Source: Neisseriaceae bacterium
GTDB taxonomy: Bacteria > Pseudomonadota > Gammaproteobacteria > Burkholderiales > Neisseriaceae
Direction: 5' to 3'
Length of the DNA stretch: 64,000 nucleotides
Assembly (NCBI GenBank): GCA_016864895.1
Contig: CP046107.1
Location: 248,001-312,000, forward strand
Shown here: positions 1 to 64,000 of the stretch, in pieces
How positions within the stretch are numbered: the stretch's first letter is position 1
How the letters are laid out: every line of letters starts with the position of its first letter
Translations under genes and position numbers: made by a program
Notes under the pieces: model-generated
Seen by the model: the letters and a program-made list of their open reading frames with translations, nothing else
What the model was told of the DNA's origin: nothing
Database searches by the model: none

Positions 1-1
1 A

Positions 2-2098
2 GCATTTATTGATGGGCCTTTGGAAGAGCTATGTTCTATGATTGATGAATGGGAAGTAACACATCATATAAAAGATCTTCCACCTGAAGTTTGGCAAAAA
101 ATCAAAGATATTGGTATTTGGGGTATGATTATCAAGAAACAATATGGTGGATTAGAATTTTCCCAGTATGCTCATAGTCAAGTATTAAGAAAACTCCATA
201 GTCACTCTGCCACCGCAGGTGTCACAGTGATGGTACCAAACTCTTTAGGTCCTGGTGAATTGCTACAACACTATGGTACACAGCAACAAAAAGATTATTA
301 TTTACCTCGTTTGGCTACGGGTGAAGAAATTCCATGTTTTGCATTAACAAGTCCTTACGCAGGTTCTGACGCTGGAAGTATTCCTGATTATGGTGTTATT
401 TGTAAAGGTGATTATATTGATCCTATTACTGGAGAGGAGCATAAAGACACATTGGGAATTCGTATTTCCTGGGAGAAGCGTTGGATTACGTTGGCACCAG
501 TTGCCACTGTACTTGGATTAGCGTTTAAAATGTATGATCCTGATGGTTTATTAGGTGATCAATTTGGTGGCAAAAAAGATATTGGAATTACACTTGCTCT
601 AGTACCAACTAAACATAAAGGTGTGAATATTGGTCGTCGTCATTATCCTATTGGAAGCCCTTTTATGAATGGTCCTACTTGGGGATCAGATGTGTTTATC
701 CCAATTGATTGGATCATTGGTGGTGTTGAAAGAGCCGGCAAGGGATGGCCAATGCTGATGGAATGTTTATCAATTGGTCGATGTATTTCTCTACCTGCCG
801 GTGGTGTTGCGGCCTCCAAAGGCAGTGCTTATACAACTGCTTTATATTCCAGAATTCGTGATCAGTTTGGCCTACCTATTGGTCGTTTTGATGGTGTCGG
901 TGAAGCATTAGCCAGAATTGCTGCAAATGCTTATATTTCAGAGGCAGCTCAAGATTTGGCTTTAGTTGCATTAGATATGGGTGAAAATCCAAGTGTGATT
1001 TCAGCTATCTTAAAATATCATTTAACAGAACAAGGTCGTGAGTCTGTTAATGATGCTATGGATATTTATGGTGGAAGAACAGTTGTTTTGGGACCAAGGA
1101 ACCCGTTAGCAACGGCTTATCAATCGATCCCGATTTCGATTACTGTAGAAGGTGCTAACATCTTAACTCGTACGCTGATGATATTTGGTCAGGGTGCTAT
1201 TCGCTGTCATCCATACGTATTAAAAGAAATGACTGCAGCAGCACAGAATGATGCTGCCGGTTTTGACAAAGCATTATCTGGACACTTGCATTTCATCTTG
1301 GTAAATATAAGTCGTAGTTTTTGGTTAAGTTTAACCAATGGAATATTTGCAAATTCACCACGTTCTGGTGCAGTTTCACCTTACTATAAAAAAGTAACGC
1401 GCTTGAGTGCTAACTTTATGACTCTAGTTGACCTGACTATGGGTAGCCTTGGTGGTAGTCTGAAATTCAAAGAAAAGATTTCAGCTCGTTTAGGTGATAT
1501 TGTTAGTAATTTATATTTAGCAACTGCTACATTAAAACGTTTTGAAAGAGATGGTCGTCCTAAGGAGGATATTCCATTACTACAATATTCTGTAGAGAAA
1601 ACTCTAAATGAAGCTGAAGTTGCTTTAGATGAAGTCATTAGAAATTTACCAAATCGTTTTGTAGCCTTACTTGCCAGAATATTAATCTTACCCTTAGGTA
1701 GGAGATTACATGCACCTAGTGACGATCTAGGTTCTAAGGTATCTACCTTAATGATGGAGGATGGCCCCACAGCTAGACGTATAGCCAAAGGTTTATATAT
1801 CGGCCAAAAGGATGAAAAGAAAAATTACAGTAAATTACTAGTTCATACACGTCAGGCTATTATTAAGTCTGAACCAATAGAAAAGAAACTACGTAAGATT
1901 GAGCGTGATGGTCAATTTGAGACATTCTCTCCTAAAAATCGCTTGCAAGAAGCTCTTGATAAAGGTTGGATCACACAACAAGAATTTGATGATGTAACCG
2001 AATCAAGAAAATTAAAACGCTATGTTATTATGGTGGATGATTTTGATATGAAACTTGATCAACATGATGAACATTTACTTGATAGGTTTGTATTCTGA
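2..2098 (+). CDS. fadE: Acyl-CoA dehydrogenase FadE, 5' end cut by window
   Basis: FAD-dependent acyl-CoA dehydrogenase, the first step of fatty-acid beta-oxidation (acyl-CoA to trans-2-enoyl-CoA). The reading frame is open from base 2 and reads AFIDGPLEELCSMIDEW, which matches the interior of FadE proteins, so the TTG at 20 is not a real start and the N-terminus lies outside the window. About 697 residues are visible, against roughly 815 in E. coli FadE. The middle holds the acyl-CoA dehydrogenase core (PCFALTSPYAGSDAG near residue 105; IYGGRTVVLGPRNP near 345). The C-terminal third is the long extension typical of FadE and absent from short-chain enzymes. A hairpin terminator follows directly. 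The gene heads a co-directional fadE, fadB-like, fadA cluster. Family assignment is secure. Confidence 0.93.
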   Translation, partial: AFIDGPLEELCSMIDEWEVTHHIKDLPPEVWQKIKDIGIWGMIIKKQYGGLEFSQYAHSQVLRKLHSHSATAGVTVMVPNSLGPGELLQHYGTQQQKDYYLPRLATGEEIPCFALTSPYAGSDAGSIPDYGVICKGDYIDPITGEEHKDTLGIRISWEKRWITLAPVATVLGLAFKMYDPDGLLGDQFGGKKDIGITLALVPTKHKGVNIGRRHYPIGSPFMNGPTWGSDVFIPIDWIIGGVERAGKGWPMLMECLSIGRCISLPAGGVAASKGSAYTTALYSRIRDQFGLPIGRFDGVGEALARIAANAYISEAAQDLALVALDMGENPSVISAILKYHLTEQGRESVNDAMDIYGGRTVVLGPRNPLATAYQSIPISITVEGANILTRTLMIFGQGAIRCHPYVLKEMTAAAQNDAAGFDKALSGHLHFILVNISRSFWLSLTNGIFANSPRSGAVSPYYKKVTRLSANFMTLVDLTMGSLGGSLKFKEKISARLGDIVSNLYLATATLKRFERDGRPKEDIPLLQYSVEKTLNEAEVALDEVIRNLPNRFVALLARILILPLGRRLHAPSDDLGSKVSTLMMEDGPTARRIAKGLYIGQKDEKKNYSKLLVHTRQAIIKSEPIEKKLRKIERDGQFETFSPKNRLQEALDKGWITQQEFDDVTESRKLKRYVIMVDDFDMKLDQHDEHLLDRFVF

Positions 2099-2112
2099 AA
2101 ACTAAAAGTAGG

Positions 2113-2143
2113 CATGCTGATGAGATCCATCAGCATGTTTTTT
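2113..2143 (+). terminator. Rho-independent terminator after fadE
   Basis: Perfect 10-bp stem CATGCTGATG / CATCAGCATG with a 5-base loop (AGATC), followed by TTTTTT. It lies between fadE and the fadB-like gene, so fadE may be at least partly uncoupled from its neighbours. Confidence 0.85.
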
Positions 2144-2171
2144 ATGAAAACTATTTTATGGGGTTTATGTA

Positions 2172-4538
2172 ATGACAAAAAAAAAATTTGTTGTTAGAAA
2201 GGTAGCAGTATTGGGTGCAGGCGTAATGGGAGCTCAAATTGCTGGTCATTTAGCCAATGCTAAGGTAAAAACAGTTTTGTTTGATTTAGCAAGCAAAAAG
2301 GGGTCGAAAAATTTGATTGTAGAAAATGCGTTACAAGGATTAAAGAAAATAAAACCAGCACCTTTGGCTACTTCTAAATCTTTAAATTATATTAAGGCAG
2401 CGAATTATGATGATGATTTAGAAGAATTAAGAGATTGTGATTTAGTCATTGAAGCAGTTGCTGAGAGACTGGATATTAAAGAAATTGTTTATAAGCAAGT
2501 TACTCCCTTTCTCGGAGATACTACTATTTTCGCTACTAATACCTCAGGGTTATCGATAGAGTTATTATGTTCTAAATTTCCAGAAAATTTAAAACATCGT
2601 TTTTGTGGGATTCATTTTTTCAATCCTCCAAGATACATGCATTTAGTAGAGTTAATCCCTTGCAAACAAACAAAGCTTGAATATCTTGACCACCTAGAAA
2701 GGTTTCTAGTTTCTACGCTAGGTAAAGGTGTAGTAAGAGCTAAGGATACACCTAATTTTATTGCTAATCGCTTAGGTGTTTTCTCTATGTTGGCTACAAT
2801 TCACCTAGCTAAAAAATATGATTTAAGATTTGATATAGTCGATGATTTGACAGGAAAACGTTTAGGACGTCCCAAATCGGCCACATTTAGAACGGCTGAT
2901 ATTGTTGGGTTAGATACTTTTTCACATGTTGCAAAAACCATGGAAAATAATCTACTAAATGATCCTTGGCATGAATATTTCACACAGCCTGATTGGTTAG
3001 ATTTCTTAATCCAGCAAGGTAATCTAGGCTCAAAAACAGGTATGGGTATCTATCAAAAACAAGGAAAACAATATTTTGTTTTGGATCCTAAAACTAAAAA
3101 ATATGTGCTTAGTGGAGAAAAAGCCGATACAGAAGTTACTGAATTACTGAAAATTAAAAATCCTCTAGAAAAGTTTAAAGCATTACGACAGTCAAAAAAT
3201 CCTCAAGCTCAATTTGTTTGGTTTTGTTTTGCTGAAGTTTTTCATTATATTGCTTATCATGCAGAAAATATTGCAGATACTGCTAGAGAAATCGATTTTG
3301 CTATTCGTTGGGGATTTGGATGGGATGTGGGTCCACTAGAAACATGGCAGAGTACCGGAATCCAACAGGTTAAAAAATGGCTTGAAGAAGATATATCTGC
3401 AGGAAAAATGATGACAAAAGCAGAACTGCCTAACTGGCTAAATTCTTTAACTGAATTCCATAATGATAATGGTAGCTTTAAATTTTCACATGGTAGTTAC
3501 CAACCACGTTCTAATTTAGATGTATATAAACGACAAATTGTACCAGCTAGGTTACTAGGTGAAAGTAAGAAACTTTTAGGTAAGACAGTTTGGCAAAGTG
3601 ATTTTGTTAGAGCATTTACTTTGGATGATCAGGTTTTAATTATTGAAAATTTAAATAAAAATCATGCAATAAGCTATGATGTCTTATCAGGATTTAGTCA
3701 ATCCATTGATATTGCGGAACAGGAATTTGAAGCTGTTGTTCTTTGGAATGAGAGTGCGCCATTTTCCGTCGGTGCTGATTTAAAATCAATGATGCCAGCA
3801 TTTACCAGCGGAGATTTTCAAGCTATTGAAAAAACAATTAAGTTATTCCAAGATGTTTCCATGAAAATTCGCTATTCACAAGTACCCGTTGTTTCTGCTG
3901 TCAATGGTTATGCCTTAGGTGGCGGATGTGAGATTTTATTACACAGTAATAAAGTTGTAGCGGCATTAGAATCCTATATAGGTCTTGTTGAAGTAGGGGT
4001 TGGCTTAATTCCAGGGGGTGGTGGAACTAAAGAGTTTGCCTTAAGAGCAATACAGGAAAGTAAAGGTGACCTATTAGCTTCCATAAAAGATTATTATATG
4101 AATATTGCAATGGCTAAAGTTGCTACAAGTGCTCTAGAGGCTAAAGAAACTAAACATTTGAGAGAAAGTGATGTAGTGATATTTAATGCCTACGAACTAC
4201 TCTATGTTGCTATTCAAGAAGCCTTAACTTTGGCTCAGTCTGGATTTAAGCCTGAACAACCTCAAACATTTACAGTAGGGGGTAGAACTGTAGCTGCTTC
4301 TATATTTGGTCAATTAGTGAATATGAAAGAGGGTCGTTTCATCAGTGAATATGATAGCCATTTAGGGCAAAAAATTGCTTGGATTATGACTGGTGGTGAT
4401 ATTGAAAATGGCAGTATTGTAGATGAACAATGGATTTTAGATTTAGAAAAAAAGGTGTTTATGGATTTATTAAAAAATGAAAAAACCCAAGAAAGAATCC
4501 AAGGAATCATAACTACAGGTAAAACTGTTAGAAATTAA
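2172..4538 (+). CDS. fadB: 3-hydroxyacyl-CoA dehydrogenase / enoyl-CoA hydratase (FadB-like)
   Basis: Multifunctional beta-oxidation protein that hydrates trans-2-enoyl-CoA and oxidises the resulting 3-hydroxyacyl-CoA with NAD. Length 788 aa. The dehydrogenase part comes first: Rossmann motif GAGVMGAQIAGHLA at residues 15-28, and HFFNPPRYMHLVELI near 155. The crotonase domain is C-terminal: APFSVGADLKSM near 535, YALGGGCEILLH near 580 and GLVEVGVGLIPGGGGT near 605. This order is the reverse of classical E. coli FadB and is found in a group of proteobacterial proteins of about 790 aa. GGGG lies upstream of the ATG. Codons 3-5 fall in a run of ten A residues. It sits between fadE and fadA, the expected pathway context. 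Symbol by function, not by strict orthology. Confidence 0.9.
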   Translation: MTKKKFVVRKVAVLGAGVMGAQIAGHLANAKVKTVLFDLASKKGSKNLIVENALQGLKKIKPAPLATSKSLNYIKAANYDDDLEELRDCDLVIEAVAERLDIKEIVYKQVTPFLGDTTIFATNTSGLSIELLCSKFPENLKHRFCGIHFFNPPRYMHLVELIPCKQTKLEYLDHLERFLVSTLGKGVVRAKDTPNFIANRLGVFSMLATIHLAKKYDLRFDIVDDLTGKRLGRPKSATFRTADIVGLDTFSHVAKTMENNLLNDPWHEYFTQPDWLDFLIQQGNLGSKTGMGIYQKQGKQYFVLDPKTKKYVLSGEKADTEVTELLKIKNPLEKFKALRQSKNPQAQFVWFCFAEVFHYIAYHAENIADTAREIDFAIRWGFGWDVGPLETWQSTGIQQVKKWLEEDISAGKMMTKAELPNWLNSLTEFHNDNGSFKFSHGSYQPRSNLDVYKRQIVPARLLGESKKLLGKTVWQSDFVRAFTLDDQVLIIENLNKNHAISYDVLSGFSQSIDIAEQEFEAVVLWNESAPFSVGADLKSMMPAFTSGDFQAIEKTIKLFQDVSMKIRYSQVPVVSAVNGYALGGGCEILLHSNKVVAALESYIGLVEVGVGLIPGGGGTKEFALRAIQESKGDLLASIKDYYMNIAMAKVATSALEAKETKHLRESDVVIFNAYELLYVAIQEALTLAQSGFKPEQPQTFTVGGRTVAASIFGQLVNMKEGRFISEYDSHLGQKIAWIMTGGDIENGSIVDEQWILDLEKKVFMDLLKNEKTQERIQGIITTGKTVRN

Positions 4539-4557
4539 TTTACTATGAATAATGTAT

Positions 4558-4586
4558 ATGGCTTTAGTTTAGTGAAGTAAAGCCAT
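4558..4586 (+). other. Intergenic hairpin between fadB-like gene and fadA
   Basis: Stem ATGGCTTTA / TAAAGCCAT (9 bp) with an 11-base loop, followed by G and nine A, then TTTT. There is no T-run directly after the stem on the plus strand, so it is a poor terminator. It could act as an mRNA processing or stability hairpin that sets fadA expression apart from the upstream gene. Confidence 0.5.
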
Positions 4587-4613
4587 GAAAAAAAAATTTT
4601 GGAGTCATAAAAG

Positions 4614-5813
4614 ATGAGTCAATTTAGAGATGCTTATATTGTAGCTGCAACAAGAACACCGGTAGGTAAAGCACCCCGTGGTGTGCTCAAAACGGTAAGA
4701 CCTGATGATATGTTGGTTCATGTTATTAAATCTGTATTAAAACAAACACCCAACCTAGATCATACAGAGATTAATGATGTAGTAGTGGGGTGTGCTTTCC
4801 CCGAAGCAGAACAGGGCATGAACTTTGCAAGAGTTGCTGTCTTATTAGCCGGCCTACCAGATTCAGTAAGTGGTTTAACCATTAATCGGTATTGTTCCAG
4901 TGGTTTAAATGCATTACAAATTGCAGCAGATAGAATACGTACAGGTGAAGCTGAAGTTACGATTGCCGCTGGTGCAGAGTCAATGTCAATGATTCCTATG
5001 ATGGGAAATAAAATTGCTTTAAACCCCGAAATTTTTACACAAGATGGAAATTTGGCCATTGCCTATGGTATGGGGTTAACAGCTGAAAAAGTAGCAGAAA
5101 AATGGAAAGTATCCAGAGAGGATCAAGATAATTTCTCTCTAGAAAGTCATAAAAAAGCACTTGCAGCGATTCAAGCACATAAATTCAAAGATGAAATCTC
5201 ACCAATTGAAGTTATTGTTAAAACCCCTGATTTACACACTAGAAAAGTGAAAGAAACTAAATTTACAGTGGATACTGATGAGGGACCGCGGCCTGATACT
5301 AGTTTAGAGGGATTATCGAAATTAAAACCTGTGTTTATGAATAAGGGGACTGTAACTGCTGGTAACAGTTCACAGACTTCTGATGGTGCTGGTGCTATTT
5401 TGGTTGTGTCAGAAAGTATTTTGAAAAAATATAATTTAACACCCATCGCACGCTATGTAGGATTCCAAGTTAGAGGTGTTTTACCACAATATATGGGTAT
5501 TGGACCTAAAGAAGCCATTCCAGCAGTATTAAAATCATCAGGTTTGTCATTATCTGATATAAAATGGATTGAATTAAATGAAGCTTTTGCGGCGCAATCA
5601 TTGGCAGTGATCAGGGAGCTTAATTTAGATAAGAATATAATTAATCCCAATGGTGGTGCCATTGCTTTAGGACACCCATTAGGAGCCACAGGTGCTATAC
5701 GTACTGCTACTTTAATTTATGGTATGAAAAACAAAGGATTAAAAGGATATGGTATGGTTACTATGTGTATTGGTGCAGGGATGGGAGCTGCGGGTATCAT
5801 AGAAGTTCTATAA
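4614..5813 (+). CDS. fadA: Acetyl-CoA C-acyltransferase (3-ketoacyl-CoA thiolase)
   Basis: Thiolase that cleaves 3-ketoacyl-CoA with CoA to give acetyl-CoA and a shortened acyl-CoA, the last step of the beta-oxidation spiral. Length 399 aa, usual for the family. Catalytic residues are visible: nucleophile Cys94 in NRYCSSGLNAL, His354 in GHPLGATGA and Cys385 in CIGAGMGAAG. GGAG lies 10 bases before the ATG. It is 75 bases downstream of the FadB-like gene, and the cluster ends here at a strong terminator. A biosynthetic acetoacetyl-CoA thiolase is the main alternative, but the fad context favours degradation. Confidence 0.92.
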   Translation: MSQFRDAYIVAATRTPVGKAPRGVLKTVRPDDMLVHVIKSVLKQTPNLDHTEINDVVVGCAFPEAEQGMNFARVAVLLAGLPDSVSGLTINRYCSSGLNALQIAADRIRTGEAEVTIAAGAESMSMIPMMGNKIALNPEIFTQDGNLAIAYGMGLTAEKVAEKWKVSREDQDNFSLESHKKALAAIQAHKFKDEISPIEVIVKTPDLHTRKVKETKFTVDTDEGPRPDTSLEGLSKLKPVFMNKGTVTAGNSSQTSDGAGAILVVSESILKKYNLTPIARYVGFQVRGVLPQYMGIGPKEAIPAVLKSSGLSLSDIKWIELNEAFAAQSLAVIRELNLDKNIINPNGGAIALGHPLGATGAIRTATLIYGMKNKGLKGYGMVTMCIGAGMGAAGIIEVL

Positions 5814-5833
5814 TAAAATCCTCTTAATTTTAT

Positions 5834-5863
5834 AAAAAACCCAATGACTCATTGGGTTTTTTT
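5834..5863 (+). terminator. Terminator closing the fad cluster
   Basis: AAAAAACCCAAT, loop GACTC, ATTGGGTTTTTTT: a 12-bp stem including A/T pairs with a T-rich 3' side. Because of the A-tract on the left arm it could also act on the minus strand. Confidence 0.9.
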
Positions 5864-6439
5864 ATGAATGCTTCCTAAATTTTTATTTACCTCATAGGAA
5901 ATGTTATGACAAAAATTTTGGAAAAATCTTACAACTTGTCTCTAAATTCATTTTAAGTACGATGTCGTGACTTACCTGGTATGTCTGTTGGATTTATTTT
6001 AAACTGTATCATAAATATCTCAAACATCGGTTCATTTACATGAATATCAAATTTATTGTAGAGCATATACAACATTATTTTCCCTGCGCCCAAAATCGGT
6101 ATTATAAGGCATACTAACTCATTCTTTCACGAACTAACCGTACATATTTTACCCTTAATATTTCTTAGTTTTATCAAGATTTGTTACTACTTACAATATA
6201 GCACAATAACTGAATATTTAGTTATCAATTTGAAGTGAACAATATTACCTTTCCAAAGGATAGAATCTTACGGAAAGGCAATAAATTAAACCAAAATCAG
6301 AATGGTTAACCGATATCGTTATATTACAGAATATTAATGGTATTTTTTTCTAGAGAATAAATTATATATTGTGCTAGAATTTAACAGTTAAACTGAGGTA
6401 AATAAATTTACTAAATTAAATTGATTTAAAGAGTGATAT
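5864..6439. other. Intergenic region, about 575 bases without an intact gene
   Basis: No ORF with coding character and no tRNA. The minus strand from about 6100 to 5953 carries a possible transposase remnant (listed separately). The right end holds AT-rich sequence and a possible extended -10 (TGCTAGAAT, ending near 6379) before lemA, but I found no convincing -35. Confidence 0.6.
5953..6100 (-). pseudogene. Possible fragment of an IS481-like transposase HTH region
   Basis: The minus strand reads PILGAGKIMLYMLYNKFDIHV, continues in frame to GKSRHRT, and then stops. The pattern, a GxxKIxxYL-type helix, a short I-x-V turn and a basic tail, resembles the helix-turn-helix part of IS481/IS3-type transposases (GPxKIxxYLxRxHxIxVSxxTVYRxL). 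Only about 50 residues remain, with no start, no ribosome site and no terminal repeats. The resemblance is by eye and weak. Confidence 0.25.
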
Positions 6440-7021
6440 ATGAAAAAATTTTTGATTCTTTTTTCTCTGATTTTTATTCTAACAGGGTGTGGTTATAACA
6501 AAATTCAACAAGAAGATGAAGCTGTTAAGGCTGGATGGTCGGAAGTTTTAAACCAATATCAACGAAGGGCAGACCTTGTACCACAATTGGTTTCTACCGT
6601 TAAAGGGTATGCTCATCATGAAGAAAAAGTTTTAACTGAGGTGATTAATGCTAGAGCTAAGGTGAATAATATTCAATTAAGCTCACATCAATTACCTACA
6701 GAACAAGAAATGCAACAATTCACTAAAGCACAAGGGGAGTTGACAAGTGCACTAAACCGTTTAAATGTGGTTGTGGAAAACTACCCTGATTTAAAAGCCA
6801 GTGAGGTTTTTTCCAACCTACAAACACAATTGGAGGGCACGGAGAATAGAATTACGCATGCAAGACGTCAGTATATTCAAACAGTTCAAACCTATAATAC
6901 AACTATTCGTCAAATTCCAGTTAATATGACAGCTAAACTATTTGGATATCAGCCTATCCCAAATTTTTCGGTAGAAAATGAAAAAAATATTCAAATAGCA
7001 CCTGAAGTAAATTTTGAATAA
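6440..7021 (+). CDS. lemA: LemA family lipoprotein
   Basis: LemA family protein, 193 aa, predicted to be anchored in the envelope. A short signal peptide ends in the lipobox LTGC (Cys17), followed by the long alpha-helical LemA core: AVKAGWSEVLNQYQRRADLVPQ, then the VKGYAHHEEKVL stretch. AAAGAGTG precedes the ATG. The family's biochemical role is not well defined. LemA genes very often sit next to TPM-domain genes, as here (two follow within 950 bases), so they probably act together in envelope quality control or stress. Family call is secure; function is inference. Confidence 0.92.
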   Translation: MKKFLILFSLIFILTGCGYNKIQQEDEAVKAGWSEVLNQYQRRADLVPQLVSTVKGYAHHEEKVLTEVINARAKVNNIQLSSHQLPTEQEMQQFTKAQGELTSALNRLNVVVENYPDLKASEVFSNLQTQLEGTENRITHARRQYIQTVQTYNTTIRQIPVNMTAKLFGYQPIPNFSVENEKNIQIAPEVNFE

Positions 7022-7051
7022 ATACTATTTTTATAAATATTTTCAATAAAA

Positions 7052-7957
7052 ATGGCTAAAACAATAAAAATTTCATTTGTGATGATGGTATTAACCTTTT
7101 TTACGTTGGTAACATCATCAATTTTTGCAAATGAGCTACAAGTAATCCCAGAATTAAATAATCCTGTTGTGGATACTGTTGATCTATTAACACCAGAAGA
7201 AAAATCCACCTTAAATCAAAATCTATACAACTTTTACAAAAGAAATGGTAGTCAAATTGTTATCTTAATTATTCCCACAACAGGTTCTGAAAATATTTTT
7301 GATTACAGTTCACGGGTTTTTGAGAAATGGAAAATCGGAAGAAAAGAGTACAATGATGGTGTCTTAATTATAATAGCACTTAATGATCTTAAAATGGGTA
7401 TTTATCCTGGTAGTGGATTAGAAGGGGCAATTCCTGATATAACTGCTAAAAAAATTATTAATCAGGCCATGAAGCCTCACTTTCAACAAAGAGACTACTT
7501 TTCTGGTTTATTTAAAGCATCGCAAATACTGCAACAACTAATTTTAGGAGAGAAACTTCCTGAATATACAGAAGCAAATAAAATTGATAATAGTAATATT
7601 ACTTCTTTTGTTTTATTTTTCCTATTCTTACAATATATTTTGTTCTTCTTGAGAAATAGTTTTGGTAAAGTTTTTGCCTCATGTCTCTCTGCTGGATTTT
7701 CATTTAGCCTGATACAAATTTTTGCAATTTCACAATGGATAGGTATCAGTATTATCGTTATATCTGTATTAATCACCTACTTTGGTTTGATGTCGATTTT
7801 AATCCATATACTTGGTATTGGCAATAATCATCATAGTGGGCTAGCGTCTAGTGGTCGTGGAATATATCATAGTGGGGGCTTCGGAGGAGGTGGTGATGGT
7901 GGATTCAGTGGTGGTGGCGGTGGATTCAGTGGTGGTGGAGCTTCTGGAAGCTGGTAA
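7052..7957 (+). CDS. TPM-domain membrane protein (YgcG family)
   Basis: Length 301 aa. The order is N-terminal signal peptide (hydrophobic to about residue 26, ending SSIFA), an extracytoplasmic TPM domain (PVVDTVDLLTPEEKSTLN to about residue 165, with KWKIGRKEYNDGVLIIIAL and YPGSGLEGAIPD), two or three membrane segments (about 185-265), and a glycine/serine-rich tail ending GGGASGSW. This is the standard build of YgcG-like proteins paired with LemA. It starts 30 bases after lemA and is followed 2 bases later by another TPM gene, so the three probably form one operon. TPM domains have been linked to photosystem repair in plants and to phosphatase activity, but the bacterial role is unclear. 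Confidence 0.88.
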   Translation: MAKTIKISFVMMVLTFFTLVTSSIFANELQVIPELNNPVVDTVDLLTPEEKSTLNQNLYNFYKRNGSQIVILIIPTTGSENIFDYSSRVFEKWKIGRKEYNDGVLIIIALNDLKMGIYPGSGLEGAIPDITAKKIINQAMKPHFQQRDYFSGLFKASQILQQLILGEKLPEYTEANKIDNSNITSFVLFFLFLQYILFFLRNSFGKVFASCLSAGFSFSLIQIFAISQWIGISIIVISVLITYFGLMSILIHILGIGNNHHSGLASSGRGIYHSGGFGGGGDGGFSGGGGGFSGGGASGSW

Positions 7958-7959
7958 TT

Positions 7960-8469
7960 ATGGAACAAAATAAATTCAAAAGAATTATCAAACATCTATT
8001 AAGCACTAGGCATAAAGTTCTTAATTGTTTTCCTAAAAAAGAATTAAATAAAATTGAATATATGATTTCTCAGTCTGAAAAACAACATATGGCTGAAATT
8101 TTATGTGTGATCGAATCGGGTTGGGATCTGAAATCTTTATATAGAGAAAAAAATACGCGAGAAAGGGCATTAGAATGGTTTGGTCTCACCCAATGTTGGG
8201 ATACAGAATTAAACACTGGGGTACTAATTTATGTTTCATTTGCAGATAAACAAATCGAAATTATCGCTGATAGAGGTATTGCAAAATTAGTTTCAAACGA
8301 GATATGGCAAAATATTTGTACAGATATATCAATGCTGTTCAAACAAGGATCTTACCCTGAGGGTATTAATGTTGGACTGGAAAAAGTTGATGCTGTATTG
8401 ACTAACACAATACCGAGGAATCATATTCCTTACCATAACCAGTATCCAAATCAAGTAATTATTATTTAA
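7960..8469 (+). CDS. Second TPM-domain protein, soluble form
   Basis: Length 169 aa, starting 2 bases after the preceding stop. It contains a TPM domain (AEILCVIESGWDLKSLYREKN near residue 45; RALEWFGLTQCWDTELNTGVLIYVSF; KQIEIIADRGIAKLV) but no signal peptide or membrane segment, so it should be cytoplasmic or held to the membrane through partners. The first 40 residues are basic. A membrane TPM followed by a short TPM protein downstream of lemA is a known arrangement. Function unknown. Confidence 0.85.
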   Translation: MEQNKFKRIIKHLLSTRHKVLNCFPKKELNKIEYMISQSEKQHMAEILCVIESGWDLKSLYREKNTRERALEWFGLTQCWDTELNTGVLIYVSFADKQIEIIADRGIAKLVSNEIWQNICTDISMLFKQGSYPEGINVGLEKVDAVLTNTIPRNHIPYHNQYPNQVIII

Positions 8470-8518
8470 CTGAGAGTCAGTCCTTTAATACAGGAAGGAT
8501 GTTAACATCAACAAGGGG

Positions 8519-8547
8519 CTATGTAAGCAATAGTCACAATTACATAG
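8519..8547 (+). terminator. Weak terminator-like hairpin after the LemA/TPM operon
   Basis: CTATGTAA / TTACATAG (8 bp) around a 13-base loop, followed by TGTGTTTT. It lies between the plus-strand operon and convergent prfA. The stem is AT-rich and the T-run is broken, so confidence is limited. Confidence 0.4.
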
Positions 8548-8601
8548 TGTGTTTTCAACAAATTAGTAGGAATATGATCTTTTAAAAAGATTGTTAGTCA
8601 T

Positions 8602-9684
8602 CTATTCTGATTGATAAAACCTTTCAAGCTGTTCTGCCTGATATTCCATAATAAGTGGTTGAATGATCTCATCTAAATTTCCTTCCATAATATTCTCTAA
8701 TTTATACAAAGTCAGATTAATACGATGGTCAGTTACTCTACCCTGAGGGTAGTTATATGTTCTAATTCTTTCACTTCTATCACCACTACCAATCAAACTT
8801 TTTCTTTCCGCCGCTTCTCTATCTTGAGCTGCATTTTTTTTCTGATCATACAATCTGGTAGCTAATACTTTCATTGCTTGTGCTTTATTGCTGTGTTGTG
8901 ATCTCCCATCCTGACATTCCACTACTAAGCCTGTTGGCAAATGAGTGATGCGCACAGCTGAATCTGTTTTGTTGATGTGTTGCCCACCAGCACCACTTGC
9001 TCTGAAAGTATCAATTTTTAAATCATTAGGGCTTAAATTAACCTCTTCTATTTCATCTGCTTCAGGCATTATAGCCACCGTACAAGAAGAAGTATGAATT
9101 CTTCCTTGACTTTCAGTCTCAGGAATTCTTTGTACTCTATGCCCACCTGATTCAAATTTGAGCTGTTTATAAATCCTATCTCCCTGAATTTGTACAATAA
9201 TCTCTTTATAGCCCCCAAGCTCTGACTCATTTGCAGATATAATTTCAACCTTCCAATTACGATTTTCTGCATATTTCGAATACATTCTAAATAGATCACC
9301 AGCAAACAAAGCAGCCTCTTGACCTCCAGTACCAGCTCTAATCTCTAAAATAATATTTTTATGATCATCATCATCTTTAGGTAAAAGTAATAGTTGTAAT
9401 TGATGTTCTAAATTTTCAATAGCTTTTGTATTTAATTCAATTTCTTCTTGGGCTAATTCTTTCATTTCGGGATCAGAAAGCATCTCCTTTGCCACGTAAA
9501 GATTTTCCTGAGCCTCTTTGTAAGATTGATAAGATTTAATAACAGGCATTAATTCTGAATGCTCTTTAGTTAACTTTCTATATTCATCTAAATTATTAGT
9601 AACGTCTTCACTTGCCAAAAGACGTGTTACTTCTTCTAAGCGGTTACTTAAGTTATCAAGTTTATGGATTAAAGAAAGTTTCAT
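8602..9684 (-). CDS. prfA: Peptide chain release factor 1
   Basis: RF1, which recognises UAA and UAG stop codons and triggers peptidyl-tRNA hydrolysis on the ribosome. Length 360 aa, the standard size. The catalytic GGQ lies in [19 protein letters not shown] (near residue 235). The stop-codon recognition tripeptide of domain 2 is PET in [18 protein letters not shown], a PxT form that separates RF1 from RF2 (SPF). The N-terminal domain is a coiled coil. It is transcribed alone on the minus strand between two plus-strand genes; hemK/prmC, often a neighbour, is absent here. Confidence 0.96.
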
Positions 9685-9758
9685 ATATCAACAATACAAA
9701 ATAAAGTGCACATTATAACATCAGTATTATTTGATTAAAATTAGAATAAAGAACAAAA

Positions 9759-9789
9759 AGGCAGAAAAATATTTGTATTTTTTCTGCCT
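9759..9789 (-). terminator. Orphan terminator-like hairpin upstream of prfA
   Basis: AGGCAGAAAAA pairs with TTTTTTCTGCCT around an AT loop. On the minus strand the stem is followed by TTTTTG, a reasonable intrinsic terminator. No gene lies just upstream on that strand, so it may insulate prfA from antisense transcription out of the hrpA side, or end a short unrecognised transcript. Confidence 0.55.
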
Positions 9790-9962
9790 GTTATGATGAC
9801 AAGTGGTTATTTATTGTATTTCGTCTAAAAATATTTTAATGTAATTTATTTCTCCATATATCTTGAACAAAAATTATTCATATAATATGTTTATTTATCG
9901 AATTTCTGTAAAAAAAAAAAAACAGATAACTCCACCCATGATATTAATACGATCTCAAATTA

Positions 9963-9990
9963 TTGACATATATTTTAGTCATTTTATTAA
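9963..9990 (+). promoter_or_regulatory. Candidate hrpA promoter
   Basis: Perfect -35 TTGACA at 9963-9968, then a 16-base spacer to TATTAA at 9985-9990 (4 of 6 to the -10 consensus). It is about 50 bases upstream of the hrpA start. Confidence 0.45.
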
Positions 9991-10038
9991 AACTAATTCT
10001 GTTATAGAATAAGAGTTTAAATTTAAAAAATCAGATTA

Positions 10039-13000
10039 ATGGATTTGAATCAAGTATTATCTAAAGATATTTTTTTCCTTCAACAGGCTCAAAAAGATCC
10101 TAATAAGTTTGGTGGTCTAAAAAATATTCAACAAAAATATCAAAAATCACATCAAGCCTATTTAAATAGATTACAAAAAAAGCCAACTGTTCATTTCGAT
10201 GAAAATCTTCCTATTATTGAAAAGCATGATGAAATAAAAAAAGCAATACAGAATAACCAAGTTGTCATTATTTGTGGAGAGACAGGTTCTGGTAAAACCA
10301 CACAAATTCCTAAAATATGTTTGGAATTAGATCGAGGGATAGCAGGTATGATAGGTCATACTCAACCACGGAGAATTGCAGCTAGAGCAATAGCCACAAA
10401 AATTGCAGAAGAGTTTAAGTCTGAAGTTTCCAAAGAAGTAGGCTATAAAGTTAGATTTCAGGATAAGACCAGTGAAGATACCTATATTAAATTAATAACC
10501 GATGGTATGTTGCTCTCAGAAATACAAAGTAGTCGTTACTTACAAGCTTATGATACTATCATCATAGATGAAGCACATGAAAGAAGTTTGAATATTGATT
10601 TTTTATTAGGGTATCTCAAAAAAATTATAAAAAAAAGAAAAGATCTAAAAATTATTATTACTTCAGCTACTATTAATGCTGATATGTTCAGTAAACATTT
10701 CGATCAGGCACCTATTATTCATGTATCAGGAAGAACTTATCCAATAGAAGTACGTTATAGACCTTTGCAATCTGAGGATGAAAATGAAGCTAATATTTCA
10801 TTACCTGAAGCAATATTACAAGCAATTAATGAACTTTGGGCAATTGAAAAGGGTGATATTTTAGTTTTTCTTCCAGGAGAAAGAGAAATTCGAGAAAGTG
10901 CTGATTTTTTAAGGAAAAGCCATCTCAACAAAATGGAAATCTTGCCTCTTTTTTCTCGCTTATCAAATAATGATCAACAAAAAATATTTCATCCTAAACA
11001 ATCAGATAGAAGAATAATTCTCTCTACCAACATTGCAGAAACGTCTTTAACAGTACCAGGTATTAAATACGTTATTGATAGCGGCCAAGCAAGAGTCAAA
11101 CGTTATGCACCTAGAGCAAAAGTCGAACAATTGAATATAGAAAAAATATCCCAAGCTGCAGCCAAACAACGCATGGGTAGATGTGGTCGAACTAGTAAAG
11201 GAATTTGCATTAGATTATACTCAGAAGAAGATTACTTGAATCGAAATGAATTTACTGATCCCGAAATTCTTCGTTCTAATTTAGCTCATGTTATTTTGAT
11301 GATCAGTTACCTACGATTGGGAAATATTAATTCATTTCCTCTGATTGATTTACCTGATTCTAGGTTAATTAACAATGGTATACAATTATTAAATCAATTA
11401 GGGGCAATGAACCAAAAAGAAGAACTTACTTCATTGGGTCGAGAAATGGCTAAAATTCCGTTAGACCCACAATTTTCTAGAATATTACTAGCAGCAAAAC
11501 AACATGATTGCGTCTATGAAATCTTAATTATTGTTTCGGCTTTATCAATACAAGATCCAAGAGAAAGACCTTTTGAAGCCAAAGAGGCTGCCAAACAAGC
11601 ACATGAGAAATTTTCCCACCCTAATTCGGATTTTTTAAGTTTCATATACCTATGGAATTTTTTTCAAACATACCAACAACAATATTCAAATAGACAATTA
11701 TTACAATTATGTAAGGAAAATTTTCTTTCTTATTTACGTATGAAAGAATGGAAAGACTTATTTAAGCAGTTAAAACAAATCATCCAAGAAATGGGCTTCA
11801 GGATAAAAGAAAATAGAGAAATTGCAATAGATGGTATTTCTAAAAAACAAAAAGTGCCGTTGAATTTTATATCTTATGAACAAATACATTGTGCTTTATT
11901 ATCTGGTTTACTAACCAACATAGGAATGAAATCAATTGATAGTAATGATTATATAAATGTTAGAGGTAATCATTTTTACATTTTCCCAACCTCTTATTTA
12001 TACAAGAAAAAACCTAAATGGATTATGGCTTCTGAATTAATAGAGACCTCAAAACTTTATGCACGAAACGTTGCCATGATAGAGCCAGAATGGGTGGAAA
12101 AAGAAGCTAACCATTTAATTAAATACCACTATTTTGAACCTAGATGGTCAAATAAAAGAGGTGAGGTTGTAGCTAACCAAAAAGTATCATTATATGGATT
12201 AACAATTATCCCTAGCCGAATAGTTAGTTTTAGTAAAATAGATTCTAATCTTGCTCGAGAAATATTCATTAAGGATGGTTTGACATCAAGTAATTTAGAC
12301 TTGAAAGATTCTTTTTACATAAACAATCAAACAGTACTTAACGAAGTTGAAGAGTTAGAAAATAAAGAAAGAAAGCAAAATTTATTATTAGAAGATGTAT
12401 TATTTGATTTTTATAATCAAAGATTACCGAAAAATATCGTTGATTTAACGAGTCTAAAAAACTGGTTAAATAAAGATAAAGATTCACATAACTCTGTATT
12501 AAGTTTTGAGTTAAGTGATCTCATAATCCATACTAAACAATTAGATACAGAAGAACAATTTCCAAAGTATTTAATTATAGATAATACACGTTTGTCATTA
12601 ATTTATCGGTTTGAATTAAATCATCCTATGGATGGGGTAACATTACAACTACCATTAGCATTTTTAAACAAAATTAATGCCAAGCATTTGGAATGGCTTG
12701 TTCCAGGTATGATACGGGAAAAATTACAATTACTCATTAAAGCCCTACCTAAAAATCTTAGAAAAATATGTGTACCTATTCCTGAATTTATCACTAATTT
12801 TTTAATGACTAACCCAGATGATTCACAAGCTATCATTCCCCAATTGGCTAAAGCTATTGGTAAAAAAGCAGGTAATATAAACCTATTTACACAAACAATT
12901 TTAGAAAATTGGCAGAAATATCAATTACCTGATTACTGCTACATGAATATACAAGTAATTGATGAAAATAATAAAGAATTAGCAATGGGGCGTGATTTAC

Positions 13001-13935
13001 TAACTTTACAAAAAAGACTGGGTATCCAAGCTCAAAATGCATTCAGAGATTACAATAATAATCAATATCTTGATCAACAAAATATAACTCATTGGAATAT
13101 CGGAAGTATACCATCTCAAATTAAGTTTTCTAGAGATGATGGACAACTGTTAATAGGGTATTTAGGTCTTAATATTCAAGACAATGGAAGAATTTCCCTA
13201 ACAGTATTTGATACTAAAGAAGCTGCAGAGGAGGCACATCAACAAGGGGTTATTGCATTAATGAAATTACAGTTAAAAGAGCAAGTTAAGAATCTAAATA
13301 AAAATATACCAGACTTTAATCAAATCATTTTGTTATTTCGTGGTTTATACTTAAGTGAAGTACTTAAAAAAGAAATTATTGATACGATTTGTGAACGAGC
13401 ATTTATTGGAGATGATGAACTACCTAAAGATGAAAAAAGTTTTAATCAGCAATTAAGAATTGCAAAACAACGATTACCTGAAATTAAAATAGCAATACAT
13501 GAATATTTATTAAATGTTGCCAACGCTTATAATGAATTAAAACAAAAACAAGGAAAACATGTTTTAACTAAAAAAATTGAGGAACAACTTTCTCGTATTA
13601 TCTATCCAGGATTCATTATAAACACACCTTGGAATATTTGGCCAAGATTACCAGTATATCTGAAAGCCATCCAATTACGATTGGATAAATACAGCAACAA
13701 CCCAGCGCGAGATAAAGATAATCAATTACAAATCGAGCAACTAGAAGAGCGTTTTTATGAATTATTCACTAAAACTAAACAAGAAAAACATTTTATTTCT
13801 CGGGAGTTAGTTCAATATAGATGGAAAATAGAAGAACTTCGAGTGTCACTATTTGCCCAAGAATTAAAAATACCTTATCCAGTTTCATTAAAACGTTTAG
13901 AAAAAGAGTGGCAGAAATTAACCCAAATCATTTGA
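10039..13935 (+). CDS. hrpA: ATP-dependent RNA helicase HrpA
   Basis: DEAH-box RNA helicase of 1298 aa, the usual size for HrpA (about 1300), linked in other bacteria to mRNA processing and rescue of stalled ribosomes. Motif I is GETGSGKT at residues 80-87, and motif II DEAH is in IIIDEAHERSLNIDFLLGYL (near 180). Motif III is SATIN; motif VI is QRMGRCGRTSKG (near 380). Then come the winged-helix and OB-fold regions, and the long C-terminal DUF3418 half unique to HrpA. The Shine-Dalgarno is poor (AAAAAATCAGATTAATG). It is a single gene, closed by a very strong bidirectional terminator. Confidence 0.95.
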   Translation: MDLNQVLSKDIFFLQQAQKDPNKFGGLKNIQQKYQKSHQAYLNRLQKKPTVHFDENLPIIEKHDEIKKAIQNNQVVIICGETGSGKTTQIPKICLELDRGIAGMIGHTQPRRIAARAIATKIAEEFKSEVSKEVGYKVRFQDKTSEDTYIKLITDGMLLSEIQSSRYLQAYDTIIIDEAHERSLNIDFLLGYLKKIIKKRKDLKIIITSATINADMFSKHFDQAPIIHVSGRTYPIEVRYRPLQSEDENEANISLPEAILQAINELWAIEKGDILVFLPGEREIRESADFLRKSHLNKMEILPLFSRLSNNDQQKIFHPKQSDRRIILSTNIAETSLTVPGIKYVIDSGQARVKRYAPRAKVEQLNIEKISQAAAKQRMGRCGRTSKGICIRLYSEEDYLNRNEFTDPEILRSNLAHVILMISYLRLGNINSFPLIDLPDSRLINNGIQLLNQLGAMNQKEELTSLGREMAKIPLDPQFSRILLAAKQHDCVYEILIIVSALSIQDPRERPFEAKEAAKQAHEKFSHPNSDFLSFIYLWNFFQTYQQQYSNRQLLQLCKENFLSYLRMKEWKDLFKQLKQIIQEMGFRIKENREIAIDGISKKQKVPLNFISYEQIHCALLSGLLTNIGMKSIDSNDYINVRGNHFYIFPTSYLYKKKPKWIMASELIETSKLYARNVAMIEPEWVEKEANHLIKYHYFEPRWSNKRGEVVANQKVSLYGLTIIPSRIVSFSKIDSNLAREIFIKDGLTSSNLDLKDSFYINNQTVLNEVEELENKERKQNLLLEDVLFDFYNQRLPKNIVDLTSLKNWLNKDKDSHNSVLSFELSDLIIHTKQLDTEEQFPKYLIIDNTRLSLIYRFELNHPMDGVTLQLPLAFLNKINAKHLEWLVPGMIREKLQLLIKALPKNLRKICVPIPEFITNFLMTNPDDSQAIIPQLAKAIGKKAGNINLFTQTILENWQKYQLPDYCYMNIQVIDENNKELAMGRDLLTLQKRLGIQAQNAFRDYNNNQYLDQQNITHWNIGSIPSQIKFSRDDGQLLIGYLGLNIQDNGRISLTVFDTKEAAEEAHQQGVIALMKLQLKEQVKNLNKNIPDFNQIILLFRGLYLSEVLKKEIIDTICERAFIGDDELPKDEKSFNQQLRIAKQRLPEIKIAIHEYLLNVANAYNELKQKQGKHVLTKKIEEQLSRIIYPGFIINTPWNIWPRLPVYLKAIQLRLDKYSNNPARDKDNQLQIEQLEERFYELFTKTKQEKHFISRELVQYRWKIEELRVSLFAQELKIPYPVSLKRLEKEWQKLTQII

Positions 13936-14019
13936 ATTTATGTTCCTCATCCAAATTTAAATAATTATCGATTTTTATGTTAGAATCATTCATGACTTAT
14001 ATTATAATTGAGTATTAAT

Positions 14020-14060
14020 AGCTAAAAAAAAAGAGCCCTACGAGCTCTTTTTTTTTAGCT
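14020..14060. terminator. Strong bidirectional terminator
   Basis: A 17-bp perfect stem, AGCTAAAAAAAAAGAGC / GCTCTTTTTTTTTAGCT, with a 7-base loop. It carries A- and T-runs on both sides and lies between convergent hrpA (+) and the NTF2-like gene (-), so it should stop transcription in both directions. Confidence 0.93.
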
Positions 14061-14062
14061 AT

Positions 14063-14470
14063 TTACCCAACATAGTTTTGGATCAAAATAATCTTATGAT
14101 CATCATTAAATTTAAAAACTGAACGAGATTCATTTTTAACAACCTCTCCCTTTTTATAAGGGGCTTGAGAACCTAAATCCTTATTTACAACACCTTCAAA
14201 AGAAATACTGATCTCTACAGTATCGCCTTTTTCCGAAATCTTTGAAATTTTTTGCTTAGGATCATCAAAAATAGCTAACATATCTTTTGCAATTTTTGAT
14301 GCCTCATCACTCGTTGAACGTTTGAATTGATTGATACCATATATGTAACGAGTAAAGTTAGGTGCAATATTCTGAATTTCGATGTCTTCGGCAAATTGTT
14401 TTGCCATATCATCAGCATTCATTTCTTGACTAGCTTTAAAATAGTCCTCAACAATTTTTTTATGATTCAT
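14063..14470 (-). CDS. NTF2-like / SnoaL-type small protein
   Basis: Length 135 aa, with no signal peptide. The pattern MNHKKIVEDYFKASQEMNADDMAKQF, an ENI-type strand, then DTVEISISFEGVV and the closing SRSVFKFNDDHKIILIQNYVG is typical of the cone-shaped NTF2-like fold (nuclear transport factor 2, SnoaL, ketosteroid isomerase). These proteins are isomerases, hydrolases or simple binding domains; no catalytic residue can be assigned here. A good promoter lies at 14523-14551, and the ribosome site AAAGGAA is duplicated upstream (see repeat). Confidence 0.6.
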   Translation of the reverse strand: MNHKKIVEDYFKASQEMNADDMAKQFAEDIEIQNIAPNFTRYIYGINQFKRSTSDEASKIAKDMLAIFDDPKQKISKISEKGDTVEISISFEGVVNKDLGSQAPYKKGEVVKNESRSVFKFNDDHKIILIQNYVG

Positions 14471-14476
14471 AGTCTT

Positions 14477-14502
14477 TTCCTTTAATACGTTCCTTTAATA
14501 CG
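14477..14502 (-). repeat. Tandem 13-bp duplication containing the ribosome site
   Basis: TTCCTTTAATACG occurs twice, head to tail and without mismatch (14477-14489 and 14490-14502). On the coding strand each copy reads CGTATTAAAGGAA, so the Shine-Dalgarno core AAAGGA of the NTF2-like gene is doubled. Only the inner copy is at working distance from the ATG. Confidence 0.85.
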
Positions 14503-14522
14503 AATAGAATTAACTGTGTTTT

Positions 14523-14551
14523 ATTATACAGTTAAGATTTTTATAAATCAA
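14523..14551 (-). promoter_or_regulatory. Promoter of the NTF2-like gene
   Basis: On the minus strand: -35 TTGATT (14551-14546), a 17-base spacer and a perfect -10 TATAAT (14528-14523). The -10 lies inside an inverted repeat, TTAACTGT (14510-14517) / ACAGTTAA (14528-14535), which could be an operator or a weak terminator for the gene upstream. Confidence 0.65.
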
Positions 14552-14582
14552 TGTATACTACTGACATAAGAATTAAATATAT

Positions 14583-15569
14583 TTACTCATCATCATTTGA
14601 TGAGATAGGTGTAACTGTATAGCCATGTTCTCTAAGTTGTTGAATTAATCCTATTGAACCATATAGATGTAATAACCCTACTACAAAAAAATTTTTCTGT
14701 TTGGGTAAGAGAGATAAAATTGTTGGCATCCAATGTAAATTGCGTTTATCCAACATTTCTTTTTTTAACCATTTTGCAGATGCTAATGTTTCTTTACTAT
14801 GTAGCGCCGAAAAAATAGATTTTTCAGGTGTAAGCGACATACCAATTGCTTCGAGACTCTTACTATCACCACTATGGTAGAGAAAATACATAGACCGCAT
14901 ACTCATTTCTGCCATCTTTTCTTGAGATAAAATTTGATCAATATCATTTAATATAAGATCCATAGGCTTATCTTTAAGAATGTAGTACCGAAACATATGA
15001 TTTTCTAAACCACCTATTGGAATATTCATACGTTTTGCTTCAGCCATCACCAAATAGTCAACACCCTTTTCTGTTGAAAAATTTCTTTCAACTAAAACTT
15101 GTGGTAAATAAATAGGTAAAATCCAAGGTTGGATATAATTCAACTTTTCAGAATTTAACTGACTGCTATTACCCTTATTTTTTTTCTCAGTTAATTCCAA
15201 AAACATCTTCTTTATTTTTTTAAATCTTTCTGTTCCTATCTTATCTTCTAATGTTTGATGACTGTCCATGTCATACATCTTTTGCATGAATTCAATAAAA
15301 TCTGAGTCAGTGGGATTTTCAACATCATCAGGAAATTTAACTTCTGCATAAATATAATCTGATTTCTGTATTATTTCTAATATTTTATTGGATAATACAT
15401 CGTCTAATTTGCCAAAATGTAAGGAACCTAGCAAATAAGAAACTGGTTCTCCTGCTTTAGATACCTGCCATAATGTGCTTGTGATTTTAGGACTGTCACT
15501 CGTTGTAAAACTTTTAGCATTATCATTATGACTACAACTGGTTATTAATAAAATAAATGATAAAAACAA
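14583..15569 (-). CDS. TraB/GumN family lipoprotein
   Basis: Length 328 aa from the TTG at 15569. The frame encodes a lipoprotein signal ending LLITSC, then the TraB/GumN fold: ISYLLGSLHFGKLDD-like region (SYLLGSLHFGKLDDVL), AEVKFPDD, LPQVLVERNFSTEKGVDYLVMAEAKR, GGLENHMFRY, and FFVVGLLHLYGSIGLIQQLREHGY near the end. GxxH and ExK-like residues place it in the TIKI/TraB metalloprotease-like group; proteolysis is an inference. The start is odd. A well-placed AAAGG and ATG lie at 15594, but they are out of frame with this ORF because of an A6 tract; removing one A would give MFKKYIHFLFLSFILLITSC, an ideal signal peptide (see findings). Confidence 0.75.
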   Translation of the reverse strand: MFLSFILLITSCSHNDNAKSFTTSDSPKITSTLWQVSKAGEPVSYLLGSLHFGKLDDVLSNKILEIIQKSDYIYAEVKFPDDVENPTDSDFIEFMQKMYDMDSHQTLEDKIGTERFKKIKKMFLELTEKKNKGNSSQLNSEKLNYIQPWILPIYLPQVLVERNFSTEKGVDYLVMAEAKRMNIPIGGLENHMFRYYILKDKPMDLILNDIDQILSQEKMAEMSMRSMYFLYHSGDSKSLEAIGMSLTPEKSIFSALHSKETLASAKWLKKEMLDKRNLHWMPTILSLLPKQKNFFVVGLLHLYGSIGLIQQLREHGYTVTPISSNDDE

Positions 15570-15658
15570 AAAATGAATATACTTTTTTAAACATGTATAA
15601 CCTTTAAATTAAATAATAAATTAAATAAAATTATTCCCGTCAAAGATAAAAATATTAA

Positions 15659-16288
15659 TTAGTCTACTATAAAGCATTTTTTTATCATCCACAGTGTTCC
15701 TCTTTCCAACTCAAGCAAAGCTTTCTTTATTGACAAGCCTCCAGCATAACCAGTAAGAGAGCCATCACTACCTATCACACGATGACAAGGAATCAAAATG
15801 CTAATCAGATTTCTACTATTAGCATTAGCAATACTTCTCACTGCATTAGGTTTCTCTAAGAGGATAGCTTGCTCCTTGTAAGAAATAGTCTCACCATAAG
15901 GAATGGTTTTTAAAGAGTTCCAAACACTTATCTGAAATTTTGTTCCACAAAAGACTGTAGGAATTGTAAACTGAGTTCGCTTTTTAGAAAAATAAGAGTC
16001 TAACTGATTTTTTAATTCATCTAAGACTGGGCTACTACTCTTAAAACATAGATTAGCTTGGTAATAGGTAGAGATTTTATCTAAGATACGCTCAGTTCTA
16101 CCATTTTGAATTAAATCCAATAAACAAACTTTTCCATTAAATATACCGGACACATAATCGCCAATTGGAGTGGAAATAATTTTTATCTCAATAGTATTTA
16201 TGGGTGAAAAGGAACGATGTAAATTAATTCCATTGCTGATAGTAATCAAATCTTCATAAAAATTTTTACTTATTTTGTACATATCCAT
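15659..16288 (-). CDS. ogt: Methylated-DNA--protein-cysteine methyltransferase (Ogt/AdaB type)
   Basis: DNA repair protein that transfers alkyl groups from O6-alkylguanine to its own cysteine. Length 209 aa. The C-terminal domain has the signature LIPCHRVIGSDGSLTGYAGG, with the acceptor cysteine in PCHRV near residue 168. It is preceded by FQISVWNSLKTIPYGETISY and the DNA-binding helix with NAVRSIANANSRN. The N-terminal 90 residues form the ribonuclease-H-like domain, poorly conserved as usual. It is a single minus-strand gene with no Ada regulatory domain. Confidence 0.92.
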   Translation of the reverse strand: MDMYKISKNFYEDLITISNGINLHRSFSPINTIEIKIISTPIGDYVSGIFNGKVCLLDLIQNGRTERILDKISTYYQANLCFKSSSPVLDELKNQLDSYFSKKRTQFTIPTVFCGTKFQISVWNSLKTIPYGETISYKEQAILLEKPNAVRSIANANSRNLISILIPCHRVIGSDGSLTGYAGGLSIKKALLELERGTLWMIKKCFIVD

Positions 16289-16606
16289 ATTTTTAATTTT
16301 ATATTTTTATTCGATTTCCGATTTTATCTTATCAAAAATAACGCACTTGATACAAAATTAATTTCGTATGTCATCTAATTTTAGTTGTATAAAGTTGATT
16401 ACTGAATACTAATCAGATTTTTACTCAACAAAATATATATTCAGCCGCTATGGTACTTACCGTACAAAAGGATTCAAGGTTGTTTACTGATTTTTTAACC
16501 GTAACCTTAACAATATTTCTAAAGAGTGAAGTTGTACAGGCTTATAATTTAAATAACTTAACTTCAAAAATTATTTATTACTCATTCTTGAACAAGCTCT
16601 ATCTCA
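16289..16606. other. Intergenic region upstream of ogt
   Basis: About 320 bases. A 67-codon ORF on the plus strand (16450-16653) overlaps the end of the minus-strand gene at 16607 and lacks a ribosome site, so I do not call it. No RNA gene or clear terminator seen. Confidence 0.5.
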
Positions 16607-16825
16607 TTATTTTTCCTGCAAATCACTTAATTCAGGATATTTTTGATAAATAGTTAACAATAAAGAAGTATCAATTTCTCCAATAGCCTTACAAATTCCT
16701 TCTCGAATAATTTCATATTCCTTAAAATAGGCAATGTCTTGGATATCAAATATTCCAGCTAAATCTTGAATTGCTTGTAAAGCCTGATTTTTTATTTTTC
16801 TGGCAATAATAATATCAGGTATCAT
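16607..16825 (-). CDS. Small conserved-looking hypothetical protein
   Basis: Length 72 aa, not recognised. The sequence is mostly helical and charged (QALQAIQDLAGIFDIQDIAYF, then EYEIIREGICKAIGEID and LLTIYQKYPELSDLQEK), with no signal peptide or membrane segment. A good Shine-Dalgarno, AAGGAA, lies 4 bases before the ATG. It is the last gene of the minus-strand run fieF-msrB-arsC, 44 bases after arsC. The ribosome site and operon position argue that it is real. Confidence 0.6.
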   Translation of the reverse strand: MIPDIIIARKIKNQALQAIQDLAGIFDIQDIAYFKEYEIIREGICKAIGEIDTSLLLTIYQKYPELSDLQEK

Positions 16826-16869
16826 AAATTTCCTTATTAAAATCTAAAAAAAAATAATAGCTAGATATA

Positions 16870-17223
16870 TCAATGACTACTTTCGATAAATTCTTGTAGT
16901 TTTTCTAGTGGCCTGGCAATAACAGCTTGTTCATTTTTCACATATATAGGACGCTCTAATAATTCAGGACGCCTTATCAGTGCTTCAATGACAGCTGTAT
17001 TACTCAATACTTTTCCTTGATATTCTGTTTTCCAAATTCCTTCCCCAGTACGGATAATATCTACTGGCTCTAAATTCAAATATTTTAATAAATTTCTTAT
17101 TTCAGATTCAGAAAGCCCTGTTTCTAAATATAAAATAGTTTCAAATTCAATATTTTCTTCAGTTAAAAATTGAACAGCAGCTCTAGACTTACTACATTTA
17201 GGATTATGATATAAATAGCTCAT
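16870..17223 (-). CDS. arsC: ArsC-family reductase (arsenate reductase / Spx-like)
   Basis: Thioredoxin-fold protein of 117 aa in the ArsC family. It has the catalytic cysteine in YHNPKCSKSRAA near the N-terminus, then the EENIEFETILYLE and RPELLERPIYVKNEQAVIARP signatures (the RP-containing loop that binds substrate in glutathione/glutaredoxin-dependent arsenate reductases). An upstream in-frame ATG at 17256 would add 11 residues and overlap msrB. I chose the ATG at 17223 because AAAGG lies 8 bases before it and it starts at MSYLYHNPKC. Arsenate reduction is likely, but the family also includes YffB-like proteins of other function, and no ars operon surrounds it. Confidence 0.85.
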   Translation of the reverse strand: MSYLYHNPKCSKSRAAVQFLTEENIEFETILYLETGLSESEIRNLLKYLNLEPVDIIRTGEGIWKTEYQGKVLSNTAVIEALIRRPELLERPIYVKNEQAVIARPLEKLQEFIESSH

Positions 17224-17236
17224 TATATTTACCTTT

Positions 17237-17635
17237 TTATTCATTATTAGCTTCAAAAATCATAGCTAAAGAATTAATACAATAACGCTCATAAGTAGGC
17301 GCTGGCCCATCAGGAAACACATGACCTAAATGGGCATCACAACTAGAACACCTAACTTCAGATCGAATTTTACCTTGACTAGTATCAACCACTCTATAAG
17401 TTGCATCAGGCTCTGCTTCTTCAAAAAAAGCAGGCCAACCACAATGACTTTCAAATTTAGTTTGATGTGTAAATAATAAAGAATGGCAATTAGAACAATA
17501 ATAATTTCCTTCTTTAAAATGTTCATTATATTCACCAGAATAAGGGGGCTCAGTACCCGCCTCTCGAGTAATATGGTAAACATCATCGGTCAATATTTCT
17601 TTCCATTCATCATTGGTTTTTTTTACTTGATTCAT
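17237..17635 (-). CDS. msrB: Peptide-methionine (R)-S-oxide reductase MsrB
   Basis: Repairs oxidised methionine by reducing the R-sulfoxide, using thioredoxin. Length 132 aa, single domain. Two zinc-binding CxxC pairs are seen (YYCSNCHSLLF near residue 47; VRCSSCDAHLGHVF near 95). The catalytic cysteine is in RYCINSLAM near the C-terminus, with the substrate-binding HCGWPAFF. It begins one base after the fieF stop and is followed by arsC 13 bases on, so the three are probably cotranscribed. Confidence 0.95.
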   Translation of the reverse strand: MNQVKKTNDEWKEILTDDVYHITREAGTEPPYSGEYNEHFKEGNYYCSNCHSLLFTHQTKFESHCGWPAFFEEAEPDATYRVVDTSQGKIRSEVRCSSCDAHLGHVFPDGPAPTYERYCINSLAMIFEANNE

Positions 17636-17636
17636 A

Positions 17637-18548
17637 TTAATATACCTCTAAGGATTTATAGTAAGATACTTCTTCTGTTAAACTTGGATCTGTATGAATA
17701 AAAGCTTTAATTGGTTTATCAAATAATCTGTTTAAATTTACAACTACATTGGTAGCAATGTCATGTGATGCCCTAAAAGTTAGATTTTCATCAACTTCTA
17801 TATGTACATGTATATAATGTGTCTTACCATCAGATCTGGTCATCAAATCATGAAATCCATTAACACCTGGGGTGAGTGAAATAGCCTGCTCAATTTTTAT
17901 TACTTCTGACTCCGAAAGAGTTTCATCCATCAAGATAGTAAAAGCGCCTCTCATGATTTTACCTGAGAGATAAATCATCCACAGGCCTATAATTATAGCT
18001 AAAATTGCGTCCATACTGAAGTACCCCAATTGCACTAATAATAAAGACAGTATAATGCTACTATTTAATAAAAGATCACTAATATAATGTGAAGTATCTG
18101 CCGCTAATGATAAAGAATTAGTCCTTTTTATAGCATAATGCTGGAAAAGACTTAGTATACCAGTAACTAAAATTGTAATAATCATTACCATAATAGCAAC
18201 TTGAGTGTGCTCAATAGGGTAGGGATGCAATAGTCGACCTACAGCACTAAAAATTATTAACATAGCAGAACCTAATATAAATGTTGCCTGAATAAACGAG
18301 CTAAGACCTTCTGCCTTCGCATGCCCATAATTATGGTTTTTATCAGCAGGTTTTAACCCTATACTAATACCAATTAAATTAATAACACTGGACAATAAAT
18401 CGGCCACAGAATCCATCAGGCCGGCTAAAACGCTTACTGATCCAGTTTTAAATTCAGTGAATGCTTTTAGAATAATGAGCACTAATGCAACCACAATGGA
18501 AGCAATACCAACCGAAAGTAATAGTTTTGAATTAGTCTTATTGATCAT
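17637..18548 (-). CDS. fieF: Cation diffusion facilitator (FieF-type metal efflux)
   Basis: Inner-membrane cation efflux protein, 303 aa, exporting Fe(II)/Zn(II)/Cd(II) in exchange for protons. It has six predicted membrane segments in the first 210 residues. Metal-site residues are visible in DSVADLLSSVINLIG (helix 2) and in LAADTSHYISDLLLNSSI (helix 5), which matches the HxxxD/DxxxD layout of CDF site A. The C-terminal cytoplasmic domain has GVNGFHDLMTRSDGKTHYIHVHIEV. Iron versus zinc cannot be decided from sequence. It heads the fieF-msrB-arsC operon, suggesting a link between metal and oxidative stress. Confidence 0.88.
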   Translation of the reverse strand: MINKTNSKLLLSVGIASIVVALVLIILKAFTEFKTGSVSVLAGLMDSVADLLSSVINLIGISIGLKPADKNHNYGHAKAEGLSSFIQATFILGSAMLIIFSAVGRLLHPYPIEHTQVAIMVMIITILVTGILSLFQHYAIKRTNSLSLAADTSHYISDLLLNSSIILSLLLVQLGYFSMDAILAIIIGLWMIYLSGKIMRGAFTILMDETLSESEVIKIEQAISLTPGVNGFHDLMTRSDGKTHYIHVHIEVDENLTFRASHDIATNVVVNLNRLFDKPIKAFIHTDPSLTEEVSYYKSLEVY

Positions 18549-18675
18549 CTTAGCTTTAGTGTCATTTGTTTATCAGTAATATTCAATTATTATAATTTTC
18601 ATTAATTAATTTTTGTCTTTATAAACAATTTAATTTAGTATACTGCTTTTATAATCAAAAAAACATGTTTTATTT

Positions 18676-20175
18676 ATGACCCAATACCTCCCATTTAATA
18701 ATGATTTCTCTATTTCAGACATCATTATGACAGTGATTCGAGAATTTTACCAACATACTGATGCAGACGATCCAGTTAATTTTAATAGAATAGAGAACCT
18801 ATTTAAATCGAGTACAATAAAAAATGACTTATTAGAATTGGAAGAATATGTTCAGAAATTGAGTCAGGATATTTTAATTCACAGTACACATTTGGCATCA
18901 CCAACATTTATTGGTCACATGACATCACGTCTACCAAATTTCATTGTACAAATCGCCCCCTTGGTAGTTGCTCTTAACCAAAATCTAATCAAAACAGAAA
19001 CAAGCAAAGGCTTAACTTTTCAAGAGAAGGAGATGATGGCTAAAATACATCACTTAATCTATAATTTCAACGACGTATTTTACCAAAAATATATTCAAGA
19101 TCATTCTACTAGTTTAGGTTTTTTTACCAGTGGTGGAACAATTTCCAATATTACAGCAATCTATACTGCCCTAAATACTTCGACCAACTGTACAGGTAGC
19201 CGATTGAAATATTGGTTAAGTCAAGGATTTAGTGATGTAGTTATTATTGGTTCAGAATTGTCACATTATTCTTTTGAAAAAGCAGCTGATTTATTGGGAT
19301 TGAGTTTTATCAAATGTTCTACTAATTCACAATACCAAATCGATTTAAATGAATTGAATAAATTAATCAAACAATGTTATTTAGAAAACAAAAAAATTAT
19401 TGCTTTGATTGGTGTTGCAGGGACAACCGATTTCGGTTCAGTTGATGACTTGTCATCTTTAGCAAACATTGCAAAACAAGAAAATATCCATTTTCATGTT
19501 GACGGTGCTTGGGGCGGAGCTTTTATTTTTAGTTCTACCCATAGAAATAAATTATTAAAAGGGATAGAACAAGCGGATACTGTTACTTTAGATGGACACA
19601 AACAACTAATGTTACCCCTAGGGTCAGGAATGATTTTCTTTAAACAACCAGAGTCGGTTCGTCAAAATATACACTGTGCCCCTTATGCAGTACGAGAAAG
19701 CTCTATTGACATTGGACGATTTACCATAGAAGGTTCTCGTGTTGCTAATGGCTTATATCTAGATGCTGCTTTAAGACTCTTGGGTCAAGATGGTTATGAG
19801 CGTATTCTTAAACACAGTATGAAAAATACACAATATATGGTGGATAAAATTATAACATCAGATGCATTTGAACTGATTTTTCAACCCCCGATGAATATTC
19901 TACTGTATCGTTATATTCCTTTGCAATACCGAAACAAACAGTTAGATGAAAATGACAATAAAATGATCAATCAAGCGAATATTTTGTTACAAAAGACACA
20001 AAAAGAAAAGGGAAGAACTTTTGTGTCTCGAACTAATAAACAAACATATCTTTATCCAAAACAAAATATTGTTCTGTTGCGTAGCGTCCTTTTCAATCCT
20101 CTTACACAAACACAACATATTGATTATGTTCTACAAGATCAGATCGATATTGCCAAGGAACTAAATTTAGAATAG
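18676..20175 (+). CDS. panP: Pyridoxal-phosphate aspartate 1-decarboxylase (PanP)
   Basis: Group II PLP-dependent decarboxylase, 499 aa. The blocks SPTFIGHMTSRLPNFI, ALNQNLIKTETSK, GFFTSGGTISNITAIY, ALIGVAGTTDFGSVDDL, FHVDGAWGGAF and the PLP lysine in TLDGHKQLMLPLGSGM follow, almost block for block, the family annotated as putative pyridoxal-dependent aspartate 1-decarboxylase (PanP, known from Vibrio). The product would be beta-alanine for pantothenate and CoA, replacing pyruvoyl-dependent PanD. Glutamate decarboxylase is the main alternative. It is slightly shorter than typical PanP (about 520-550 aa), mostly at the N-terminus. It stands alone, convergent with aceF, and divergent from fieF. 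Confidence 0.8.
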   Translation: MTQYLPFNNDFSISDIIMTVIREFYQHTDADDPVNFNRIENLFKSSTIKNDLLELEEYVQKLSQDILIHSTHLASPTFIGHMTSRLPNFIVQIAPLVVALNQNLIKTETSKGLTFQEKEMMAKIHHLIYNFNDVFYQKYIQDHSTSLGFFTSGGTISNITAIYTALNTSTNCTGSRLKYWLSQGFSDVVIIGSELSHYSFEKAADLLGLSFIKCSTNSQYQIDLNELNKLIKQCYLENKKIIALIGVAGTTDFGSVDDLSSLANIAKQENIHFHVDGAWGGAFIFSSTHRNKLLKGIEQADTVTLDGHKQLMLPLGSGMIFFKQPESVRQNIHCAPYAVRESSIDIGRFTIEGSRVANGLYLDAALRLLGQDGYERILKHSMKNTQYMVDKIITSDAFELIFQPPMNILLYRYIPLQYRNKQLDENDNKMINQANILLQKTQKEKGRTFVSRTNKQTYLYPKQNIVLLRSVLFNPLTQTQHIDYVLQDQIDIAKELNLE

Positions 20176-20206
20176 CTTAAACTACAGTTTTACATATAAT
20201 TTAGAG

Positions 20207-20237
20207 AAGCAAGATTGAGCTAAGATCAATCTTGCTT
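20207..20237. terminator. Hairpin between convergent panP and aceF
   Basis: Perfect 12-bp inverted repeat AAGCAAGATTGA / TCAATCTTGCTT with a 7-base loop. Neither side has a long T-run, but its place between two convergent genes makes a shared transcription end likely. Confidence 0.6.
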
Positions 20238-20248
20238 AAAGGAAATGA

Positions 20249-21898
20249 TTATAACAGTAATCTTTTGTAGTCTGCCAATAGTTTACTTAAGTAAGTGATA
20301 AATCGACAAGCAAGCGCTCCATCAATAACCCGATGGTCATAAGACAATGAAAGAGGGCACATCAAGCGGGGTTGAAATGTTTGTCCATTCCAAACAGGTT
20401 TCATTTGGGATTTGCATATACCTAAAATAGCTACTTCCGGCACATTGATAATAGGGGTAAAATAAGTACCACCTATTCCTCCTAAACTTGAAATAGTAAA
20501 TGAACCACCTTGCATTTCCAGTGGGCTTAATTTACCATCCCTTGCTTTTTTGGAAAGTACTTTTAATTCTCTAGCAATATCTTTTAGTCCTTTTTTATCA
20601 ACATCTTTGATAACAGGAACAACTAAACCATTAGGTGTATCAGCAGCAAAACCAATATGATAGTATTTTTTTATGATGAGCTCTTCTCCTTTTAAAGACG
20701 AATTAAACTCAGGAAATTTTTGTAAAGCTTTAACTGAAGCTTGAATAATAAATGCTAAAGGAGATACTTTCAGTTCTTCTTTTTCCCATTCTTGATTTAA
20801 AATTTGACGAAATTCTTCTAACTCTGTCATATCAGCATCATCTTGTTGAGTTACATGAGGCACCATGACCCAGTTTCGACTCAAATTTTTACCTGATATT
20901 TTTTTTATACGACTTAGTACTTGAATTTCCACTGGCCCAAACTTCTGAAAATCAATATCGGACCATGATACTAAATCCTGACTATTTGAGACATAAGAAT
21001 CAAAATTTTGCTTTGATTTTGATTGTTGGGAAATATAGTTTTGTATATCCTCCTTCACAATACGATTATGAGGTGCTGTTCCTTTAACTTGTAATAAATC
21101 AATACCAAGTTCTCTTGCTAATTTTCTTACACCAGGGCCAGCATGTGCTCTTCTTTGATATTTCTCATCAGTTAATGTATTTATCATTGAGGAAACTGCA
21201 ACATTAGGTATAGCACTACAGACATCATCATCCACTACATTAACCCCAGAATTAGTTTCGTGTTGTATATTAATACTTCTTTCATTTTTTTTGTCTCTAG
21301 TATCTGAGGAATCGATTTCTAATTTTAAAATAAAATCACCCTCAGATACTTTATCACCAATTTTAATTTTAATTTCTTTTACTATTCCTGCTTTATCGGC
21401 AGGAACATCGATAGTTGCTTTTTCCGCCTCCAAAGTCATTAAGATAGTATCTACTTCAACTCTATCTCCAACTGAAATTGGAATATCAATAACATTTACA
21501 TCTTTCAAATGACCAATATCAGGTACTAAAATTTCGATAATTTCCTTTTCTTGAGAATCTTGTTGTTCTACGGTTGTTAAGTGGTTAGATATATTATCCT
21601 TAACAATTTCTTCACTCTTTCGATTAAGTTTATCTTCTGCTTCGGTTTCTTCATTTGTTTTCATTTCTACAATGACACTACCTTCTGATACCTTATCACC
21701 AATCTTTACTTTTATTGCAGTGATTTTTCCTGCTTTATCAGCAGGGACATCTATAGTTGCTTTTTCCGTTTCTAAAGTAATAAGTGTGTCATTAATTTCA
21801 ATATTATCACCTTCATTGACAGCAATATCAATAACAGCTGCATCTTTATAATTTCCTATATCAGGAACCAGTATCATAACGATTTGATTCATGTTCAC
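20249..21898 (-). CDS. aceF: Pyruvate dehydrogenase E2, dihydrolipoamide acetyltransferase
   Basis: Core of the pyruvate dehydrogenase complex; moves acetyl groups from E1 to CoA. Length 549 aa. There are two lipoyl domains, each with the lysine motif ETEKATIDVPADKAG (near residue 45) or EAEKATIDVPADKAG (near 160). Acidic/polar linkers follow, then an E3/E1-binding domain (GPGVRKLARELGIDLLQVKG near 255). The catalytic domain ends with SLSYDHRVIDGALACRFI, the HxxxDG motif. The two nearly identical lipoyl segments are also similar at DNA level. It lies 21 bases after aceE; the E3 gene lpdA, which often follows, is not here. Confidence 0.95.
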   Translation of the reverse strand: MNMNQIVMILVPDIGNYKDAAVIDIAVNEGDNIEINDTLITLETEKATIDVPADKAGKITAIKVKIGDKVSEGSVIVEMKTNEETEAEDKLNRKSEEIVKDNISNHLTTVEQQDSQEKEIIEILVPDIGHLKDVNVIDIPISVGDRVEVDTILMTLEAEKATIDVPADKAGIVKEIKIKIGDKVSEGDFILKLEIDSSDTRDKKNERSINIQHETNSGVNVVDDDVCSAIPNVAVSSMINTLTDEKYQRRAHAGPGVRKLARELGIDLLQVKGTAPHNRIVKEDIQNYISQQSKSKQNFDSYVSNSQDLVSWSDIDFQKFGPVEIQVLSRIKKISGKNLSRNWVMVPHVTQQDDADMTELEEFRQILNQEWEKEELKVSPLAFIIQASVKALQKFPEFNSSLKGEELIIKKYYHIGFAADTPNGLVVPVIKDVDKKGLKDIARELKVLSKKARDGKLSPLEMQGGSFTISSLGGIGGTYFTPIINVPEVAILGICKSQMKPVWNGQTFQPRLMCPLSLSYDHRVIDGALACRFITYLSKLLADYKRLLL

Positions 21899-21919
21899 AT
21901 CCTTGTTCTTAATAGATAT

Positions 21920-24610
21920 CTATGATTTCCAGCTTGGAGTTCTTTGAGTATCAATACCATATTTAATGATTGCTTTTTCAACTAGTTCATAGTCAAGTTT
22001 ATTTTGTTTAGCCAGCTCATAAATAGCAGTAAAGGCAATATATTCCCTAGATACTTCAAAAAAATCTCTTAAATTTTCTCTAGAATCACTTCTGCCAAAA
22101 CCATCAGTACCTAAAGCAGTGTACGAATTTGGTAGAAAACCTCTTATTTTATTAGCATATTCACGAACATAATCTGTAGCAGCAATAATGGGCCCTTTGT
22201 AGTTACTCAATTGTGTCGCCACATAAGGTATTTTGGGTGTTTCTTTTGGATGTAATCTATTGCTTCGTTCAATTTCAATAGCATCTCGATATAATAAATT
22301 AAAAGAAGTTACACTCCATACATTAGAGCTAATACCAAAATCTTCTTTCAATAGTTTAGATGCAGCAATCACCTCATTCAATATTGCTCCTGAACCTAGT
22401 AGTTGAACACTACTATCATCTGTGGCTTGATTATCTATAAGGCAATAGATTCCCCTTAATATCTCTTCCTCAATACCAGCTTTATTAGGTAGAGCAGGGT
22501 GTGAATAATTTTCATTCATTAAAGTGATGTAATAATATATATCCTCATTATTAACATACATACGTTTCAAACCATCATGAATAATGACTGCTAATTCATA
22601 GGCAAAAGCAGGGTCATAGGAAATACAATTAGGAATTAAATCAGCTTGTATTTGACTATGACCATCCTCATGTTGAAGCCCTTCTCCATTGAGCGTAGTT
22701 CTACCCGAAGTTGCACCCAATAAAAAACCTCTCGCTCTTAAATCACCTGCAGCCCATGCCAAATCACCAATTCTCTGGAAACCAAAAATAGAATAGTAAA
22801 TGTAAAATGGTATCAAAGGATATTGATTATTGGCATAACTAGTTGCTGCTGCTATCCAAGAACTCATGGCACCTGATTCTGTAATGCCTTCTTCAAAAAT
22901 TTGACCATCTTTTGACTCTTTGTAAAACATTAGCTCATCAGCATCAGGAGGGGTGTACATTTGACCCTTTGGATTCCAAATTCCGTATTGCCTAAACATA
23001 CCTTCTATACCAAAAGTTCTACCTTCATCTGGTACAATTGGCACAATGCGTTGACCTATTTTTTTATCTTTTAACAATATACTAAGTATTCTCACGAAAG
23101 CCATTGTTGTTGAAAATTCACGTTCATCACTATTTTTTAACAACACAGAAAAGGCTTTCAACTCAGGAATGGCCAATTTTTCCTGAGTTGGTTCTCTTTT
23201 TGGGAAAAAACCGCCCAAAGCAGCTCTTCGTTCTATCAAATATTGGATCTCAGGACTATCATCCTTGGGCTTATAATATGGTAAATTTTCTTCAATATCT
23301 TTGTCTGTAACAGGTATATTAAAACGATCTCTAAACTGTTTTAAACATTCTAAATCCATCTTTTTGGTCTGGTGAGCTGTATTTTTTGCCTCACCAGCTA
23401 GACCCATACCATAGCCCTTAACCGTTTTAGCCAAAATAACAGTCGGTTTACCATTTGAATTATTACAAGCTTCATAATAAGCCTCATAAACCTTTTGGGG
23501 ATCATGTCCTCCACGATTTAAACGCCAAATTTCTTCGTCAGTCATGTTTGCCACTAAATCCAATAACTCTGGGGAGGTACCAAAAAAGTGTTTCCTAACA
23601 TAAGCACCGTTCTTAGATTTATATGTCTGATAATCTCCATCCAAACATTCTTCCATACGTTTTTTTAAAAGATTATTATTATCTTGTGCCAGCAAATTAT
23701 CCCAACGACTTCCCCAAATAACTTTGATAACATTCCAACCCGCACCCCTAAAATTGCCTTCTAGTTCTTGTATAATTTTTCCATTTCCTCTAACCGGACC
23801 ATCAAGCCTTTGTAAATTACAATTGACTACAAAAATTAAATTATCTAAATCATAACGGGATGCTAAGGAAATGGCACCCTGGCTTTCTGGTTCATCCATC
23901 TCACCATCACCACAAAATACCCAAACTTTGCGATTTTTATCCTTAACTAACTTACGTGATTCCAAATATTTTAAAAGTCGTGCTTGATATATTCCCATAA
24001 TTGGTCCTAGACCCATAGATACAGTTGGGAACTGCCAGAAATCAGGCATTAACCAGGGGTGAGGATAGGATGACAATCCATTACCATGAACTTCTTGTCT
24101 AAAATTATCTAATTGTTCCTCAGTTAAACGTCCCTCTAAAAAGGCTCTAGCATAAAATCCAGGAGAAGAGTGACCTTGAAAAAATAATAAATCACCTAAT
24201 TGTTTGTCATTTTGAGCTTTCCAAAAATGATTAAATCCTACTTCATAAAGAGTTGCTGCTGATTGGAATGAAGCAATATGCCCACCTAGTTCGAGGTCTT
24301 TTTTACTTGCACGTAACACTATCATGACTGCATTCCAACGAATAATAGAACGAATCTTATGTTCTATCTCTTGATTTCCTGGTATACATTTACCTTTACC
24401 TGCTGGAATGGTGTTGACGTAAGACGTTGTTGCAGAAAAAGGTAAAAAAATTCCTGCATCCCGTATATGTTGTACTAATTGTTGTAATATAAAATTAACT
24501 CTCTTAGAACCTTCATTTTCAAGTATAGAGTCTATTGCATCAATCCATTCTTTGGTCTCAACTGGATCAACATCATTTGGATTTAAATTATCCATGACTT
24601 TGCTACCCAT
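21920..24610 (-). CDS. aceE: Pyruvate dehydrogenase E1 component, homodimeric type
   Basis: Thiamine-diphosphate enzyme that decarboxylates pyruvate and acetylates the lipoyl groups of AceF. Length 896 aa, as in E. coli (887). Seen: LGGHIASFQSAATLYEVGFNHF-type region near residue 110, the ThDP motif FCGDGEMDEPESQGAISLA near 230 with downstream NCNLQRLDGPVRGNGKI, then the PYR domain GEGLQHEDGHSQ near 645, and SDSRENLRDFFEVS near the C-terminus. AGGAG precedes the ATG. First gene of an aceE-aceF operon transcribed away from aroC. Confidence 0.96.
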   Translation of the reverse strand: MGSKVMDNLNPNDVDPVETKEWIDAIDSILENEGSKRVNFILQQLVQHIRDAGIFLPFSATTSYVNTIPAGKGKCIPGNQEIEHKIRSIIRWNAVMIVLRASKKDLELGGHIASFQSAATLYEVGFNHFWKAQNDKQLGDLLFFQGHSSPGFYARAFLEGRLTEEQLDNFRQEVHGNGLSSYPHPWLMPDFWQFPTVSMGLGPIMGIYQARLLKYLESRKLVKDKNRKVWVFCGDGEMDEPESQGAISLASRYDLDNLIFVVNCNLQRLDGPVRGNGKIIQELEGNFRGAGWNVIKVIWGSRWDNLLAQDNNNLLKKRMEECLDGDYQTYKSKNGAYVRKHFFGTSPELLDLVANMTDEEIWRLNRGGHDPQKVYEAYYEACNNSNGKPTVILAKTVKGYGMGLAGEAKNTAHQTKKMDLECLKQFRDRFNIPVTDKDIEENLPYYKPKDDSPEIQYLIERRAALGGFFPKREPTQEKLAIPELKAFSVLLKNSDEREFSTTMAFVRILSILLKDKKIGQRIVPIVPDEGRTFGIEGMFRQYGIWNPKGQMYTPPDADELMFYKESKDGQIFEEGITESGAMSSWIAAATSYANNQYPLIPFYIYYSIFGFQRIGDLAWAAGDLRARGFLLGATSGRTTLNGEGLQHEDGHSQIQADLIPNCISYDPAFAYELAVIIHDGLKRMYVNNEDIYYYITLMNENYSHPALPNKAGIEEEILRGIYCLIDNQATDDSSVQLLGSGAILNEVIAASKLLKEDFGISSNVWSVTSFNLLYRDAIEIERSNRLHPKETPKIPYVATQLSNYKGPIIAATDYVREYANKIRGFLPNSYTALGTDGFGRSDSRENLRDFFEVSREYIAFTAIYELAKQNKLDYELVEKAIIKYGIDTQRTPSWKS

Positions 24611-24755
24611 TAGTATTCTCCTAGTCTAAATCTACCTCATCTCATGATACTACAATATAGCTACGGTTTAAATCTTAAATTGGTTTTAATTACATACTGA
24701 AATTAATCTGATTGTGATAAACTTGTACTCAATAGTGTTAATTGGGAAGTGAACG

Positions 24756-25841
24756 ATGGCAGGTAATAGCCTAGGACAATTATTCAGGGTAACTACTTTT
24801 GGTGAAAGTCACGGACAAGCTTTGGGTTGTATTATCGATGGTTGCCCACCCGGGTTAGCGATTGACAAGGATATGATTCAAAAAGAACTTGATAAGAGGA
24901 AACCGGGAACCTCTAAATTTGTTACTCAACGCAGAGAACCAGATCAAGTAGAAATTTTGTCTGGTACATTTGAAGGAAAAACTACTGGAACTCCAATTGC
25001 ACTAATTATTTTCAATAAGGATCAAAGAAGTAAAGACTATAGCAACATAAAGGAACAATTCCGTCCTGGACATGCAGACTATACCTATTGGATGAAATAT
25101 GGCATTCGAGATTATAAGGGAGGTGGGAGAAGTTCTGCTAGAGAAACAGTTGCTCGTGTAGCTGCAGGCGCTATTGCAAAAGCTTGGTTAAAACAAAATT
25201 ACAATTTAAGTATCATTGGTTATATATCTCAAATAGGTGAAAAAATAATTAAATTTGAAGATCAAAAATATATTTCACAAAATCCTTTTTTCATCCCAAA
25301 TCAGCTACAACTATCTGAAATTGAAGAATATATCGATTCCATTAGAAAGTCTACTGATTCAATAGGTGCAAAATTAAGTCTTACCGCTAAAAATGTTCCT
25401 GTTGGTTTAGGCGAACCTGTTTTTGATAAATTAGATGCAGTTATTGCTCATGCAATGATGAGTATTAATGCTGTTAAAGCTGTTGAAATTGGAGATGGTG
25501 TCAATGTTGTAACACAGAAAGGTAGTTACCATGGTGATGAAATTAGAAAAGGTGGTTTTCTTAGCAATCACTCAGGAGGAATATTAGGTGGGATTAGCAC
25601 AGGGCAAGATATATCAGTACATCTGTCTATCAAACCCACATCCAGTATTGCTTTACCAAAAAAATCTATTAATATTGAAGGAAAAGAAGTAGATCTAGTT
25701 ACCCACGGCCGTCATGATCCATGTGTGGGGTTAAGAGCTGTCCCAATTGCAGAAGCTATGTTGGCGTTAGTGCTTATGGATCAAGTCCTTCTTAACAGAG
25801 CACAATGTTCAGATGTAGAAATCATCAATCCAATCAAGTAA
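24756..25841 (+). CDS. aroC: Chorismate synthase
   Basis: Last step of the shikimate pathway: converts 5-enolpyruvylshikimate-3-phosphate to chorismate using reduced FMN. Length 361 aa, the standard size. Signatures: [19 protein letters not shown] near residue 14, [28 protein letters not shown] at about 108-135 (seen in parts), and [19 protein letters not shown] near 325. GGAAG precedes the ATG. It is followed 16 bases later by xthA, likely cotranscribed. Confidence 0.96.
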
Positions 25842-25857
25842 CATACGAAAGAATTTA

Positions 25858-26631
25858 ATGAAGATTGCTACCTGGAATGTTAATTCTTTAAAAGTAAGAT
25901 TGCCTCAAATCCTATGTTGGTTACAAGATAACAGTATCGATGTACTTGTATTACAAGAACTAAAACTATCCTCAGAATTCTTTCCAGTAGAAGAGTTTGA
26001 AAATATTGGCTATCAAGCAGTTTGGAATGGACAAAAAACTTATAATGGGGTTGCTATTATTAGTCGCATAGATCTACACAATAGTTTATTAGATAATCCT
26101 TTTTATAAAGATAAACAAAAGAGGATTATCATAGCTAGCATCAATAATATTCGTATTATCAATGTTTATTGTGTTAATGGTGAAAAAATTGATAGCCCTA
26201 AATTTCAATATAAGAGAGAGTGGTTTAGTGCTCTAATAGAACTAGTTAAAAACGAATTAAAAGATAACTCCAATTTAATATTGCTTGGAGATTTTAACAT
26301 AGCACCAGCAGACCTGGATGTTTACGATCCAAAAACATGGCATGAGAAAGTTCTTTGCTCAAATGAGGAAAGAAAATGGTTTAAAAATCTATTAAATTTG
26401 GGTCTTTATGACAGTTTAAGGGAGTTAGATAATACTTCACCTTTATATACTTGGTGGGACTACCGTTCAAATGGATTTAAGCGTAATTTAGGAATGCGAA
26501 TTGATCATATTTTAATTACAAAAAAAATATTAGAGCATACTGTAGATTTCGGTATTGATATAAATATGAGAGGGATGGAACGCCCAAGCGACCATGCACC
26601 TGTATGGATTAAAATCAGACCTATGTCCTAA
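25858..26631 (+). CDS. xthA: Exodeoxyribonuclease III
   Basis: AP endonuclease and 3'-5' exonuclease of base-excision repair, 257 aa. It has the Mg-dependent endonuclease/exonuclease/phosphatase fold: KIATWNVNSLKVRLPQIL at the start, LQELKLSSEFFP (metal-binding Glu), LLGDFNIAPADLDVYDP, MRIDHILITK, and the closing RPSDHAPVWIKI (catalytic Asp-His). Last gene before the AT-rich region upstream of dnaA. Confidence 0.94.
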   Translation: MKIATWNVNSLKVRLPQILCWLQDNSIDVLVLQELKLSSEFFPVEEFENIGYQAVWNGQKTYNGVAIISRIDLHNSLLDNPFYKDKQKRIIIASINNIRIINVYCVNGEKIDSPKFQYKREWFSALIELVKNELKDNSNLILLGDFNIAPADLDVYDPKTWHEKVLCSNEERKWFKNLLNLGLYDSLRELDNTSPLYTWWDYRSNGFKRNLGMRIDHILITKKILEHTVDFGIDINMRGMERPSDHAPVWIKIRPMS

Positions 26632-26739
26632 TCTTCCATTCAATTCATAGAGATACATCTTAACTGAAATAATTTTTCCTTTAAAAAATATTTTTTAAAC
26701 TATTTCCTTATATTTATGTATCAACTTTGAATCATACAT

Positions 26740-26763
26740 ATACAACACATAATACAACACATA
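26740..26763 (+). repeat. Perfect 12-bp tandem repeat upstream of dnaA
   Basis: ATACAACACATA occurs twice head to tail (26740-26751, 26752-26763). It is immediately followed by TGTATAT, so the second copy continues into a partial palindrome. Confidence 0.8.
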
Positions 26764-26967
26764 TGTATATTGTAATTATTCAGAAAAACATCCACTTTAG
26801 CAACTAATTTTACCCAAAAATAAAATAAACCAAGCGTTTAGGTATTTAAAGCTCAACAGATTTAAATTTATTTTAAAACATAAGTATAATTAACAAATTA
26901 GCTTCAAAAAACACCTTATTCAAACTAATATAGTTTTGTCAATATAGCCTATCTTTAAGCTTTGCGG

Positions 26968-26973
26968 TATAAT
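26968..26973 (+). promoter_or_regulatory. Candidate dnaA -10 box
   Basis: A perfect TATAAT about 100 bases before the dnaA ATG. No good -35 is found 16-18 bases upstream; TTGTCA at 26937-26942 is too far at 25 bases. Confidence 0.4.
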
Positions 26974-27070
26974 AGTTCCTTCAAAGTCAAGAAAATAAAA
27001 CATACCTGAACATGAATGACAGTATGTAGAAATTAAGGGTTTTATAAACTCAATTAATTAAAGAATAAAA

Positions 27071-28519
27071 ATGGAAGAATTTACTAATTTTTGGGCAGTT
27101 TGCATTACTCAACTTGAAAAAGAGATGAGTGAGTATCAATTTAATACGTGGATCCCTCTATTAACCACCAGTAAGCAAACAGAAAATTGGTTATTGTTCG
27201 CACCTACTCAGTTTATTCTAAACTTAGTTAGAGAAAACTGCTTAGCTAAAATTAACACAATTAAAAATGAAATGAACCCAGATTTTCCCCCTATTATCCT
27301 CAAAGTGGGGAAAGGTGACATAAAGGTAATAGATTTAAATCGAAAAAAAAATTCAAAAAATAACACAAATGAATTAACAATTGGTTCTGTTTCTCCCAGT
27401 GATGAATTTCCTTCTCAAAAAAATATTAGGTCTCAAGATAATTTGACCCCAGTTGGTAACCTATCGGATAAAAGAAATATTAATACGGGTTACGAACATA
27501 CGAGATTAAAACCAGATCTAACTTTTGAAAACCTGGTAGTAGGTAAAAGTAACAGAATAGCAGCTAATGTAGGTGCAGCTATTGCTGATGCTATTGGAAA
27601 AAAAGACTATAATCCCTTTTTTGTTTATGGGTCAACAGGACTAGGTAAAACTCATTTAGCTCAGGCTGTTGCTAACCGTATATTTTTTCAGGGTATCCAT
27701 ACACGGATTAGATGTATCCATGCTGAAAGATTCATTAATGATTTTATTAAACATGTTAGAAGATCAGATATTGATGGTTTTAAAAAGTCTTATAAAGGAT
27801 TAGATTTATTAATTCTAGATGATGTACAGTTTATCGCTGGCAAAGAGAGAACAATGGAAGAGTTCTTTTATCTTTTCAATGATATATTGGATAAAGATAA
27901 GCAAATTATTTTGACCTCTGATAGATTACCATCAGAAATAGATAAAATGGATAAACGCTTGATATCCCGATTTTCTTGTGGTTTAACCGTGGAAATAGAG
28001 CCACCAGAATTAGAAATGAGAGTGGCAATTTTACACAAAAAAGCTGAGTCAGCTAATTTCAGATTACCCGATGATATTGCCTTTTTCATCGCACAAAGTA
28101 TTAAGTCTAATGTACGGGATTTGGAGGGCGCTCTAAATAGAGTAAAGGCTCATTCTAAATTTGTCAATGAGCCATTAACCATAGATTTAGTAAAATCAGC
28201 ACTGAAAGACATACTTGCTATCGGTAGTAAACAAATCACTGTTGCTCAAATACAAGAGGTAGTGGCCAACTATTATAATATAAAAGTATCCGATATTAAA
28301 GGAAACAAACGCACTAAAAAAATTGTTAGGCCAAGACAGGTGGCTATGTCTCTTGCCAAAGAATTAACCGAACATAGTTTGCCCTTTATTGGGGATGAAT
28401 TTGGAGGCAAGGATCATACGACAGTAATTCATTCTCATAAAACGATCATGAATCTTCGTACAAAGGATTACGAGTTAGAGCAAGAATACAAGATTTTGAT
28501 TAATATACTGAATAGCTAA
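27071..28519 (+). CDS. dnaA: Chromosomal replication initiator protein DnaA
   Basis: AAA+ protein that binds DnaA boxes and opens the origin. Length 482 aa. Order: N-terminal DnaB-interaction domain (ITQLEKEMSEYQFNTWI), a variable polar linker (about 95-150), AAA+ core with Walker A YGSTGLGKTHLAQA (near 190) and Walker B LLILDDVQFIAGKE (near 255), and the C-terminal DNA-binding domain with PRQVAMSLAKELTEHSLPFIGDEFGGKDHTTV. It begins the replication block dnaA-dnaN-gyrB; recF is missing from the block, as is common in betaproteobacteria. The ribosome site is weak (AAAGAA). Confidence 0.97.
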   Translation: MEEFTNFWAVCITQLEKEMSEYQFNTWIPLLTTSKQTENWLLFAPTQFILNLVRENCLAKINTIKNEMNPDFPPIILKVGKGDIKVIDLNRKKNSKNNTNELTIGSVSPSDEFPSQKNIRSQDNLTPVGNLSDKRNINTGYEHTRLKPDLTFENLVVGKSNRIAANVGAAIADAIGKKDYNPFFVYGSTGLGKTHLAQAVANRIFFQGIHTRIRCIHAERFINDFIKHVRRSDIDGFKKSYKGLDLLILDDVQFIAGKERTMEEFFYLFNDILDKDKQIILTSDRLPSEIDKMDKRLISRFSCGLTVEIEPPELEMRVAILHKKAESANFRLPDDIAFFIAQSIKSNVRDLEGALNRVKAHSKFVNEPLTIDLVKSALKDILAIGSKQITVAQIQEVVANYYNIKVSDIKGNKRTKKIVRPRQVAMSLAKELTEHSLPFIGDEFGGKDHTTVIHSHKTIMNLRTKDYELEQEYKILINILNS

Positions 28520-28543
28520 AATTTAGAGAATAGGAAATATGCT

Positions 28544-29650
28544 ATGTTGATATTAGAAACAACACGTTCGGAACTATTAAAACCATTACAAACAATATCT
28601 GGTATTATAGAAAGAAGGCATACAATGCCTATTCTATCTAATGTTCTAATTGAAAATAAATCAGGTCAGGTAAGTTTTCTTGGCACTGATTTAGAGATTC
28701 AAATGCATACTTTAGGACCTAAAATAAACTTACCCGATTTTGCTTTTACCACGAACGTAAAAAAGTTTTTAGATATTTTGCGAGTCTTACCAGAATCTTC
28801 ACTGGTACGGCTTGATTTACATGATAATTTATTGACCATTCGCTCTGGAAAAGGTCGGTATAATTTACAAGTACTGCCTGTCAAAGATTTTCCATCAATG
28901 AAAGCAGAAAGTGAAGTTAAAATAGCCTTTAGTCTAACGCAAAAAATTTTGCATGAAATGTTTTCATTAATTCAATATGCAATGGCAACTCAAGATATCC
29001 GTTATTATCTAATGGGTCTTCTGTTACAAATAGAAAGTAATGAATTAAAAATTGTAGCCACTGATGGGCACAGATTAGCTTACGCTTCACATCCCATGGA
29101 GGTTGATTTACCAGATGTAAATGATATTATCATTCCTAGGAAGACAGTTTTGGAACTTTACAAGTTACTCAATTCTCCTGATGAGCTAGTAACAGTACAA
29201 ATCTTATCGGATAAAATTCGTTTTCTAAGTAAAGAAACAGAAATACTAAGTAAGATTATCAACAGTAAATTTCCAAACTACAAAGCTGTTATTCCTCTAG
29301 ATAATCATAATATATTTACTATCAATAGGGCACAACTCTTAGGTGCTTTAGAACGTGTTGCCATCTTAGCCAATGAAAAATTAAGAGGTGTAAATTTATT
29401 TTTACGCCCTGGAAAATTAACTGTCTCTTGTTCTAATAATGAACAAGAAGAGGCACAAGAAGAGTTGGAAATTTCTTACCAAGGGAGTTCTCTAGATATG
29501 GCTTTCAATATTTTATACATATTAGATGTTTTGAGAAGTGTTAATAGTGAGGAAATGGAACTGGCATTTGGGACAGAAAAAAGTTCAGGATTATTTACAA
29601 TTCCGAATAATGATTGTTTTAAATATGTTGTAATGCCAATGAGAATTTAA
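28544..29650 (+). CDS. dnaN: DNA polymerase III beta sliding clamp
   Basis: Ring-shaped processivity clamp, 368 aa (E. coli 366), with three repeated clamp domains. Visible: LLKPLQTISGIIERRHTMPIL at the N-terminus, VATDGHRLAY near residue 170, PRKTVLEL, and the C-terminal YVVMPMRI, which matches the family ending (VxMPMRL) that helps form the client-binding pocket. AGGA lies 8 bases before the chosen ATG; the ATG at 28538 is out of frame and closes after three codons. Follows dnaA by 24 bases and precedes gyrB by 18. Confidence 0.97.
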   Translation: MLILETTRSELLKPLQTISGIIERRHTMPILSNVLIENKSGQVSFLGTDLEIQMHTLGPKINLPDFAFTTNVKKFLDILRVLPESSLVRLDLHDNLLTIRSGKGRYNLQVLPVKDFPSMKAESEVKIAFSLTQKILHEMFSLIQYAMATQDIRYYLMGLLLQIESNELKIVATDGHRLAYASHPMEVDLPDVNDIIIPRKTVLELYKLLNSPDELVTVQILSDKIRFLSKETEILSKIINSKFPNYKAVIPLDNHNIFTINRAQLLGALERVAILANEKLRGVNLFLRPGKLTVSCSNNEQEEAQEELEISYQGSSLDMAFNILYILDVLRSVNSEEMELAFGTEKSSGLFTIPNNDCFKYVVMPMRI

Positions 29651-32068
<2,418 letters not shown>

Positions 32069-32174
32069 TAAAATGATTTATTTTAAATGATATATTATGT
32101 TCAATTCTGCTGATAAAAACCTTACGTTTAATAACTACTGACATTCTTGAAATAAAGGCTTATCTTTACTTTTA

Positions 32175-32894
32175 TTATTTGATTTCTATTAAAGATAATA
32201 ATTGAGAAAAATTTACATTAGTTTTTTGTTTTAGATGATTTGCTTTTGCTCTGAGAACTTTTTTCGAACAGGAAGGTAGTTTCCTTTTAAACCCCATAAC
32301 TGCAATGTTGCCATAAGTAGTGGCAGGACATGTCACAATCTCATTTTTAAAAACTTGTCTTAGATCCTGTAAGTTCTTAGAGTAATAAGGATATCCCTGC
32401 CACCAGTTAAATACAACAGATCCTTGGGGTGTTAATTTTTGCAAACAATAATCAAAAAAATCAACTGAAACAAACTGGGGTAACATTCCATCAGCATCAA
32501 AAATATCAACTAAAATAAGATCAAATTGATCACTTTTCTGTTTGGGTAACCAGTTAAAAGCATCATCAAGAATAATATCAACTATTTTACTTGTTTGATT
32601 AAGTTGGAACATTGACCGAGCAATACCTATTATTTTAGGATTAATCTCTACAGCTATTTGTTTAACTTCGGGGAAAAAGGTATCAAACCAACGAACCAAT
32701 GACCCTGCACCCAGTCCTAGATGTACAACAAAAGTGAATTGATCTAGAAACAAAAGAGAAGCAACCATAGCCTGAGAATACGATAATACCAGCTGACTAG
32801 GATCCTTTAAAGACATAGCACTTTGAATAATATCATTCCCTAAATGCAAAGATAAGATTCCATTTTTCTCTGATAAAATAACTTCATCTGACAT
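32175..32894 (-). CDS. Spermidine-synthase-like methyltransferase-fold protein
   Basis: Length 239 aa. Rossmann fold of the spermidine synthase family: FVVHLGLGAGSLVRWFDTFFPEV near residue 55, AVEINPKIIGIAR (acidic residue binding the nucleoside), DAFNWLPKQ and DLILVDIFDADGMLPQ. The N-terminal beta-domain of true SpeE is short, and the usual GGGDG appears as GLGAG, so the aminopropyl-transfer activity is uncertain. It lies 22 bases after potI, at the end of a putrescine/polyamine importer operon, which supports a polyamine link. Confidence 0.7.
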   Translation of the reverse strand: MSDEVILSEKNGILSLHLGNDIIQSAMSLKDPSQLVLSYSQAMVASLLFLDQFTFVVHLGLGAGSLVRWFDTFFPEVKQIAVEINPKIIGIARSMFQLNQTSKIVDIILDDAFNWLPKQKSDQFDLILVDIFDADGMLPQFVSVDFFDYCLQKLTPQGSVVFNWWQGYPYYSKNLQDLRQVFKNEIVTCPATTYGNIAVMGFKRKLPSCSKKVLRAKANHLKQKTNVNFSQLLSLIEIK

Positions 32895-32916
32895 AACATT
32901 TATTTCACTAATTGAA

Positions 32917-33768
32917 TTAATAACTAGAATTTTTGACCTGATTTTTCATCAATAAATAATTACCACCGATAACCAATGTTCCAATAACAACCAGCATAAT
33001 TGTTGCTAAAACATTCATTTGAGGATCTAACCCTCTGCGAATTTTAGAGAAAATGATCTGTGGTAATGTAACAGATTCTGGACCAGATACAAAAGTAGCA
33101 ATCACTAGATCATCAAAGGATAAAGTGAACCCCAACATAAAACCCGAGATAATAGCAGGCATGATCATAGGTAGAGTGATAACAAAAAAGATTTTTAATG
33201 GCCTTGCACCCAAGTCCATAGCCGCCTCCTCTAAAGAATCATCCAATTCACTTAATCTTGCACGGATGATCACAGTAACATAGGCCATAATCATGGTAGT
33301 ATGTGCTAACCAAATAGTAAAGAAACCCCTTTCAAATCTAAAATTTTCAAATCCTATGGCTTGGATCACTATTTGGGTTTGAAAAATTAACATCAACATA
33401 GATAATCCTGAAATTACTTCAGGCATCATCATCGGTGCATTAACCATACCTGCAAATAAGGTATTTCCCTTAAAAATTTTAATACGTTCTAAAGCATACC
33501 CTGCCAACATACCCAAAATAACTGCACTAGCTGAAGATACAATAGCCATTTTTAAAGATAACCATGCTGAACTTAAAATAACCTCATTATGTAATAATTC
33601 AAAGTACCACTTAGTTGTAAAACCACCCCAAACAGTTACCATTTTTGAATCATTGAAAGAATAAATAACTAAAATGAAAAGAGGTAAATATAAAAATAAA
33701 AGACCAAGTACTAAACAAATTTTCAGAAACCATGAAGAATAGGAATAACCATTTTGACTATGTTTCAT
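32917..33768 (-). CDS. potI: Polyamine ABC transporter permease PotI
   Basis: Inner-membrane permease, 283 aa (E. coli PotI 281), with six membrane segments. The EAA loop reads EEAAMDLGARPLKIFFVITLP near residue 180, the contact with the ATPase PotG. TLSFDDLVIATFVSGP near 225 and the start LFLYLPLFILVIYSFNDS are typical PotI/PotC. Its start overlaps the potH stop by 4 bases (ATGA coupling). The substrate, putrescine or spermidine, cannot be settled from permease sequence alone. Confidence 0.9.
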   Translation of the reverse strand: MKHSQNGYSYSSWFLKICLVLGLLFLYLPLFILVIYSFNDSKMVTVWGGFTTKWYFELLHNEVILSSAWLSLKMAIVSSASAVILGMLAGYALERIKIFKGNTLFAGMVNAPMMMPEVISGLSMLMLIFQTQIVIQAIGFENFRFERGFFTIWLAHTTMIMAYVTVIIRARLSELDDSLEEAAMDLGARPLKIFFVITLPMIMPAIISGFMLGFTLSFDDLVIATFVSGPESVTLPQIIFSKIRRGLDPQMNVLATIMLVVIGTLVIGGNYLLMKNQVKNSSY

Positions 33769-34856
33769 TTGGCTTCTCCTGAATGATGCTTATTTTCAGA
33801 ACGATGATGAATAACTAAAGGAATAATTAAAATGGCTACCATAACAACTGCAACAGCAGATGCTAAAGGCCAATTATTTTGATCAAAGAACGCTTGCCAT
33901 AACACTTTACCAATCATTAGATTCTCCGATCCTCCCACTAACTCAGGAACCACATATTCCCCTACTACTGGAATAAATACCAACATGGAACCCGCAATCA
34001 CTCCTGGTTTAGATAAAGGCCATGTAATTTGCGTAAATGTTTTAAAAGGCTTAGCACCTAAATCAGCAGCTGCTTGTCTTAATTTAGGGTCAATTTTTAT
34101 TAACTGTGTATATAAAGGTAAAATCATAAATGGTAAATAAGTATAAACTAGAACTAAAACTAAAGAAAATTCATTATAAAACATATCCCAGAGGCCAATT
34201 GAAATGGTTGTATTTAATACTTTAGAAAGAAATATAGATATATTTTGTAATAATTGGTTGATAATACCATTCATGCTTAATAGTGACATCCATGCATAAA
34301 CTCTAAGTAAAAAAGAGGTCCAAAAAGGCAACATAACTAATAACAATAAAATGTTACGATATTTAAACCGAACTTTTGTAATCGCATAAGCAATAGGATA
34401 ACCCATTAATAAACAAAAGAACGTCGTAAGAAGTGCATAATAAACAGAATATATATAAGCCTTAATATAGATATTTTGTCCACTAGTAATTAAGTTTTGT
34501 TGACTTAAAAACTGATATAACTGATCAAAATGAACTATTTTTGTAAGAAAGTTAAAAGGATTCAACTCATATAATAAGCTACTAGAAAATTGTTCAAATA
34601 TTTCCTGATAATTAGTAAAATTAACAAAAATACTTAATTGGTTCAGATCAGTGTTATAAACTACAAGCGAAGTGTAAGGAGGAATCGCAACCTCCTGTAC
34701 TGAAAAACTAATCTTGAATACAATAATAAAAGGTATTAGAAAAAATAAAATCAACCATAAATACGGAATTAGTACAATTAAATGTTGTTTTACACTTTTG
34801 ATATCCTCATTCTTCTTACGACCGGAAGATAATAACCATTTCATGTTCTTCTCCAA
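33765..34856 (-). CDS. potH: Polyamine ABC transporter permease PotH
   Basis: Partner permease of PotI, 363 aa. LIPYLWLILFFLIPFIIVFKIS opens the first membrane segment (seen in parts), IPPYTSLV follows, and the EAA loop is RQAAADLGAKPFKTFTQITWP near residue 265. VGEYVVPELVGG and MIGKVLWQAFFDQNNWPLASA are hallmark PotH. It is about 45 residues longer than E. coli PotH (317) because of an insert in the first periplasmic loop, around residues 90-130, rich in aromatic and Leu residues. One base after the potG stop. Confidence 0.9.
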   Translation of the reverse strand: MEKNMKWLLSSGRKKNEDIKSVKQHLIVLIPYLWLILFFLIPFIIVFKISFSVQEVAIPPYTSLVVYNTDLNQLSIFVNFTNYQEIFEQFSSSLLYELNPFNFLTKIVHFDQLYQFLSQQNLITSGQNIYIKAYIYSVYYALLTTFFCLLMGYPIAYAITKVRFKYRNILLLLVMLPFWTSFLLRVYAWMSLLSMNGIINQLLQNISIFLSKVLNTTISIGLWDMFYNEFSLVLVLVYTYLPFMILPLYTQLIKIDPKLRQAAADLGAKPFKTFTQITWPLSKPGVIAGSMLVFIPVVGEYVVPELVGGSENLMIGKVLWQAFFDQNNWPLASAVAVVMVAILIIPLVIHHRSENKHHSGEAK

Positions 34857-34857
34857 A

Positions 34858-35994
34858 CTATCTGGTTAGTGCGACAGGCTGATCGCTGTGCCATGCTATG
34901 TAGACGGTATCTCCCCAGGTAGGAGGTCTTTCATCTGCCAAATACCATCGAGAAGAAGGAATAGTACTTCTCATAATAAAACCACTATCTAATCTCACAT
35001 AATAAACAGCAACACTTCCTAAAAAGGCAATTTCTTCTACTACGCCTGATGCCCAATTATAATCTGTTAAATGACTGGGTTTGGTCTTATACATATTCAC
35101 ATCTTCTGGTCTGATACTGACCCAAACTTCCATATTGTCTGGGCCGCCAAGACTATAGGATAAGTAAAAATGGTTATTAAGATGTTCGGAAATAATTTCC
35201 ATTGAATCTGATTGATCACTAACAACAAACCCATGTAATATGTTGGTGTCACCCAAAAATTGAGCTGTAAAACGACTGTTAGGATATTTATAAATATCAA
35301 AAGGTTTACCTACTTGTTGAAATTTACCATCTGACATAACAGCAATACGAGTCGCCATTGTCATGGCTTCCTCTTGATCATGTGTAATCATAACACAGGT
35401 CACCGCCACCATTTCGATAGTATTAACCAACTCCAACTGAGTTTGTTTTCTTAAATTTTTATCTAATGCTCCTAAGGGTTCATCCAATAATAAAACTTTG
35501 GGCTTTTTCACGAGTGAACGTGCTAAAGCAACACGTTGTTGTTGCCCTCCAGACAATTGATTAGGTTTACGATTAGCGAACTTACTCATTTGTACCAATT
35601 TCAACATCTGTGCAGTTCTCTCTTCAATTTCGTCCTTAGATATTTTGTCTTGCTTGAGTCCAAACGCAACATTTTGTTCTACAGTCATATGCGGAAATAA
35701 CGCATAACTTTGAAACATCATATTAATAGGTCTGTCATAAGGCTTATCTTTAGTAATATCCTTACCATCTAAGATAATTCTCCCAGAAGTTGGCTTTTCG
35801 ATGCCTGCTAGTATCCTGAGTAAGGTTGACTTCCCACCTCCTGAACTACCTAAAAGAGCAAATATTTCTCCTTGATAAATATCCTGACTAACGTCATCTA
35901 CAGCATAGTAATCACCAAAGGTTTTGGTCACATTTTGTATTTTTAAAAAAGGAGTATCTTTTTCCAGAACTTTGTCAACGTCATTATTTACCAT
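34858..35994 (-). CDS. potG: Polyamine ABC transporter ATP-binding protein PotG
   Basis: ATPase of the polyamine importer, 378 aa. Walker A LLGSSGGGKSTLLR (near residue 50), signature LSGGQQQRVALARSL (near 145) and Walker B VLLLDEPLGALDKNLR, followed by the TOBE regulatory domain (WVSIRPEDVNMYKTKP, near 300). First gene of potG-potH-potI-(speE-like). The periplasmic binding protein gene (potF/potD) that usually leads the operon is not adjacent; upstream is 635 bases with only a doubtful ORF. AAGG precedes the ATG. Confidence 0.92.
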   Translation of the reverse strand: MVNNDVDKVLEKDTPFLKIQNVTKTFGDYYAVDDVSQDIYQGEIFALLGSSGGGKSTLLRILAGIEKPTSGRIILDGKDITKDKPYDRPINMMFQSYALFPHMTVEQNVAFGLKQDKISKDEIEERTAQMLKLVQMSKFANRKPNQLSGGQQQRVALARSLVKKPKVLLLDEPLGALDKNLRKQTQLELVNTIEMVAVTCVMITHDQEEAMTMATRIAVMSDGKFQQVGKPFDIYKYPNSRFTAQFLGDTNILHGFVVSDQSDSMEIISEHLNNHFYLSYSLGGPDNMEVWVSIRPEDVNMYKTKPSHLTDYNWASGVVEEIAFLGSVAVYYVRLDSGFIMRSTIPSSRWYLADERPPTWGDTVYIAWHSDQPVALTR

Positions 35995-36315
35995 GTTAAT
36001 TTACCTTAGTTAAATACTCGTGAACCAAATAACTTTGGACACAAAAGGGAGATTATACTGCTTAAAATCATAAAAAAAAACGTCACTAGTATAAAAATGA
36101 AAATTAACTCATAAAACATTACATTGCAAACTAATAATTGCAGCATGTGTCCTTACAACAATAAACTTTTTTCTTAATATTTTTAGCTAAGCTCACTAAA
36201 ATTTGAGTGAATATTTTTAGAAATGAGGTTCATATCACTATGATGCCTGAAAATACTCAATCAAAGTTGTCATTTAACTGTAAAATCCTTAGAAAATTCT
36301 ATTGAATAACAGAGT
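35995..36315. other. Intergenic region upstream of potG
   Basis: About 320 bases, AT-rich, presumably holding the potG promoter on the minus strand. I found no confident promoter, RNA gene or repeat. A short stem, TCACT / AGTGA near 36200, is the only structure noted. Confidence 0.4.
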
Positions 36316-36621
36316 ATGACAGTTATATATTTCACCCTCAAAACTAATGACAAGATTTACTCTACCATTAAACCAAATCCCTTATATTATACGTATTGGA
36401 AAAGTGGAGCAGTATCTCATACTACTAAAATATTAAAATTTTATCTTCCTAAAAAATGGAAACTTACGATGAAATTGATAGATTATAAATATAAATCTAG
36501 ATATTTAAAGTATTGTACAAGATCCATCGTATCATCAAAATTTAAGGACACTGAGCTTCCTAATGATTATAATATCAAACGATATTTTGAGATTGGAAAT
36601 CAAAAATTAAATTTAACTTAA
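36316..36621 (+). CDS. Doubtful small ORF, 101 aa
   Basis: Not recognised. The protein would be basic and rich in Tyr, Lys and Thr (KFYLPKKWKLTMKLIDYKYK), with no signal peptide, membrane segment or known motif. There is no Shine-Dalgarno before the ATG. It ends 9 bases before pqiA. It may be a chance ORF in AT-rich DNA or a decayed gene; listed only because it fills an otherwise empty stretch. Confidence 0.2.
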   Translation: MTVIYFTLKTNDKIYSTIKPNPLYYTYWKSGAVSHTTKILKFYLPKKWKLTMKLIDYKYKSRYLKYCTRSIVSSKFKDTELPNDYNIKRYFEIGNQKLNLT

Positions 36622-36630
36622 TTAATTGAC

Positions 36631-37875
36631 ATGTGGAATTACAACTCTATGGATAATACAACTATTAATTCAGATATTTATATAGAAAACGTCAATAGAG
36701 ATAACAGTATCTCAGCTAGAGAGATGATATGTCATTTTTGTAATGCCGAATTTGATATTGAAAAAGTACATCCAGGAGAGCAAGTCAACTGCCCTCAGTG
36801 TCAACAGACATTAATTCGAATAGAAAAAAAACCAATCACAACACCCATAATTTATGGTCTTTTGTCTTTATTGGCTTTCTTCTTCTCTCTTACTTTCCCT
36901 TTACTGAATGTGGTAATTCCTATTGTTGAAGATAGAACAAGTATTTCCTTATTAAGGATATTTGAATACTTAAATTCTCAAGGTTTTATATTTCTATCAT
37001 TTGTCTTTGTCTTATTTGTGTTAATCATACCCTTAATTTTCATTATGGCTACATTGTATGTTTACTGTGGATTATTTTTACAGAAACGATGGGTCAAAAT
37101 AAAAGAGGTTGCTCATATTTTGGTTAAGTTAAAACCATGGATTATGGTAGACATATTCTGTATCTCGGTTATCGTAGCATTATTTAAAATAAAAGCGCTA
37201 GCTGATGTATATTTTGATTATACAATGATTACTATATTTGGATATTCTATATTTTTAGCAAGAACTGTATTATCAATTTCTGACTACTGGCTAAAAGAAA
37301 AAATTTTAAATTTAGAAGGTAGTACAACTCAGATTAAAAAACAATCAGCGATAGAGATTAAGCAAGAAGCTAGACTAAAAGTCCATTTATCATGGACATT
37401 ATTGATCACAGCAGTCATATTTTATATTCCTGCGAATGTCTATCCTATGATGATTACAGATGGGATAAGTTTTTATTATTCCAGTACAATATTGGAAGGA
37501 ATTATACAAATTTGGGATTTAGGAGATTATGTTATTTCTACTGTAATATTTGTAGCAAGTTTTTTGATTCCAATTACTAAGATTTTTATCCTATTCATCA
37601 TATTATTGGCAATAAGTTATAAAAGAGCTCTCTCACCAGGAAATTTAACAAAATGTTATGTTGTAATAGAAAAAATAGGGAGATGGTCCATGATCGATGT
37701 TTTTGTTATCACGCTAATGACATCTCTTTTCACATCCCCAATAATTTGCATTCTACCAGGTTTAGCAATTATTTACTTTTGTCTTGTAGTTATAATAACA
37801 ATGTTAGCTACAAATATTATTGATACTCGTTTATTATGGGTAGATAGTCAGAATAAGCAGTATGAGATGGACTAA
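36631..37875 (+). CDS. pqiA: Intermembrane transport protein PqiA
   Basis: Inner-membrane partner of the PqiB MCE tunnel, part of the lipid-transport/paraquat-inducible system. Length 414 aa (E. coli 417). One N-terminal zinc ribbon, CHFCNAEFDIEKVHPGEQ then NCPQCQQTLI (residues about 35-62), followed by two copies of a four-helix membrane module. FPLLNVV in the first copy and ANVYPMMITDG in the second mark the start of each half, and GRWSMIDVFVITLM is the conserved late motif. Compared with E. coli, the second zinc ribbon between the halves is missing (only a charged linker, TQIKKQSAIEIKQEARLK). The ATG at 36652 is an alternative start. Overlap-free, 2 bases before pqiB. Confidence 0.92.
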   Translation: MWNYNSMDNTTINSDIYIENVNRDNSISAREMICHFCNAEFDIEKVHPGEQVNCPQCQQTLIRIEKKPITTPIIYGLLSLLAFFFSLTFPLLNVVIPIVEDRTSISLLRIFEYLNSQGFIFLSFVFVLFVLIIPLIFIMATLYVYCGLFLQKRWVKIKEVAHILVKLKPWIMVDIFCISVIVALFKIKALADVYFDYTMITIFGYSIFLARTVLSISDYWLKEKILNLEGSTTQIKKQSAIEIKQEARLKVHLSWTLLITAVIFYIPANVYPMMITDGISFYYSSTILEGIIQIWDLGDYVISTVIFVASFLIPITKIFILFIILLAISYKRALSPGNLTKCYVVIEKIGRWSMIDVFVITLMTSLFTSPIICILPGLAIIYFCLVVIITMLATNIIDTRLLWVDSQNKQYEMD

Positions 37876-37877
37876 AT

Positions 37878-39452
37878 ATGACAGTTAAAAACTCTAAAAT
37901 TTCGATGATATCGGTGGTATGGTTTATCCCCGTCGTGGCGATTATAACTGGAATTTGGCTTTCATATGATTACTATAAATCTTTGGGAGAGTCAGTGACC
38001 CTATATATTTCCAATGCAAATGGTTTGAAAGTTAACAATACAGTTCTGAAAGTTTTAAACGTAGAGGTAGGTAAAATTAAAAGTATGAAATTAACACCAG
38101 ATAGTAAAAGTGTCATCATGAAAGCATATATTAATAGTGATAATAAACAATTACTTGCAGAAGATGCCCAATATTGGGTAGTAAAACCCATCATTGCCAA
38201 AGGTGGCGTATCGGGGCTATCCACTCTTATTTCAGGTTCTTACATTGAAATTATGCCAGGTATGAGTAAAACTAAAAAAAATGAATTTATTGTTTACGAT
38301 AGACCTCCTTTAATGTCTTATCAAAGTCAAGGCAGTATTGTTAAATTAATAGGAAAAGATAATGGTACATTATTAGGTGCTGGTAGTGCTATTCTTTATA
38401 AGGGTATCCATGTAGGTACTGTTGAACACTCTTATTTCGATCCAATAACTAAAACGACACATTATCAAATTTTTATCTCTTCTCCTAATGACGAATTGTT
38501 AGGTAAAAATATTAATTTTTGGATTACCTTTGGTATCTCATTAGATGGTAGAGGTGGTGAAATAAAAATTAAAGGTTTGAACTTTGATAATCTAGTTGGA
38601 TCGATTTCTTTTAGTGAACCGAAAGGTATGGATAAAGGTGACCCTATTGATGAAGACTATGAATTTCCTTTATACTCCGATGAATCTGAAATTCCTATAA
38701 ATGTTCCAAATAATACGATTTATTTAGTTGGTTTTTTCAATCAGGATATTAGGAATTTGATCGCTGGCTCCTCAGTTGAATACAAAGGCATTAAAGTTGG
38801 TGAAGTAATAAAAGCTCCTTATTATGCAGGTAGTGATAAGAAAAATATGTTTAAAACAAAAGAAATTCCAGTTCTATTTTATATCAATCCTGATGTGTTA
38901 GATGCTGAATATAAAACTTTAAAACAAGAATTAATACAGGCTATCCAAAATGGTCTAGTGGCTACAATTAATTCAGATAGCTTAATCACTGGGGAAAAGT
39001 ATGTCTATCTATATGAAAAAACGGCTACCGATCACCCTGTATATCCACGAAAACAATATCAAAAATATCCCGTCATACCTACCACACTCTCAGGTGTTGA
39101 TAGTCTACTAGAAAACATTAATCTGGTATTGATGAAAATTCAAAATTTACCTTTAGAAAAAACAGTTAATAAATTAAATAAGAATTTAGATGAATTAAAA
39201 TTCACTTTAAGTTTCATAAAGAATATTACCTCTGATTTAGATAGTGGTAAATTCATTGACAATCTAAATAATACAATCAAAGAACTTGATAAAACTCTCA
39301 AGAGTATTTCTCCGAGTTCTAAAATTTATAAAGATTTAAATAATTTGATACAAAATTTGGATCAGATATCTCGTAAGATAAATGAGAAGCCTAACTCTTT
39401 ATTATTTAACTACAACAAAAAAGATCCTATCCCTAAGGCGACAGTACAATGA
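37878..39452 (+). CDS. pqiB: MCE-domain periplasmic tunnel protein PqiB
   Basis: Length 524 aa (E. coli 546). One N-terminal membrane anchor (ISMISVVWFIPVVAIITGIW), then three MCE domains: near residues 40-130 (YISNANGLKVNNTVLKVLNVEVGKI), 155-245 (LGAGSAILYKGIHVGTVE) and 275-385 (LIAGSSVEYKGIKVGEVI). A long helical C-terminus (LDELKFTLSFIKNIT, ELDKTLKSISP) forms the needle. Such proteins assemble as stacked hexameric rings that span the periplasm and carry lipids. It overlaps pqiC by 4 bases. Confidence 0.92.
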   Translation: MTVKNSKISMISVVWFIPVVAIITGIWLSYDYYKSLGESVTLYISNANGLKVNNTVLKVLNVEVGKIKSMKLTPDSKSVIMKAYINSDNKQLLAEDAQYWVVKPIIAKGGVSGLSTLISGSYIEIMPGMSKTKKNEFIVYDRPPLMSYQSQGSIVKLIGKDNGTLLGAGSAILYKGIHVGTVEHSYFDPITKTTHYQIFISSPNDELLGKNINFWITFGISLDGRGGEIKIKGLNFDNLVGSISFSEPKGMDKGDPIDEDYEFPLYSDESEIPINVPNNTIYLVGFFNQDIRNLIAGSSVEYKGIKVGEVIKAPYYAGSDKKNMFKTKEIPVLFYINPDVLDAEYKTLKQELIQAIQNGLVATINSDSLITGEKYVYLYEKTATDHPVYPRKQYQKYPVIPTTLSGVDSLLENINLVLMKIQNLPLEKTVNKLNKNLDELKFTLSFIKNITSDLDSGKFIDNLNNTIKELDKTLKSISPSSKIYKDLNNLIQNLDQISRKINEKPNSLLFNYNKKDPIPKATVQ

Positions 39453-40015
39453 AACGTTATATTATTACATTTTGTCTAATATTTTTTTTGAATGCTTGTG
39501 CTTCTAAAGCAAATACACAATATTACTATTTACCAAATAGTAATTTCATACCCCCATTGAAAATAAATAATGTAATCGAAATAACAGTTCAAGTAGCTGA
39601 CCATTTATCTTCACCTTCTATTGTAATCGGAGACAAAAGATTTCACTCAATCCATTTCACAACTAATCACTTATGGGCAGAAAATTTAGCAAAATCTATT
39701 CAAAATAATATTTCTAATAAACTTAATCAGTTAGGTAAAAATAATGATAATGCTTTTTCTATTTATTCTGACACAAATAGTTTAGAAAAATTAGAAATTA
39801 TTATTGAAAAGTTTCAAGGTAATTTGGACGGAACGGCAGAGGTAGTTGGATATGCTAATTTACTTGATAATCAACATAATATTAAAAAATCTCTTGCATT
39901 TAAAGAAACAGCTTTACAAAGTTTTGATGGTTATCAAGGCATGTTGGAAGCACTAGATAACGCACTTAGCAAGGTAGCAAACAAAATCTATATATTTTTT
40001 GAAGGAGTAAGTTAG
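39449..40015 (+). CDS. pqiC: Outer-membrane lipoprotein PqiC
   Basis: Length 188 aa, with a lipoprotein signal ending FFLNAC (Cys17). The body matches the PqiC/YmbA family (ABC-type transport auxiliary lipoprotein): QYYYLPNS near the start, ITVQVADHLSSPSIVIGD, HLWAENLAKSIQNNI and the late IIIEKFQGNLDGTAEVVGYA. It is thought to cap the PqiB needle at the outer membrane. Start codon coupled to the pqiB stop. Confidence 0.85.
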   Translation: MKRYIITFCLIFFLNACASKANTQYYYLPNSNFIPPLKINNVIEITVQVADHLSSPSIVIGDKRFHSIHFTTNHLWAENLAKSIQNNISNKLNQLGKNNDNAFSIYSDTNSLEKLEIIIEKFQGNLDGTAEVVGYANLLDNQHNIKKSLAFKETALQSFDGYQGMLEALDNALSKVANKIYIFFEGVS

Positions 40016-40746
40016 CGTAATTGTTATTCCAACAATTGACTTAAAAAAATAGTCAGTGTGTCAGTAATCAATAGGTAAGTATTCTAACGAGGTTCAATGG
40101 ATAAAACTACTATTTTTTAGATAATCAAACGGAAAAATGAAATTGTACGATTATCTCTGGTTGATTTAAATATTGCTTTTGTCAAAAATCTAGTCAATTT
40201 AGATACACCATTACAAGGAATAATTATATTATGAAAATCTAGCTAAATAGTAGTATTCAAAATTTATATGCCAATCAGATATTCATTAAGTTTGGGTCTA
40301 AACTATGTTACCATTGAGATAATATTTGTTACCCGTACAAATTTAGTCAAGGAGAGCTTTCAGGGTATTTCTTAAATAAATAATCTCGAAACTAACACTA
40401 ATAATGGGTTGGGTAGCTAATCGGAGGTAAACGATACAAAGTAGGAGTTGGCATCACTAGAAAACTGAAAGATTATGCTTTTAAAATTAAGTTAATATGT
40501 ATATACGTAGGATGTGATGGAATTCTGTCAGGTATGAATATTAATACCAAACTATTTATCAAAAAGTATTGATATCTCAATAATTGCTTGAAGTAATATA
40601 TATTCAAGAAGGTATTATGTCGATCAGAAGAGTAGGGCAATGAACACTATTATGGATAGAGCGATAGATGAGGATACATTAGATTTGATAAGTCTCAAAA
40701 GTTGGCTGATTCTTTCTTATTAATTAAGAATAAGGGTTAATAGAAT
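40016..40746. other. 730-base region without an intact gene, probably eroded
   Basis: All six frames are broken by frequent stops. Short protein-like stretches remain on the plus strand: VRLSLVDLNIAFVKNLVNL around 40150, GGKRYKVGVGITRKLKDYAF around 40420, and DRAIDEDTLDLISLKSW around 40660. I could not assign them to a family. In many relatives rapZ follows ptsN and hprK; I looked for HPr-kinase motifs here and saw none. No RNA gene or terminator was found. Confidence 0.5.
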
Positions 40747-41592
40747 ATGAATTTGATTTTAGTAAGTGGGGTCTCTGGTTCCGGTAAATCCATTGCACTA
40801 ACAGCTCTAGAAGATTTAGGTTTTTATTGTGTAGATAATCTACCTTCCGAGTTATTAGAAAATCTAGTTAATTGGCATCGACAGCAAGGAATGGTGGATA
40901 AGTTGGCTGTTAGTATTGATTCTCGTTCTAAAACTAAGTTTCACGAACTAAATAATATTTTAGCTCAGATCAATCATGAACAAGATATCCTAAATATTTT
41001 ATTTTTCGATGCTTGTGATGATATTTTAATGAAACGATATTCAGAAACACGCAGATCTCATCCTTTACAAGACAATCATCACTCACTAAAAGATGCCATT
41101 CAGGAAGAAAGAACATTATTAAGACCAATCCGTGAAGAGTCACTAATTTTAGATACCTCTTATATGCAAGTACAAGATTTAAGAAAATGGATACAAGACT
41201 GGGTAGGTTTAACAGGTAAGCCTTTTCATTTAATTTTTGAATCTTTTGGTTTTAAATTTGGCACACCACTAGATGCTGATTATATCTTTGATATACGTTG
41301 CTTGCCTAACCCCTATTACTCTATCAGTTTTAGAAACTTGGTCGGATGTGATGATAGAATTAAAGATTTTTTCCAACAATTTCCAGAAGTTGATAAGATG
41401 ATCAAAAATATTAACAACTTCCTTGATAGTTGGATACCCTCCTTTAAAAATACTACTCGAACTACGTTGAAAGTTGCTATTGGATGTACAGGTGGGATTC
41501 ATCGTTCTGTATATGTGGTCGAACAGTTAGCTAAATATTTTGATCAGCAATATTCGGTTTTAGTTCGGCATAGACAATTGGATTATAAATAA
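40747..41592 (+). CDS. rapZ: RNase adapter / nucleotide-binding protein RapZ
   Basis: P-loop protein of 281 aa (E. coli RapZ 284). Walker A VSGVSGSGKSIALTALEDLG near residue 6, a Walker-B-like NILFFDACDDILMKRYSETRRSHPL, and the C-terminal FESFGFKFGTPLDADYIFDIRCLPNPYY and GCTGGIHRSVYVVEQLA, which bind the RNA/glucosamine-6-phosphate in E. coli. In enterobacteria it directs RNase E to GlmZ and so controls GlmS; here the target is unknown. The stop is 2 bases before the GTPase start, so they are likely cotranscribed. Confidence 0.94.
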   Translation: MNLILVSGVSGSGKSIALTALEDLGFYCVDNLPSELLENLVNWHRQQGMVDKLAVSIDSRSKTKFHELNNILAQINHEQDILNILFFDACDDILMKRYSETRRSHPLQDNHHSLKDAIQEERTLLRPIREESLILDTSYMQVQDLRKWIQDWVGLTGKPFHLIFESFGFKFGTPLDADYIFDIRCLPNPYYSISFRNLVGCDDRIKDFFQQFPEVDKMIKNINNFLDSWIPSFKNTTRTTLKVAIGCTGGIHRSVYVVEQLAKYFDQQYSVLVRHRQLDYK

Positions 41593-41594
41593 TT

Positions 41595-42503
41595 ATGTGT
41601 ATACAATGGTTTCCTGGTCATATGTATCGATCCAAAAAAGCGATACAAAATCGTTTAAAAAGTATTGATATAGTGATTGAAGTTCTGGATGCAAGATTGC
41701 CCGCCTCTTCAATTAGTCCTTTATTAGCAAATCTTTCTCAAAATAAAGCTAAATTAAAGTTGTTAAATAAAGCTGATTTAGCCGATGCATCTGTTACACA
41801 AAAATGGTTAGATTATTTTAATGCCCAAGCAGATACAAAAGCATTGGCAATTACTTCCAACCATACATCTAAAAATAAATTAATTATTGAACAAAGTAAA
41901 AATTTAGTACCTAATCGTAGAAGTATGGATAAACCTTTGCGTATAATGATTTGTGGCGTACCTAATGTTGGTAAATCTTCTTTAATCAATAACTTATTAG
42001 GTAGAAAAGTGACAAAAACAGGCAATGAAGCAGGCATCACCAAAGATGAACAACACCTTGTACTGACTGATGATATATGGTTGTATGATACACCAGGTAT
42101 GCTATGGGAAAAGATTATTATTCCTGAAAGTGGTTATCGACTAGCTACAGCTGGCTCAGTAGGGAAAAATGCCTATAATGATGAAGAAGTAGCTTTACAT
42201 TTATTGGATTACTTAAAAACTAACTACTTACAAAAATTATCATCTAGATATAAATTAGATAATTTAGATATCAATATGCCTAGTGATGAACTTCTCACCT
42301 TATTAGCCAAAAAAAGAGGAACCATTTTATCTAAAGGTTGCATTGACTACCAAAAAATTTCTGAGATGGTTATTCAAGATTTTAGAACTGGTCGAATGGG
42401 TAGAATTTCTTTAGAAAAGCCTGAGGAATGGTTAATTTGGCAAAATTCGGCCTTGCAAAGAGAAGAAGAACGTAACTCCAAGAAAAAGATAAAAAAATCT
42501 TGA
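41595..42503 (+). CDS. Ribosome biogenesis GTPase YlqF/RbgA family
   Basis: Circularly permuted GTPase, 302 aa, that helps late assembly of the 50S subunit in Bacillus. The permuted motif order is seen: G4 LNKADLAD (near residue 57), G1 GVPNVGKSSLIN (near 118) and G3 DTPGMLWEK (near 165). The N-terminus, IQWFPGHMYRSKKAIQNRLK, is the family hallmark, and the C-terminal ANTAR-like helical domain follows. Basic tail KKKIKKS. Placed right after rapZ. Confidence 0.9.
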   Translation: MCIQWFPGHMYRSKKAIQNRLKSIDIVIEVLDARLPASSISPLLANLSQNKAKLKLLNKADLADASVTQKWLDYFNAQADTKALAITSNHTSKNKLIIEQSKNLVPNRRSMDKPLRIMICGVPNVGKSSLINNLLGRKVTKTGNEAGITKDEQHLVLTDDIWLYDTPGMLWEKIIIPESGYRLATAGSVGKNAYNDEEVALHLLDYLKTNYLQKLSSRYKLDNLDINMPSDELLTLLAKKRGTILSKGCIDYQKISEMVIQDFRTGRMGRISLEKPEEWLIWQNSALQREEERNSKKKIKKS

Positions 42504-42785
42504 TTAAACCAACTATAGTAATAACTTAGGAAGTGGTTTTCACAGAACCATAAAAACCTTTAAAACAATAAGCTCTAATCCATAAGATATAAATATCATT
42601 TTTGATGTTAGCTAACTTCCCTATATATAAGTAACAGTTCCTAGATTATTAACTTAAATTTATCTACTAGACTGACATAATGCTAAGACGTGTTTAATAA
42701 GTAGATAAATATGGCTACTATCTCTATTGAATTCACCAATAATAATATTCCATACTATTGATTAATATGTTAAAATAGCTACCGT
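42504..42785. other. Flank of the TnpB remnant with an 11-bp inverted repeat
   Basis: A 280-base gap. ATTTATCTACT (42658-42668) and AGTAGATAAAT (42700-42710) form a perfect 11-bp inverted repeat separated by 31 bases, about 75 bases before the transposase-like ORF. It may be part of the element's left end, since IS200/IS605 elements carry subterminal hairpins, but the spacing is long for one. Confidence 0.4.
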
Positions 42786-43490
42786 ATGAAAGCTCGTAAA
42801 TATAGAATCTATCTTAATAGCGAACAGAAAGTTTTTATTGTTAAAACTTTTGATTATATACTCAAAGTATACGGTTTAGTGTGGATGGACAAAATTAAAC
42901 ATTATGAGTCAAAAGAAAGTATTAGCATTAAATGTCGATCTCCAGCGCCAGTTCAATATTATAAGATTGAGTGTTCTTTTCTGACAGAAGCAGACGGCTT
43001 AGTATTTTTTAATATTCAATATTTTAAGCAAACTTATCGAAAATTCTTTTTAGGATTAATTCAATATCTGATTGATAATTTAGGTAATAAAGTCTGTCAT
43101 TCTAGACATCTTAAACTGTCACTTGACCGATTGGGCATAGAACAAAGAAAATTCTCTAGAAAAAGACAGAAATCCAATAACAAAGATAAACAAAGAATTA
43201 TATTAACTAAACATTATGAAAGAACTTCCAACAGTCTTAATGACTTTTTACAAAAGCGTTCAAGTAAACTAGCTCATGATGATCAAATCACTGGTTTTGC
43301 TATTGAAAACTTATCTTTCAAAGGGATGATAAAAAATAAACGACTATCTTTTCGTATTGTAGATAGTGGTTGGTATGAATTGATTATTACTCATTTGAGA
43401 CATAAGTGTAAAGAGCTAGGAAAAAATATGATCAACCTTGGCGTATGTCGTAGATACTACGACATACATGGGAAGCTCCCTTGTTGCTAA
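42786..43490 (+). pseudogene. Decayed TnpB (IS200/IS605 OrfB-type) with internal and C-terminal loss
   Basis: Open for 234 codons but clearly degraded. The start MKARKYRIYLNSEQKVFIVKTF matches the TnpB N-terminus (seen in parts). The later block LSLDRLGIEQRKFSRKRQKS, then NNKDKQRI, NDFLQKRSSKLAHDDQI and AIENLSFKGMIKN aligns well with TnpB. The RuvC-II glutamate (IENLSFKGM) remains. The GIDLGI segment with the first catalytic Asp is missing, as are the zinc finger and the last Asp; the frame instead runs into a hairpin and ends HGKLPCC. Normal TnpB is about 370-420 aa. So nuclease activity should be lost. No TnpA is nearby. It is inserted just before scpB. Confidence 0.8.
43443..43467. repeat. 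Perfect 11-bp inverted repeat with 3-base spacer
   Basis: GTATGTCGTAG-ATA-CTACGACATAC. It sits exactly where the TnpB similarity ends. It could be the element's end hairpin, or the junction left by deletion between two inverted ends. Confidence 0.75.
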
Positions 43491-43632
43491 ACTATTTAGT
43501 AAAAATAGTGTGAAAGCGAAAAGTACATAAAGATATCCAATATGGGTCGTATGAAGTTCGCTCTATAGCTTTTGCTTAGAGTAAGTGAGTTACTATGTCA
43601 AAAATGATTGAGGATATTACTAATTAAGCAAT

Positions 43633-44181
43633 ATGGATAACATGTTTTCTAGACAAGAAGCGATGATTGAAGCTGCTTTATTGACAGCAGATGAGTATTT
43701 AACAGAACAAGAGCTTCAAAATTTATTTGATCCTTTATTAACTGAGATGCAATTACGTAGGATATTAGATAGCTTACAACATAGGTGGGAAAATAGGGGG
43801 TTGAAGTTAATTAATCAGCAAAATTACTGGAGATTTATGATCGAAGCTGATTTTTTTGAAAGTATCCCACACCTTCAAGAAGAAAAAAATCCAAAATATT
43901 CAAAAGCAGTATTAGAAACTTTAGCTATTATCGCATATAAGCAACCAATCACTCGCTCTGAAATTGAAGAGATTCGTGGCGTGGGTGTTTCTACTTCAGT
44001 AATAAAAATTTTGATGGAAAGGGGTTGGATTAATGTTTGTGGATATAAAGAATCTATTGGAAAACCAGCATTATTAGCAACAAGTCAACAATTTTTACTT
44101 GATTTTCGATTAAACTCATTAAAGGATTTACCACCTTTAGAGGAATTAGAAAAATTAATTGACCATCAAACAGAATGTTAG
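43633..44181 (+). CDS. scpB: Segregation and condensation protein ScpB
   Basis: Kleisin-associated subunit of the SMC-ScpAB chromosome-condensation complex, 182 aa. Two winged-helix domains: the first from MIEAALLTADEYLTEQELQNLF, the second with the diagnostic ALETLAIIAYKQPITRSEIE (seen as LETLAIIAYKQPITRSEIEE) and RGVGVSTSVIKILMERGWINV. scpA, normally the upstream neighbour, is absent; the transposase remnant is in its place. The ribosome site is weak. It ends 8 bases before the transporter. Confidence 0.92.
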   Translation: MDNMFSRQEAMIEAALLTADEYLTEQELQNLFDPLLTEMQLRRILDSLQHRWENRGLKLINQQNYWRFMIEADFFESIPHLQEEKNPKYSKAVLETLAIIAYKQPITRSEIEEIRGVGVSTSVIKILMERGWINVCGYKESIGKPALLATSQQFLLDFRLNSLKDLPPLEELEKLIDHQTEC

Positions 44182-44189
44182 GAGGATAT

Positions 44190-46154
44190 ATGAATAATCA
44201 GATGAAAGAATTAACATTAAGAGGAATTATATTAGGATTTTTAATAACTCTTATTTTTATGGCTGCAAATCTATACTTAGGTCTTAAAGTTGGTATGACT
44301 GTTGCATCTTCTATTCCTGCGGCTGTAATTTCCATGGCAGTTTTAAGACATTTTAAGGACAGTAATATCTTAGAAAATAACTTAGTACAAACACAGGCAT
44401 CTGCTGCAGGTACTTTATCTTGCATCATTTTTACTTTACCCTCCTTGATATTAATTGGATATTGGAATGATTTTAATTATTGGCAAACTTTTTTCATTTC
44501 TATTAGTGGTGGTATTTTAGGTGTTCTATTAACTATTCCATTAAGAAAGGTATTAGTAGTACAAAGTGAGTTGCCTTATCCAGAAGGTATTGCAGCCGCT
44601 GAAATATTAAAAGCAGGAGAAAGTGGAGAAGAGGGCAAAAATATCCATTATATTGGAATTGGTGGTATTCTATCATCAGCCATATCCTTTATCACAAGCG
44701 GATTAAAATTACTTACTGATTCTGCTTCTTATTGGTTTAAAATTAAATACTCAATTTTTCAGTTACCCTTTGGTTTTTCTTTAGCATTAGTTGGAGCAGG
44801 TTATTTGATTGGTATAGGTGTTGCAATTGTTATGATGTTGGGAACTTTAATTAACTGGAGTTTAATTGTACCAATATTAACCTATTTTAACCCTATGGAT
44901 GTTAATCAATATTCAACTATAGAAGCATATGCAACAGAAATTTGGAGTACTCGAGTTCGAATAATGGGCGTTGGTATGATTGGAATTGGGGCAGTTTGGA
45001 CTTTATGCACACTATTTATACCGACCTTAAAGAGTATTAAAATTTCTTTTAAAAATCCATTCTCTAATATTCATACCAATGGTAATGATAATGATAGAGA
45101 TATTACCCCTATATATATGATACTATTATTTATTTTACTAACATCAATCCTTTTATTAAACTTTTATCACATTATTGCACCATTAAATTTGTCATTTTTT
45201 TGGACAATTGGTTTAATCTTAATTGTTGTGTTTTTATCAGTTATAGTGGGATTTTTAATCTCTGCTACCTGTGGTTATATGGCAGGAATTCTAGGATCTT
45301 CTTCCAGTCCAATTTCTAGTATTGCAATTCTATCGGTATTAATCATCTCATTGACCTTATTTTCAATTACAAAATTTAGTGTCGAATTATCTGACCCTAA
45401 CTTAAAATCATTCTTTGTTGCTTTATCTTTGTTAGCTGCTTCTGTTGTCGTTAGTGTAGCAGGAATTGCCAATGATAATTTACAAGACTTAAAAACAGGT
45501 CAATTAGTTGGTGCAACGCCAGCCAATCAACAATGGGTTTTAATGATCGGATGTCTTGCTGGTGCATTAATACTAGCGCCTGTATTAAATATATTATTTT
45601 TTGCCTACGGGTTTCATGGAGTAATGCCAAGAGCAGGAATGGATCCCAATGCAGTCTTAAATGCACCACAAGCAAATTTAATGGCTGTTTTAGCTGAAGG
45701 GTTATTTTCTCATAATATAAATTGGAAGGATCTAAAGATAGGTATAATTGTTGGCCTAGGAGTAATTATTTTGGATAAATTATTAAGAACTATCAGTAAC
45801 GGAAAATATTCTTTCCCTCCTTTGGCTTTTGGTATGGGTATTTACTTACCACCTAGTGTAAATGTCCCCATATTTTTTGGAGCTTTTTTAGCCTGGTTAG
45901 TTCGACGTAAAATTACTGATGGCAAAAAATATGAAATAGTCAATAAAAAAGGAACATTATTTGCTTCTGGCCTGATTGTTGGTGAAAGCTTGATGGGTAT
46001 TGTAGTCGCTTTAGCTATTTTGATTTCTGTTTATAGTGGAGGAAGTTCAACACCTTTTGCTTTACAATTGTGGAGCTCAAATACAAGCAGTATCCTAACT
46101 TTTATTGTATTCTTTTCAGTCTTGGCTTATTTTTACCGTAAGATCACCAAATAA
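44190..46154 (+). CDS. OPT-family oligopeptide transporter
   Basis: Inner-membrane transporter, 654 aa, with about 14-16 hydrophobic segments. It belongs to the bacterial OPT group: LTLRGIILGFLITLIFMAAN and YLGLKVGMTVASSIPAAVIS at the start, ELPYPEGIAAAEILKAGESG near residue 135, GYMAGILGSSSSPISSIAILS near 365, DLKTGQLVGATPANQQW near 430, and GMGIYLPPSVNVPIFFGAFLAWLVRR late. The substrate is likely peptides or metal-peptide complexes. I start at the ATG at 44190, which has GGAGG 4 bases upstream; the in-frame ATG at 44175 lies upstream of that site and lacks its own. Confidence 0.9.
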   Translation: MNNQMKELTLRGIILGFLITLIFMAANLYLGLKVGMTVASSIPAAVISMAVLRHFKDSNILENNLVQTQASAAGTLSCIIFTLPSLILIGYWNDFNYWQTFFISISGGILGVLLTIPLRKVLVVQSELPYPEGIAAAEILKAGESGEEGKNIHYIGIGGILSSAISFITSGLKLLTDSASYWFKIKYSIFQLPFGFSLALVGAGYLIGIGVAIVMMLGTLINWSLIVPILTYFNPMDVNQYSTIEAYATEIWSTRVRIMGVGMIGIGAVWTLCTLFIPTLKSIKISFKNPFSNIHTNGNDNDRDITPIYMILLFILLTSILLLNFYHIIAPLNLSFFWTIGLILIVVFLSVIVGFLISATCGYMAGILGSSSSPISSIAILSVLIISLTLFSITKFSVELSDPNLKSFFVALSLLAASVVVSVAGIANDNLQDLKTGQLVGATPANQQWVLMIGCLAGALILAPVLNILFFAYGFHGVMPRAGMDPNAVLNAPQANLMAVLAEGLFSHNINWKDLKIGIIVGLGVIILDKLLRTISNGKYSFPPLAFGMGIYLPPSVNVPIFFGAFLAWLVRRKITDGKKYEIVNKKGTLFASGLIVGESLMGIVVALAILISVYSGGSSTPFALQLWSSNTSSILTFIVFFSVLAYFYRKITK

Positions 46155-46157
46155 TAG

Positions 46158-46180
46158 TACATTATCCTATTGATAATGTA
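46158..46180 (+). terminator. Weak terminator-like hairpin after the OPT gene
   Basis: TACATTATC / GATAATGTA (9 bp) with a 5-base loop CTATT, just after the stop. No T-run follows (TTAAAAG), so it may only be an mRNA 3' stabiliser. Confidence 0.4.
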
Positions 46181-46242
46181 TTAAAAGTATAATACAATCG
46201 CAGACTTGTTTGTTTTAATTTTTTTCAAGAAAAAACCTTGCC

Positions 46243-46270
46243 TTCTGTATCGCATGTACAGAAGGCTTGA
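46243..46270 (+). promoter_or_regulatory. Leader hairpin before rpsF
   Basis: GCCTTCTGTA / TACAGAAGGC, a 10-bp perfect stem with a 7-base loop, ending about 19 bases before the rpsF start. In many bacteria the S6-S18 complex binds an rpsF leader structure to control this operon. The bulged CCG typical of that motif is not evident here, so the link is only suggestive. Confidence 0.45.
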
Positions 46271-46288
46271 TAGCCATAAGGAGATTAC

Positions 46289-46636
46289 ATGCGTCATTAT
46301 GAAATTGTTTTTATAGTACACCCTGATCAAAGTGAACAGGTTCCTGCCATGATTGAAAAGTACAAAGCCTTGGTTACCGATTCAAAGGGAATCTTTCATA
46401 GACTTGAGGATTGGGGTCGTCGTCAATTAGCTTATCCTGTTAATAAACTACACAAGGCTCATTATGTTTTAATGAACGTAGAGTGCGAGCCTTCGGTGAT
46501 TGAAGAGATTGAAACTGCATTTAAATTTAATGATGCGGTTTTAAGACATCTAACATCTAAATTAGACCATGCCGTATCTGCTCCCTCTCCTATGATGAAG
46601 GAGGAAAAATCTAAAAACTTATTGGCTACAAACTAG
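46289..46636 (+). CDS. rpsF: 30S ribosomal protein S6
   Basis: Length 115 aa. [45 protein letters not shown] (seen in parts) and VLMNVECEP are standard S6. Binds S18 in the platform of the small subunit. AAGGAG precedes the ATG. First gene of rpsF-priB-rpsR-rplI. Confidence 0.97.
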
Positions 46637-46650
46637 AAAAGTGATCTAAA

Positions 46651-46980
46651 TTGAAAGCAATTATTAATCAACTTGAGTTAATTGCTAAGATATTGAGAAT
46701 AATAGATTTTAAGATATCACTGACTGGAAAACCAATTTTGACCATACTTTTAAGTCACACATCTGAACAGATAGAAGATGGGCAATTAAGACAAGTTACT
46801 TTAAATATTGTGGCAAAAATAGTAGGAAATGACGCGTTGGTATACAAAGATAAAATTCATAAAATGATTTTAGCTAAGGGTTTTTTAAAAACACCTAAGT
46901 TAGGATTTAAGAATGTAGTTTTTCATATCAACCACATAACAGAATTTAACCATAAAGGTATTGAAAATGGCACAAAATAA
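46651..46980 (+). CDS. priB: Primosomal replication protein PriB
   Basis: OB-fold single-stranded-DNA-binding protein of the replication restart primosome, 109 aa. It resembles Neisseria PriB ([23 protein letters not shown], in parts; [36 protein letters not shown]) more than the E. coli form. Its place between rpsF and rpsR is the conserved gamma/betaproteobacterial order and confirms the call. The start is TTG: an in-frame TGA lies 9 bases upstream and no other start fits. It overlaps rpsR by 14 bases. Confidence 0.88.
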
Positions 46981-47200
46981 TATGTTCAAAAGAAAAAAAT
47001 ACTGTAGATTTAGTGCAGAAGGTATTAAACATGTTGATTATAAGGATGTAGATTTGTTGAAAGACTTTATTGCTGAAAATGGAAAAATTATTCCTTCAAG
47101 AATCACTGGCACTAAAGCAAGATATCAACGTCAATTATCAGTGGCAATAAAACGTGCTAGATTCCTAGCACTGCTACCTTATACTGATCAACATAAATAA
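46967..47200 (+). CDS. rpsR: 30S ribosomal protein S18
   Basis: Length 77 aa. [20 protein letters not shown], then [20 protein letters not shown] and [17 protein letters not shown] are diagnostic. I start at the ATG at 46967 ([11 protein letters not shown]), with AAAGG 8 bases upstream inside priB; the TTG two codons earlier is unlikely. Partner of S6. Confidence 0.97.
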
Positions 47201-47213
47201 GAGGGGGTTAATC

Positions 47214-47666
47214 ATGCAAGTTATTCTTTTGGAAAAAGTGGGTGATTTAGGTGATTTAGGTGATATTCTAGAAGTAAAAAACGGATATGCACGCAATTAT
47301 TTGATTCCTAAAGGAAAAGCAAAAAGAGCAAGTCAAGAAAATATTGCTGATTTTGAACAAAGAAAAGCAGGGTTGATAGCAAAGCAAGAAGCAATTATCA
47401 AAGAAGCTCATGAGAAAAGAAATAAAGTAGATGGGCAAACATATCAAGTCCAGCAAAAAGCAGGTATTGATGGGCGTTTATTTGGTTCTGTAACTGCTAT
47501 TGATATTGCAAAAATATTAAACGAACTAGGCGTACCGACTGAACGTTCTAGTATCCGTTTACCGCATGGTCCACTTAAAGCATTAGGCGAGTATAATATT
47601 GAAATTGCCTATCACCATGATGCAGTAGCAGTGATTAAATTAGTTGTAGAACCTCAAGTAGATTAG
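47214..47666 (+). CDS. rplI: 50S ribosomal protein L9
   Basis: Length 150 aa, standard. MQVILLEKVGDLGDLGDIL, then NGYARNYLIPKGKAKRAS, a long connecting helix (residues 41-75) and the C-terminal domain with DGRLFGSVTAIDIAKIL. Strong ribosome site GAGGGGG. Ends the operon at a clear terminator. Confidence 0.97.
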   Translation: MQVILLEKVGDLGDLGDILEVKNGYARNYLIPKGKAKRASQENIADFEQRKAGLIAKQEAIIKEAHEKRNKVDGQTYQVQQKAGIDGRLFGSVTAIDIAKILNELGVPTERSSIRLPHGPLKALGEYNIEIAYHHDAVAVIKLVVEPQVD

Positions 47667-47690
47667 TCCGAATGTTTACATAAAATAAAG

Positions 47691-47717
47691 AAGCTGTCCT
47701 AAAGACAGCTTTTTTTT
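47691..47717 (+). terminator. Terminator of the rpsF-rplI operon
   Basis: AAGCTGTC / GACAGCTT (8 bp) with a 5-base loop, running into TTTTTTTT. Confidence 0.92.
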
Positions 47718-47740
47718 GTCCTAATTTAACTCAGATTATG

Positions 47741-47746
47741 TATAAT
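47741..47746 (+). promoter_or_regulatory. Candidate -10 box of mltB
   Basis: TATAAT 17 bases before the mltB ATG. The only -35-like element, TTGTCC at 47716-47721, overlaps the terminator T-run with a 19-base spacer. Confidence 0.4.
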
Positions 47747-47762
47747 GTACCTGTTTAATTAA

Positions 47763-48791
47763 ATGAATAGAAAAATGAAAAAGTACTTATTTTATTTGTT
47801 ATGGTTGGTAGCAGGGTGTACTTCTGATTATCAAATAGAAACAGAACAAAAACAGGTTAAATTGACGCCTATACAGGATGATGTTTGTCCTGATATCAAT
47901 TGCTTCAACAATAAAATGATTAGTAAAGGAGTTGCAACACAATCACAATTAGAATACTTTTTTAACCGAGTTAATTATAAAGACAGCATTATAAGAGTAA
48001 TGAATAAACCAGGGACATCAAATCCATGGTATATTTTTAAGAAAAATAATGTTTCAAGTATAACAATTCGACAAGGTATTAATTTTTATAATAAAAATAA
48101 ATTAGTGATTAATACTGTATCGAAAAAAACAGGGGTACCACCTGAATATATCTTAGCTATCTTAGGAATGGAAACACGTTATGGTATGATGATGGGGCAT
48201 GAGAACGTTGCAGATTCATTATATACTTTAGCCTTTTATTATCCAAGAAGAGCGCGTTTGTTTCAAAAAGAACTGGAAGAGTTTTTCTTGATGAGTCAAG
48301 AAGCGAATCGAGATCCCTTCACATATAAAGGTAGTTTTGCTGGAGCTATGGGTTACCCACAATTTATGCCTTCTAGCTATCGTAAATGGGCAGTCAGTTA
48401 TTCTGGGAATGATTTCCCTGATATATGGCACAAAGAGGAAGATGCAATTGCTTCTATCGGTAACTATCTTCAACAACATGGATGGCAAAGAGGAGAAGGT
48501 GTTTATTATCCAGTATCTCTTAATATCAATCCTCAATTACAAACAATTATTACTGAAGAAACCAGTTTAAAATACAGTGTTGGTGACTTAAAATCCAAAG
48601 GAGTTAATTTCTTTAACAAATTGCCGGATAATTTAAAAGTTGTTCTATTTAAGTTAGAAACTTCTCCAGGTAGTGATAGTTATTTTGTTGGTTTAAATAA
48701 TTTTTATACTATCTGGAAATATAATAACAGTCATTTATATGTAATGGCAATTGAACAAATCGCTCAAGGTATTCGCAAAGGTATCTATTAA
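47763..48791 (+). CDS. mltB: Membrane-bound lytic murein transglycosylase B
   Basis: Lipoprotein, 342 aa, that cleaves peptidoglycan glycan strands with formation of 1,6-anhydro ends. Signal peptide with lipobox VAGC (Cys19). MltB signatures: ILAILGMETRYGMMMG near residue 135, with the catalytic Glu, GSFAGAMGYPQFMPSSYRKWAV near 195, DIWHKEEDAIASIGNYLQQHGWQ, and FYTIWKYNNSHLYVMAIEQ at the end. An ATG at 47775 is an alternative start. The stop overlaps the dnaX start by one base. Confidence 0.93.
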   Translation: MNRKMKKYLFYLLWLVAGCTSDYQIETEQKQVKLTPIQDDVCPDINCFNNKMISKGVATQSQLEYFFNRVNYKDSIIRVMNKPGTSNPWYIFKKNNVSSITIRQGINFYNKNKLVINTVSKKTGVPPEYILAILGMETRYGMMMGHENVADSLYTLAFYYPRRARLFQKELEEFFLMSQEANRDPFTYKGSFAGAMGYPQFMPSSYRKWAVSYSGNDFPDIWHKEEDAIASIGNYLQQHGWQRGEGVYYPVSLNINPQLQTIITEETSLKYSVGDLKSKGVNFFNKLPDNLKVVLFKLETSPGSDSYFVGLNNFYTIWKYNNSHLYVMAIEQIAQGIRKGIY

Positions 48792-50455
48792 TGGCTTACC
48801 AAGTATTAGCTAGAAAGTTTCGTCCTAAAAAATTTGTAGATTTAGTTGGACAAGAACATGTTACACAGACACTATTAAATTCTGTCCAACAATCTCGATT
48901 GCATCATGCTTATTTACTGACCGGAACTAGAGGGGTTGGTAAAACAACTATTGCACGAATTTTGGCTAAAAGTTTAAATTGTGATAACCCTGTTAATGGT
49001 GAACCATGTGGTCAATGTGATGCTTGCATTTGTATTGATGAAGGACGATTTGTTGATTTATTAGAAATAGATGCAGCCTCTAATACGGGAATTGATAATA
49101 TTCGAGAAGTTTTAGAGAATGCTCAATATATGCCTACTGTCGGTAAATTTAAAGTTTATATCATTGATGAAGTACATATGCTCTCAAAAAGTGCTTTTAA
49201 TGCAATGCTAAAAACATTAGAGGAACCTCCCCCTCATGTTAAGTTCATTTTAGCAACTACTGATCCACATAAAGTTCCGATTACTATTCTAAGTCGTTGT
49301 TTACAATTTGTGTTAAAAAATCTAAATTTGGATCAAATTTTCGATTACTTAAAATATGTTTTAAGTGAAGAAAACATTGCATATGAAGAACCTAGTCTTT
49401 ATTTAATTGCAAAAGCTGCTAATGGATCCATGCGGGATGCTCTAAGTTTATTGGATCAATCAATAGCACTGGCAAATCATCAACTAACTACAGAGGTAGT
49501 ACAAAAAATGTTGGGTGTGGTTGATCAAGATTTTTTGTATGATATTTTCTTAGCATTGAATGCAGACAATAAAACAGAACTCTATACAAAAATTAATCAA
49601 TTGTTATATCAATCTGTGGGATTCAGTGCCCTTTTGGATGAGATGGCGTTAATCTTAAAGGATCTTGCGACTGCCAAATTGTTTTCCTTAGATTTACATC
49701 CTGAAAATGAAAAATTTAGCATACTAGCTAATGTTTTATCAGATGAAGAAATTCAAATTTACTATCAAACAATTATTAATGGTAAAAAAGATCAGGTGAT
49801 TGCACCAGATGAATATACTGGTTTCTTGATGACCATTATGAGGATATTATCATTTAGACCTTATTTTTTTAAAGATAAAAGTCAAAATATTGCTACAATA
49901 TCAGATAACGATCGTTTAAAAAAAAAAATAAATTATGAGAATAATGATTTAATAAAAAAAACTGTCCCAAAACAAGCTATATTAAATCAATCATTTGATG
50001 AAATTTCTCAAGAAGTCAAAAAAAATCACGTTAATAATCATTTAACTAGTAATAATATTGTCATTAGTGTAGATGATTGGTATAGGTATATACAAAAAGT
50101 TAATAAGAAAATTGGCACTTATATAATTTTAACGAAACAACTAGCATTAGTTGGAACAAATAATCAAGGTGTTATTTGTGCTATACAAAATGAAAATGAT
50201 TTTGGTAGAGAGATATTGATTGCAGGGAAAAAAAATATTGAAAAAACTTTTATGAATTTATTTAATCTTCAAGTAACATGGCAACCATGGACTGATAATT
50301 TAATCCCATACCACTCTCTAAAAAAAATACATGATTCTGAAATGGAAAAAAAAGGTTTAGAATATTTACATTCAGACAAGGTAGCAAATAAATTGAAAGA
50401 ATTATTTAAAGGTGAATGGGATGCTCAAAGCATCCGATTTAAAAATATTGATTAA
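48791..50455 (+). CDS. dnaX: DNA polymerase III subunits tau/gamma
   Basis: Clamp-loader ATPase, 554 aa (E. coli tau 643). Walker A TGTRGVGKTTIARILAKSL near residue 45, a zinc-binding CGQCDACICI, Walker B YIIDEVHMLSKSAFNAMLKTLEEPP near 120, and SRC in LSRCLQF. Domains I-III end near residue 370. A polar linker follows with K-rich stretches, then the tau-specific C-terminal domain (ISVDDWYRYIQKVNKKIGTY onward). Codons 376-380 lie in a run of 11 A (49918-49928). Losing one A gives an immediate TAA and gaining one gives TGA three codons later, so slippage would yield a gamma-like form of about 380 aa. Cotranscribed with ybaB and recR. Confidence 0.95.
   Translation: MAYQVLARKFRPKKFVDLVGQEHVTQTLLNSVQQSRLHHAYLLTGTRGVGKTTIARILAKSLNCDNPVNGEPCGQCDACICIDEGRFVDLLEIDAASNTGIDNIREVLENAQYMPTVGKFKVYIIDEVHMLSKSAFNAMLKTLEEPPPHVKFILATTDPHKVPITILSRCLQFVLKNLNLDQIFDYLKYVLSEENIAYEEPSLYLIAKAANGSMRDALSLLDQSIALANHQLTTEVVQKMLGVVDQDFLYDIFLALNADNKTELYTKINQLLYQSVGFSALLDEMALILKDLATAKLFSLDLHPENEKFSILANVLSDEEIQIYYQTIINGKKDQVIAPDEYTGFLMTIMRILSFRPYFFKDKSQNIATISDNDRLKKKINYENNDLIKKTVPKQAILNQSFDEISQEVKKNHVNNHLTSNNIVISVDDWYRYIQKVNKKIGTYIILTKQLALVGTNNQGVICAIQNENDFGREILIAGKKNIEKTFMNLFNLQVTWQPWTDNLIPYHSLKKIHDSEMEKKGLEYLHSDKVANKLKELFKGEWDAQSIRFKNID
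49918..49928 (+). promoter_or_regulatory. A11 slippage tract in dnaX
   Basis: Eleven consecutive A residues reading TTA AAA AAA AAA ATA in frame, just after the clamp-loader core. Stops lie directly in both shifted frames. Two further A8 runs occur in the same linker (around 49954-49961 and 50018-50025). Confidence 0.6.
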
Positions 50456-50469
50456 CTAAGGAGTAAATT

Positions 50470-50802
50470 ATGTTTGGAAAAGCAGGTTTAGGAAATTTGA
50501 TGAAGCAAGCTCAGCAAATGCAAAATAACATGAAAAGGGCACAAGAAGAATTGGCAAATATAGAAGTTCAAGGTGAAGCCGGTGCTGGTGCAATTAAAAT
50601 TATTGCCAGTTGCAATCATGCTGTAAAGCGTGTCATTATCGAAGATAATAGTTTATTAGATGATAAAGAAATGTTAGAGGATCTGATTGTTGCAGCAATG
50701 AATGATACTAACAATAAAATTGAAAGTACAACAAAAGAAAAAATGGGTGCATTTACGAATGGTTTAAATTTACCACCTGGTATGGATCGCTTATTTGGAT
50801 AA
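50470..50802 (+). CDS. ybaB: Nucleoid-associated protein YbaB/EbfC family
   Basis: Small DNA-binding protein, 110 aa. [40 protein letters not shown] and the C-terminal [12 protein letters not shown] are family hallmarks. Placed between dnaX and recR, the conserved order across bacteria, 14 bases after dnaX with AAGGAG as ribosome site. Confidence 0.95.
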
Positions 50803-50884
50803 AATGTTATAAACTTCATCATTAATTGATAACCATTTGCATAGATTACGGCAAATTGTTCTATTTTAATTGGATTGATTAAAC

Positions 50885-51472
50885 ATGAATGCTTTTGATG
50901 AATTAGCTCAAGCACTTGAGATTCTACCTAGTATTGGAACAAAATCTGCAAAAAGAATTGCCTATCATTTACTGCAACACAACAGAGAAGGTACTAAACA
51001 TTTAATCAAATGTTTAGAAAATGCCTTAAAACAAATCAAACATTGCCATCTTTGTAATACATTTTGTGAAAATGATATTTGTGACCTGTGTGCTGACCAA
51101 ACAAGAGATCAATCCCAATTAATGGTGGTACAAATGCCTTTAGATGTTTCTATTATAGAGTCTGCAAATTGCCATAAAGGTCTGTATTTTGTTCTGATGG
51201 GTAGTATACAACCTTTACAAAATATGGATTTAAATTCAATTGCGATTAAAAAACTACTAAATAGACTATATGAAGGTAATGTTAAAGAAATCATTATTGC
51301 CACTAATTGTAATGCGGAAGGAGAGGTAACTGCTCTGGTTTTACAAGAAATACTAAAGAAATTACCTTTTAAGGTAACACGCTTAGCAAGAGGTATGCCT
51401 TTAGGAAGTGAATTAGAGTACACTGACTTAGGTACTTTGGCTCAATCTTTCTATGAAAGAACACCAGTATAG
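50885..51472 (+). CDS. recR: Recombination protein RecR
   Basis: Gap-repair protein of the RecFOR pathway, 195 aa. Helix-hairpin-helix LEILPSIGTKSAKRIAYHLL, zinc finger CHLCNTFCENDICDLC (residues about 57-72), and a TOPRIM domain with IIATNCNAEGEVTALVLQEIL, ending with RLARGMPLGSELEYTDLGTLAQS. Last of the dnaX-ybaB-recR set. grxB starts 13 bases downstream. Confidence 0.95.
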   Translation: MNAFDELAQALEILPSIGTKSAKRIAYHLLQHNREGTKHLIKCLENALKQIKHCHLCNTFCENDICDLCADQTRDQSQLMVVQMPLDVSIIESANCHKGLYFVLMGSIQPLQNMDLNSIAIKKLLNRLYEGNVKEIIIATNCNAEGEVTALVLQEILKKLPFKVTRLARGMPLGSELEYTDLGTLAQSFYERTPV

Positions 51473-51485
51473 AAAAGGAAAAATG

Positions 51486-52133
51486 ATGAAGTTGTATGTT
51501 TATGAGCACTGTCCATATTGTATTAAAGCAAGAATGATTTTAGGTTTTAAAAAAATTCATTTTACTTTAAAGTATTTATTAAATGATGAAGAAAAATTTT
51601 TACTAGATTTAGTAGGGACTAAAGTGGTGCCTGTACTAGAAAAAGATGATGGTACTGCCATGACTGAGAGTCTAGATATCATTGATTATATTGATAATTT
51701 AGACAATCCTATCATTTTGGGAAAACAGGATTTTAGGATACAACAATGGTTATTAACTTTGGGTGATAATTGGCCCAAATTATCACGCCCTCATTATGTA
51801 TTAGCGCCATTCCCAGAATTTAAAACCCAAAAAGCAATCGACTATTTTACCAGAAAAAAAGAGTCCAACTTAGAAGTTTCTTTTGAGGAGTTAAGAAAAC
51901 ATAGTACTAAATATATAGCACATATCAATAAATGCTTAGTCAATCTAGAAACTTTGATAGAAAATGATTGTGCTGTTAATGGTATCTTATCCTTAGATGA
52001 TTTTCACTTATTCCCAGAGCTAAGAAATATGACTCTATTTAAAGGTATTAGATTTCCAAATAAAGTTTTAGCATATGTAAGAAATCTATCCGATTTAAGC
52101 CAAATCCCTTTGTTATATGATTATTCTTTATAA
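51486..52133 (+). CDS. grxB: Glutaredoxin 2 (GrxB)
   Basis: GST-like glutaredoxin, exactly the E. coli length of 215 aa from this start. N-terminal thioredoxin fold MKLYVYEHCPYCIKARMILG with the CPYC redox site (residues 9-12), VGTKVVPVLEKDDGTAMTES with the cis-proline, then an all-helical C-terminal domain. The in-frame ATG at 51453 overlaps recR and gives a non-family extension. GGAAAA lies just before the ATG pair at 51483/51486, and I take the second, which matches family starts. Confidence 0.93.
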   Translation: MKLYVYEHCPYCIKARMILGFKKIHFTLKYLLNDEEKFLLDLVGTKVVPVLEKDDGTAMTESLDIIDYIDNLDNPIILGKQDFRIQQWLLTLGDNWPKLSRPHYVLAPFPEFKTQKAIDYFTRKKESNLEVSFEELRKHSTKYIAHINKCLVNLETLIENDCAVNGILSLDDFHLFPELRNMTLFKGIRFPNKVLAYVRNLSDLSQIPLLYDYSL

Positions 52134-52210
52134 GCATACTCCTGTGAGCGTAATATAATGTATAAAACAAAATTGATAAACAATCTATCCCATTATTTTT
52201 AATAAAACAG

Positions 52211-52238
52211 TTGAAAAAAAATAAAAAATAAAGATAAT
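52211..52238 (+). promoter_or_regulatory. Candidate tonB promoter
   Basis: -35 TTGAAA (52211-52216), 16-base spacer, -10 GATAAT (52233-52238). The -10 is the first half of a Fur-like box, as expected for repression by Fur. Confidence 0.5.
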
Positions 52239-52284
52239 AATTATTATTACCATTTTTTATTATTAGTGATAATTATATTATTTC
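52233..52284 (+). promoter_or_regulatory. Two Fur-box-like sites upstream of tonB
   Basis: Site 1 at 52233-52251, GATAATAATTATTATTACC, matches 15 of 19 positions of the E. coli Fur consensus. Site 2 begins GATAATTATATTATTTC at 52268. In AT-rich DNA such matches can arise by chance, but two sites, one covering the -10 of an iron-uptake gene, are convincing together. Confidence 0.6.
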
Positions 52285-52317
52285 TATGACTTCAAATACT
52301 TAACGTAGGAAAATAGC

Positions 52318-53064
52318 TTGCAAAAATTATATTATAATATCTGTGCCTGGGTACTTGTTACGATTGTGCATTTGATCTCTATATTTTTATTAATGTTCAT
52401 CAGTAATACACCAAAATTCAAACAGGAATTGATTCTTGAGTTAGTTGATATAAATAATTTAACTGGGAAAAGTAATAATATAAATAATAATAGACAAAAT
52501 AAATCTATTAATAATGACAATCAACATAAACTTCAACCTAGCAAACCAGTACAGAAAAAAATTGAAAAAAAACCTCGTGAAAGAATGCTATCAGCAGATG
52601 ACCCAAACTCTCAATTTCACACTATAGAAAACTCTGATAAAGTAAAACCGACCAATAAAAAAACAGATAATAATCATCATCACAAAATAACAGCAGATGC
52701 TGCAGTGACTGCTTCAGGCAAAAATAATGCTTTAGAGATTCAATCAAATAGTAACAATATAATAAAAAATAATTTAAATACTAAAATGATCAATCAACAA
52801 CCTGACTATAATAAGAAATCTAAGCCTCCTTATCCATTACAGGCCAGAAGAATGGGGGTAGAAGGAACTGTAATTCTTGGCGTAAATATTTCAGAAACTG
52901 GTAGTGTTGAAAATATCAGAATAGTTAGGAGCAGTGGCTCTCCTGAATTAGACAGATCTGCCCTAAATACATATAAAAAAGAAAAATTTATACCTCGGAT
53001 TGAAAATAATATTCCTAAAAAATCATATATAGAATTTGGTGTTAATTTCCGCTTAGAAGATTAG
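52318..53064 (+). CDS. tonB: Energy transducer TonB
   Basis: Periplasm-spanning protein, 248 aa, that passes proton-motive force from ExbBD to outer-membrane receptors. One N-terminal membrane segment (ICAWVLVTIVHLISIFLLMF), then an Asn/Lys-rich spacer (residues 45-165) instead of the classical Pro-Glu/Pro-Lys repeats, and the C-terminal TonB domain: KPPYPLQARRMGVEGTVIL, SGSPELDRSALN and IEFGVNFRL. TTG start with GTAGGA 7 bases upstream; no ATG fits the membrane segment. exbB/exbD are not adjacent. Confidence 0.9.
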   Translation: MQKLYYNICAWVLVTIVHLISIFLLMFISNTPKFKQELILELVDINNLTGKSNNINNNRQNKSINNDNQHKLQPSKPVQKKIEKKPRERMLSADDPNSQFHTIENSDKVKPTNKKTDNNHHHKITADAAVTASGKNNALEIQSNSNNIIKNNLNTKMINQQPDYNKKSKPPYPLQARRMGVEGTVILGVNISETGSVENIRIVRSSGSPELDRSALNTYKKEKFIPRIENNIPKKSYIEFGVNFRLED

Positions 53065-53438
53065 TCATCGTATATCACCTCAAATTACCACTAATGAAAT
53101 ACAATTCATCATTTTTAAAAACGAATTTAATTCTATTGGATCAGAGAAAGAAAGAATTATATTTCCTTCTGTTCTATTCACTTAACAACCTTATTACTTG
53201 TACAGAATTTATTGTATTTTTTATATTCAATATTAGCTATCTAGTCACTTTATAATACTATCATTAACCATAAAATGAATAATTGTTTTTTATTGTTATA
53301 GTGAACTATAAACAAGATAAATTGACTAATATGGTGACCAACATGTTATAATGCTCGGCATTAATGTTGATCATCGAGGCCAACACAAATTTGTATAGTT
53401 TTAAATTCTATTGATACTTTACGTCTGGAGGAAATAAA
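53065..53438. other. Intergenic region between tonB and the repeat-protein gene
   Basis: About 375 bases, AT-rich, with no ORF or RNA gene recognised. Its right end holds the promoter of the repeat gene (53322-53352). No terminator for tonB stands out. Confidence 0.55.
53322..53352 (+). promoter_or_regulatory. Promoter of the repeat-protein gene
   Basis: -35 TTGACT (53322-53327) and perfect -10 TATAAT (53347-53352) with a 19-base spacer, slightly long. The transcript would have a leader of about 80 bases that ends in the strong ribosome site TGGAGGAA. Confidence 0.6.
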
Positions 53439-53831
53439 ATGAGAAATTTATTAAAAGTAATGGCTATGTCAATGGCATTTTTTACAGTTTCCAATATCCA
53501 AGCAGAAGGAATTGAAGATTTCCTAGAAAATCTACAAAAAGAACTTCAAAAACAGTCCGGTGGTCCTCAACAAGCACAATCTGCGGGAGTCATTGAAGAT
53601 TTCTTAGAAAATCTACAAAAAGAGCTTCAAAAACAGTCCGGTGGTCCTCAACAAGCACAATCTGCAGGAGTCATTGAAGATTTCTTAGAAAATCTACAAA
53701 AAGAGCTTCAAAAACAGTCCGGTGGTCCTCAACAAGCACAATCTGCAGGGATCACTGAAGATTTATTAGACAATCTACAAAGAGAACTTCAAAAGCAGTC
53801 TGGTGGTTCTCAATCAGCACAGTCCTCTTAA
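53439..53831 (+). CDS. Exported protein of four 27-residue tandem repeats
   Basis: Not recognised. Length 130 aa. A Sec signal peptide (residues 1-22, cleavage after SNIQA) is followed by four repeat units and nothing else: residues 25-51, 52-78, 79-105 and 106-130. Each unit begins with an amphipathic helix, IEDFLENLQKELQKQ, followed by a flexible SGG-containing Gln/Ala/Ser-rich linker. Units 1-3 are identical in protein, and the last is diverged and two residues shorter. Strong TGGAGGAA ribosome site, own promoter and own terminator, so it is a well-expressed single-gene unit. Could be a periplasmic or secreted helical-bundle, adhesive or lipid-binding peptide; function unknown. Confidence 0.85.
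   Translation: MRNLLKVMAMSMAFFTVSNIQAEGIEDFLENLQKELQKQSGGPQQAQSAGVIEDFLENLQKELQKQSGGPQQAQSAGVIEDFLENLQKELQKQSGGPQQAQSAGITEDLLDNLQRELQKQSGGSQSAQSS
53511..53828 (+). repeat. 81-bp tandem repeats, four units
   Basis: Units at 53511-53591, 53592-53672, 53673-53753 and 53754-53828. Units 1 to 3 differ by only a few silent bases, so the array expanded recently or is kept uniform by recombination. Unit 4 carries several changes and lacks the last six bases. Confidence 0.93.
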
Positions 53832-53847
53832 AGTTTATTTACCTTAT

Positions 53848-53886
53848 AAAAAAACCATCTGTATCCTAGTGACAGATGGTTTTTTA
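53848..53886 (+). terminator. Terminator of the repeat-protein gene
   Basis: AAAAAACCATCTGT / ACAGATGGTTTTTT, a 14-bp stem with a 9-base loop and T-run. Confidence 0.92.
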
Positions 53887-53948
53887 TTCATTTTTATGAA
53901 AATGAGTTAGAATAGTGGATTATAAATAGTAACTCATATTACTCGTAT

Positions 53949-55127
53949 ATGTTAATTGATTTCTTTTTTGAACTAAGAAGAGTAAAAATCCCCGTTTCAA
54001 TAAGGGAATGGTTAGATCTAATCAAGGCTCTAGAACAACATATTATATTCGCCTCAATAGATGATTTTTATCAAATATCAAGATTAATTTTGATTAAAAA
54101 TGAAAAATATTATGATAAATTCGATCAAGTATTTGCTTATTATTTTGAGGGGGTTGCACAGATTGATCTTGATATTGAATCTTTCAATATTCCAAAAGAA
54201 TGGTTAGTAAAACAACTAGAAAAATACTTTACCCCTCAAGAGCTGGAAAATATTAAATCTCAAGGTGATCTGAACAAATTAATGGAATTATTTAAACAAC
54301 GTTTACGAGAACAAAAAAAAAGACACCAAGGTGGTAATAAATGGATTGGAACAGCAGGAATATCTCCTTTTGGTGCTTTTGGCTATAATCCAGAAGGTTT
54401 TAGGATTGATCAATTTAAATCAAACCATAGAAAAGCAATTAAAGTTTGGGAAAAACGACAATTTAAAGATCTAGATGAGGATAACCAACTAGATACTAGA
54501 AATATGCAATTGGCTTTAAGACGGCTGAGAATTCTTACTAAAAATAAAAATAATGAAATCTTAGATTTAGGTGAAACTATCAAAGCTACTGCTAAAAATG
54601 CAGGTTTGTTAGATATTAAAAACCAATATGAAAGACATAATGCTGTTAAAGTATTACTATTTTTTGACGTAGGTGGCTCTATGGATGACTACGTCTATCT
54701 ATCTCGACAACTCTTTCAAGCTGTAAAAAATGAATTCAAAAATATGGTCATTTTTTACTTTCATAATTGTGTATACGAATTTGTTTGGCAAAATAATGAA
54801 CGTAGATACAGCGAAACAATATTAACTAACGATATTATTCGAAGATATGAATCTAATTATAAAGTAATTTTTGTAGGAGATGCGAGCATGTCACCTTACG
54901 AAATTAATTATCCAGGTGGTAGTGTGGAACATTTCAATCAAGAACCTGGTAGGGTCTGGATAAATCGTATAACAAATTATTTTAACCATGTGGTATGGTT
55001 AAATCCTGTACAAAAAAAATATTGGGGATATACGCCATCAATAGGCATAATGAGAGAATTAGTGTTAGGAAATATGTACCCGTTAACGATTGAAGGTATC
55101 ATTAAAGCAATTAAGTCAATAAGTTGA
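53949..55127 (+). CDS. VWA-domain protein, CoxE-like
   Basis: Length 392 aa. N-terminal helical region typical of the CoxE group (LIDFFFELRRVKIPVSIREWL), a middle stretch rich in charged residues with GTAGISPFGAFGYNPEGFRI, and a C-terminal von Willebrand A domain with the metal-ion site VLLFFDVGGSMDDYVYLSRQL (DxGxS) near residue 240 and FVGDASMSPYEI later. Such proteins usually partner a MoxR-type AAA ATPase to load or activate metal enzymes, but no MoxR gene is adjacent here. Target unknown. Confidence 0.82.
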   Translation: MLIDFFFELRRVKIPVSIREWLDLIKALEQHIIFASIDDFYQISRLILIKNEKYYDKFDQVFAYYFEGVAQIDLDIESFNIPKEWLVKQLEKYFTPQELENIKSQGDLNKLMELFKQRLREQKKRHQGGNKWIGTAGISPFGAFGYNPEGFRIDQFKSNHRKAIKVWEKRQFKDLDEDNQLDTRNMQLALRRLRILTKNKNNEILDLGETIKATAKNAGLLDIKNQYERHNAVKVLLFFDVGGSMDDYVYLSRQLFQAVKNEFKNMVIFYFHNCVYEFVWQNNERRYSETILTNDIIRRYESNYKVIFVGDASMSPYEINYPGGSVEHFNQEPGRVWINRITNYFNHVVWLNPVQKKYWGYTPSIGIMRELVLGNMYPLTIEGIIKAIKSIS

Positions 55128-55135
55128 ATAACAAA

Positions 55136-55684
55136 TTAAAATTTACCTAATAAATCATCAACCTGTTTCACTCTTTCTGATACTGTGCCTGAAATAACCG
55201 AAAATGGTAACTCTCTCTTTAATAATTCTTCTTTCATTAAATCAAAAATATATTCTCTATCATTGGGTCTATCTCTTAAAACATCAAATTCCCATGGAAC
55301 ATCGACATCTGTTAATAAATAATATTCTTTAGGATTCCGATTTAAACAAGCTTCAACTATTTCTTGTGGTGCTTTTTGGAAATAGATATGTGAGTAAATA
55401 TATAAAGTAAGTGGATTAGTATCTAAAAATATAAAATTATTAGCCAATGAGCTGTATTTCTTCTCATCTTCTAATTGGCCTTTAAGTACAAGTGGCATAT
55501 CCTCCCAAGCACAAGGTTTTTGCTCAGCATCCCATTTTTTTTGACTATATTCACGCAAGTATTCAGGTACATAAACAGTATTGTACCTAGGTGCTAATAT
55601 TTCACATAAGGTTGTCTTACCTGTAGATTCTGGTCCAATCAGTGTAATCGGTTGAATTAATTTTTGGTTAGATACTTTTTCCAT
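55136..55684 (-). CDS. NadR-like ribosylnicotinamide kinase domain protein
   Basis: P-loop kinase of 182 aa resembling the C-terminal domain of NadR: LIGPESTGKTTLCEILA (Walker A, residue 17 on), TVYVPEYLREY, FLDTNPLTLYIYSHIYF, LLTDVDVPWEFDVLRDRPNDRE and a C-terminal ERVKQVDDLL. It would phosphorylate nicotinamide riboside to NMN. NadR's repressor and NMN adenylyltransferase domains are absent, so another enzyme must finish NAD synthesis. It overlaps pnuC by 28 bases, which fits a transport-and-trap pair. Confidence 0.85.
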   Translation of the reverse strand: MEKVSNQKLIQPITLIGPESTGKTTLCEILAPRYNTVYVPEYLREYSQKKWDAEQKPCAWEDMPLVLKGQLEDEKKYSSLANNFIFLDTNPLTLYIYSHIYFQKAPQEIVEACLNRNPKEYYLLTDVDVPWEFDVLRDRPNDREYIFDLMKEELLKRELPFSVISGTVSERVKQVDDLLGKF

Positions 55685-56295
55685 TCAATGTAAGCCTTAT
55701 AAGCAATAAAAGTAAGAATAACAAACTGTAGAGTTGTAAAATACATTTTTTCGTAAAAAAACATAGGTAAAATCAATGTATCTGCCAATATCCACAATAG
55801 CCAATGTTCAATAATCTTCTTAGCCATAAACCACATAGCAGAACAACAAATAGAAGTTGTTAGTATATCAAGGCCAGATGCTAGATTAAACTCAAAATCT
55901 GATTGATAACTATAAATTAAGGTAACAAAGATTATGGCAAGAATAAAAATAATTCCAGCTACCAACCATTGTTTTTTAGTGGCACGAGTGACCTGTAAAG
56001 CAGGTTCACTGTCTACATTTTTTTGAGCCCATAACACCCAACCATAAATACTCATGATGGTATAATAGGCATTAATCAACATGTTACCCCATAAATTATG
56101 TAGGTAAAACATATAAACATAAAGGATCGTACTAACAATTCCGTAAGCAAAAACTAAAATATTTTGTTTTTTTGCAAAAATAACACTAAGTACTCCACAA
56201 AAAACAGCAATTAATTCAATCACTATTAAATGCGTTGGTGTGTTTGCATATTGAGAAAAAAGAACTGTAAACCAAGAGTCCATAAGAAAATCCAT
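55657..56295 (-). CDS. pnuC: Nicotinamide riboside transporter PnuC
   Basis: Inner-membrane facilitator, 212 aa, with about seven membrane segments. PnuC signatures: VFCGVLSVIFAKKQNILVFAYGIVSTILY near residue 32 (seen in parts), NMLINAYYTIMSIYGWVLW near 90, and late WLLWILADTLILPMFFYEKMYFTTLQF. Uptake is driven by phosphorylation of the substrate by the kinase encoded directly downstream. Together they form a two-gene NAD precursor salvage operon. Confidence 0.92.
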   Translation of the reverse strand: MDFLMDSWFTVLFSQYANTPTHLIVIELIAVFCGVLSVIFAKKQNILVFAYGIVSTILYVYMFYLHNLWGNMLINAYYTIMSIYGWVLWAQKNVDSEPALQVTRATKKQWLVAGIIFILAIIFVTLIYSYQSDFEFNLASGLDILTTSICCSAMWFMAKKIIEHWLLWILADTLILPMFFYEKMYFTTLQFVILTFIAYKAYIEWKKYLTKN

Positions 56296-56331
56296 TCAAA
56301 GCGTTACAAAATAGTTATCATTCAACATGAT

Positions 56332-56748
56332 TTAACTCAAATTTTTACTAGATGGCTGAGTCTCAGCAGCTTTTTTGACAGAACAACGATTTAAGGCATG
56401 TTGCTGCTGCTGTTCTGTGATGACTCCTTTCAATGAACCTGTCAAATCAAATCTGTTACCACCTTTTGACAAAACTTTTATATATCTAGGCTTTCTACAA
56501 TGTATAAATAAAAACCTAACAATAAGTTCTGGTTTATACTGGGGTGATAATTCTTTTAGTAAATCCTTATCAATCTGTAAAGCCAACGGTTTAAATTTTC
56601 TAAATACCTCGTATTTAGAATATATATGATTCGAAATCATTTGGAGTTGTTTCTTTTTACTCAAGTTTTTCACTGCCGACTGAAAGGCTGATACCATAGA
56701 AGTTGGCTGACTAACTTTATTATCTTGGCTCATATTAATTAACTTCAT
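56332..56748 (-). CDS. proQ: ProQ/FinO-domain RNA chaperone, minimal type
   Basis: RNA-binding protein, 138 aa, with the FinO domain and little else. KKKQLQMISNHIYSKYEVFR, FKPLALQIDKDLLKEL, IHCRKPRYIKVLSKGGNRFDL and GVITEQQQQHAL align closely with the minimal ProQ of Neisseria meningitidis, a global sRNA/mRNA binder. No long linker or C-terminal Tudor-like domain as in E. coli ProQ. Start by first Met; an internal Met at codon 6 (MSQDNK) is possible. It lies between the lipoprotein gene upstream and pnuC downstream. Confidence 0.92.
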   Translation of the reverse strand: MKLINMSQDNKVSQPTSMVSAFQSAVKNLSKKKQLQMISNHIYSKYEVFRKFKPLALQIDKDLLKELSPQYKPELIVRFLFIHCRKPRYIKVLSKGGNRFDLTGSLKGVITEQQQQHALNRCSVKKAAETQPSSKNLS

Positions 56749-56757
56749 ATTATAAAA

Positions 56758-57186
56758 TTATTTACAAACATCTAACAATTGATACCACAGCTTAGAAACA
56801 AACTGAATCCCATTTCTGTATAACTCTAGAACAGAATTAGTTGATCCAACCTTAACAATACGTACATACATACCTTCACTATTTGAATAAGGATTCCGTA
56901 AGATAACAATATTTGAGTAATCTGTCAACTCAACTTCTTCTATAAATTGTGGTGGAATACCTAGATAGGTCAACATATTATTTTTAATACAGTTCTGAGC
57001 TATTCTTGCATTAAATTTAGACGGTATTATTTTTAAAGGTGCCTCATTACTTGGTACTCTGGTAGATATAGTCTTTGTTACTTTAGGTTTAGAGCTCTTA
57101 TTAGGAATAGAACGAGATCGGGGAGTTTGACATGCTGATAGAATAAGACCTATTAACGGGAAAAGAAACCAATATTTTTTTAACAC
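56758..57186 (-). CDS. Hypothetical lipoprotein
   Basis: Length 142 aa from a GTG start, which I prefer to the in-frame ATG at 57228 because GAGG lies 8 bases before the GTG and the protein then begins LKKYWFLFPLIGLILSAC, a proper lipoprotein signal with lipobox LSAC. The mature part has a Ser/Pro/Lys-rich linker (TPRSRSIPNKSSKPKVTK) and a small domain with NCIKNNMLTYLGIPPQFI and SNIVILRNPYSNSEGMYVRI. Family not recognised. It is divergent from ubiX and 9 bases before proQ, probably cotranscribed with it. Confidence 0.7.
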   Translation of the reverse strand: MLKKYWFLFPLIGLILSACQTPRSRSIPNKSSKPKVTKTISTRVPSNEAPLKIIPSKFNARIAQNCIKNNMLTYLGIPPQFIEEVELTDYSNIVILRNPYSNSEGMYVRIVKVGSTNSVLELYRNGIQFVSKLWYQLLDVCK

Positions 57187-57220
57187 AATTATATCCTCGA
57201 TTACGATGTTTTTTATGATA

Positions 57221-57256
57221 ATATGCATTGATTACTTGATATGCATTAATTGCTTG
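57221..57256 (+). repeat. 18-bp imperfect tandem repeat between divergent genes
   Basis: ATATGCATTGATTACTTG (57221-57238) followed directly by ATATGCATTAATTGCTTG (57239-57256), two mismatches. It lies in the 104-base gap between the lipoprotein gene and ubiX, a natural place for a regulator. Confidence 0.75.
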
Positions 57257-57290
57257 ACGTAAATTCTAACATATAAATTATTGATATTCT

Positions 57291-57896
57291 ATGACAAGAA
57301 AAAAAATACTAATTGCTATGACAGGTGCTTCCGGGGCGCCCTATACAAAAAAATTACTTCAATTTTTGATTAACACACCTCATCAGATCTATTTTGTTTA
57401 TTCTAAGGCCGCCCAAATTGTTGCTAAACAAGAGCTGAACTGGAGTCTCAGTGAGAACTTAGAAAATAGTAAATTATTTTTGAAAGAAAATTTCCAATCT
57501 CCATTAGTTAATCTAACCCTTGTAGGTATAGAAGACTGGTTTAGTTGTGTTGCTTCAGGTTCTAATACCGTAGACAGCATGTTAATATGTCCTTGTAGCA
57601 TGGGGACGCTTTCAGCTATCGCTCATGGATTATCTGATAACTTAATTGAAAGGGCTGCAGATGTCGTTTTAAAAGAAAATAAACAACTGATTTTAGTACC
57701 TAGAGAAATGCCTTTCTCTAATATTCATTTAGAAAATATGTTAAAACTTAGTCAAATTGGTGTTGAAATTATTCCGCCAATACCGGGTTTTTATCATAAG
57801 CCTACAAAAATTGAAGATTTAATTGACTTTGTTGTAATAAGAATTTTAAAACACATAGGTATTACAATTCCTCAAGCTCTCCAATGGGGGGAATAG
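57291..57896 (+). CDS. ubiX: Flavin prenyltransferase UbiX
   Basis: Makes prenylated FMN, the cofactor of the UbiD decarboxylase in ubiquinone synthesis. Length 201 aa. KILIAMTGASGAPYTKKLLQ at the start, VASGSNTVDSMLICPCSMGTLSAIAHG near residue 85 (the SGS and CPCS motifs), RAADVVLKENKQLILVPREMP, and PPIPGFYHKP near the end. UbiD is not in the window. Convergent with ppk1. Confidence 0.94.
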   Translation: MTRKKILIAMTGASGAPYTKKLLQFLINTPHQIYFVYSKAAQIVAKQELNWSLSENLENSKLFLKENFQSPLVNLTLVGIEDWFSCVASGSNTVDSMLICPCSMGTLSAIAHGLSDNLIERAADVVLKENKQLILVPREMPFSNIHLENMLKLSQIGVEIIPPIPGFYHKPTKIEDLIDFVVIRILKHIGITIPQALQWGE

Positions 57897-57933
57897 GTAT
57901 TGCTTTCTCCACATGGTGAAAACATCAGTAAAA

Positions 57934-59997
57934 TTAATGGTCTATCAATAAATTAAACAATTCATCATGTAGGTTAATTGCTCTGTCATTTTTGTTGAAA
58001 GCCACTCGACTATAACTACCATCTCCCAACATTTCCCAAGCACACTGGTTATCCTCTAGAGCTAGAGTAAAACCCTCATTAATAACTCTCTTTTTAATTG
58101 ACTCATCCAATATTGGCACACAAGTTTCTACCCGACCCAACATATTACGTGACATCCAATCAGCACTAGATATATAAGTATTTTCAGCACCATTATTATA
58201 GAAATAGAATACTCTAGAGTGTTCAAGCAATCGACCAATAACAGAGCGTACTCGAATATTTTCAGACAAATTAGCTACTTGAGGTTTTAGGGTGCAAATA
58301 CCTCTTACAATTAAATCAATTTCTACACCAGCTTGAGACGCTTCATACAGTGCTTCTACTAGCTTAGGTTCTACAAGTGAATTCATTTTAGCCATAATTT
58401 TAGCAGGTTTGCCTTGTCGAGCATTCTCAATTTCCCTTTTTATTGAATCAAGCAACAGCTTGTGCAAAGTAAAAGGGCTTTGATACATCTTTTTTAGTTG
58501 CCCCGCATGTCCTAAACCAGTTATTTGTATAAAGATCTCGTTCATATCTGCTGTAATATCAGGATCTGCTGTTAATAAGCAAAAATCAGTATACAACTTA
58601 GAAGTTCCTTGATGGTAATTACCTGTGCCTAGATGCCCATAACGCTTTAGTTCATTATCTTCTTTTCGAACAACCAGAATCATTTTAGCATGAACTTTAT
58701 AACCAACAACCCCATAAACTACATGAGCACCCGCATCTTCCAACCTATTAGCCCAATAAACATTAGCTTCTTCATCAAATCTAGCCATTAATTCAACAAC
58801 TACAGTTACTTCTTTGCCTGAAAAGGCGGCTGCAATTAATGCTTTGATAATGTCCGAATTTGAACCTGTACGATAAATAGTCATTTTAATAGCTACTACT
58901 TTCGGATCTTTAGATGCCGCTTGAATAAAATCCACCACTGGTTGAAATGATTGATAGGGATGATGTAAGAGAATATCTTGCTCACGAAAAATATCAAAAA
59001 TCGAACTCTCATTTTTGAAAATTTCCGGAATACTGGGTATTTTCGGGGGAAATTTCAAATCAGGACGATTGATCATGTCCGGAACTGAAATTAAGCGAAT
59101 CAAATTAACAGGGCCATTAACTCGATAGACTTCATCATCTTCTAATTTAAATAATTTAGTTAAATAGTTAACTAGTCTCTCAGGACAATTAGTCGCAACT
59201 TCCAAACGTACTGCCTTGCCATACTGTCGTTCGTGTAGCTCCCCTTGAACAGCCAATAATAAATCCTTTAAATCATCATCATCAACTATCAATTCACTAT
59301 CTCTCGTTAATCTAAATTGGTAACATCCTTTGACGTTCATCCCTAAAAATACATCCTGGATACGATCATGAATGATGGAAGATAAAAATACAAGGCTGTC
59401 TGTATTATTCGAAAGGTGTTCAGGCAATTTAACAACCCTTGGTAAAATACGAGGTGCTTGAACAACAGCTAGATTGGTAGGACGACCAAAAGCATCACTA
59501 CCTTCCAATTCAATTATAAAGTTCAAAGACTTATTTGATAATTTAGGAAATGGATGGGCTGGATCGAGTCCAATAGGGGTAATAACAGGCTTAATCTGTT
59601 GGTTAAAATATTCTTCAATCCATTCAGATTGCTCTTGTGTCCATTCTTCTCTTTTTAAAAAAATAATCCTTTCTGCTCTTAACGCAGGAATTATATTATT
59701 ATTTAATAATTTATATTGTTCATCAATTAAAATCCTTGCTTTTTGCCTAACATTTTTTAATATTTCACTAGGCGTTTCTCCATTAAGGAGAGGTGAGTCA
59801 GGATTTAACTTATCTAATCTTTTTAAGGCTGCAATTCTTACCTCAAAAAATTCATCTAGATTAGAAGAAACAATCGATAAAAATTTTAGGCGCTCCAGTA
59901 GAGGGGTACTTTCATGTAAGGCTTGTGCCAAAACTCTCTTATTAAATTCAATTAGACTTGATTCACGACAAAGGATATTACTATTAATAGGATTCAT
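57934..59997 (-). CDS. ppk: Polyphosphate kinase 1
   Basis: Makes long-chain polyphosphate from ATP, 687 aa (E. coli 688). N-terminal helical domain SLIEFNKRVLAQALHESTPLLERLKFLSI (in parts), then LNFIIELEG and the PLD-like catalytic halves: VAIKMTIYRTGSNSDIIKALIAAA near residue 370, KVHAKMILVVRKE near 430 with the autophosphorylated His, GTGNYHQGTSKLYTDFCLLT, then RVRSVIGRLLEHSRVFYFYN with the second catalytic His. Downstream of yggX on the same strand. Confidence 0.96.
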   Translation of the reverse strand: MNPINSNILCRESSLIEFNKRVLAQALHESTPLLERLKFLSIVSSNLDEFFEVRIAALKRLDKLNPDSPLLNGETPSEILKNVRQKARILIDEQYKLLNNNIIPALRAERIIFLKREEWTQEQSEWIEEYFNQQIKPVITPIGLDPAHPFPKLSNKSLNFIIELEGSDAFGRPTNLAVVQAPRILPRVVKLPEHLSNNTDSLVFLSSIIHDRIQDVFLGMNVKGCYQFRLTRDSELIVDDDDLKDLLLAVQGELHERQYGKAVRLEVATNCPERLVNYLTKLFKLEDDEVYRVNGPVNLIRLISVPDMINRPDLKFPPKIPSIPEIFKNESSIFDIFREQDILLHHPYQSFQPVVDFIQAASKDPKVVAIKMTIYRTGSNSDIIKALIAAAFSGKEVTVVVELMARFDEEANVYWANRLEDAGAHVVYGVVGYKVHAKMILVVRKEDNELKRYGHLGTGNYHQGTSKLYTDFCLLTADPDITADMNEIFIQITGLGHAGQLKKMYQSPFTLHKLLLDSIKREIENARQGKPAKIMAKMNSLVEPKLVEALYEASQAGVEIDLIVRGICTLKPQVANLSENIRVRSVIGRLLEHSRVFYFYNNGAENTYISSADWMSRNMLGRVETCVPILDESIKKRVINEGFTLALEDNQCAWEMLGDGSYSRVAFNKNDRAINLHDELFNLLIDH

Positions 59998-60041
59998 TTT
60001 AATTTACTCATTTTATATAAACCTAAATACCCAAATCCTTT

Positions 60042-60296
60042 TTAGAGGATATTACCAGCTGAATTATCACTAAAGAAAAAATTCTCCATTTGCTGTAGTA
60101 GATATTTTCTTGCTGTAGCATCAGAAAGATTTAAACGATTCTCATTAATCAGCATCGTTTGATATCTCGTCCACTCATCCCAAGCTTCTTGAGATATATT
60201 TTCATATATTCTTTTTCCTATTTCATTAGGAAACGGGGGGAATTTTAGACCTGTAGCTTCTTTTTTCAGTCTAACACAATAAATTATTCTAGACAT
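60042..60296 (-). CDS. yggX: Fe(2+)-trafficking protein YggX
   Basis: Small iron-related protein, 84 aa (E. coli 90). [22 protein letters not shown], then [41 protein letters not shown] and QMENFFF are close to the family profile, including the single Cys near the start. Thought to protect Fe-S clusters from oxidation. It is upstream of ppk1 by 44 bases, and divergent from glmM. Confidence 0.94.
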
Positions 60297-60456
60297 TCTA
60301 ACTCCTTTTAATTATTTTACTTTAATTATAAAAGAAAAATGATATTAAGCCTATCACAATCAGAATTCAAATGGTAACATTAGCAGATATTAAATTAAGG
60401 CGTCAAATAATATAGTAATTTTACTTTAATGCCCAATGATGTAGAAATTAAGTCAT

Positions 60457-61791
60457 ATGAAAAAAAAATATTTTGGAACAGATGGAATACGTGGAAAAGT
60501 TGGAAGTTCAATTATTACACCAGAATTTATTTTAAAATTAGGTAATGCCGCCGGCAGAGTACTAGTAAATCATAATCAACGTCAAGAACCAACGATTATT
60601 ATTGGTAAGGATACAAGAATATCGGGATACATGTTAGAGGCTGCTTTACAAGCAGGGTTAACCTCTGCAGGTATTCGAGTTTTACTAACAGGACCTCTGC
60701 CAACACCAGGAATCTCGTATCTAACAAAAGCCTTAAGATTAAATGCCGGAGTCATGTTGTCAGCTTCTCATAATGTTTATTCTGATAACGGTATTAAATT
60801 CTTTACTGAAGATGGTTTAAAACTATCAGATGAGATAGAGCTGGAAATTGAAAAAGCACTGGGTGAACCAATGAGTTATGTTTCGCCTAATCAATTTGGT
60901 AGAGCAAAACGTATTGATGGCGCAGCAGAACGCTATATTGAGTTCTGTAAGAGTACATTTCCCTCTAATTTTGATTTGTATACTCTGAAAATTGTTGTGG
61001 ATACAGCCAATGGCGCAGGTTATCACGTAGCACCTAAAGTATTTCATGAATTAGGTGCTCAAGTTATTAGTATTGGTGCCTCACCCAATGGATTTAATAT
61101 TAATGATAAAGTAGGTGCAACCCATATTCAAACTCTACAGGCTGCTGTGCTTGAAAATAAAGCAGATTACGGCATTGCTATTGACGGTGATGGTGACCGC
61201 TTAATTATGGTAGATAAAGATGGTTTCATTTACGATGGTGATTCTCTTGTCTACATCATTGCAAAATCTCGTCAATACACAAATACATTAAAAGGAGGTG
61301 TTGTTGGTACTGTTATGACTAATATGGCGATGGAACAGGCTCTAAATAACATGTCAATCGAATTTGAACGTTCCCAAGTAGGTGATCGTTACGTACTGGA
61401 AAAATTATTAGAAAGACAATGGGAAGTAGGGGGAGAAGCTTCTGGCCATATTTTATGCTTAGATAAACATATTACTGGTGATGGAATCATTTCTGCCCTA
61501 CAGGTGTTTTCCTCACTAAAAATATTAAACCAAAATTTAAATTCTATTCGTGATGATTGGATTCCTTATCCTCAAATTATGCAAAATATACGGGTGGATC
61601 CTTCTTCTAATTGGCAAGAAAAATCAAAAAAAGCTATTGAACAAGTTGAAAAACAATTAGAAGGTGGCATGGGTAGGGTGGTAGTAAGGGCATCAGGAAC
61701 AGAACCAGTTGTTAGAGTAATGGTAGAAGCTAAAAAATTTGACCAAGCAAAAAAATTAGTTCAATCCATAGCTCACGCAATGACTGCTTAA
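60457..61791 (+). CDS. glmM: Phosphoglucosamine mutase
   Basis: Interconverts glucosamine-6-phosphate and glucosamine-1-phosphate for UDP-GlcNAc and cell-wall synthesis. Length 444 aa (E. coli 445). KYFGTDGIRGKVG at the start, active-site serine in GVMLSASHNVYSDNGIKFF near residue 102 (the usual HNP/HNx Pro is Val here), metal loop IDGDGDRLIMVD near 242, GEASGHILCLD and the phosphate-binding RASGTEPVVRVMVE. The codons after ATG are a run of nine A. It begins a plus-strand series with dedA, HIT and a lipoprotein. Confidence 0.96.
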   Translation: MKKKYFGTDGIRGKVGSSIITPEFILKLGNAAGRVLVNHNQRQEPTIIIGKDTRISGYMLEAALQAGLTSAGIRVLLTGPLPTPGISYLTKALRLNAGVMLSASHNVYSDNGIKFFTEDGLKLSDEIELEIEKALGEPMSYVSPNQFGRAKRIDGAAERYIEFCKSTFPSNFDLYTLKIVVDTANGAGYHVAPKVFHELGAQVISIGASPNGFNINDKVGATHIQTLQAAVLENKADYGIAIDGDGDRLIMVDKDGFIYDGDSLVYIIAKSRQYTNTLKGGVVGTVMTNMAMEQALNNMSIEFERSQVGDRYVLEKLLERQWEVGGEASGHILCLDKHITGDGIISALQVFSSLKILNQNLNSIRDDWIPYPQIMQNIRVDPSSNWQEKSKKAIEQVEKQLEGGMGRVVVRASGTEPVVRVMVEAKKFDQAKKLVQSIAHAMTA

Positions 61792-61810
61792 TTGATAAAG
61801 GAACATTAAA

Positions 61811-62431
61811 TTGCTCGATTATTTAGAAGTATTTTTCTCAACCTATGGTTATTTATCGGTTTTTTCTGTGCTTATCCTCTGTGGATTGGGGTTACCCATT
61901 CCAGAAGATATCACCTTGATTGCAGGTGGTATCATATCAGGGCTGGGACAAGCAGACCTATTGACTATGATTTTTATTGGAATAGCTGGCGTGTTGATAG
62001 GTGATGGACTAATGTTTACTTTGGGAAAAGCTTTAGGCCCTAGAGTTCTAAATTCTCGCTGGATAGCAAAAATTATGACGTCTAAAAATTACGAAAGTAT
62101 TATTCAGCAAAAATTTGATAAATACGGTAATGGTGTGATTTTTGTAGCGAGGTTTTTACCCGTTTTGAGAACACCTATTTATATTACTGCTGGTATGAGT
62201 GGTAAAATTTCTTATATAAAGTTCATCTTGATGGATGGTTTTGCTACTTTAATTTCAGTACCTATATGGATTTGTCTTGGGCACTATGGTGCAGAAAAAA
62301 AAGAGTTACTATTGGGAATGATAAGTAATTTCAAAATTATTATTTTTATTTTGTTAGGTATATTATTTATAATAATTGCTATACGCTGGCGTAAGAAGCA
62401 TCAAAAAAAAATTAGTAGAAGTAGACAATGA
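61811..62431 (+). CDS. DedA-family membrane protein
   Basis: Inner-membrane protein, 206 aa, with the SNARE-associated/DedA domain: LCGLGLPIPEDITLIAGGIISG (acidic residue in the membrane), GVLIGDGLMFTLGKALGPRVL, FDKYGNGVIFVARFLPVLRTPIYITAGM (in parts; the conserved R) and a last membrane segment near residue 180. Members act as flippases for undecaprenyl phosphate or phospholipids. TTG start with AAAGGAA upstream; 19 bases after glmM. Confidence 0.88.
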   Translation: MLDYLEVFFSTYGYLSVFSVLILCGLGLPIPEDITLIAGGIISGLGQADLLTMIFIGIAGVLIGDGLMFTLGKALGPRVLNSRWIAKIMTSKNYESIIQQKFDKYGNGVIFVARFLPVLRTPIYITAGMSGKISYIKFILMDGFATLISVPIWICLGHYGAEKKELLLGMISNFKIIIFILLGILFIIIAIRWRKKHQKKISRSRQ

Positions 62432-62498
62432 AAACAATCCCACTAACTCAAGTAACTTAACAGATTAAATTTTAAGTGTAATATTTTAAGGAAAAGAA

Positions 62499-62900
62499 AT
62501 GTCTTCTATTTTCACACAAATTATTAATGGCGATATTCCAAGTTATAAAGTTTATGAAACAGATAGATTTATCGCAATCCTAGATATTAACCCCAATACT
62601 AAAGGACATACACTATGTATCCCTAAAGAAGAAACCAACATAATATTTGATATGGCATCAAAAGATTACCTAGATCTAATGCAATTTACTTATCAAGTAG
62701 CTCAAGCAATAGGTAAAACTATACCTTGTAAGAGAGTTGGTATGGCTGTTGTCGGGTTAGAGGTTCCCCATGTACATGTCCATTTGATACCGATTAATGA
62801 AATGCATGAAATGACCTTTCAAACAAAAAAGCAAGTAAGCCCCGAAGAAATGCAAGCTATTGCTAAAGCGATTCATGATAGTATTTTAATAAATATATAA
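62499..62900 (+). CDS. HIT-family nucleotide hydrolase (HinT-like)
   Basis: Purine-nucleoside phosphoramidase-like protein, 133 aa. SSIFTQIINGDIPSYKVYET, FIAILDINPNTKGHTLCIPK, and the histidine triad VPHVHVHLIPI near residue 95. It has a longer C-terminal part than E. coli HinT (119 aa). AAGGAAAAG before the ATG. Confidence 0.93.
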   Translation: MSSIFTQIINGDIPSYKVYETDRFIAILDINPNTKGHTLCIPKEETNIIFDMASKDYLDLMQFTYQVAQAIGKTIPCKRVGMAVVGLEVPHVHVHLIPINEMHEMTFQTKKQVSPEEMQAIAKAIHDSILINI

Positions 62901-62905
62901 ACCTT

Positions 62906-63838
62906 ATGAAAGTAATAAAAAATATAATATTGCTAATCTCAAGTTTATGCTTACTTTCAGCATGTGATTACTTTGATAAAAATAAATCGCCTTTATTTAA
63001 AAGTAATGCAACTATCAAGAATGATATCTATCATTTTGAAATGACAGCAGAAGATAAAGCTATCTATAACAATTACTTAGATAATTTAACTTCTCAAGAA
63101 CGTAAAGAAAGAAACAACTACTACTGTGGCACATTAGCCAATAAAATAATTAAGTTCCCAAAACAGTTTATGTTTATGCCAATGGGATATGCAGACATTA
63201 GCTTTCTAGAACAAAATGGTTGGAAAGCTAATATGCGTTGGTGTAATGACCGTATCATTAGTTATAGTATTGTAATAGATTGGCCAGAATTAGAGCCAGG
63301 GAGAAGTAAATATAGATTTGATAAGTTAGATTGGGGAACCTATGATCAATATTTAGTTACTTCTCAAAATCAGGAAAATGTGGATTATAGTAATGCAGTT
63401 ATCTATGTTTTTGGTCAATTAGACCAATTTGGTGATGAAATAATTCGTAATAATCCTAAAAATTTAAGACCTTATCTAGAAAGTTTATTTAAAAAATATA
63501 AAATCACTAGTAATAATAAAGCTATTGTTAGAAAAGACCTAAATTTAGAACAATTGGATATTCCTGTATCTGAAGATAAAATCTTTGCTGTCTATTGGCA
63601 TAGAACCAAAAATAATCAAGCCGATCTAGTAATTGAATGCAAGCCAGTCCCTGATAAATTATTTTCTTGGTGTACTTCGTATTTCTTTCCCAAAAACATA
63701 CCAAATGTTATATCTTCATTTATAGTTACCGAAGATAATTTAGCTAATTGGCCTGAACTGATTAAAAAATCAGAAAAGTTATTTAACTCATTTTTACTAA
63801 AGAATGAGTCTGATAAAAAAAAGAAAAAGAAAAAGTAA
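62906..63838 (+). CDS. Hypothetical lipoprotein with poly-lysine tail
   Basis: Length 310 aa. Lipoprotein signal IILLISSLCLLSAC (Cys20). The mature protein is not recognised. It is rich in aromatic residues, with FMFMPMGYADISFLEQNGWK, MRWCNDRIISYSIVIDWPEL and CKPVPDKLFSWCTSYFFPKN; four later Cys could pair. It ends in seven lysines encoded by an A-rich stretch (63817-63837). Six bases after the HIT gene. The gene is convincingly coding; function unknown. Confidence 0.75.
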   Translation: MKVIKNIILLISSLCLLSACDYFDKNKSPLFKSNATIKNDIYHFEMTAEDKAIYNNYLDNLTSQERKERNNYYCGTLANKIIKFPKQFMFMPMGYADISFLEQNGWKANMRWCNDRIISYSIVIDWPELEPGRSKYRFDKLDWGTYDQYLVTSQNQENVDYSNAVIYVFGQLDQFGDEIIRNNPKNLRPYLESLFKKYKITSNNKAIVRKDLNLEQLDIPVSEDKIFAVYWHRTKNNQADLVIECKPVPDKLFSWCTSYFFPKNIPNVISSFIVTEDNLANWPELIKKSEKLFNSFLLKNESDKKKKKKK

Positions 63839-63928
63839 GATATGATATGATAGATTAAAATCTAATTTCGCATAATATATATTATGTTAAATTTTTAAAC
63901 ATTGGTTGCCAGCCAGTGTATAGAGTTC

Positions 63929-63999
63929 AGTACTCAAAACAATAAAACAGTACTAATTATTGTTAATATTTTAGTACTACAAAACGATATTAAAGTACT
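63929..63999. repeat. Four AGTACT palindromes at about 21-bp spacing
   Basis: AGTACT at 63929-63934, 63949-63954, 63973-63978 and 63994-63999, with centre-to-centre distances of 20, 24 and 21 bases, about two helical turns. The spacers after copies 1 and 3 are alike (CAAAACAATAAAAC and ACAAAACGATATTAA). This looks like an operator array for the gene beyond the window edge. Confidence 0.7.
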
Positions 64000-64000
64000 T

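Follow-up and report, generated by a model that had tools for sequence, protein, structure and literature searches.

The dnaX gene of a Neisseriaceae bacterium, located in a 64,000-nucleotide stretch of its genome (contig CP046107.1, positions 248,001 to 312,000; hereafter the window), contains a run of eleven A's (A11) directly behind the clamp-loader core. We consider it probable (roughly 0.7) that this tract has been selected as a programmed slippage site, which would yield a predicted gamma-like subunit beside tau. Since the tract sits where related bacteria shift frame, one gene would probably supply the clamp loader with a long subunit as well as a short one. In the mechanism we propose, RNA polymerase would add or drop A's while copying the tract in a fraction of the transcripts. 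The mRNAs with 11+3n A's would then encode full-length tau, and those with other numbers of A's would reach a stop within 0–3 codons; their product would be a gamma-like subunit, 379–382 aa long, consisting of the clamp-loader core without the tau C-terminus. The genome is probably that of Neisseriaceae bacterium HaMa, symbiont of the louse Hoplopleura acanthopus, for which 1,607,498 bp and 33.4% GC were reported (PMC9376444).

The dnaX gene and its A11 tract

The window ORF was assigned to DnaX by both Pfam and NCBIfam. In particular, TIGR02397, which covers the N-terminal core of the DnaX (gamma/tau) family, matched residues 3–352 with 440 bits (cut-off 250), and domain III (PF12169) ended at residue 354, where these domain matches place the approximate end of the clamp-loader core. 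Positions 49915–49931 read TTTAAAAAAAAAAATAA, with exactly eleven A's, and the location just behind the core given in a preliminary description of this DNA was exact (Table 1).

We then derived the products of slipped transcripts in silico. The tract as it stands (A11) leaves tau open to 554 aa. With one A lost (A10) the product would end at an immediate TAA after 379 aa (...DRLKKK), and with one A gained (A12) it would end at a TGA past three codons, after 382 aa (...RLKKKNKL), which bears out the size of about 380 aa proposed before; A13 and A9 would give 380 and 381 aa, respectively. The sense strand of the dnaX coding region carries a tract longer than the nine A's of the Thermus type, with tau in frame 0 and nearby stops in both other frames (554, 379 and 382 aa).

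Table 1. Features of dnaX and its A11 tract in the window (positions are those of the window).
Feature	Position	Strand	Basis
dnaX, full-length tau frame, 554 aa	48791..50455	+	ORF; TIGR02397 440 bits, PF13177, PF22608, PF12169
Part common to tau and the predicted gamma-like subunit (ATPase, clamp-loader core domains I–III, short tail)	48791..49928	+	Domain matches; congener identity
Poorly conserved linker, residues 358–424, holding the kept A11	49862..50062	+	Pairwise alignment with congener
A11, candidate slippery tract, codons 376–380 (TTA AAA AAA AAA ATA)	49918..49928	+	Sequence; length and phase unchanged in congener (G001)
TAA, stop after −1 A or +2 A (379–380 aa products)	49929..49931	+	In-silico products; TAG there in congener
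TGA, stop after +1 A, −2 A or −1 ribosomal shift (381–382 aa)	49936..49938	+	In-silico products; TAA five codons past the tract in congener
Tau-only C-terminal region, residues 425–554	50063..50452	+	Pairwise alignment with congener

The gene was compared with that of Neisseriaceae bacterium PsAf (G001), found as a symbiont in the louse Polyplax serrata; the two species provide one comparison. DnaX identity was 87% in the core (residues 1–357), 34% in the linker (358–424) and 66% in the C-terminus (425–554). Within this linker, PsAf reads TCA AAA AAA AAA ATA GTT: the tract is again eleven A's in unchanged phase, and the flanking codons differ (TTA to TCA before the tract and AAT to GTT after it). 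The shifted frames of PsAf end at an immediate TAG and at a TAA five codons on (products of 558, 378 and 383 aa with tau first), so that the immediate stop met on losing one A is present in both species and spelled differently. Tract and stops of the Thermus type are conserved in this one congener compared: the run, its phase and both stops, which were to be checked in relatives for synonymous interruption or loss, persist in a linker that has changed two-thirds of its residues.

As a control, we followed other coding A runs of the window in their PsAf orthologues. Only 2 of 15 A8 runs were kept at a length of at least eight, the single A9 fell to five and the single A10 to six, and the dnaX A11 stayed at eleven. 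Within the dnaX linker itself, PsAf has not kept the A8 runs found at codons 388 and 410.

Recoding signals of dnaX in the Neisseriaceae and beyond

We read dnaX in 78 Neisseriaceae genomes and 8 others of the order. Genus g10 was taken as Neisseria from its Rfam and Recode entries, and 40 of its 45 dnaX genes contained A_AAA_AAG in frame at codons 381–395, with a −1 stop 1–13 codons further on and, at 30 of the 40 sites, a Shine-Dalgarno-like 4-mer upstream. The Rfam element neisseria_FSE (RF01843) scored 71.4 bits on one locus (L137) and 29.1 bits, below the gathering cut-off, on another (L023), and Neisseria dnaX is catalogued as a −1 frameshift in GeneTack and Recode-2 (PMC3711429). In 7 of the 40 Neisseria-type genes (e.g. 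L139 and L135), inverted cores of the DNA uptake sequence (GTCTGAA...TTCAGAC) were found at most 93 nt behind the frameshift site, and because they follow it so closely the uptake repeat may act as a stimulatory stem-loop.

A different arrangement was found in genus g5 (L005–L010, e.g. L007 from 1501). Frame 0 ended with GAC CCA AAA TAA in 6 out of 6 readable species, one of them with the variant GAC CCA AAA TCA TAA. The canonical heptamer C_CCA_AAA was combined with a strong 3' hairpin (−14.5 to −25.1 kcal/mol in 60 nt), and tau was open in the −1 frame to 587–761 aa in all six species. This is the inverse dnaX organisation, in which a −1 ribosomal shift is predicted to be needed for tau. Such genes, with gamma in frame 0 and tau obtained by recoding, are known (PMC3711429, PMC5009743); the window gene is the opposite, with tau in frame 0. 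In a tree of GyrB and the DnaX core, g5 was sister to the louse symbionts (100/99), a placement to be read with caution given the long AT-rich branch. With GyrB alone, the g1+g5 grouping was weak (74/77).

Two further genera (G004 and G019, loci L015 and L019) had an A9 at codon 381. Stops in both shifted frames would end the +1 and −1 nt products at 385 and 393 aa, and this A9 is possibly another slippage site. Genera g3, g6, g7 and g9 had mostly no recoding signal at dnaX. A frame break near codon 360 of the G035 gene (L032) was set aside as a recoding case; it lacks a slippery sequence and we therefore attribute it to a sequencing error or a local lesion.

The same place in the gene carries a poly-A tract in a distant group. 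In nearly every member of the SUP05/Thioglobus clade (Gammaproteobacteria), the DnaX core was directly followed by an A9 (by an A10 in two cases), and both shifted frames were closed by stops, with predicted products of 361–384 aa (L051, L061, L064, L067–L070, L072–L075, L077, L079–L084, L086, L088, L089, L096 and L098). One PS1-clade genome (L076) had an A12 in the inverse organisation, where tau (531 aa) would be reached by losing one A. A literature search pairing Thioglobus with dnaX found nothing. This convergent case supports the view that poly-A at this place of dnaX may be a recurrent device.

The comparison as a whole backs a programmed-slippage reading of the A11, through PsAf and through the other frameshift signals found at the same place in Neisseria and in the sister genus. 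The parallel drawn at first with Thermus and E. coli needs adjusting: the Thermus-type logic is shared, but the closest recoding relatives are the Neisseriaceae themselves.

Proposed route of slippage and the weight of chance

We favour transcriptional slippage, as in Thermus, as the way in which the A11 would work. In Thermus thermophilus, dnaX has an A9 with stops in both frames and gamma arises by transcriptional slippage (Larsen et al. 2000, as summarised in PMC1088944 and PMC5009743). The main rival is a −1 ribosomal frameshift on A_AAA_AAA within the tract, at a site descended from the Neisseria type, which we regard as unlikely. In both species the A11 does contain two in-frame A_AAA_AAA heptamers, followed by a −1 stop after 3–6 codons. 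Neisseria dnaX shifts on A_AAA_AAG at this position, and A_AAA_AAA itself is prone to shifting, although in E. coli it is weaker in this respect than A_AAA_AAG (PMC5009743). However, the tract offers A_AAA_AAA registers only, with A_AAA_AAG absent from it. Both species also lack, unlike Neisseria and the sister genus, a Shine-Dalgarno-like (GGAG-like) element about 10 nt upstream of the A11 and a stable hairpin behind it: folding z values were −1.3 and −1.0 in the window and +1.8 and +1.1 in PsAf, nothing beyond shuffles. No Rfam frameshift element (RF01843 in Neisseria) matched the louse-symbiont dnaX site. Moreover, an A7 would be enough for a −1 shift and a +1-frame stop is not needed for it, yet both the eleven A's and that stop are kept, and these are features that serve transcriptional slippage. 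It is the combination of these features with the missing 3' structure, Rfam element and upstream motif that makes us prefer the transcriptional route. Baranov et al. caution that slippage may be suppressed in some AT-rich organisms (PMC1088944). The two routes give nearly identical products and could operate jointly on the A11.

Alternatively, the A11 could be a functionless by-product of AT bias in a lysine-rich linker, with any slipped product being noise. AAA makes up 82% of the lysine codons, lysine-rich linkers in a 32% GC genome generate A tracts unaided, and the dnaX linker contains several A8 runs. Synonymous shuffling of the window proteins gave a mean of 1.28 expected tracts of at least eleven A's against 1 observed, and in a 121-kb coding sample of PsAf 0.65 were expected against 1 observed. 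Given its peptide, an A11 is thus not improbable, and what argues for a programmed site is therefore its conservation and context. It is on these that the by-product reading fares poorly, and we hold it to be rather improbable: the A8 runs of the linker and the compared A9 and A10 coding tracts elsewhere were not kept, dnaX alone reached eleven A's among the eight KKK sites of the window, stops stand in both shifted frames, and recoding signals occur at this place of dnaX across the family. The DNA of the tract could also have been retained through weak selection on the peptide KKKI.

The stops had initially been taken as a sign of selection. They are present, but their weight alone is less than was implied. 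Among 456 coding runs of at least six A's (window and one congener contig), 12.5% met a stop in the −1 nt frame no more than 3 nt on, and in 2.0% the +1 nt frame was closed as well, at most 9 nt on; if 15 nt is allowed in each frame, the proportion with both stops rises to 16%. At 2.0% by the strict limits and 16% by the loose one, nearby stops alone are suggestive and not decisive.

We also searched the complete window genome (a 1.607-Mb single contig of 1,607,491 bases) by pattern for A/T tracts. It contained exact A9 111 times, A10 18 times and at least eleven A's 10 times; the corresponding numbers in PsAf were 76, 9 and 4. In each of the two genomes dnaX holds the one A/T tract of at least eleven within a recognisable conserved gene. 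The remaining nine tracts of at least eleven A's in the window genome were in open segments of at most 107 aa, apart from one at the very 5' end of a dGTPase-like ORF. The latter, a T11 (L046), was rejected as a second coding tract, as it precedes the GTG at which, judging by the sequence, the gene likely starts. A PsAf tract (L034) was likewise rejected as a coding case: it falls in a 146-aa open segment of doubtful status, near an apparent reverse-transcriptase remnant, and is absent from the window genome. Among tracts of at least ten, that of dnaX was the only coding one common to both genomes; a second shared tract (L183/L179) is preceded by a GC-rich inverted repeat and resembles a terminator.

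Other repeats were recorded on the way. An A10 at 2177–2186 of the window covers codons 2–5 of a 788-aa 3-hydroxyacyl-CoA-dehydrogenase-like ORF and is not conserved, since PsAf has no A run longer than six at the orthologous position. Three apparently non-coding A/T tracts of 28–30 bases (L033, L035 and L043, near 41.6, 216.8 and 788.6 kb of G000) are possible contingency tracts or assembly artefacts. Finally, a 130-aa ORF at 53439–53831 of the window consists mostly of a unit of about 27 aa repeated in tandem (IEDFLENLQKELQKQSGGPQQAQSAG).

Phase variation at homopolymers is common among Neisseriaceae and the window genome has apparently intergenic A tracts of 28–30, but a contingency function, in which replication slippage at the A11 would toggle tau in a fraction of cells as in Neisseria surface genes, is barely credible, because the tract is tau-open in both genomes, assembled independently, and because heritable tau loss should be lethal, tau being essential in E. 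coli.

Known dnaX systems and significance

The programmed site that we propose resembles several known ones. With Thermus thermophilus it shares a single tau ORF, an unbroken sense-strand A tract, close stops in both frames and truncated gamma-like products, here predicted. It differs in tract length (A9 in Thermus), in the unrelated phylum, in that slippage is predicted from sequence in our case, and in the position of the tract, which is seven-eighths through the gene in Thermus and directly behind the core here, at codon 376 of 554. With Neisseria it shares the family, the place in the gene and a shift site of poly-A, and in both tau is read in frame 0 while gamma comes, or here would come, from the shift. 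Of the Neisseria features, A_AAA_AAG, the 3' stem-loop and an upstream Shine-Dalgarno-like element are missing in the louse symbionts, which have instead the A11 and a +1-frame stop. In Blochmannia, another AT-rich insect symbiont, dnaX is among the genes frameshifted at poly-A tracts for which slippage has been invoked (PMC3017870). There, however, the tract belongs to the part found only in tau, and slippage would restore tau from out-of-frame DNA, whereas here the gene is in frame as it stands and slippage would yield gamma.

The proposed site would be a further case of a known kind of dnaX recoding, and its main interest is the replacement of one device by another within one family. Slippage at the A11 would have taken over, at the same place of dnaX, from the ribosomal frameshift signals of other Neisseriaceae. 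We give even odds to the idea that gamma/tau production flipped both mechanism and polarity within one clade, with g5 relying on a −1 ribosomal shift for tau and the louse symbionts making tau directly and gamma by slippage at the A11. If so, the gamma/tau pair would be what selection keeps, and the recoding device would be replaceable.

Why bacteria make gamma beside tau has long been debated. If our reading is right, the family would be a natural experiment on this question, with three or four different recoding devices at one place of dnaX in close relatives and with no device seen in genera such as g6; the turnover of devices would argue for selection on the short subunit itself. It would also mean that an AT-rich symbiont with a shrinking genome has retained a programmed signal in the form of a slippage tract, in a genome where A11 is otherwise all but absent from recognisable genes.

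What the first reader, a model, noticed from the sequence alone, without database searches (positions are those of the whole stretch)
53439..53831. Solitary exported protein made almost only of near-identical 27-residue repeats
The protein is a signal peptide plus four units and nothing else. Three units are identical in protein and nearly so in DNA, so the array is young or homogenised. It has its own promoter, strong ribosome site and strong terminator, so it should be abundant. Each unit is an amphipathic helix plus a flexible Gly/Gln/Ser linker, as in surface-active, pore-associated or multi-peptide precursor proteins. I know of no matching family.
Basis: partly seen in the sequence, partly recalled or inferred. 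Interest (0 to 1): 0.7.

Follow-up and report, generated by a model that had tools for sequence, protein, structure and literature searches.

The report
Louse-symbiont exported helix-repeat orphan protein
A bacterium that lives in sucking lice carries a small, probably exported protein built from repeats of one 27-residue helix-plus-linker unit; only its sister louse symbiont has it too, with two units instead of four and the same core peptide kept by selection, and its function is unknown.

Summary
Positions 53439-53831 (+) encode 130 residues: a Sec-type signal peptide and four 27-residue units, nothing else. Units 2 and 3 are identical in DNA; unit 1 differs by two residues, unit 4 by eight or nine. 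The only relative found is in its sister PsAf, symbiont of Polyplax serrata: same place, 75 residues, two units. The gene is real and constrained: a 20-residue core, ENLQKELQKQSGGPQQAQSA, is identical in the two species although six of about 13 synonymous sites differ; promoter block and terminator stem are conserved. Units are more alike within than between species, so they expanded or were homogenised separately. No homologue was found in 81 other Neisseriaceae, about 800 wider genomes, phages, plasmids, viral contigs, PDB or NCBIfam; the Pfam hits above cut-off are repeat artefacts. Best reading: a secreted or periplasmic acidic protein whose short coiled-coil-type helices on flexible linkers give multivalent binding or self-association. 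This function is inferred. Pore and peptide-precursor readings are weaker.

The parts
53296..53355 (+). conserved promoter block: palindrome TTATAGT-GA-ACTATAA (53296-53311), -35-like TTGACT (53322-53327), extended -10 TGTTATAAT (53344-53352)
   Evidence: 51 of 60 columns identical with PsAf against 54% mean over the intergenic region; 0 of 2000 permutations. The palindrome without mismatch to the pattern occurs only at this gene in each genome; an operator role is inference.
53427..53432 (+). Shine-Dalgarno GGAGGA before ATG 53439
   Evidence: sequence
53439..53504 (+). signal peptide MRNLLKVMAMSMAFFTVSNIQA, no lipobox Cys
   Evidence: sequence; PsAf keeps MKNLLKVMTMSAAFFTVSNVQA; cleavage after IQA/VQA by rule of thumb, no predictor run
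53505..53585 (+). unit 1 EGIEDFLENLQKELQKQSGGPQQAQSA
53586..53666 (+). unit 2 GVIEDFLENLQKELQKQSGGPQQAQSA
53667..53747 (+). unit 3, identical in DNA to unit 2
53748..53828 (+). unit 4 GITEDLLDNLQRELQKQSGGSQSAQSS, divergent
53849..53885 (+). intrinsic terminator: AACCATCTGT / ACAGATGGTT stem with T tract
   Evidence: fold -16.9 kcal/mol, z -6.1; PsAf stem AACCATCTATC / GATAGATGGTT, same energy, z -7.3, differing by paired changes

Best explanation
It is a lineage-specific protein of the Neisseriaceae louse symbionts, exported by Sec and released as a soluble, acidic chain of two (PsAf) to four (HaMa) copies of one unit: a 15-residue amphipathic helix (IEDFLENLQKELQKQ, apolar positions 1-5-8-12, two heptads) and a 10-12-residue flexible linker (SGGPQQAQSA). 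Most likely the helices pair with each other or with helices of partner proteins, so that the chain works as a multivalent binder or self-associating scaffold in the periplasm or outside the cell, with unit number tuning avidity. Shown: coding constraint, repeat homogenisation, conserved promoter and terminator, orthologue. Inferred: export, helix pairing, place and role.
For: Core peptide identical in both species with 6 synonymous and 0 amino-acid differences (Fisher p 3e-5); unit 1 has 12 synonymous and 2 non-synonymous differences. Signal peptides conserved without Cys. Promoter and terminator conserved while the rest of the intergenic DNA diverged. Helical moment 0.69 at 100 degrees with the best periodicity at 96 degrees, and a 3-4 spacing of apolar residues. 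AlphaFold2 makes four helices separated by low-confidence linkers. Low lipid-binding factor, about 0, because of the net negative charge.
Against: AlphaFold2 confidence is low (mean pLDDT 45 and 57), so neither a bundle nor pairing is shown; two heptads are short for a stable coiled coil. The linker is as strictly conserved as the helix, which a mere spacer would not need. No partner is known.
Confidence: 0.4

Rival explanations
1. A small, largely disordered periplasmic protective protein (chaperone or stress buffer), abundant under some condition, working like Asr of E. coli: repeats add mass and charge, not precise binding sites.
For: Gln/Ser/Gly/Glu-rich, GRAVY -1.0, charge -9; low AlphaFold2 confidence; unit number varies; single gene with its own promoter block. 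Asr is described as an intrinsically disordered periplasmic chaperone (PMC10746267).
Against: A 20-residue core identical in both species and a clear amphipathic helix are more than composition would need.
Confidence: 0.25
2. A secreted effector or surface factor that meets the louse host: each unit binds a host molecule.
For: Found only in the louse-symbiont genus and not in 81 other Neisseriaceae; signal peptide; repeat-number differences between symbionts of two louse species; one TolC-family protein is encoded.
Against: No outer-membrane secretion signal recognised; host contact untested; restriction to two genomes is also what any orphan gene shows.
Confidence: 0.15
3. A precursor cut into several copies of one peptide (signal or bacteriocin-like).
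For: Unit border falls at the signal-peptidase site and units end in AQSA; units nearly identical.
Against: No dibasic or Gly-Gly cutting site, no immunity, protease or exporter gene beside it, peptides acidic; unit 4 is divergent and ends in QSS.
Confidence: 0.08
4. Membrane-active (surfactant or pore) helix repeats.
For: High helical moment.
Against: Net charge -2 per helix and mean hydrophobicity 0.18; lipid factor about 0, below the 0.68 usually asked for (threshold from memory; value).
Confidence: 0.07

Closest known systems
Neisseria Lip/H.8 antigen (AAEAP pentapeptide repeats)
   Same: Small exported protein of the same bacterial family made almost wholly of near-identical tandem repeats (14 pentapeptide repeats in a title cited by PMC4553322).
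   Different: H.8 is a lipoprotein with 5-residue repeats; here no lipobox, 27-residue helix-linker units, no sequence similarity found.
Asr, periplasmic acid shock protein of enterobacteria
   Same: Small, exported, repetitive, Gln/Ala-rich, probably little folded.
   Different: Asr is basic (from memory) and its family is not among the hits; this protein is acidic with amphipathic helices.
PF08289 Flu_M1_C (Pfam hit above cut-off)
   Same: A short helical stretch of similar letters.
   Different: Match falls from 36 to 17 bits with two units, and is absent with one unit and in the PsAf orthologue: repeats add up a chance likeness.

Membership tests
PF08289 Flu_M1_C | profile match over cut-off in the orthologue and in a single unit | tested here: not met
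Neisseria Lip/H.8-type repeat lipoprotein | lipobox Cys after the signal peptide | tested here: not met
   no Cys in the protein
Neisseria Lip/H.8-type repeat lipoprotein | AAEAP pentapeptide repeats | tested here: not met
   units are 27 residues
Asr | Pfam/NCBIfam match | tested here: not met
   not among hits shown
Coiled-coil repeat proteins (structural class) | 3-4 apolar spacing in helices | tested here: met
   I1, L5, L8, L12; moment in the top 0.1-0.4% of shuffles
Coiled-coil repeat proteins (structural class) | helix-helix packing | tested here: inconclusive
   AlphaFold2 pLDDT 45-57, pTM 0.30-0.42
Lipid-binding amphipathic helix repeats | lipid-binding factor from moment and charge | tested here: not met
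   about 0 for HaMa units, 0.28 and 0.62 for PsAf units
Bacteriocin or peptide precursors | cutting site at the unit border, immunity and exporter genes nearby | tested here: not met
   neighbours are TonB-like, VWA_CoxE, AAA_28, NMN transporter, ProQ

The most novel reading that the evidence does not exclude
A new secreted multivalent helix-repeat family invented in the louse symbionts, whose unit number is adjusted per louse host and which takes part in the symbiosis.
Probability: 0.15. Interest if true: 0.7.

Novelty: new variant of a known kind. Interest (0 to 1): 0.38.

Why it matters
A shrinking symbiont genome usually loses genes. Here a gene without detectable ancestry outside the genus is kept under purifying selection, with its own promoter and terminator, and its repeats turn over independently in symbionts of two louse species. 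If it meets the host, it would be a direct handle on how these symbionts live in lice; if it is a periplasmic buffer, it is a modest curiosity.

Tried and rejected
Flu_M1_C, RecG_N and other Pfam, PHROG, NCBIfam and PADLOC hits: rejected as sums of chance over repeats; they vanish or fall below cut-off in the orthologue and single unit. PDB hit to TFIIIB B'' repeats at E 0.011: chance. Unit-profile hits in other Neisseriaceae at E 0.1-0.5 cover 8-14 residues, mostly inside longer frames; a hit at E 0.001 in one genome of the order covers 12 residues of a long protein that looks like a GldG-type ABC-system subunit (my reading). Search for a regulon of the promoter palindrome: other sites with mismatches are no more frequent than the reversed-pattern control, and those read show no similar promoter. 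Rfam: only a weak hit, below gathering score, to the terminator hairpin. The 5' leader shows no stable fold. The idea that the gene belongs to the VWA/MoxR pair downstream: it has its own terminator, the VWA relative read in another family has a MoxR ATPase in front instead, and the symbionts' MoxR lies elsewhere. Paper searches for similar symbiont repeat proteins gave nothing on point.

Full report
What is there. The window is part of a single 1,607,491-base contig, the length given for the Neisseriaceae symbiont HaMa of the louse Hoplopleura acanthopus (GCA_016864895.1; PMC12175528, PMC9376444); the identification rests on length, family and the sister genome. The ORF at 53439-53831 encodes 22 residues of signal peptide and four units of 27 residues. 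Units 2 and 3 are identical in DNA, unit 1 differs at 6 of 81 bases and two residues, unit 4 at 16-19 bases and 8-9 residues. The array is the only one of its kind in the window.

Relatives. A pattern scan of a collection of 84,980 species genomes gives one relative: Neisseriaceae bacterium PsAf, from the louse Polyplax serrata. There the gene sits at the same place, before the same VWA_CoxE gene, and has two units. No other genome among 83 of the family, 399 sampled from the order and 398 sampled from the phylum has it, nor do phages, plasmids or viral contigs. The scan for degenerate peptide patterns reaches close relatives only, so a distant, single-unit ancestor could be missed; the profile searches partly cover this.

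Selection and turnover. Neighbouring genes differ between the two genomes by dS about 0.8-1.5 and dN 0.05-0.19. Unit 1 has 12 synonymous and 2 non-synonymous differences (p 7e-9). The core ENLQKELQKQSGGPQQAQSA of HaMa unit 1 and PsAf unit 2 has 6 and 0 (p 3e-5). Within species, units 1-3 of HaMa differ at 0-2 of 60 core bases and the two PsAf units at 2, against 6-9 between species (HaMa unit 4 stands apart at 11-16 from all). So the copies were duplicated or homogenised after the split. In PsAf the first residues of unit 2 (DNGNW) differ from unit 1 while the rest is almost identical, which looks like partial gene conversion. That unit 1 is more constrained than the VWA gene is suggestive only (p 0.09).

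Expression signals. A 60-column block with the -35-like and extended -10 elements is 85% identical between species, against 54% over the intergenic stretch. The terminator hairpin is kept at equal stability with paired changes. These argue for a transcribed gene; strength is not measured. The palindrome TTATAGTGAACTATAA upstream could be an operator; no clear second site was found in the genome.

Structure. The helix IEDFLENLQKELQKQ has a moment of 0.69 (0.1% of shuffles reach it) and net charge -2; the linker shows no helical amphipathicity. AlphaFold2 gives four helices and low-confidence linkers for the mature chain, with low overall confidence, so no fold search was run.

Interpretation. 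The most economical reading is an exported, acidic, multivalent helix-linker chain. Helix pairing is favoured over membrane action because of the charge and the 3-4 spacing, and over a peptide precursor because no cutting or export genes accompany it. The Asr-like disordered-buffer reading is the strongest rival. Every functional step is inference.

Novelty. The sequence family is not in Pfam, NCBIfam, PHROGs, PADLOC or PDB, but lineage-restricted exported repeat proteins are a known kind, the Neisseria H.8 lipoprotein being one. I therefore call it a new variant of a known kind, of moderate interest.

Noticed in passing
53949-55127: VWA_CoxE gene: about 45-53% identical to genes of other families of the order, but not found in the 23 other Neisseriaceae genomes sampled; its MoxR-type partner, adjacent in the one relative read (L006), lies elsewhere in the symbiont genome (G000:C1:48923-49744).
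   Followed up: partly
53296-53311: Palindrome TTATAGT-GA-ACTATAA, with a similar GTGACC element 33 bases downstream between -35 and -10; looks like a paired operator of an unknown regulator.
   Followed up: partly
7837-7950: Gly-rich C-terminal tail (GGGGDGGFSGGGGGFSGGGASGSW) of a membrane protein; ordinary-looking low-complexity end.
   Followed up: no
52318-53064: TonB-like protein with a TTG start in the ORF list just upstream (TonB_C match); no receptor gene looked for.
   Followed up: no
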